Part shown: one piece after another, positions 1 through 20,700 of the stretch | How the letters are laid out: the number at the start of each line of letters is the position of its first letter | Numbering within the stretch: position 1 is the stretch's first letter | Origin: an uncultured Hippea sp. | GTDB lineage: Bacteria; Campylobacterota_A; Desulfurellia; JAADFJ01 | NCBI GenBank assembly: GCA_913009315.1 | Contig: CAJVZA010000031.1 | Coordinates: 1 to 20,700, forward strand | DNA length: 20,700 nucleotides | Reading direction: 5' to 3' | Position numbers and translations under genes: made by a program | The notes under the pieces: generated by a model | What the model was told of the DNA's origin: nothing | Databases searched by the model: none | The model's input: the letters and a program-made list of their open reading frames with translations, nothing else

Positions 1-100
1 TGTTGTATAGCAAATTAAACTAACCCCCCAAGCCGCAAATTAATCAAAATAAGCCAACCCAAAGAATAAGCCATTCAGATTAAAATAACGGGAACAAAGA

Positions 101-1243
101 TCAAAGAAAGGAACCCGAAGCAGGGAGAGTTATGTTTGGATGACGAAGGCTGATATATTTGTTTGATCCGATTCTTCTTAAACGTTTTTCCTGTATTACA
201 TCAAGAAGCTTATTTTGTATTTGAAGCGGAATTTCTGTTATTTCATCAAAAAAAACAGTTCCGTCATTGGCGCATTCTACCAGTCCTTTTTTTCCTGTAT
301 TCTTGGCACCGGTAAAAGATCCGCTTTCGTATCCGAATAATTCTGCTTCCATAAGATCCTGAGGTATTGCAGCGCAGTTAATAGTAATAAACGGTTTATT
401 ATGTCTTGCACTCAACAGATGTATTTTTTTTGCCAACATGCTTTTGCCAACCCCGGTTTCACCTTCCAATAATATTGTAGCTTCTGTGCTTGAAATCTTT
501 TTTACCGTTTCCATAACAATTTTCATGGTACTATCCGATGCTATAAAATCTTTTTCTTCAGGGTTTGCGTTGGATATGATATTTTGGTAAACCTCTATGA
601 TATTTTGTGAATTTTGAAGTTTTTTTTGTAAAGTCATAAGTTCTGTTATATTTCTCGAATTCGTTACAACTCTTACTATTTTGCCAGTTGATTCATCTAT
701 TATCGGATTGCTTGTAACTATCAATGTTTCACCCTTGTTCGTTGTCTGCATGCCTGTAACTCTCTGTCTTTTCTTGATTGCCTTAAGCGTAAATGAGGGA
801 TTGAAATATCCGCTTTTTTCTAATTCCGAGACATGTTTTCCTATAACCCGGTTTCGCGGTATACCATAGTTTTCCTCTGCGGCCTTATTTATTTTCAATG
901 TGTATCCGTCACCATCTGTGACAAATATCTCATCGAATGAAGATTCCATAATTGCTTCTAATTCGTTTATTTCATACGTAAGTTTTTTTATTAACTCCGT
1001 TTTGTTTTTTGAAAATACGATTATCTGAAAAGTTTCTATGCTATGTATGGAAATTTTTAGATTTTGCAACGATAAAGATTGCTGATTCGAATTTTTCATT
1101 TTCAAAGAAAACTCTTCTATCGTTCCAACATACGAGTCTCTCAATAATTTTTTTGCAACATTATTGAAATACACTATATGATTACCTTTTAAAACTATAA
1201 CGCCGCAATCAAAATCAACAGGATCGGAAATTTTTCTCAGCAA
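101..1243 (-). pseudogene. sigma-54-dependent PAS/AAA+ transcriptional activator, C-terminally truncated
   Basis: The frame opens at a TTG preceded by GGGGGA. Residues about 10-80 resemble a degenerate PAS domain, and residues about 95-210 form a clearer PAS domain ending in the usual 'RNITEL' linker. A sigma-54 AAA+ domain begins near residue 235, with Walker A GETGVGKS (261-268), the sigma-54 contact loop as GSFTGA (308-313, normally GAFTGA), and Walker B TVFFDEI (329-335). Family-like sequence stops at about residue 365 ('RRIGSNKYIS'). The last 15 residues are unrelated, so sensor I, the arginine fingers, sensor II and the Fis-type DNA-binding helix-turn-helix are all missing. I see no continuation in the remaining 100 bp of the window. 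Intact relatives are usually 450 residues or more. The product could not work as a normal bacterial enhancer-binding protein, so I call it a pseudogene formed by deletion or rearrangement near position 146. Confidence 0.8.
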
Positions 1244-1354
1244 TATATTCCCCCATTTTTTCTTTCTACTCAGTAATTATTTAGCAATTACGGTTCCATT
1301 TCCTTTATAAAAGTTATGCCTAATGCAATGCTCATATTTTTAGAATAAATCAAT

Positions 1355-1370
1355 TTTGCATTAATGCAAA
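1355..1370. promoter_or_regulatory. perfect 16-bp palindrome, candidate operator
   Basis: TTTGCATTAATGCAAA reads the same on both strands. It lies about 110 bp upstream of the truncated sigma-54 regulator. A half-site TAATGCAA lies 27 bp away at 1321-1328, and similar half-sites recur near 1671 and 1702. A dimeric regulator or an activator enhancer site is plausible. AT-rich DNA produces some palindromes by chance, so the function is inferred. Confidence 0.35.
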
Positions 1371-1648
1371 TAGGCATCAATTAGACAACATTTTGCGAAA
1401 TGCACACTAAAGATCGCCTTAAAAACTGCTTAAAAAGAATGTCGTTCATGCAAAGCAGTTGCCTGAAAAACGGAGAAAAAAAGATATAGATGCGTTATGA
1501 ACAAAGAAACATGGCAAGTCATTCTTCGGCTTTCCTGCGGGCTTTATGAGATTTTTCGTATACTTACATTTCGCTTTTTTGATTTACCCGATAGTTCTTT
1601 AGAAGTTTGCTTATATAGAATAGAATCTCATAAAAAGCTGTGAATCTA

Positions 1649-1675
1649 TTTACTCGGCAGTGGTCTCATAATGCA
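1649..1675 (+). repeat. partial copy of the dispersed GGTCTCAT repeat
   Basis: The core GTGGTCTCATAATGC matches the right half of the two longer copies at 12049-12086 (plus) and 20448-20485 (minus). The left half of the match is weak. All three copies lie beside broken genes or mobile-element debris. Confidence 0.4.
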
Positions 1676-1686
1676 ATCTGGCATTA

Positions 1687-1712
1687 CTGTTAATGCCGCC
1701 TTGCATTAACAG
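1687..1712 (-). terminator. hairpin after the purL-to-response-regulator operon
   Basis: CTGTTAATGC (1687-1696) and GCATTAACAG (1703-1712) form a perfect 10-bp stem with a 6-nt loop, 42 bp past the response-regulator stop codon. No run of T follows on the minus strand, so intrinsic termination is uncertain. GGCATTA (1680-1686) can instead pair with TAATGCC (1691-1697), giving a competing hairpin that shares the middle segment. Confidence 0.4.
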
Positions 1713-1753
1713 TATCAAGTTCTGCACCAGATATAGATGTCTTTTGTATTCAT

Positions 1754-2425
1754 TCATGGATTGATAGAGGTGCTTTTGATATGATCTTTGACTATTTTTA
1801 CGCACTCAGCTCTGCTTTTAATCCCCAGCTTTGCCATTGCCCGTGCCCTGTAAGTGGCAACCGTTTTTTCACTCAGATAAACTTTTTCCGATATTTCTTT
1901 ATTTGTATATCCGCGTGCAACTTCTATTATTACATTTTTTTCTCTGTTGCTTAAACTGTTCCATCGAGCGGTTTTATTAGATACAGTCTGTTCATCTTTG
2001 CTTTTCAGCGCAGAGTTTACAAATTCTCCAAGCAGTGACGGATATATATAGACTTTTCCCTCTGCGACGGTTTTGATAGCATAAAACAGATCATCGTCCA
2101 TTGCCTTTTTCGGTAGAAAACCTGATGCTCCGGCTTTGATTGCAGCTTTCAAATGCTGCTGATCTTCATACATTGTCAATATTATAATTTTTGTATTATG
2201 AGAAACCTCTTTAAGTTTGGGAATCAAATCTATTCCACTTGTTTTGCCGAGTGTTATATCAAGCAGAACAATATCGGGAATTTTTGTTTTTATGCATGAA
2301 ATTGCGTCCTCGGCATTGCTTGCACTTCCTGCGACTGTAAAATCTTCCGATGATTCAAGAATCATTGTAAGTCCCGAAAGAAGCATTTTATGATCATCAA
2401 CTATAAATACGCTGTATCGTTTCAT
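1754..2425 (-). CDS. NarL/FixJ-family two-component response regulator
   Basis: This 223-residue cytoplasmic protein has an N-terminal receiver domain: acidic pocket D10/D11, phospho-acceptor D56 (VLLDITLG), T84 and K106 (FLPKKA). A LuxR-type helix-turn-helix follows at about 156-215 (LSNREKNVIIEVARGYTNKE), typical of the NarL class. Length and order are normal for the family. Its start overlaps the end of the upstream histidine kinase by 4 bp (ATGA), so the two are almost certainly a coupled kinase-regulator pair. It is the last gene of the operon that starts at purL. Its target genes cannot be read from the sequence. One possibility is the neighbouring sigma-54 regulator region, which carries repeated TTGCATTA motifs, but that is speculation. 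Confidence 0.93.
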   Translation of the reverse strand: MKRYSVFIVDDHKMLLSGLTMILESSEDFTVAGSASNAEDAISCIKTKIPDIVLLDITLGKTSGIDLIPKLKEVSHNTKIIILTMYEDQQHLKAAIKAGASGFLPKKAMDDDLFYAIKTVAEGKVYIYPSLLGEFVNSALKSKDEQTVSNKTARWNSLSNREKNVIIEVARGYTNKEISEKVYLSEKTVATYRARAMAKLGIKSRAECVKIVKDHIKSTSINP

Positions 2426-3876
2426 TTTTTAATCTCAGACTGCTTTGTGCTATTCCATAAAGGAGGTATATCTTTCAAAGGAATTTCGAACAAAACTGTT
2501 GTTCCTTTGCCTGCTTCGGAGTGAAGCGAAAGCCTTCCGTTAAGCATTTCAGCTCTTTCTCTCATTCCGTAGATTCCGGTAAGATCTTGTTTTTTAGACA
2601 GATCAAATCCTTTTCCGTTGTCTTGTATTGTACATTTTAATAAGTTGCGGCAGTAGCTTAATGTTAGATTGACTTTGTCGGCGGAAGAATGTCTTGCAAC
2701 ATTGATCAGTGCTTCCTGAATGATGCGATAAACGGCTATTTTTGCAGTTTTATCAAGATGGCTGTCGATATCACCGTTAATCTTGAGATCACAATCTATT
2801 TTGTATCGTTTGACAAATTCATCCCTGAACATCTCTATTGCAGGAACAAAGCCCAAATCATCAATAACGCTTGGCCTTAGATCTGAACAAAGTGTATGCA
2901 GCGAATCAAGCTCCTGAGTTATCGTGCTTCTCAATTCCTTAATCTTTTTTGTCAAATTTGCCGGATTTATTGTCTTTGAATTTTCTATGATTTTGAATTC
3001 AATCATCAGGGATGCAAGTGTCTGAGCCACTTTATCATGCAGGTCCCTTGCTACTCTCTTTCGTTCATTTTCCTGAGCATCGATAATTTTTTTAAGCAGC
3101 ATTTTCCTCTGATTTTCTCTTTCCGAGCGTTCTTTTTCCGATTTCGTAAGTCTGTGCGCCATATCATTAAATGCCAAAATCAGCTCTCCTATCTCATCGT
3201 TAGCAGATTTTAAGGTTTTTATTGCATAATTTCCTTTTCCTATAGCTTTTGTAGCATCAAGTAGATACTTTAGAGGTTCTGTTATAATATATGTCAAAAG
3301 CAGAGACAACACAACGCCTACCGCTGTTATAATAAGCAGCGTAACGATCAGCGACTTTATGAGTTTGTTTATATTGCTTGTTGATTTTGCAAACGACACT
3401 CCCGCATGTATTATTCCCAAATCGCCGTGCATTATCGGTGCGGCTGCATCCAGCATTTTGCCTTCATCCGTTCTAATCAGATCGATTTTAGTTTTTTTAA
3501 CATTCCTGTTTACTTTAAGCAATTCCTCGGGAAAACCCTTACTGAATGAACTGGCTGTCACATCTCCGGATTTATCAACTACAAACAGATATCTGAGATT
3601 GGGTCTGAGACGAACGGTTTCCTGAAAAATCCGGTCTAACTTATAGATATCGTTTGTCAAAAGATAATCTTCCGATAGGTTTGCCATTTCATTTGCCGTT
3701 GACCGACTGATCTCTCTTAAATATGAAGAGGCCTGTTCTTCTGTGGTTTTATACACCTGTATTATGGATATCGTAGAGATTAAAAAGGCTGTAAATATCA
3801 CCATTCCCATTATTTTGAATCTTAATGGAACATTGCCAAGAAACTTCAGCAATTCCGCATAAAAATTGTTTTTCAC
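2422..3876 (-). CDS. NarX-like membrane sensor histidine kinase (HisKA_3 type)
   Basis: The protein has 484 residues. The order is a transmembrane helix at about 22-40, a periplasmic sensing segment at about 41-172 with Cache/PAS-like strands (YLFVVDKSGDVTASSF), a second transmembrane helix at about 173-197, a HAMP segment, a short coiled coil, and the HisKA_3 dimerisation helix with the phospho-accepting H280 in ERKRVARDLHDKVAQTL. The ATPase domain follows: N-box N392 in IIQEALINVARHS, G1 box DNGKGF (419-424) and G2 GIYGM (434-438). All catalytic motifs are intact. It overlaps the response-regulator gene by 4 bp. The upstream PhnD-like binding-protein gene ends 2 bp before it. That arrangement suggests the kinase reads the ligand state of the binding protein; the ligand is unknown. 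Confidence 0.93.
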   Translation of the reverse strand: MKNNFYAELLKFLGNVPLRFKIMGMVIFTAFLISTISIIQVYKTTEEQASSYLREISRSTANEMANLSEDYLLTNDIYKLDRIFQETVRLRPNLRYLFVVDKSGDVTASSFSKGFPEELLKVNRNVKKTKIDLIRTDEGKMLDAAAPIMHGDLGIIHAGVSFAKSTSNINKLIKSLIVTLLIITAVGVVLSLLLTYIITEPLKYLLDATKAIGKGNYAIKTLKSANDEIGELILAFNDMAHRLTKSEKERSERENQRKMLLKKIIDAQENERKRVARDLHDKVAQTLASLMIEFKIIENSKTINPANLTKKIKELRSTITQELDSLHTLCSDLRPSVIDDLGFVPAIEMFRDEFVKRYKIDCDLKINGDIDSHLDKTAKIAVYRIIQEALINVARHSSADKVNLTLSYCRNLLKCTIQDNGKGFDLSKKQDLTGIYGMRERAEMLNGRLSLHSEAGKGTTVLFEIPLKDIPPLWNSTKQSEIKK

Positions 3877-3878
3877 AA

Positions 3879-4793
3879 CTATTGATATCTCTTGATAAAT
3901 TTCATATACATACCTGATTTAGGAAGTACAAATCTGTCTATTCCGATATTTCTGAGAATCTTTTTGCCGGCATCGGTTTTGTTTATATTTATCAATATTT
4001 TCTGAAGTTCTCTTTTTGAATTCTCGTCTAATTTTTCAGGAACTACCACCGGAGGAATCGGAAATTTGACTGATTTCTTGATTATTACTATCTCTTTTCT
4101 TATTTCAGGATGTTTTTGAGCATAATCGTTAAACACTATGCTGTCAACTGAAGCTGCATCGACAATGCCGCTATATACAGCTTTTATCGATCTGTTATGA
4201 CTGTAGGTAAATATTGTTTTTTTAAAAAACGAATTTGGTGTTTCATCTATTTTTCGCAGCAGATAGAGCGGATAGATATGGCCTGTGTTTGAGATCGGGT
4301 CTGTGAAGGCGAAACGTTTTCCTCTAAGCGCTGAAAACGATTTTATACCTGAGGATTTTTTTGTTATGATGTAAGCTTGATAAGTTGTTTTGCCGTTTAT
4401 CTGAGGTATTACCAATATTTCCATTTTATTTCTGTCGCCGTAAAGATAGGCGCCTGTACATATGAACCCTAGACTTACATAACCATTTTCAATCAGAGCG
4501 TTAATTTCCTGATATGTTTTTCTTTGAATCAATATTGCCGGTTTGCCGGTCTTTTTACCGATATAATTTATGAGCGGCTTGTATGATTCAATAGTGGCTT
4601 CCGGAGACAGAATCGAAGCTACTGCAATTTTGATCGACCTTTTTTCTATTTTCTTACTATTGTCAGGAAGGATGCTTAATTTGTGGAGATCTATAATGCG
4701 GCTTTTGTCATTATTCGATCTATTGTGATAAAAAAAGAAAAAAAACAGTATCAATACTGCTACAGGCAGGAGAAATTTGATTCGTTTTTTCAT
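3879..4793 (-). CDS. PhnD-like periplasmic substrate-binding protein (putative sensor component)
   Basis: This 304-residue protein has one N-terminal hydrophobic helix (about 7-22, with a run of phenylalanines) and no obvious lipobox, so it is probably a membrane-anchored or exported periplasmic protein. Residues about 52-290 match the phosphate/phosphite/phosphonate-type binding fold, including KIAVASILSPEATIESYKPLINYIGKK and the diagnostic loop FTDPISNTGHIYP (163-175). Its start overlaps the ROK kinase stop by 4 bp, and it ends 2 bp before the histidine kinase. No ABC permease or ATPase gene lies nearby. The context therefore favours a ligand-sensing accessory of the kinase, as known for TorT-type and other binding-protein/kinase pairs, over a transporter subunit. 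Family membership is fairly sure; the ligand and the sensing role are inferred. Confidence 0.82.
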   Translation of the reverse strand: MKKRIKFLLPVAVLILFFFFFYHNRSNNDKSRIIDLHKLSILPDNSKKIEKRSIKIAVASILSPEATIESYKPLINYIGKKTGKPAILIQRKTYQEINALIENGYVSLGFICTGAYLYGDRNKMEILVIPQINGKTTYQAYIITKKSSGIKSFSALRGKRFAFTDPISNTGHIYPLYLLRKIDETPNSFFKKTIFTYSHNRSIKAVYSGIVDAASVDSIVFNDYAQKHPEIRKEIVIIKKSVKFPIPPVVVPEKLDENSKRELQKILININKTDAGKKILRNIGIDRFVLPKSGMYMKFIKRYQ

Positions 4794-5653
4794 TTTCCAA
4801 TGTTTAGAAGCATTTTTTCTGCGAGTAATTTTGCTCCTATCAATTCAGCATGTTCTATAGAAGAGCTTGCAATGGGCGTTTTCTCTAACACCTCAAAGAC
4901 TCTGTGAGAAAAGCTTCTTATCGTTGCAGCGGAAAAATAATCAAACGACAAGCTGATTTTTCCGCCAAGCAGAACCAGCTCCGGAGAAAAGAGATTTGAG
5001 GCGGATGCTATTGCTATTCCAAGATAATTTCCTATGCGCAGGACAAGCTTTTTCAAACGCATATCCTGCTCTGAATTTTTAAAGAACTGCTTTATCGAAA
5101 TATCATAACCCATTTTCTCGAGCTCTCGTCTGATTGCCCATTTTCCTATGACTGCTTCAAGACATCCTCTATTGCCGCAATGGCATCTCGGGCCTGACGG
5201 CAGAATTGTCATATGGCCGAATTCAGCCGAAACTCCTCCGCATATCAAATTGCCATCATATACGATTCCTCCTCCGACGCCTGTGCCAAGCGTTATAAAT
5301 AAGAGTCGATTCTTTCTGTGGATTGTGTGCGCTGCCCATGCTGCGCAGTTTGCATCATTTTCAGCAATTGTTCTAATGCCGGTGACCTTTTCTGCATGTT
5401 TTTGAATCGAAAAACCATCGAATTTTATAAAATTCGGGGATTGCAGGATAGTGCCGTTTTTTACTGCTCCTGCTACTGCTACACCGATAGCGTCTGCTTT
5501 GTATATTTTTGATTGACCTGAGATGTAATTGAGGGTATCAGCCGGCGGCATATTCGATAAAGATTTTATCTGATCGAATTTGATAAGTTTGTTATTCTCA
5601 AAGAATGCTGTCTTGTAGTTAGTGCCGCCCAGATCAAAAGAAACAATTCTCAT
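4790..5653 (-). CDS. ROK-family sugar kinase (glucokinase-like)
   Basis: This cytoplasmic protein of 287 residues is a little shorter than typical ROK kinases (290-320). Visible motifs are the phosphate-1 loop DLGGTN (7-12), the catalytic aspartate D100 in AENDANCAA, the phosphate-2 loop GTGVGGG (123-129), the sugar-contact glutamate and histidine in EFGHMTI (144-150), and the ROK zinc motif CHCGNRGCLE (157-166; ligands H147, C157, C159, C164). All are intact and no helix-turn-helix precedes them, so this is an enzyme and not a ROK repressor. ROK kinases phosphorylate glucose, N-acetylglucosamine, N-acetylmannosamine or related sugars with ATP; the substrate cannot be assigned here. It overlaps rimO and the PhnD-like gene by 4 bp each, in the middle of the operon. 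Confidence 0.9.
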   Translation of the reverse strand: MRIVSFDLGGTNYKTAFFENNKLIKFDQIKSLSNMPPADTLNYISGQSKIYKADAIGVAVAGAVKNGTILQSPNFIKFDGFSIQKHAEKVTGIRTIAENDANCAAWAAHTIHRKNRLLFITLGTGVGGGIVYDGNLICGGVSAEFGHMTILPSGPRCHCGNRGCLEAVIGKWAIRRELEKMGYDISIKQFFKNSEQDMRLKKLVLRIGNYLGIAIASASNLFSPELVLLGGKISLSFDYFSAATIRSFSHRVFEVLEKTPIASSSIEHAELIGAKLLAEKMLLNIGK

Positions 5654-6897
5654 ATAACTGTGCCGTACAGATCATAAATATCAGCTTTTTGAATCTTTAT
5701 ATTATAAAATTTTCCGGCTGTCATTCCGGATGAATGAATTTTTCCATCTATTTGAGGAGACATTCTGTAGTCTCTGGCAATGTTTTTATTGTCAGCCAAA
5801 CAGCTTACAACTTTCCCCACAAACTCTTTGTTTATCATATGGGATTTTTTTTGCTGATGGCGCATAATATCGGCCTTTCTTGCCTCTTTTGCCGGTTTTG
5901 CTATCCTGTTTTTATCATTTTCCAGGTCATTTTCGTCGCTATAGGTGAAAACTCCGATATTATCAAATTTTATCTCATCTAAAAATTGTTTCAGCTCGAT
6001 TATATCGCTCTCCTTTTCTCCCGGATACCCGACAATCAGTGTGCCTCTGAATGCCGCATTCGTTATTTTCGAGCGTATTTTTGAAACAATATTTATGATA
6101 TCCTGCTTATTGTAGCCTCTTTTCATATCGGCCAATAATCGGGATGAGGCATGCTGAACGGGCATATCGAAATATGGAAGAATCTTTCCTGAATCTGCTA
6201 TTGTATCGATAAGTTCATCGGTAATTTCAGTAGGATACAGATAGAGCGGCCTAATCCAGAATTTTCCGTCAATGGCATCAATCTTTTTAAGCAGAGACGA
6301 GAGACTTGTGGAATTATCTTGTCCATAATAGGAGCAGTCCTGAGCAACAATTATCAGTTCTTTTATTCCTTTAGACAGTAGAAGATGCGCCTGGCTGAGA
6401 ACCGTATCCTCACTAATAGATTTGAATTTTCCTTTGAAAGAAGGAATAGTACAAAAACTGCATCTATGGTCGCATCCGTCGGCTATTTTGATATATCCGT
6501 ACGGAAACGTGGAAACAAGCCTGCCTGCAGTCTTTTCAATAAGCATATCTTTTGTATCAAACCAGAAATCTACCTCCGGTATTTGACGTTCTATCTTGCC
6601 TTTGTATCTGGAAACCATGCATCCGGCAACCAAAACCTTTGCCCCTGTTTCCTTTTTTATCTCTATAGCGTTCAATACTTCATCAATTGATTCCGATACT
6701 GCTTCTTCGATAAATCCACAGCTGTTTATCATTATAAGATCGGCTTTTTCCGGTTTATCCACAATATTTATCTCAGAGTGAGTGAAATTTGAGGCAATAT
6801 ATTCGGAGTCAACTCTATTTTTGGGACACCCCAGACTTATTATGTAAAGTCTTGTTTTGCTATTCAAGGTTGAGATTTCTTGAAAAGCTTCTTTCAT
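5650..6897 (-). CDS. rimO: ribosomal protein uS12 methylthiotransferase RimO
   Basis: RimO is a radical-SAM enzyme that adds a methylthio group to the conserved aspartate of ribosomal protein S12. The protein has 415 residues; the family is usually about 430-440. The UPF0004 domain supplies C24 (ISLGCPKNRVDSE), C60 (INSCGFI) and C93 (VAGCM) for the auxiliary iron-sulphur cluster. The radical-SAM motif is GCDHRCSFC (141-149; C142, C146, C149). RimO rather than MiaB is indicated by SLGCPKNRVDSE, PYFDMPVQHAS and the GTLIVGYPGEKESD segment. A TRAM domain ends the protein. The ATG at 6897 follows AAGGTCGCTTT. No later start precedes C24, so a 38-bp overlap with the end of purL appears real. Confidence 0.95.
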   Translation of the reverse strand: MKEAFQEISTLNSKTRLYIISLGCPKNRVDSEYIASNFTHSEINIVDKPEKADLIMINSCGFIEEAVSESIDEVLNAIEIKKETGAKVLVAGCMVSRYKGKIERQIPEVDFWFDTKDMLIEKTAGRLVSTFPYGYIKIADGCDHRCSFCTIPSFKGKFKSISEDTVLSQAHLLLSKGIKELIIVAQDCSYYGQDNSTSLSSLLKKIDAIDGKFWIRPLYLYPTEITDELIDTIADSGKILPYFDMPVQHASSRLLADMKRGYNKQDIINIVSKIRSKITNAAFRGTLIVGYPGEKESDIIELKQFLDEIKFDNIGVFTYSDENDLENDKNRIAKPAKEARKADIMRHQQKKSHMINKEFVGKVVSCLADNKNIARDYRMSPQIDGKIHSSGMTAGKFYNIKIQKADIYDLYGTVI

Positions 6898-9049
6898 AAA
6901 GCGACCTTATGTCACTAACGGAAATATCGAGATTATTCATTATGATTCTGCTGCCGGTAAAGCTTCCGATTTTGTAATGTTCGATACTGCGTTTCTTGAA
7001 TTCGCTAAGTATTGCATCATCGGCTGTCACAATAAAGCTTGCCGGAGATTCTGAAAACAGATATTCCGGATCTGAAAATTTCTCAGGCATAAGCAGCTTA
7101 AACCCAATATCAAATCTTATGGCAGTCTTAACAATTGCTACGGCAAGACCTCCGAGAGAAATATCGGCTGCATAGTTTAATCTGCCGTTTTTTACCATAT
7201 CTGATATGACTTTTATTGTCTTAATTGACTCAATCCAGTCTATTTTCGGCATTGAGGGAAAGTCGTAAAATGGATCATTCTTAATAAGCCAGCTGTAAGC
7301 CGAACATGAGAGAAGCATTTCGGGTTTGCCGACCAGGTAGAGATCATCGGAATCGCTCACTGAAAAATCAGGTTTTCCTGACGGTTTTCTTGTGCCCACC
7401 ATTCCTATGACCGGAGTAGGCCATATCGCTTTTCCTTCGGTTTCATTATAAAAGCTGACATTTCCGCTGACTACAGGAGTGCCGAGTTTCTCGGCTGCTA
7501 TGGAAATTCCCTCTATTGATTCTGAAAAATCGTATAATATTTCAGCTTTGTCCGGGCTGCCGAAATTGAGACAATCCGTCAGAGCAATCGGAGTTGCGCC
7601 TGTTACGGCAAGATTGCAGGCCGCTTCCAGCACCGTTCTCTCTGCTCCGTAGCGAGGGTCGGCAGCCGTTATGTTGCTTTTGCCTACAACAGTTGCTGCA
7701 ATTGCAACATCATCATCTTTTACCCGGATCAAAGCTGCACCATAACCGGCCTCAAGCGTGTCGCCTCTTATGCTCTGGTCATATTGACTCATTATCCATG
7801 TTTTGTCTGCAATATTCGGATTTGTAATCAGCTTAAGAATTATCCGTTTTGTATCTATATTTCTGTCAAGTTCTATATTGAAGCTTTTCTGTTTAGGTTT
7901 GCAGATCTTTTTTTTATAAACAGGCGCATCCGAAGAGAACAGCTTGGCGGGAATTTTGAATACGGTGTCGGATTTCTTTAGAACCATCATCGGTTCGGCA
8001 GTTACTTTTCCAATTTCGACTGCATCTAACTGCCATTTTTTAAATATATCGAACACAGCCTTTTCTTTGCCTTTTTTTGCGATTACAAGCATTCGTTCCT
8101 GCGATTCCGAAAGCATTATCTCGGAAGCGGAAAGCGGCTGTCTTAACGGAATTTTATCAAGATCGAGAATCATTCCCGTGTTGGATCTGTCGGCCATTTC
8201 AAAAGAACTTGAAGCAAGTCCGGCTGCTCCCATATCCTGCATGCCGGATACCGAACCTGTTTTGAAAAGTTCCAGACAGGCTTCAAGCAGCAGTTTTTCA
8301 GTGAACGGATCTCCAACTTGAACAGTAGGGCGTTTTGCCTCGGTTGATTCATCAAAAACCGCCGATGCCATAGCTGCACCGCCTAATCCGTCTCTGCCTG
8401 TTTTGCTTCCAACATAGATCACCGAATCGCCGGCCGGAGCGGCACCGGTGAATATTTCATTTTTTTTGACAATTCCAAGACTAAAAGCGTTAACAAGGTT
8501 GTTTCCGTTGTAACATTCTGCAAATCCGGTTTTTCCTCCGAGGGTAGGGATTCCCATACAGTTGCCGTAATCACCTATACCGCGTACAACTCCATCAACC
8601 AAATATGCTGTTTTTTTGTTGGTAATGCTGCCGAACCATAATGCATCAAGAGAAAGAACAGGTCTTGCTCCCATAGTAAAAATATCACGCAGGATCCCTC
8701 CTACTCCTGTTGCTGCCCCCTGATACGGCTCAATAAATGAGGGATGATTGTGAGACTCCATCTTAAAGACCACGGCATATCTGTCAGATATGGATACAAC
8801 TCCTGCGTTTTCACCTGGACCGTAGATAACATCTTTTCCTGTTGTCGGAAATCGCTTCAAAAACAGTCTGGAACTTTTATAGCTGCAATGTTCGCTCCAG
8901 AGCCCTGCAGCTAATTTTACCTCAAGCTCGTTGGGAGTTCTATTTAGCTTTTTTTTTAGAAGGTCATATTCCGATTGATCCAAACCAAATTTGATGCAAT
9001 CATTTCTGCTTACCAATCTGTTCTCATTTAAAAGATTTTCATTTTTCAT
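6860..9049 (-). CDS. purL: phosphoribosylformylglycinamidine synthase, small PurL subunit
   Basis: PurL carries out the ATP-dependent amidation of FGAR to FGAM in purine synthesis. At 729 residues it is the small PurL type, which works with separate PurQ (glutaminase) and PurS subunits; neither gene is in this window. Motifs include WSEHCSYKSS (51-60), YGPGENAGVV, the active-site segment MESHNHPS (97-104), GAATGVGGILRDIFTMGARP (111-130) and the second-half repeat DISLGGLAVAI. Both PurM-like halves are present and the length is normal. The ATG follows an AAGGA ribosome binding site. This is the first gene of the six-gene minus-strand operon. A promoter candidate at 9506-9533 would give a leader of about 450 nt. 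Confidence 0.97.
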   Translation of the reverse strand: MKNENLLNENRLVSRNDCIKFGLDQSEYDLLKKKLNRTPNELEVKLAAGLWSEHCSYKSSRLFLKRFPTTGKDVIYGPGENAGVVSISDRYAVVFKMESHNHPSFIEPYQGAATGVGGILRDIFTMGARPVLSLDALWFGSITNKKTAYLVDGVVRGIGDYGNCMGIPTLGGKTGFAECYNGNNLVNAFSLGIVKKNEIFTGAAPAGDSVIYVGSKTGRDGLGGAAMASAVFDESTEAKRPTVQVGDPFTEKLLLEACLELFKTGSVSGMQDMGAAGLASSSFEMADRSNTGMILDLDKIPLRQPLSASEIMLSESQERMLVIAKKGKEKAVFDIFKKWQLDAVEIGKVTAEPMMVLKKSDTVFKIPAKLFSSDAPVYKKKICKPKQKSFNIELDRNIDTKRIILKLITNPNIADKTWIMSQYDQSIRGDTLEAGYGAALIRVKDDDVAIAATVVGKSNITAADPRYGAERTVLEAACNLAVTGATPIALTDCLNFGSPDKAEILYDFSESIEGISIAAEKLGTPVVSGNVSFYNETEGKAIWPTPVIGMVGTRKPSGKPDFSVSDSDDLYLVGKPEMLLSCSAYSWLIKNDPFYDFPSMPKIDWIESIKTIKVISDMVKNGRLNYAADISLGGLAVAIVKTAIRFDIGFKLLMPEKFSDPEYLFSESPASFIVTADDAILSEFKKRSIEHYKIGSFTGSRIIMNNLDISVSDIRSLYERSFSRNLNLE

Positions 9050-9368
9050 TACATATATCCTTATTATATTTAGTTGCGGCTCAGCTTTGATTTTTGAATT
9101 ATTTCCTGCTTAGAATTTGTCAGTTGTCGGTTTTCTATCGTTATAATCTGTAAACTTTTCTCAGGTCATTGAAATAATTCAAAATTTCTATGTTTTTTCC
9201 TATCTTTTGTAAATTCTATTGTTCTTTTTATGTTTTGGGCGACTGTCATTTGAATAATTTAAATTTCATTTTAGTTGTCATTTTACGGATATTCGTTTTT
9301 CCGGAGAATATGGAGCAATCAGACGCATAATTATCCTAACTTAAACCTATAAAATATCTGTATGCACT

Positions 9369-9452
9369 CTAAATACATCTTCGCCTTTTTATAGCTTTCT
9401 TTCTGTCTATGCAGCAGATTAGCGGAGATTGCCTGATTTTCTTTCCCATCAT
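9369..9452 (-). CDS. possible 27-aa basic small ORF in the purL leader
   Basis: The ATG is preceded by AAGGAG at a 10-nt spacing. The frame starts MMGKKIRQSP and ends KKAIKRRRCI, giving a very basic peptide with two adjacent cysteines. It lies about 50 nt downstream of the promoter candidate at 9506-9533 and 320 bp upstream of purL. It could be a leader peptide, a small protein or chance. I recognise no family, and the short length gives little statistical support. Confidence 0.25.
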   Translation of the reverse strand: MMGKKIRQSPLICCIDRKKAIKRRRCI

Positions 9453-9505
9453 TTCAAGATAACTCCTTAAGTATAATAGTTATTTCAATCATCAAAACCA
9501 CTGTT

Positions 9506-9533
9506 ATTATACCGCTTTAACGGTTAAAGGCAA
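9506..9533 (-). promoter_or_regulatory. minus-strand sigma-70-type promoter with a palindrome in the spacer
   Basis: On the minus strand TTGCCT (-35, 9528-9533) and a perfect TATAAT (-10, 9506-9511) are 16 nt apart. Between and partly over them lies CTTTAACGGTTAAAG (9515-9529), two 7-nt inverted arms around one central base. That is a classic position for a repressor operator. Transcription would run toward purL. The boxes are seen; repression and the identity of the regulator are inferred. Confidence 0.5.
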
Positions 9534-9561
9534 TAAGATGAAGTTTTCGGGCAGACTCTAA

Positions 9562-9693
9562 ACAGTCTGTTGATAAATGTTATTGCGGGAAATTAACTGA
9601 TGAAGCAATCTCAAGAAGCGTTGATAATAAAGGCACATTATAACATGCCTTTTGATTTCTGGATTAACAATTAAGGATTTTTCAACAGACTGT
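9562..9693. mobile_element. 132-bp MITE-like element with 12-bp perfect terminal inverted repeats
   Basis: ACAGTCTGTTGA (9562-9573) is repeated inverted as TCAACAGACTGT (9682-9693). The match continues inward to 16 of 17 positions (TTTTTCAACAGACTGT type). The ends resemble the terminal repeats of several proteobacterial insertion sequences. The interior has no transposase but contains a 7-bp hairpin (9629-9635 with 9646-9652) followed by T-rich sequence. No clear target-site duplication is visible. It is probably a non-autonomous element or the collapsed ends of an insertion sequence. Confidence 0.5.
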
Positions 9694-9940
9694 AAAGACC
9701 TGATTTAACAGATACCCGTCTTTTTCGTTTATTTATTTCATACAAAAAATTATAAGGACAGTTGAGAACAACTTTATCAATCCATCAACAATTATTCTGA
9801 GTTCTAAATTCCTCTTACCTGTGTTGCAAACTTTGACAATAGTCCTGCTGCCTGCAATTTATGTCTTGACGAGGCTAATTCGGACTCTCGTTCTGAAATA
9901 CTCAGAATTAATATAAGTACCCTTAAGAATAAAATCGATT

Positions 9941-11188
9941 TTAAACCGTTGTTTCGAGACTCAAAAGTTTCGGTCCCTGTTTTGTGACAAATTTTCCGGC
10001 TTTTGTTTCCCATATCCACCCTGAAAATCCATATCCTCCGATCGGTCTTGTAACCAGTGCGCCGCGCCAGCTTTCCCTTCTCGGTTTGTTGTAGCTTGTT
10101 GTGCCGAATTTTCCAAACACAAAATCATCTACTTCATGCGCATATCTTTCTCCCTTTAAATGTTCAGAAAGTTTCCATGCATTTCGCCCTCCCCAGATCG
10201 AGGCTCGCAGACAATATCTATTGTCAATAGCTATCTTGTATGCATCCTGCTCATCGGAAAACGGCATTATCATGCTGACAGGGCCAAATATTTCATCTTT
10301 CATGCCGAGCATCGAAGGATCTGCATCTGTGATTATGGTAGGCTGCACCATATTTCCTTCTATTCTGCCGCCGTAGACAATTTTTCCATTTTTCTCCCGG
10401 GCATCTTTTATTATCTTTTTTAATTTTTCAACTACAAAGTCACTGGCAACGGGAACAATTTTAAGTTTTCCGGGGTCGGTTTCATTATCCACTTCTTCGG
10501 TTTGCCCTATAAACTCATTAACAAAAGTATTATAGATTCCTTTTTGAACCAGTATTCTTTCCGGAGCAGTGCAAGTTTGACCGGAATAGCCATATTTGGC
10601 CTGGATCAGATCATCTATTGCATCATCCAAAGGAGCATCATCAAACACTACAAACGGATCGTTTCCGGGTCCCTCAAAAACAAGTTTTTTCCCGCTTTTC
10701 ATGACGCTTTCCCTATATGATAGAATATTTTGATCGGAACCAAAAACGATTATGGCATTAGTGTGGTTATCATTGAGAGCATTCTGAAGAAATTTTTTCC
10801 CGGGTTCATACGAAAATCGTATTTCATCGCCGAATATCGGTTTGTATAATCTTTCGGTCAGATGCGAAATTTCGCTTCCTTTGCTCGAAAATTTTACATG
10901 AACTTTATTGCCCGCAATCCAGACAGAGAGTATCACAACATTAAGCCATGCCGATCCATCATATGGAAGCATCACAGCCACATTTCCTATCGGCTTTTTC
11001 CCTTCTATAATTTTTTTTATTCTTGGAAACAGTCTCAATTGACTGATATTATGATCCACCTCTCTGGCGCAATCATATTTGCAAAATCCCAGATCATTCA
11101 TAGCGGTATTTATATATTCATTCCTGCTGTCAAGGAGACTGTCTGTAAAACGCCAAATCTTTTTGATATTGCTTTCGAAATCAGACAT
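9941..11188 (-). CDS. aldehyde dehydrogenase superfamily protein (NAD(P)-dependent)
   Basis: The protein has 415 residues, shorter than classic aldehyde dehydrogenases (about 480-500). The catalytic cysteine is C206 in GYSGQTCTAPERILV, and the general-base glutamate is E172 in the variant motif FEGPGNDPFVV (usually ELGGKSP). The cofactor-site strands IAGNKVHVKFSS (91-102) and AIIVFGS (145-151) and the late motif EIFGPVSMI are also present, so it looks catalytically competent. The substrate is unknown; relatives oxidise aldehydes to acids or, less often, act with CoA. A strong AGGAGGT lies 5 nt before the ATG, inside the last codons of the MarR gene, and the two genes overlap by 8 bp. That suggests co-transcription and MarR control. 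Confidence 0.87.
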   Translation of the reverse strand: MSDFESNIKKIWRFTDSLLDSRNEYINTAMNDLGFCKYDCAREVDHNISQLRLFPRIKKIIEGKKPIGNVAVMLPYDGSAWLNVVILSVWIAGNKVHVKFSSKGSEISHLTERLYKPIFGDEIRFSYEPGKKFLQNALNDNHTNAIIVFGSDQNILSYRESVMKSGKKLVFEGPGNDPFVVFDDAPLDDAIDDLIQAKYGYSGQTCTAPERILVQKGIYNTFVNEFIGQTEEVDNETDPGKLKIVPVASDFVVEKLKKIIKDAREKNGKIVYGGRIEGNMVQPTIITDADPSMLGMKDEIFGPVSMIMPFSDEQDAYKIAIDNRYCLRASIWGGRNAWKLSEHLKGERYAHEVDDFVFGKFGTTSYNKPRRESWRGALVTRPIGGYGFSGWIWETKAGKFVTKQGPKLLSLETTV

Positions 11189-11624
11189 GATTACCTCCTA
11201 TGTTCAATGATGAACTTAATTTATTGAGCAGTTTATCCAAAAATTCCAGTTCCAACGGGCTCAAAACATCAAACTGTTTTTTGAATTCGTCTTGAAACTT
11301 TACCAGCAAAGATTCCACTTCCGTATTGCCTTCTTTGCTTAAAAACAGGGTTTTATCTTTTTTTTCCACAAGCATTCTTTTTTCTAACTCTGAAGAGACC
11401 ATAGATATATTGCTTTTGGCTAAAAATAGTGAGTCGGCAAGCTCCTGCTGCTTTAGGGGAAGACGGCTCATATAGAGTTTAAGCAGTACGTCAAAATGAC
11501 TTTTAGTCAAATGGTGTGCGTTGAGGATTTTGCGGATTTTGCACCTTTCAAACTGATAGACCTTTTTTAGCTGTATCCACATTTTAGTTTCGACCGATAA
11601 TGATAATGCTATTATTTTGTTCAT
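11181..11624 (-). CDS. MarR-family transcriptional regulator
   Basis: The protein has up to 147 residues. The N-terminal dimerisation helices are followed by a winged helix-turn-helix (about 51-110: LTKSHFDVLLKL, LKQQELADSLFLAKSNISMVSSELEKRMLVEKK) and a C-terminal helix, as in MarR. The ATG at 11624 lies almost on the predicted transcription start, with no ribosome binding site. Either the mRNA is leaderless or translation begins at the internal ATG at 11582 (residue 15, MWIQLKKVYQFE), which matches where most MarR proteins begin. It sits just upstream of, and overlaps, the aldehyde dehydrogenase gene. Matching palindromes in front of both genes suggest that it represses itself and the dehydrogenase. 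The ligand is unknown, perhaps an aldehyde or phenolic compound. Confidence 0.9.
   Translation of the reverse strand: MNKIIALSLSVETKMWIQLKKVYQFERCKIRKILNAHHLTKSHFDVLLKLYMSRLPLKQQELADSLFLAKSNISMVSSELEKRMLVEKKDKTLFLSKEGNTEVESLLVKFQDEFKKQFDVLSPLELEFLDKLLNKLSSSLNIGGNHV
11202..11215. promoter_or_regulatory. second MarR-type operator, inside the marR 3' end
   Basis: GTTCAATGATGAAC has the same 5-bp arms (GTTCA/TGAAC) and the same 4-bp spacing as the palindrome over the marR promoter. It lies 14 bp before the aldehyde dehydrogenase ATG and overlaps the marR coding end. It is probably bound by the same regulator, as an inference from shared form. Confidence 0.45.
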
Positions 11625-11633
11625 TAATGAACA
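11618..11633. promoter_or_regulatory. MarR-type operator over the marR start
   Basis: TGTTCATTAATGAACA is a perfect 16-bp palindrome. It touches the -10 box (11633-11638), includes the predicted transcription start and covers the upstream ATG, so a bound dimer would block transcription. MarR proteins usually bind palindromes of this size at their own promoter. Confidence 0.6.
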
Positions 11634-11660
11634 TTATAATGACAAAATTATGATTGTCAA
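11633..11660 (-). promoter_or_regulatory. marR promoter, consensus -35/-10
   Basis: Minus strand: a perfect TTGACA (11655-11660) and a perfect TATAAT (11633-11638) with a 16-nt spacer. The predicted transcription start is near 11626, which leaves at most 2-3 nt before the ATG at 11624. Confidence 0.7.
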
Positions 11661-11766
11661 CTGTCCTGAATGTTAAATTCAAAGAAGTAAAGTTTTTTTG
11701 ATCAATCAAAAACCAAGAGTCACTTGAAAAAAAGAAATACCCCTCAAGAACAAAAAGCTTATATGA

Positions 11767-11997
11767 TTAACGGAAAATCTTGCACCGGATTTTAAAACAA
11801 TTGCAGATTTTCGTAAAGACAATAAAAGAGCTTTAGAGAATCTTTTCAAAAAATTTCTTAAGCTTTGTCATAAGCTTAACCTGCTTGCATTCAAGACTGC
11901 TGCAATTGACGGGAGCAAGATAAAAGATAGAGAAAGAAATTCAGGAGAAAGTTGACAAATGCCGAAAAAGCCGGATGAAACTGATTGTATTGAACAG
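11767..11997 (+). mobile_element. IS1182-family transposase remnant
   Basis: A 59-codon plus-strand frame (11776-11955) carries the IS1182 N-terminal/catalytic signature LAPDFKTIADFRKDN and, after a gap, TAAIDGSKIK. The aspartate of 'AIDGSK' belongs to the DDE triad. Upstream codons (MINGK, near 11764) and downstream codons (IQEKVDKCRK, near 11950) continue the similarity only in other frames, so at least two frameshifts or deletions are present. An intact transposase is about 450-550 residues; less than a fifth remains. It cannot be active. It marks an old insertion just upstream of the marR promoter. Confidence 0.72.
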
Positions 11998-12048
11998 AAA
12001 AGCGGAGCATCTGTTAATAACTCACCTGACGTCTTCTCTTTTCGCTGC

Positions 12049-12086
12049 GGATATGTTCATTGCGCACTGGTCTCATAAGGCGAGTT
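12049..12086 (+). repeat. dispersed 38-bp repeat, copy next to the IS remnant
   Basis: This copy matches the minus-strand copy at 20448-20485 at about 29 of 38 positions, best over GCGCA..GGTCTCAT.AGG.GAGTT. One frame reads FIAHWSH here and FIAQRSH in the other copy, so it may be the decayed tail of a coding or mobile element. AACTCACC (12019-12026) and GGCGAGTT (12079-12086) bracket it as an imperfect inverted pair. Confidence 0.5.
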
Positions 12087-12148
12087 AAAAAATATAATAA
12101 ACATGCCTGCCTATAGTGTACATTGAAAATCTCATATACATTTTAATA

Positions 12149-12194
12149 ACATTGCTTACAAATGACGGCTGGATGATGCATTCGTAAGCAATGT
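12149..12194 (-). terminator. 16-bp hairpin downstream of the membrane-protein gene
   Basis: ACATTGCTTACAAATG (12149-12164) pairs with CATTCGTAAGCAATGT (12179-12194) at 15 of 16 positions around a 14-nt loop. It begins 8 bp past the stop codon of the minus-strand membrane protein. The tail on that strand is AT-rich without a real U-run. It may be a terminator or the inverted ends of a small element. Confidence 0.45.
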
Positions 12195-12202
12195 CAGACA
12201 TT

Positions 12203-12595
12203 TCATCGTGATTTATTCAGACCGTATCTTGTTTTTAGGTTTTTTAGAAAAAATACAAATAACGATGCAAATGTGAAGAAGGCAACCGAAGCTAAAATGA
12301 CAACCAACTTTGTCCATGGTTGGCCTTCCTGTTCCCGAATTGCAACTAATAGAAAAGTTGTCCGTATCCATTCAATTGAGCCGAGTATTAAAATAATCTG
12401 AAAAATTCTTGCAATAACAGTCTTTCGTATAAAAAGCCCTATCGGCAGCAGAAGAAATAATATTACAAGAGGAATAATATCCGCCCTTAAGAAATGAGCT
12501 GCCAGCAGAAGCATACTGAATAAAACCGGCAGCAGCTGAATAAATGTTAGTATGCCTGTTTTTATTTTATTACCGTTCGATTTATTATTCTGCAT
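12203..12595 (-). CDS. conserved-looking four-helix inner-membrane protein, function unknown
   Basis: I prefer the ATG at 12595 because TGGAG lies 6 nt before it. The longer reading to 12643 has no ribosome binding site. That gives 130 residues with four hydrophobic helices: LTFIQLLPVLFSMLLLAAHF, IIPLVILFLLLPIGLFI, ARIFQIILILGSIEWI and LVVILASVAFFTFASLFVFF. Polar features are the IEWIRTT motif at the end of helix 3, a REQEGQPW loop and a basic C-terminus (KTRYGLNKSR), probably on the cytoplasmic side. I recognise the general pattern of a small uncharacterised membrane family but no named domain. It is in the same orientation as the secreted protein 178 bp upstream, with no clear promoter between them. 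Confidence 0.75.
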   Translation of the reverse strand: MQNNKSNGNKIKTGILTFIQLLPVLFSMLLLAAHFLRADIIPLVILFLLLPIGLFIRKTVIARIFQIILILGSIEWIRTTFLLVAIREQEGQPWTKLVVILASVAFFTFASLFVFFLKNLKTRYGLNKSR

Positions 12596-12773
12596 AAAAT
12601 CTCCATTTGTCGTGTACGCAATGACACGCATAGCTTTATTCATTACACTATATTATGCTGCCTTGGCATCAAGAGAAATCATAGAAACCATGCAGCAATC
12701 TCCTTCAACCATTCTATGACTTTGTTTTTTAAGATTAGTTGGTTCTGCTGTCAACAACAGTTAGGTCTAATCG

Positions 12774-13187
12774 TTAGTGACCGGTTTGCACAATTACCCA
12801 GGACGGAGAACCGTTGGGTCGCACTGTAACTTGTTCGCCGGGACGCAGACAGTGAAAGTTGCTCATTTTGTGCGTGTCTTGAATGGTAATGGTTCCGCCT
12901 GACAGCAGCTCAATTTTATTGTAACAGTGGCTGAGACCCTGACTGTCCGGTGCGCAGCTGGAATCCGTCCTGACGATACCGGAGGTCGGACCCGGCAGCC
13001 TGCCCTGAATGATCGGCGCAAAATAGCGGCCTCCCTTGCCGTTTGTATACCAGGAAGCGGGACCCTGGACACCATTGGGGAGCTTGGGTTCCCAAGCCCG
13101 TGCCGAGGATGAAAGTCCTATGACAAAAAGTCCGGCGATTATAAGAGCCGGCAGAAATTTCCCCCGACTAATATTATATGAACTCAT
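12774..13187 (-). CDS. secreted or periplasmic protein of unknown function, GC-rich
   Basis: The protein has 137 residues with a clear Sec signal peptide: basic start, hydrophobic core LPALIIAGLFVIGL, and cleavage predicted after A31 in SSARA-W. The mature 106-residue protein has three cysteines (C78, C88, C113), many Gly/Pro residues and predicted beta strands (KIELLSGGTITIQDT, EQVTVRP, SWVIVQTG). One conserved-looking core is CAPDSQGLSHCYN. A strong AAGGAG precedes the ATG, which overlaps the stop of a 23-codon ORF by 4 bp (ATGA). By eye the gene is distinctly more GC-rich than its AT-rich neighbours, with different codon use, which suggests horizontal acquisition. I cannot assign a family. 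Confidence 0.82.
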   Translation of the reverse strand: MSSYNISRGKFLPALIIAGLFVIGLSSSARAWEPKLPNGVQGPASWYTNGKGGRYFAPIIQGRLPGPTSGIVRTDSSCAPDSQGLSHCYNKIELLSGGTITIQDTHKMSNFHCLRPGEQVTVRPNGSPSWVIVQTGH

Positions 13188-13255
13188 AATTTCTCCTTCC
13201 CGTGTGACAAATGTAAAACAATGCCTCTTTTGCCTGATGGTTCAAAACTTTCCAT
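13184..13255 (-). CDS. possible 23-aa small ORF coupled to the secreted protein
   Basis: AAAGGAG lies 6 nt before the ATG. The peptide starts MESFEPSGKRG and ends LHLSHGKEKL. Its TGA overlaps the ATG of the secreted-protein gene, and the last codons supply that gene's ribosome binding site. This is a typical translational-coupling arrangement. It is too short for homology by eye. Confidence 0.4.
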   Translation of the reverse strand: MESFEPSGKRGIVLHLSHGKEKL

Positions 13256-13279
13256 TTCTATCTCCTTTTTTGTATATAG

Positions 13280-13366
13280 TCAAAAATCACAAACTTTTAA
13301 TGTCGTTTGTGCTAACCTCTGCAGATATATACGCTTAAAATTATCCTTATTATACAGATGTTTCAT
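13280..13366 (-). CDS. possible 28-aa small ORF after the SIMPL gene
   Basis: The ATG overlaps the SIMPL stop codon (TAATG), and AGGAG lies 5 nt before it. The peptide begins MKHLYNKDNF, is basic, and ends TTLKVCDF. The next small ORF starts 24 nt downstream behind its own ribosome binding site. It has no recognisable family and may be a coupling peptide or a gene remnant. Confidence 0.35.
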   Translation of the reverse strand: MKHLYNKDNFKRIYLQRLAQTTLKVCDF

Positions 13367-14085
13367 TATTTCTCCTGCATTTTTTTTGACATTTGTAGTT
13401 CTATATTAACCTTGATTTTTGCGGTACCAGGTGATAACTGCATATTTTGATTGTTATATCTTGTCTGTCCTGCTCGATATAATGTTTTTGCACTATTTGC
13501 CAAAGCATATGAAACCGGATACACCGGACTAAATCCTACCTGAAGATTACTTATTAAGTATCCTCCGCCTAAAATTTTGTTGACTACAATTAGTTTCATT
13601 TTTGCTTTATTTAATGCTTTTTTGAATAATACCGCCTTAACAGCTTGTTTCAATCGATCTGACACAATAAATCTTATATTTATTGGTTTGATACCTGTTT
13701 TATATTGAAAATCTTTGTTTGCTATATATTTCAGCACGGATGTAATCTTGTCTATTTTTTTGCTGTCTATAGAAACAAAAATAACTGCCGTTTTAGAGTA
13801 TCCGTAGGCATTTCTTGTTTTAATATCTTGTTTGGGAAATAGTTTTTTAAGAAAAAACAGAAAGTTATTGTTTATCTTTGTTAAACGCCGCAGAGCCATA
13901 TTATAATTGTCGCCTTCTGCGTATACTTTGAAATCCGCTTTGACTTTATCGCTATTTACCGTTTTTGACAGATAAAACGAAGTTGATATTGTTGAATATC
14001 TGTTTTGAGCAATATCCTTGGCTGCCGCCGAATTGGCAAAAATTAATAATACGGCCAATGAAACAAATAACCTTTTTGTTTTCAT
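13366..14085 (-). CDS. SIMPL-domain (DUF541/YggE-like) periplasmic protein
   Basis: The true start is the ATG at 14085, which has a perfect AAGGAGGT 5 nt upstream; the longer frame to 14109 has none. That gives 239 residues. A Sec signal peptide (MKTKRLFVSLAVLLIFANSAAA) is followed by a mature domain with SIMPL features: an opening strand STISTSFYLSKTVNSDKVKADFKV, an alanine/asparagine helix, FPKQDIKTRNAYGYS where the family has 'DIqT..fsv.p.Y', a SVLKYIAN segment, and a second half with AVLFKKALNKAKMKLIVVNKILGG where the family has 'A...A..kA..iA..lG..lG'. YggE-type proteins are periplasmic and linked to oxidative-stress tolerance. The assignment is by pattern and moderately confident. Confidence 0.7.
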   Translation of the reverse strand: MKTKRLFVSLAVLLIFANSAAAKDIAQNRYSTISTSFYLSKTVNSDKVKADFKVYAEGDNYNMALRRLTKINNNFLFFLKKLFPKQDIKTRNAYGYSKTAVIFVSIDSKKIDKITSVLKYIANKDFQYKTGIKPINIRFIVSDRLKQAVKAVLFKKALNKAKMKLIVVNKILGGGYLISNLQVGFSPVYPVSYALANSAKTLYRAGQTRYNNQNMQLSPGTAKIKVNIELQMSKKMQEK

Positions 14086-14139
14086 GCGATACCTCCTTGT
14101 CCGCCTCAAATCAACCTTTTCTTGCTGAGATCTCTATAT

Positions 14140-14340
14140 CTATGACAGTCTCCTGATTGCATCTTCTACATCAACTATGTTATAGGCAGAAAACAGAGCT
14201 TTGGCAATATCTTTATCGCCGGTAATTATGAAATCGCTGCACAATGCGGATATCGTTTGCAATCGGGAAGCTTTTAGTCGTTCGCAAGCGAATCGGACTA
14301 TGCGAATATTTAAATCATTCTTTTTATAATAAACGGACAA
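14140..14340 (-). pseudogene. PIN-domain-like C-terminal fragment
   Basis: This 66-residue frame has only a TTG start and no ribosome binding site. The segment CSDFIITGDKDIAKALFSAYNIVDVEDAIRRL resembles the C-terminal end of PIN-domain toxins (usual form 'aDyIVTGDkDLL.L..y.g..Iit...f'). The N-terminal acidic residues and most of the roughly 130-residue PIN fold are absent. No antitoxin gene is next to it. It is probably a relic of a toxin-antitoxin gene; it could also be an unrelated small ORF. Confidence 0.35.
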
Positions 14341-14432
14341 AAAAGGCTGTTCGATACAATGAAGGATAGAATCGAAATAAAGGAATCAAATAAAAAGATT
14401 GTTAGCAATAATTAACATAATCGTTTTTGGTA

Positions 14433-14460
14433 TTGCAACATCAATTCATCATCGTATAAT
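14433..14460 (+). promoter_or_regulatory. promoter of the HDOD/GGDEF operon
   Basis: TTGCAA (14433-14438) and a perfect TATAAT (14455-14460) are separated by 16 nt. A small hairpin, CTGCAT-ATGA-ATGCAG (14462-14477), follows at the likely transcription start. The first gene begins 58 bp downstream behind GGAGGT. Confidence 0.6.
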
Positions 14461-14518
14461 GCTGCATATGAATGCAGAGAATATAGCGTTCGCAGTTTGA
14501 TTTCGGAGGTCATTTCAG

Positions 14519-14815
14519 ATGAAACTGATAGATATTAAAAATGCAAAGCCCGATATGAGACTTGCAAGGGCAGTAGAAAATGCCTCCGGAATGATACTTT
14601 ACGGAGAAGGAATGAAACTGACGATACCTATTATTGAGAAGTTCAACTCACTTGATATCGACTCAGTTTATGTTGAGGGAAAATCAGAGCCCAGGTTGTC
14701 AAGAGAAAGGTATCTCGGCATTGCCGACATCGCTTTCTCAAAGATTTCAAATAACCCTCTGATGAATGAAATAAAAAAGGATTTTACGGAATATATAAAT
14801 TCGCTTTATGAATAA
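14519..14815 (+). CDS. 98-aa protein resembling the N-terminal region of HD-GYP proteins
   Basis: This cytoplasmic protein has GGAGGT 9 nt before its ATG. Residues 1-55 follow the pattern often seen ahead of HD-GYP domains (DUF3391-like): 'lkpgM.La..v....G.iLy..G..Lt..ii.kf..l.i..VyV', here NAKPDMRLARAVENASGMIL and LTIPIIEKFNSLDIDSVYVE. The remainder is helical (IADIAFSKI, MNEIKKDFTEYINSL). No catalytic domain is present. It is the first gene of an operon and overlaps the HDOD gene by 8 bp. It probably works with that protein as a separated regulatory domain; this is an inference. Confidence 0.8.
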   Translation: MKLIDIKNAKPDMRLARAVENASGMILYGEGMKLTIPIIEKFNSLDIDSVYVEGKSEPRLSRERYLGIADIAFSKISNNPLMNEIKKDFTEYINSLYE

Positions 14816-15641
14816 ACCGTCATACGCAGATATCAAAAAGAAAGTAGAAAGACTAAGTTCGCTGCCCACAATTCCACCGGTTGTAACCAAGATACTAAAA
14901 GTAATCGGTTCTGAGGATATCTCGTTAAAGAAGATTGCAGAATTTATAAGCCGTGATCAGGCTCTTTCGGCAAGGGTACTTAAGATAATAAATTCGCCGA
15001 TATACGGTTTTCCCGGAAGAATTTCATCAATCAGTCAGGCTGTAATGCTTATAGGACTCGGTGCTTTAAAAGGTATGCTTCTTGGAATATCCATGTTTGA
15101 CATGATGCAGAAGACTATGATCGGACTTTGGGAACATTCAATAGGCACTGCTGTGGCGGCAAAGGTCATTGCAGCAAAGGTCGGAATAAAAGAGATCGAG
15201 GATGCGTCGGTTGCAGGTCTAATCCATGACATAGGAAAAGTTGCCCTTGGCATATGTTATCCTGAGCTTTATAAGAATGTTATAGCTGTTGCCAAAGAGA
15301 GGGATATCTATATTGTAGAAGCCGAGGAGGATATTATTGGTGTAAATCATGCAGAAGCGGGAAGCTGGCTTGCGAGAAAGTGGCGTTTTCCTCTTAGCCT
15401 TGTTAACTCGATTGAGTATCATCACAATCCCTCGGCAAAGCGCCCATCTATGACAATTGCGATCGTGCACCTTTCAGATACAATAATAAAAATGATGGGG
15501 TTTGGTTTCAGCGGTGATCCGTTTGCCCATCGGATTGAGCAGACCGCATGGGATACTTTAGCTCTTACAGGAGAAGATTTGAAGGGAATATTTATGGAAA
15601 TCGAAGAAGCAATATTGAGTCAAGAGACTTCTATATTCTGA
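14808..15641 (+). CDS. HDOD-domain signalling protein
   Basis: The protein has 277 residues. The HDOD domain starts at about residue 16 with the signature LSSLPTIPPVVTKIL, followed by RDQALSARVLKIINSPIYGF and ISSISQAVMLIGL. The central HD pair survives as GLIHDIGK (H140, D141), and further histidines follow in NHAEAGSWLARKW and SIEYHHNP. The protein therefore keeps more HD-type metal ligands than many HDOD proteins, and weak phosphohydrolase activity cannot be excluded. HDOD proteins usually act as scaffolds in c-di-GMP, chemotaxis or motility signalling. It overlaps its neighbours by 8 bp (upstream) and 1 bp (downstream). It has only a weak ribosome binding site, so translational coupling is likely. 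Confidence 0.9.
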   Translation: MNKPSYADIKKKVERLSSLPTIPPVVTKILKVIGSEDISLKKIAEFISRDQALSARVLKIINSPIYGFPGRISSISQAVMLIGLGALKGMLLGISMFDMMQKTMIGLWEHSIGTAVAAKVIAAKVGIKEIEDASVAGLIHDIGKVALGICYPELYKNVIAVAKERDIYIVEAEEDIIGVNHAEAGSWLARKWRFPLSLVNSIEYHHNPSAKRPSMTIAIVHLSDTIIKMMGFGFSGDPFAHRIEQTAWDTLALTGEDLKGIFMEIEEAILSQETSIF

Positions 15642-16564
15642 TGGAATCTATAGTTGTTATATCGGACAATGAACTGACCGGCAGCAGCATTCTTAAATAT
15701 CTCAAAGATTTAGGCAAGTTTGATGTGACTATACTGACATCCACCGAAGGACTTATAGGCAGAATTTATAATGCTCCTCCATCGCTGCTTATAATGGATA
15801 ACGGCATAAGTCTCAAAAACTATGTTAAGATAATTAGGGACGATCCTATCTTCAGTCATCTTCCGATTATTATACTTCTTGAAAAAGAAGAATTTATAGA
15901 CAGGTGGGATGACTATCCTGTAGATGATTTCATATTCAAACCGATTGACAGGAATAATTTTCTTATGAGAGTTGCATTATCTATCCGGCGCGCTTGCAGG
16001 ATTGTCGAAATAAACCCTTTGACTATGCTTCCCGGAAATACACCCATTATAAAAGAGGTTCAGAACAGGCTGGATAATTCTATACAGTTTGCCCTTGCTT
16101 ATGCAGATCTTGATAATTTTAAACCATATAATGACAGATACGGTTTTACAAGAGGCGATGAAATCATCCGTATGACAGGTCGTCTGATAACCAATATAGT
16201 AAAGTCCTATGATCCTAAACACGGTTTTGTGGGACATATCGGAGGCGATGATTTTGTATTTATGGTTGCATCGGAAAAGGTAGGGATAATATCGGATGAA
16301 ATTGTGAGAAATTTCGATAAGATTATTCCATCTTTTTATGATGCCGAGGATACAGAAAGGGGACATATAATTTCTCATACGAGAGGCGGGAAAGAAAAAA
16401 GATTTTCTCTCCTTACAATATCCATAGGTATTACAATAAATCGGAAATGGTTTCATCATTATGGAGAGATAAGTTCAGCTGTAACCAAAATTAAGGCGCA
16501 TGCAAAAGACTATAAAGGAAGCGTATACCGTATTGACAGAAGAAATTACCACAAGAAAGATTAG
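15641..16564 (+). CDS. receiver-GGDEF protein, probable c-di-GMP synthase
   Basis: Translation starts at the ATG at 15641, which overlaps the HDOD stop (TGATG), giving 307 residues. Residues 1-115 are a receiver domain with D9, phospho-acceptor D53 (SLLIMDN) and K100 (FKP). Residues about 125-300 are a GGDEF domain of the 'LPGN' type: LTMLPGN (127-133), ADLDNFKPYNDRYGF (155-169), RGDE (171-174) and the active site GGDDF (201-205, a permitted form of GGDEF). The aspartate of RGDE is the guanine-reading position, which is serine in Hypr cGAMP synthases. Its presence favours c-di-GMP. No RxxD inhibitory site precedes GGDDF. No cognate kinase is next door. Confidence 0.9.
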   Translation: MESIVVISDNELTGSSILKYLKDLGKFDVTILTSTEGLIGRIYNAPPSLLIMDNGISLKNYVKIIRDDPIFSHLPIIILLEKEEFIDRWDDYPVDDFIFKPIDRNNFLMRVALSIRRACRIVEINPLTMLPGNTPIIKEVQNRLDNSIQFALAYADLDNFKPYNDRYGFTRGDEIIRMTGRLITNIVKSYDPKHGFVGHIGGDDFVFMVASEKVGIISDEIVRNFDKIIPSFYDAEDTERGHIISHTRGGKEKRFSLLTISIGITINRKWFHHYGEISSAVTKIKAHAKDYKGSVYRIDRRNYHKKD

Positions 16565-16688
16565 TTTTTTTAAAAATTCAAATAAGAATCGATCTAACTG
16601 TTTATGAAATTTTGTGCTAATTTTATTTTTAAAAGAAAGTTATAAGTATTGTGTCAAACAGCACATCAGAAAAGATATAACTGCCATT

Positions 16689-16709
16689 CTAAAGATGTCT
16701 CATCTTTAG
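16689..16709. terminator. hairpin over the stop codon of cheW-CZB, possible bidirectional terminator
   Basis: CTAAAGATG (16689-16697) and CATCTTTAG (16701-16709) form a perfect 9-bp stem with a 3-nt loop. It includes the final codons and stop of the minus-strand gene and lies between convergent operons. No U-run is evident on either side, so the terminator role is uncertain. Confidence 0.35.
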
Positions 16710-17480
16710 ATCTTCCGCAATCCTTCCCGGATCAACAAGCATGATGAGATCATCACCAAGCTCTGCAATCTTGTCGGTAAGCTCGGATGCCTTGCCGAGA
16801 CTGAGTCCTTCGGTGGATTTTATATTCTTGCTGTCTATGTTCTGAATGGAGACAATCTTATCTACGATGATTCCCTGCAGTCCGCTCTCCAGCTCAATGA
16901 CAATTGCAAGCTCTTTGAACTCTTTCTCAAGGAGATCATAAGTCTTTCTGAACAGTTCGATCATCAGATTCAGAACTCCCGATTTAGCGTCGACTATTAT
17001 ATCCAATGCTTCGTCGGTTTTCCCCTCGCTTCTTTTGAGGATGACTTCTGCTGCAAGACTATGGATTGTCTCATGAGGAGATTTGAACTGATTGAGCAGT
17101 CCTCTCAGGTTAAGATCATCGGTATGAAAGCCGTCAAACCACCTTCCGAATCTGCATCTGTGAGGGTCTTTTTCCAGTTTAAACTCTCTGTCTTCTCTTA
17201 CGCTTGCCTCAAGTTCGTCTATCCATTCACGATGCTCCGCCTCCCGCTGCCTGAGTCGGTCGACAAGCTCTATATTCTCATCATACAGGCTCTTTATTCC
17301 AAGCCGTTTTCTGAAATCTATTACGGGAATTACCTTCCCTCTGAGATTGATTATACCCCTTATGAAATAGTCTGCCTGCGGAACAGGAGTAACATGGGGC
17401 AGTACAACCATATCCCGTATTATACCTACGGGCATACCATAGAGATTATCCGATACCTTATATATTACATACTTTTTCAT
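16689..17480 (-). CDS. CheW-like coupling protein with an inserted CZB zinc-binding domain
   Basis: The protein has 263 residues, about 100 more than a plain CheW. The CheW fold is split. Residues 1-62 give the first strands (KYVIYKVSDNLYGMPVGIIRDMV, YFIRGIINLRGKVIPVIDFRKRLGI), and residues about 190-258 the rest (LAIVIELESGLQGIIVDKIVSI, DDLIMLVDPGRI). Between them lies a helical chemoreceptor zinc-binding (CZB) domain with the expected ligands: H83 (HREW), C109 in PHRCRFGRW, and H136/H140 in SPHETIH. CZB domains bind zinc through three histidines and one cysteine and can sense oxidants or metal. The ATG follows AAGGAGG. The gene lies downstream of a chemoreceptor gene, so the two probably form one array unit. 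Confidence 0.9.
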   Translation of the reverse strand: MKKYVIYKVSDNLYGMPVGIIRDMVVLPHVTPVPQADYFIRGIINLRGKVIPVIDFRKRLGIKSLYDENIELVDRLRQREAEHREWIDELEASVREDREFKLEKDPHRCRFGRWFDGFHTDDLNLRGLLNQFKSPHETIHSLAAEVILKRSEGKTDEALDIIVDAKSGVLNLMIELFRKTYDLLEKEFKELAIVIELESGLQGIIVDKIVSIQNIDSKNIKSTEGLSLGKASELTDKIAELGDDLIMLVDPGRIAEDLKMRHL

Positions 17481-17617
17481 CTGATCCTCCTTATCTTCAA
17501 GAGCTTAAAGTTCTTTCCTGTCCTCAGCTTCGGATTCTTCAGTGCAAGTCCTTTTCTGCCTTGTCCGGCCTGCTGAAACCATTCGGCTGCTTTGTATCGC
17601 TGCAGAAGCAATAGCAT
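17477..17617 (-). CDS. possible 46-aa small ORF between the chemoreceptor and cheW-CZB
   Basis: The ATG at 17617 opens 24 bp past the chemoreceptor stop, and the TGA overlaps the cheW-CZB ATG (ATGA). The peptide is basic (starts MLLLLQRYKAAEW, ends LLKIRRIR). It has no good ribosome binding site, and its last codons double as the cheW ribosome binding site. It may simply be an open spacer; support comes only from the overlap. Confidence 0.25.
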   Translation of the reverse strand: MLLLLQRYKAAEWFQQAGQGRKGLALKNPKLRTGKNFKLLKIRRIR

Positions 17618-17640
17618 AAGACTGCTTCACTTATCCCTTC

Positions 17641-19164
17641 TTAGAAGTTCTTCAGCTCGGTTTCTGTCAGCGGAATGACATCTGATGGCCGCTTGAGAAT
17701 GGCTTTGGGTGCCGAGGGCGGTCTCATAAGTCTGTTGTTTCGGTTATCTCCGTTTCCGTGTGAGGCCGAAGCAGTTATATTCAGTTTAACACCCAAGAGC
17801 TCTGCAAGCCTTCCTGCAACCGTTGTAAGATTGTCAGCCTGAGATGTCATCTCTTTTGCCGATGCGGCAATCTCTTCGGATGCCGCAGAGTTCTGCTGAG
17901 TCACGGTATTGAGCTGAGTTATTCCCTGATTGATCTGACCTATCCCTTTTGTCTGCTCGGCTGCGGCTTCGGCTATCTCATTTGTCAGGGTCTTTGCCTT
18001 CTCGGATCTGCTTACCACCTTCTCTATTGCTTTTGCCACCGTACCTGATGCCTGAACACCTCTTGCTCCCTGATCTATCGATTCCTGTATCAGTTCTGCG
18101 GTATTCTTTGCCGCCTCAGCTGATTTGGCTGCAAGGTTTCTTACCTCCTCAGCCACCACTGCAAAGCCTGCTCCTGCTTCTCCGGCTCTTGCTGCTTCCA
18201 CTGCAGCATTCAGAGCAAGCAGGTTTGTCTGGAATGCTATCTCATCAATTGTCTTGATTATCTTTGCAGTCTTATTGGATGTCTCTTTTATGCTGTTTGC
18301 AGAGTCCATAAGATTCGAGACCAGTTTCCTTCCTTCTTCTGCAGCACCTGCTGTCTCCTCTGCCGTGATATTTGCCTGATTGGCATTATCGGCAGTCTGC
18401 TTAACCATCGAGTCAACCTCCTCCATAGATGAGGCAATCTCCTCAAGAGAGGCAGCCTGCTCGGCCGCTCCCTGAGCCAGAGCATCCGAGGCGGAGGAAA
18501 GCTGGACGGAGGATTGGTTGATGTCTGACGAACTTGATGCTATCTTGTTGGTTTCCTTATCCATAAATCTTATCGCTTTTCTGGTACCTTTAATATAGTA
18601 CATGATAACTGTTACTATTAAAACAAAAATAAGCAATATTATGATAAGCATATTGATTGTTTTCGATCTGATGGACTTAGCAGACATATTAATCGATAAA
18701 ACTCCCAGCATATCCCCTTTTGAAGCCTCAGTATGACATTGAAGGCACCATTTTCCTGCAACATACGGAATACTTACGCTGATAATCGGGTTGCCTCCAA
18801 ACAAGTTGCGTGAACTGACCTGCACTTTTCCCGATTTAAACGTTGCCTTCTCCTGTTCTGTTGTTTCACCTTTAAGATTAAAAGCCTTCTTTACCGCATC
18901 CGATTTTGCGAGATGCGCCGAATTCACATCTTTAATCCTTTTGGGAACATCTTTTACAGATTTTCCGATTCCAACTATGTTGCCTGCTTTCATCTGAAGC
19001 GTCATGCTTCGCTCTATCATTTTAGCAATAGTTTTTGCGCGGCTTTTTTCCATTGAAATTGAGTAATTCCAGTCAAGGACCGAAAATGCGATAAAGATTA
19101 CAATTACACCTAAGATACCCGCTAAAGCCAAACCGGTAATCATCTTTTTGACATTCTTTTTCAT
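17641..19164 (-). CDS. methyl-accepting chemotaxis protein with a haem-c (CxxCH) periplasmic sensor domain
   Basis: I choose the ATG at 19164, 5 nt after GGGAGG; the TTG just before it is too close to the ribosome binding site. The protein has 507 residues. TM1 spans about 8-30. A periplasmic domain (about 31-168) of the DUF3365/Tll0287-like type contains [20 protein letters not shown] with a haem-c motif C140-x-x-C143-H144. TM2 spans about 170-191. Then, with little or no room for a HAMP domain, comes the signalling hairpin with the hallmark tip [20 protein letters not shown]...[10 protein letters not shown]. The C-terminus has no clear CheR-tethering pentapeptide. Relatives with periplasmic c-type haem are thought to sense redox state or gases such as O2 or NO. 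It is probably co-transcribed with cheW-CZB. Confidence 0.92.
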
Positions 19165-19267
19165 CAAAACCTCCCATTTCTTAGATGATATCTCAATTTT
19201 TCTATGTCATAAAAATTATCAAAATAGTGAACCTTGCGCAAGTCAATCCTGTCCTTAAGCAGTTCAT

Positions 19268-20157
19268 TTAGTATGCACATCTCAACAGCAGCGCTGTATG
19301 TAAAATGTGGTTTCGCGTACCTAACAGATTACCTGCCGTTTCAGTTCTGTCAAAGAGCATCTCCACAATAAAAACCGTGCCAGACAGATCTGATAGCATT
19401 TTAAGGTTGACATGATAAAATTTGCCACCCATAGAGAAATATATACAGTTATTCTTACTTTGAATTTTTTAAGTGTTCTGCAGATATTCTCCGCGGTATT
19501 CCGATTATGAGTTTTGTCAAAGATTATTTTAAGGTTTTTTATTCTTATTATTTTCAAACGCAATGGAATTTTCAATTTCCGTATGCTGTTTTGTAAAACA
19601 TTATATGATAACTCAACAGCATTCTTATTGATTCGGCTGCAATTGTGATATTGACAGGCTGAAAGTTGCCCAAGAGATCTGTTCTCATAACTATATTTTT
19701 ATATGAAAATTGTGTTTCCTTTATACTATGTTTGATTATTTTTAGCATAATTGCCGTCAATATATTTGAATTTCAGACTCTTTTCTTTCGCATAATCCGT
19801 AATTTTGCGGCAAACATCAGATAATTGAGGTACTAAAATAAATTTTGAATTCTCAGAAGCTATGATTATTTTTTCGCCTGCGACCTCAGTCTTGACCTTA
19901 TTGAGATAATCGGTGTGATCAATTCCAATCGGAGTAACAACAAGAATATCCCGATTGAACGCGCCGGAAGCGTCCCGCCTTCCCCTCATGCCTGCCTTAA
20001 GAATCATAGCATCATTATCTTTAAACCTGCAGAGCACAGCTGTTAGAAAGTTTTTGGATACTGCTGCAGCTGGAAGGAAATAGAAAGGGAAAAGTAAAAC
20101 GGAGATAAATCCACTGTTTTCTGAAAATAATATTAGAATCATATAAGCCTTTCTCAT
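19268..20157 (-). pseudogene. folC: folC (folylpolyglutamate/dihydrofolate synthase) pseudogene, 5'-truncated and frameshifted
   Basis: Four consecutive pieces in different frames together follow FolC order. Piece 1 (20157-19726) has ILKAGMRGRRDASGAFN (family: 'iLEvGmGGRlDATN') and VVTPIGIDHTDYL ('iTpIglDHtdyLG'). Piece 2 (to 19572) has DLLGNFQPVNITIAAESI ('LlG.hq..NaalAiaa'). Piece 3 has IIFDKTHNRNTAENICRTLKK ('iilDgAHNp.a...l...L'). Piece 4, in yet another frame, has FSMGGKFYHVNLKMLSDLSGTVFIVE and ends at 19268. At least three frameshifts separate them. The N-terminal ATP-binding GTNGKGS region is missing, and key residues are changed (LG lost after DHTDY, DGAHN to DKTHN). The gene cannot give a working enzyme, so folate synthesis must rely on another copy or pathway. 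Confidence 0.8.
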
Positions 20158-20178
20158 AAAAATTTAGTATACACTATT

Positions 20179-20361
20179 CTATAAATTGTCAAGCAATTTG
20201 ATGATGCGCGAGAATGTTTGCTGTCTTTTTACTCTAATTATTCTATTTCTGAGCATCAATTGATCGTCCTGAAATTGCTTTGCTGTACCTGCATTGTTTT
20301 TAAGTTTGATAAGTCTATTTTCCTTAATATCTGCCTGTTTGTCGTATACAGATAAGCAGAT
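20179..20361 (-). pseudogene. unidentified 60-codon open frame, probable coding remnant
   Basis: The frame has no start codon at its beginning, only an internal ATG at residue 36. The sequence looks protein-like and basic: ADIKENRLIKLKNNAGTAK near the middle and LRNRIIRVKRQQTF before a LLDNL end. Another frame offers MFKSAYLY just upstream, which would fit a frameshifted gene. I recognise no family. It lies next to the folC relic and may be part of the same decayed region. Confidence 0.22.
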
Positions 20362-20447
20362 TTAAACATAGGGAAAAAGAAAAAATTATTAAGAATATCT
20401 CTATTAATTCTGAGTGCTTCAGATTGAAAGTCCAAATTCGTCTTATA

Positions 20448-20485
20448 AACTCACCTAATGAGACCGCTGCGCGATAAACATCCAC
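20448..20485 (-). repeat. dispersed 38-bp repeat, copy near tRNA-Thr
   Basis: Read on the minus strand it matches 12049-12086 at about 29 of 38 positions, with GGTCTCATTAGGTGAGTT as the best-kept part. A shorter match occurs at 1649-1675. See the copy at 12049 for the shared reading frame. Confidence 0.5.
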
Positions 20486-20570
20486 ATAAGCCAAAGAAAG
20501 AGTGAGATTTACTAACTCACCTTACGTACTAAACTATCCGCAATTCTTCATATTTTGGCGACAAATAGAT

Positions 20571-20598
20571 GATAAAAGACTTATCAATATCTTTTATC
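20571..20598 (-). terminator. AT-rich hairpin downstream of tRNA-Thr
   Basis: GATAAAAGA (20571-20579) and TCTTTTATC (20590-20598) form a perfect 9-bp stem with a 10-nt loop, 48 bp past the tRNA 3' end. No U-run follows, so the role as tRNA terminator is tentative. Confidence 0.35.
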
Positions 20599-20645
20599 GT
20601 TGAACTGTTTATGTAATTAATTTGTTGGCACATAAGAATATTTTC

Positions 20646-20700
20646 TGGAGCCGGCGGCTGGAATCGAACCAGTGACCTGCTGATTACGGATCAGCTGCTC
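20646..20700 (-). tRNA. tRNA-Thr(CGU), 3' part, cut by the window edge
   Basis: Fifty-five of about 76 nt are visible on the minus strand. The anticodon arm GCTGA-TCCGTAA-TCAGC has a perfect 5-bp stem and anticodon CGT (plus-strand 20686-20688), which reads the threonine codon ACG. The T arm is ACTGG-TTCGATT-CCAGC, with its outermost pair (A-C) mismatched. The acceptor 3' strand CGCCGGC is followed by discriminator T and an encoded CCA. The D arm and acceptor 5' strand lie beyond the right edge. Confidence 0.9.

Follow-up and report, generated by a model that had tools for sequence, protein, structure and literature searches.

A CheW protein of an uncultured Hippea sp. is confirmed as one CheW fold broken by a complete CZB domain, and this nested CheW-CZB arrangement is a conserved clade that reaches beyond the Hippea genome and takes in at least five named phyla. 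The window, by which we mean the whole stretch of DNA analyzed (20,700 nucleotides), is an entire contig of an assembly (G000) that measures 1.74 Mb and is 87.6% complete.

Domain Order and Predicted Structure

The CheW-CZB frame at 16689–17480 on the minus strand opens with an ATG and has a ribosome-binding site, AAGGAGG, immediately 5′ of it. The features of the gene are as follows.

16689..17480, minus strand: CheW-CZB gene, CZB nested inside one CheW domain, 263 aa (Pfam, six-frame search, model)
17487..17492, minus strand: ribosome-binding site (AAGGAG) of the CheW-CZB gene (sequence)
17283..17471, minus strand: CheW N-terminal half, profile positions 2–64 (six-frame genome search, model)
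16917..17288, minus strand: inserted helical domain, residues ~65–188 (AlphaFold2 model, structure alignment)
17040..17234, minus strand: CZB by Pfam PF13682, residues 83–147, whole profile (Pfam)
16710..16913, minus strand: CheW C-terminal half, profile positions 69–136 (six-frame genome search, model)

A first-pass annotation of the window had proposed a CheW protein split by an inserted CZB domain, and Pfam bears this out, with the two CheW halves flanking the CZB in one frame. CheW (PF01584) scored 79.6 bits in two stretches against a curated cut-off of 23.5 (E 2.2e-22), and CZB (PF13682) scored 45.9 bits against a cut-off of 29.4 (E 7.6e-12), covering profile positions 1–64 of 64. The six-frame genome search read a single open frame of CheW 2–64, CZB 1–64 and CheW 69–136, so that the CheW profile is interrupted after position 64 and restarts at 69 with about 125 residues in between. 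The profile scored residues 83–147 as CZB. The annotation had put the insert at residues 75–165; a helical insert is indeed present, but its extent had to be revised to about 65–188.

The window protein was modelled with AlphaFold2 from an alignment of ten nested proteins, giving a mean pLDDT of 92.9 and a pTM of 0.81. The model, which agrees with the domain order above, consists of five strands between residues 2 and 55 (2–9, 12–17, 21–26, 40–46 and 49–55), a helical domain at 65–185 (helices 65–95, 110–117, 123–130, 133–151 and 155–185), and the remaining strands plus a helix at 191–259. Both CheW halves form a single fold, as the split-domain proposal had required, and the alignment to TtCheW (2qdl_B; Z 19.5, 142 residues, rmsd 2.3) spans residues 1–263 across the insert, as do those to the CheW structures 2ch4_Y (Z 19.3) and 8c5v_E (Z 18.9). 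Retention of the two-subdomain CheW fold around the insert is fully supported by the model. Residues 68–186 aligned to the DgcZ CZB (3t9o_B) with a Z of 13.0, a level that is within reach of unrelated helical bundles, and the identity of the CZB is therefore carried by the Pfam score and the ligands. A relative from the Acidobacteria, modelled from the same sequence set, gave a pLDDT of 88.6, a CheW Z of 19.5 and a CZB Z of 13.2.

Nested Relatives and Origin

Our CZB survey of 386 diverse genomes found matches in 51, and all four CheW-CZB proteins among the CZB frames read were nested (the window, G254, G217 and G199), a count that describes this sample, outside which the Clostridia lie. CheW was not found in the remaining CZB-bearing frames examined, and there was no tandem CheW-then-CZB protein among them. 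Scanning a species-genome collection with the window protein alone gave no match; the alignment of the four proteins was required, and it recovered nine colinear proteins, two of them identical to those of G254 and G217. With a second copy from a Verrucomicrobium-labelled genome, the homologue survey that the first-pass annotation had suggested turned up 11 other distinct proteins with the same insertion point, twelve including the window's, each with the CheW N part before the CZB and the C part after it.

Chance does not account for the nested order, which these 11 other proteins repeat. An assembly or gene-prediction error that fused adjacent cheW and CZB genes is scarcely credible: the frame is single and uninterrupted, the CheW halves and the CZB are co-folded, and the arrangement is repeated in those 11 proteins from unrelated assemblies. 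We rejected an artefactual fusion on the strength of these independent nested relatives.

By the labels in their record titles, the holders of nested proteins belong to the Acidobacteria, Planctomycetes, Gemmatimonadota, Verrucomicrobia, Eisenbacteria and other lineages, most of them environmental and uncultured. Two different nested genes (L096 and L078) occur in a single Verrucomicrobium-labelled genome (G392). Plasmids searched by tblastn gave CheW N-half or CZB matches only, with no nested protein, and viral contigs held no nested CheW-CZB protein. Two candidates (L080 and L081) were set aside as plain CheWs in which only the CheW N-half matches, and a match on an Acetoanaerobium plasmid was a plain CheW downstream of CheA. 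The relative set includes only two Spo0A-bearing genomes, which are from one family and measure 6.8 and 7.3 Mb.

A tree was built from 49 CZB domains, for which domain boundaries came from a profile of the nested members and some outgroup rows are long-branched. The twelve nested domains form one clade in it with support of 100/99, and this clade adjoins CZBs located near the MCP N-terminus. The simplest reading is a single insertion event and then spread across phyla. Three MCP-length frames (L054, L048 and L051) carry two consecutive CZB domains in their N-terminal part.

Zinc Site and Conservation

The predicted zinc ligands of the window protein are as follows.

17232..17234, minus strand: His83, predicted zinc ligand (sequence, alignment)
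17154..17156, minus strand: Cys109 (CRFGRW), predicted zinc ligand and presumed redox cysteine (sequence, alignment)
17073..17075, minus strand: His136, predicted zinc ligand (sequence, alignment)
17061..17063, minus strand: His140, predicted zinc ligand (sequence, alignment)

The insert had been credited with a complete CZB motif set, and H83, C109, H136 and H140 were all found at the positions given for them; this 3His/1Cys set is complete and is invariant in 10/10 aligned homologues. CZB helix 1 (residues 72–100) is the most conserved part of the nested proteins, with a mean pairwise identity of 57%. The cysteine loop stands at 50%, and the two CheW halves fall below the CZB core at 36% and 24%. 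The preservation of the zinc ligands in all ten homologues, together with helix 1 being the most conserved part, indicates that the sensor is under selection.

Two further residues are invariant in the nested set: W86, three residues past the first zinc His, and Arg47 of the CheW NLRG motif. The residue after the zinc Cys varies in the family alignment (Ala in four, Lys in five, Arg in one) and is Arg in the window protein. In two planctomycete members (L074 and L075) the NLRGxxxP motif is mostly lost, and coupling may therefore differ between members.

The conservation of helix 1 can also be read as that of a zinc-dependent structural or dimerizing module with no switch, in which pairs of CZBs would bridge two CheWs and set the geometry of the array with zinc permanently bound. 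The 2021 survey (PMC8262984) describes the DgcZ CZB as a homodimer held mostly via helix 1 with sub-femtomolar zinc affinity, and helix 1 is what the nested proteins keep best. However, the zinc Cys, which published work ties to switching, does not vary among the aligned homologues, and the CZBs studied to date behave as switches. We regard a purely structural module as quite unlikely, and prefer a CZB that senses.

Gene Neighbourhood and Chemotaxis Genes of the Host

Upstream of the CheW-CZB gene lies a chemoreceptor gene.

17641..19167, minus strand: MCP, probable operon partner, 160 bp upstream of the CheW-CZB gene (MCPsignal E 1.1e-38)
18733..18747, minus strand: CxxCH (CLQCH, residues 141–145) of the window MCP, likely c-type haem site (sequence)

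The gap separating this gene from the CheW-CZB gene holds no terminator-like site that a scan of the coding strand could find. This MCP is the only one found in the assembly, and it has two hydrophobic stretches, near residues 8–30 and 168–195, between which the CxxCH falls, in the predicted periplasmic part. Judged from its sequence, it is likely a c-type haem redox receptor. The Geobacter MCP sensors GSU0582 and GSU0935 hold one c-type haem (PMC3460858), and the window MCP resembles this sensor family: it has one CxxCH, and its part between the hydrophobic stretches gives a match to Mcp40H-20_sensor that lies under the Pfam cut-off (E 0.0013, 19.4 of 27 bits). A phmmer search of the sensor part against PDB sequences gave no match. 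Convergent with the CheW-CZB gene, at 14808–16561 on the plus strand, are an HDOD protein and then a receiver-like/GGDEF protein whose motif reads GGDDF where GGDEF would be expected.

At one other locus (L071) the nested gene is the last recognized gene of an MCP-cheR-cheD-HDOD-response regulator-(gap)-cheB-cheW(CZB) cluster, which resembles the cheA-cheR-cheD-HDOD-cheB-MCP cluster of a second genome of the window's genus (G002). The latter occupies 591–7659 of L033 (G002:C55), and its MCP signalling match contains one in-frame stop. On the stretches around the nested gene at seven other loci (L072–L075 and L077–L079), no che gene was recognized with the small reference set used.

The chemotaxis set of G000 consists of one MCP, one CheW (the CheW-CZB), CheD, CheX and a CheY-like protein; CheA, CheR, CheB, flagellin and FlhA were not found in this 87.6% complete assembly. 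A CheD-HDOD pair (L092, 9697–11018, C1) and a CheX-CheY pair (L093, 5055–5982, C20) lie outside any che cluster. Among assemblies of the same genus, G001 (88% complete) yielded no MCP, CheW, CheA, flagellin or FlhA, and G002 (94% complete) has CheA, CheR, CheB, flagellin and FlhA, with no free CheW found. Flagellin, FlhA and CheA are thus missing from 2/3 genus assemblies, which could reflect motility loss within the genus or assembly gaps. In each of the ten other holder genomes examined, CheA-sized frames with full CheW domains are present, from which it follows that the family works in cells having an ordinary array. Most of these ten also have short canonical CheWs, and in most other holders the nested protein is an accessory CheW alongside canonical ones.

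These gene sets allow the MCP and CheW-CZB of the window organism to be seen as a remnant of a flagellar chemotaxis system since lost, or as working independently of it, with CheA absent and the pair either decaying or signalling otherwise. The missing CheA, CheR, CheB, flagellin and FlhA of G000, despite its MCP, CheW, CheD, CheX and CheY-like protein, and the similar gaps in G001 speak for such a loss. Set against this, clustered che and flagellar genes could go missing together from a genome at 87.6% completeness, the reading frames of CheW-CZB and of the MCP are unbroken, retain every key residue and show no decay, and CheA-sized CheW-domain proteins occur in every one of the ten other holder genomes. 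We consider a lost system doubtful, though a real possibility for this organism.

Proposed Function

CheW binds MCP tips and CheA P5, and is commonly regarded as a passive linker. Our preferred reading is that CheW-CZB is probably both a coupling protein and a sensor, through which zinc/redox conditions in the cytosol adjust the receptor-kinase array; the main doubt comes from the CheA missing from the G000 assembly. The CheW part would dock on MCP tips and CheA and so place the CZB at the array. Zinc loss or oxidation of Cys109 would then change the shape of the CZB where its two chain ends meet the CheW fold, and this change would shift receptor-kinase coupling, with the result that the array would read the cytosolic zinc/redox state in addition to the receptor's ligand. 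We infer the ligand of CheW-CZB and the direction of its signal; sensing that would act directly on coupling, as the first-pass annotation had suggested, is in keeping with how the protein is built. The pairing with the haem MCP suggests that redox outside (MCP) and redox inside (CZB) could be combined as one input pair.

By analogy, the cue may be zinc availability or redox generally and not hypochlorite, a preference that follows the argument made for Salmonella McpA (PMC13370339). Since the holders are mostly uncultured environmental lineages, zinc/redox would also be a likelier cue than neutrophil bleach for the nested CZB branch. A broader proposal would make the adaptor ring a sensor family-wide: zinc-gated CZBs in CheW, possibly dimerizing across CheW/CheA rings, would gate the whole array independently of receptor ligand, and the window organism may represent a case with a single haem MCP and possibly a non-CheA output. 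We think this unlikely as a whole. With a metal/redox sensor lodged inside the CheW fold and better kept than the CheW, the conserved nested clade offers a direct test of adaptor-level array input.

Comparison with Known Systems

That CheW occurs with CZB was already known from family surveys, as the first-pass annotation had noted: a 2021 survey (PMC8262984, mBio) contains a CheW-CZB subgroup, which makes up 1.4% of 10,140 CZB proteins and is commonest in Clostridia. This subgroup has the same two domains as the window protein, both in one protein, and the residue after its zinc Cys is given there as Ala or poorly conserved. The nested set is likewise poorly conserved at this position (A/K/R, with Arg in the window protein), and on this agreement the window protein is best placed in the known CheW-CZB class. 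The survey's tree groups CheW-CZB with cyclase and periplasmic CZBs, and our tree puts the nested CZBs beside N-terminal MCP CZBs. We found no description of the nesting of CZB in CheW in the searchable text of the literature, figures and supplements aside, and the survey's searchable text does not use the word "insert"; going by the four of four in our 386-genome sample, nesting is probably usual, not exceptional, in the CheW-CZB class. No experiment on any CheW-CZB protein was found in the literature: the 2021 survey gives their number and a 2023 publication mentions them, and neither studies an individual one.

Zinc or oxidant signalling by CZBs has been reported for TlpD (PMC6715182), DgcZ (PMC8262984) and McpA (PMC13370339, a preprint). 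Zinc binding by CZB is very tight, and the domain reacts to cysteine oxidation in TlpD and DgcZ; for the CZB of Salmonella McpA, the preprint argues for a response to shifts in zinc availability that track redox potential (PMC13370339, 2026). H. pylori TlpD and McpA share the zinc site and presumed chemistry with the window CZB, but theirs sits at the C-terminus of a soluble MCP and the window's on an adaptor. E. coli DgcZ (CZB-GGDEF; 3t9o, 4h54) holds the closest solved CZB to that of the window (Z 13.0), and its output, unlike that of CheW-CZB, is c-di-GMP synthesis. A Trp three residues past the first zinc His, like W86 in the window protein, is a feature that the survey gives for the cyclase subgroup (PMC8262984).

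A likeness at the level of the array is CheWS of Treponema denticola, in which a sensor fused to CheW is reported to act at the array and which its authors term the first characterized protein of this kind (PMC10653840). Like the window protein, CheWS has a CheW domain that bears a sensor, with input at the adaptor level. In CheWS, however, a CheR-like SAM-binding domain at the C-terminus does the sensing, neither nested nor a CZB, whereas the window protein carries its CZB within the CheW fold itself.
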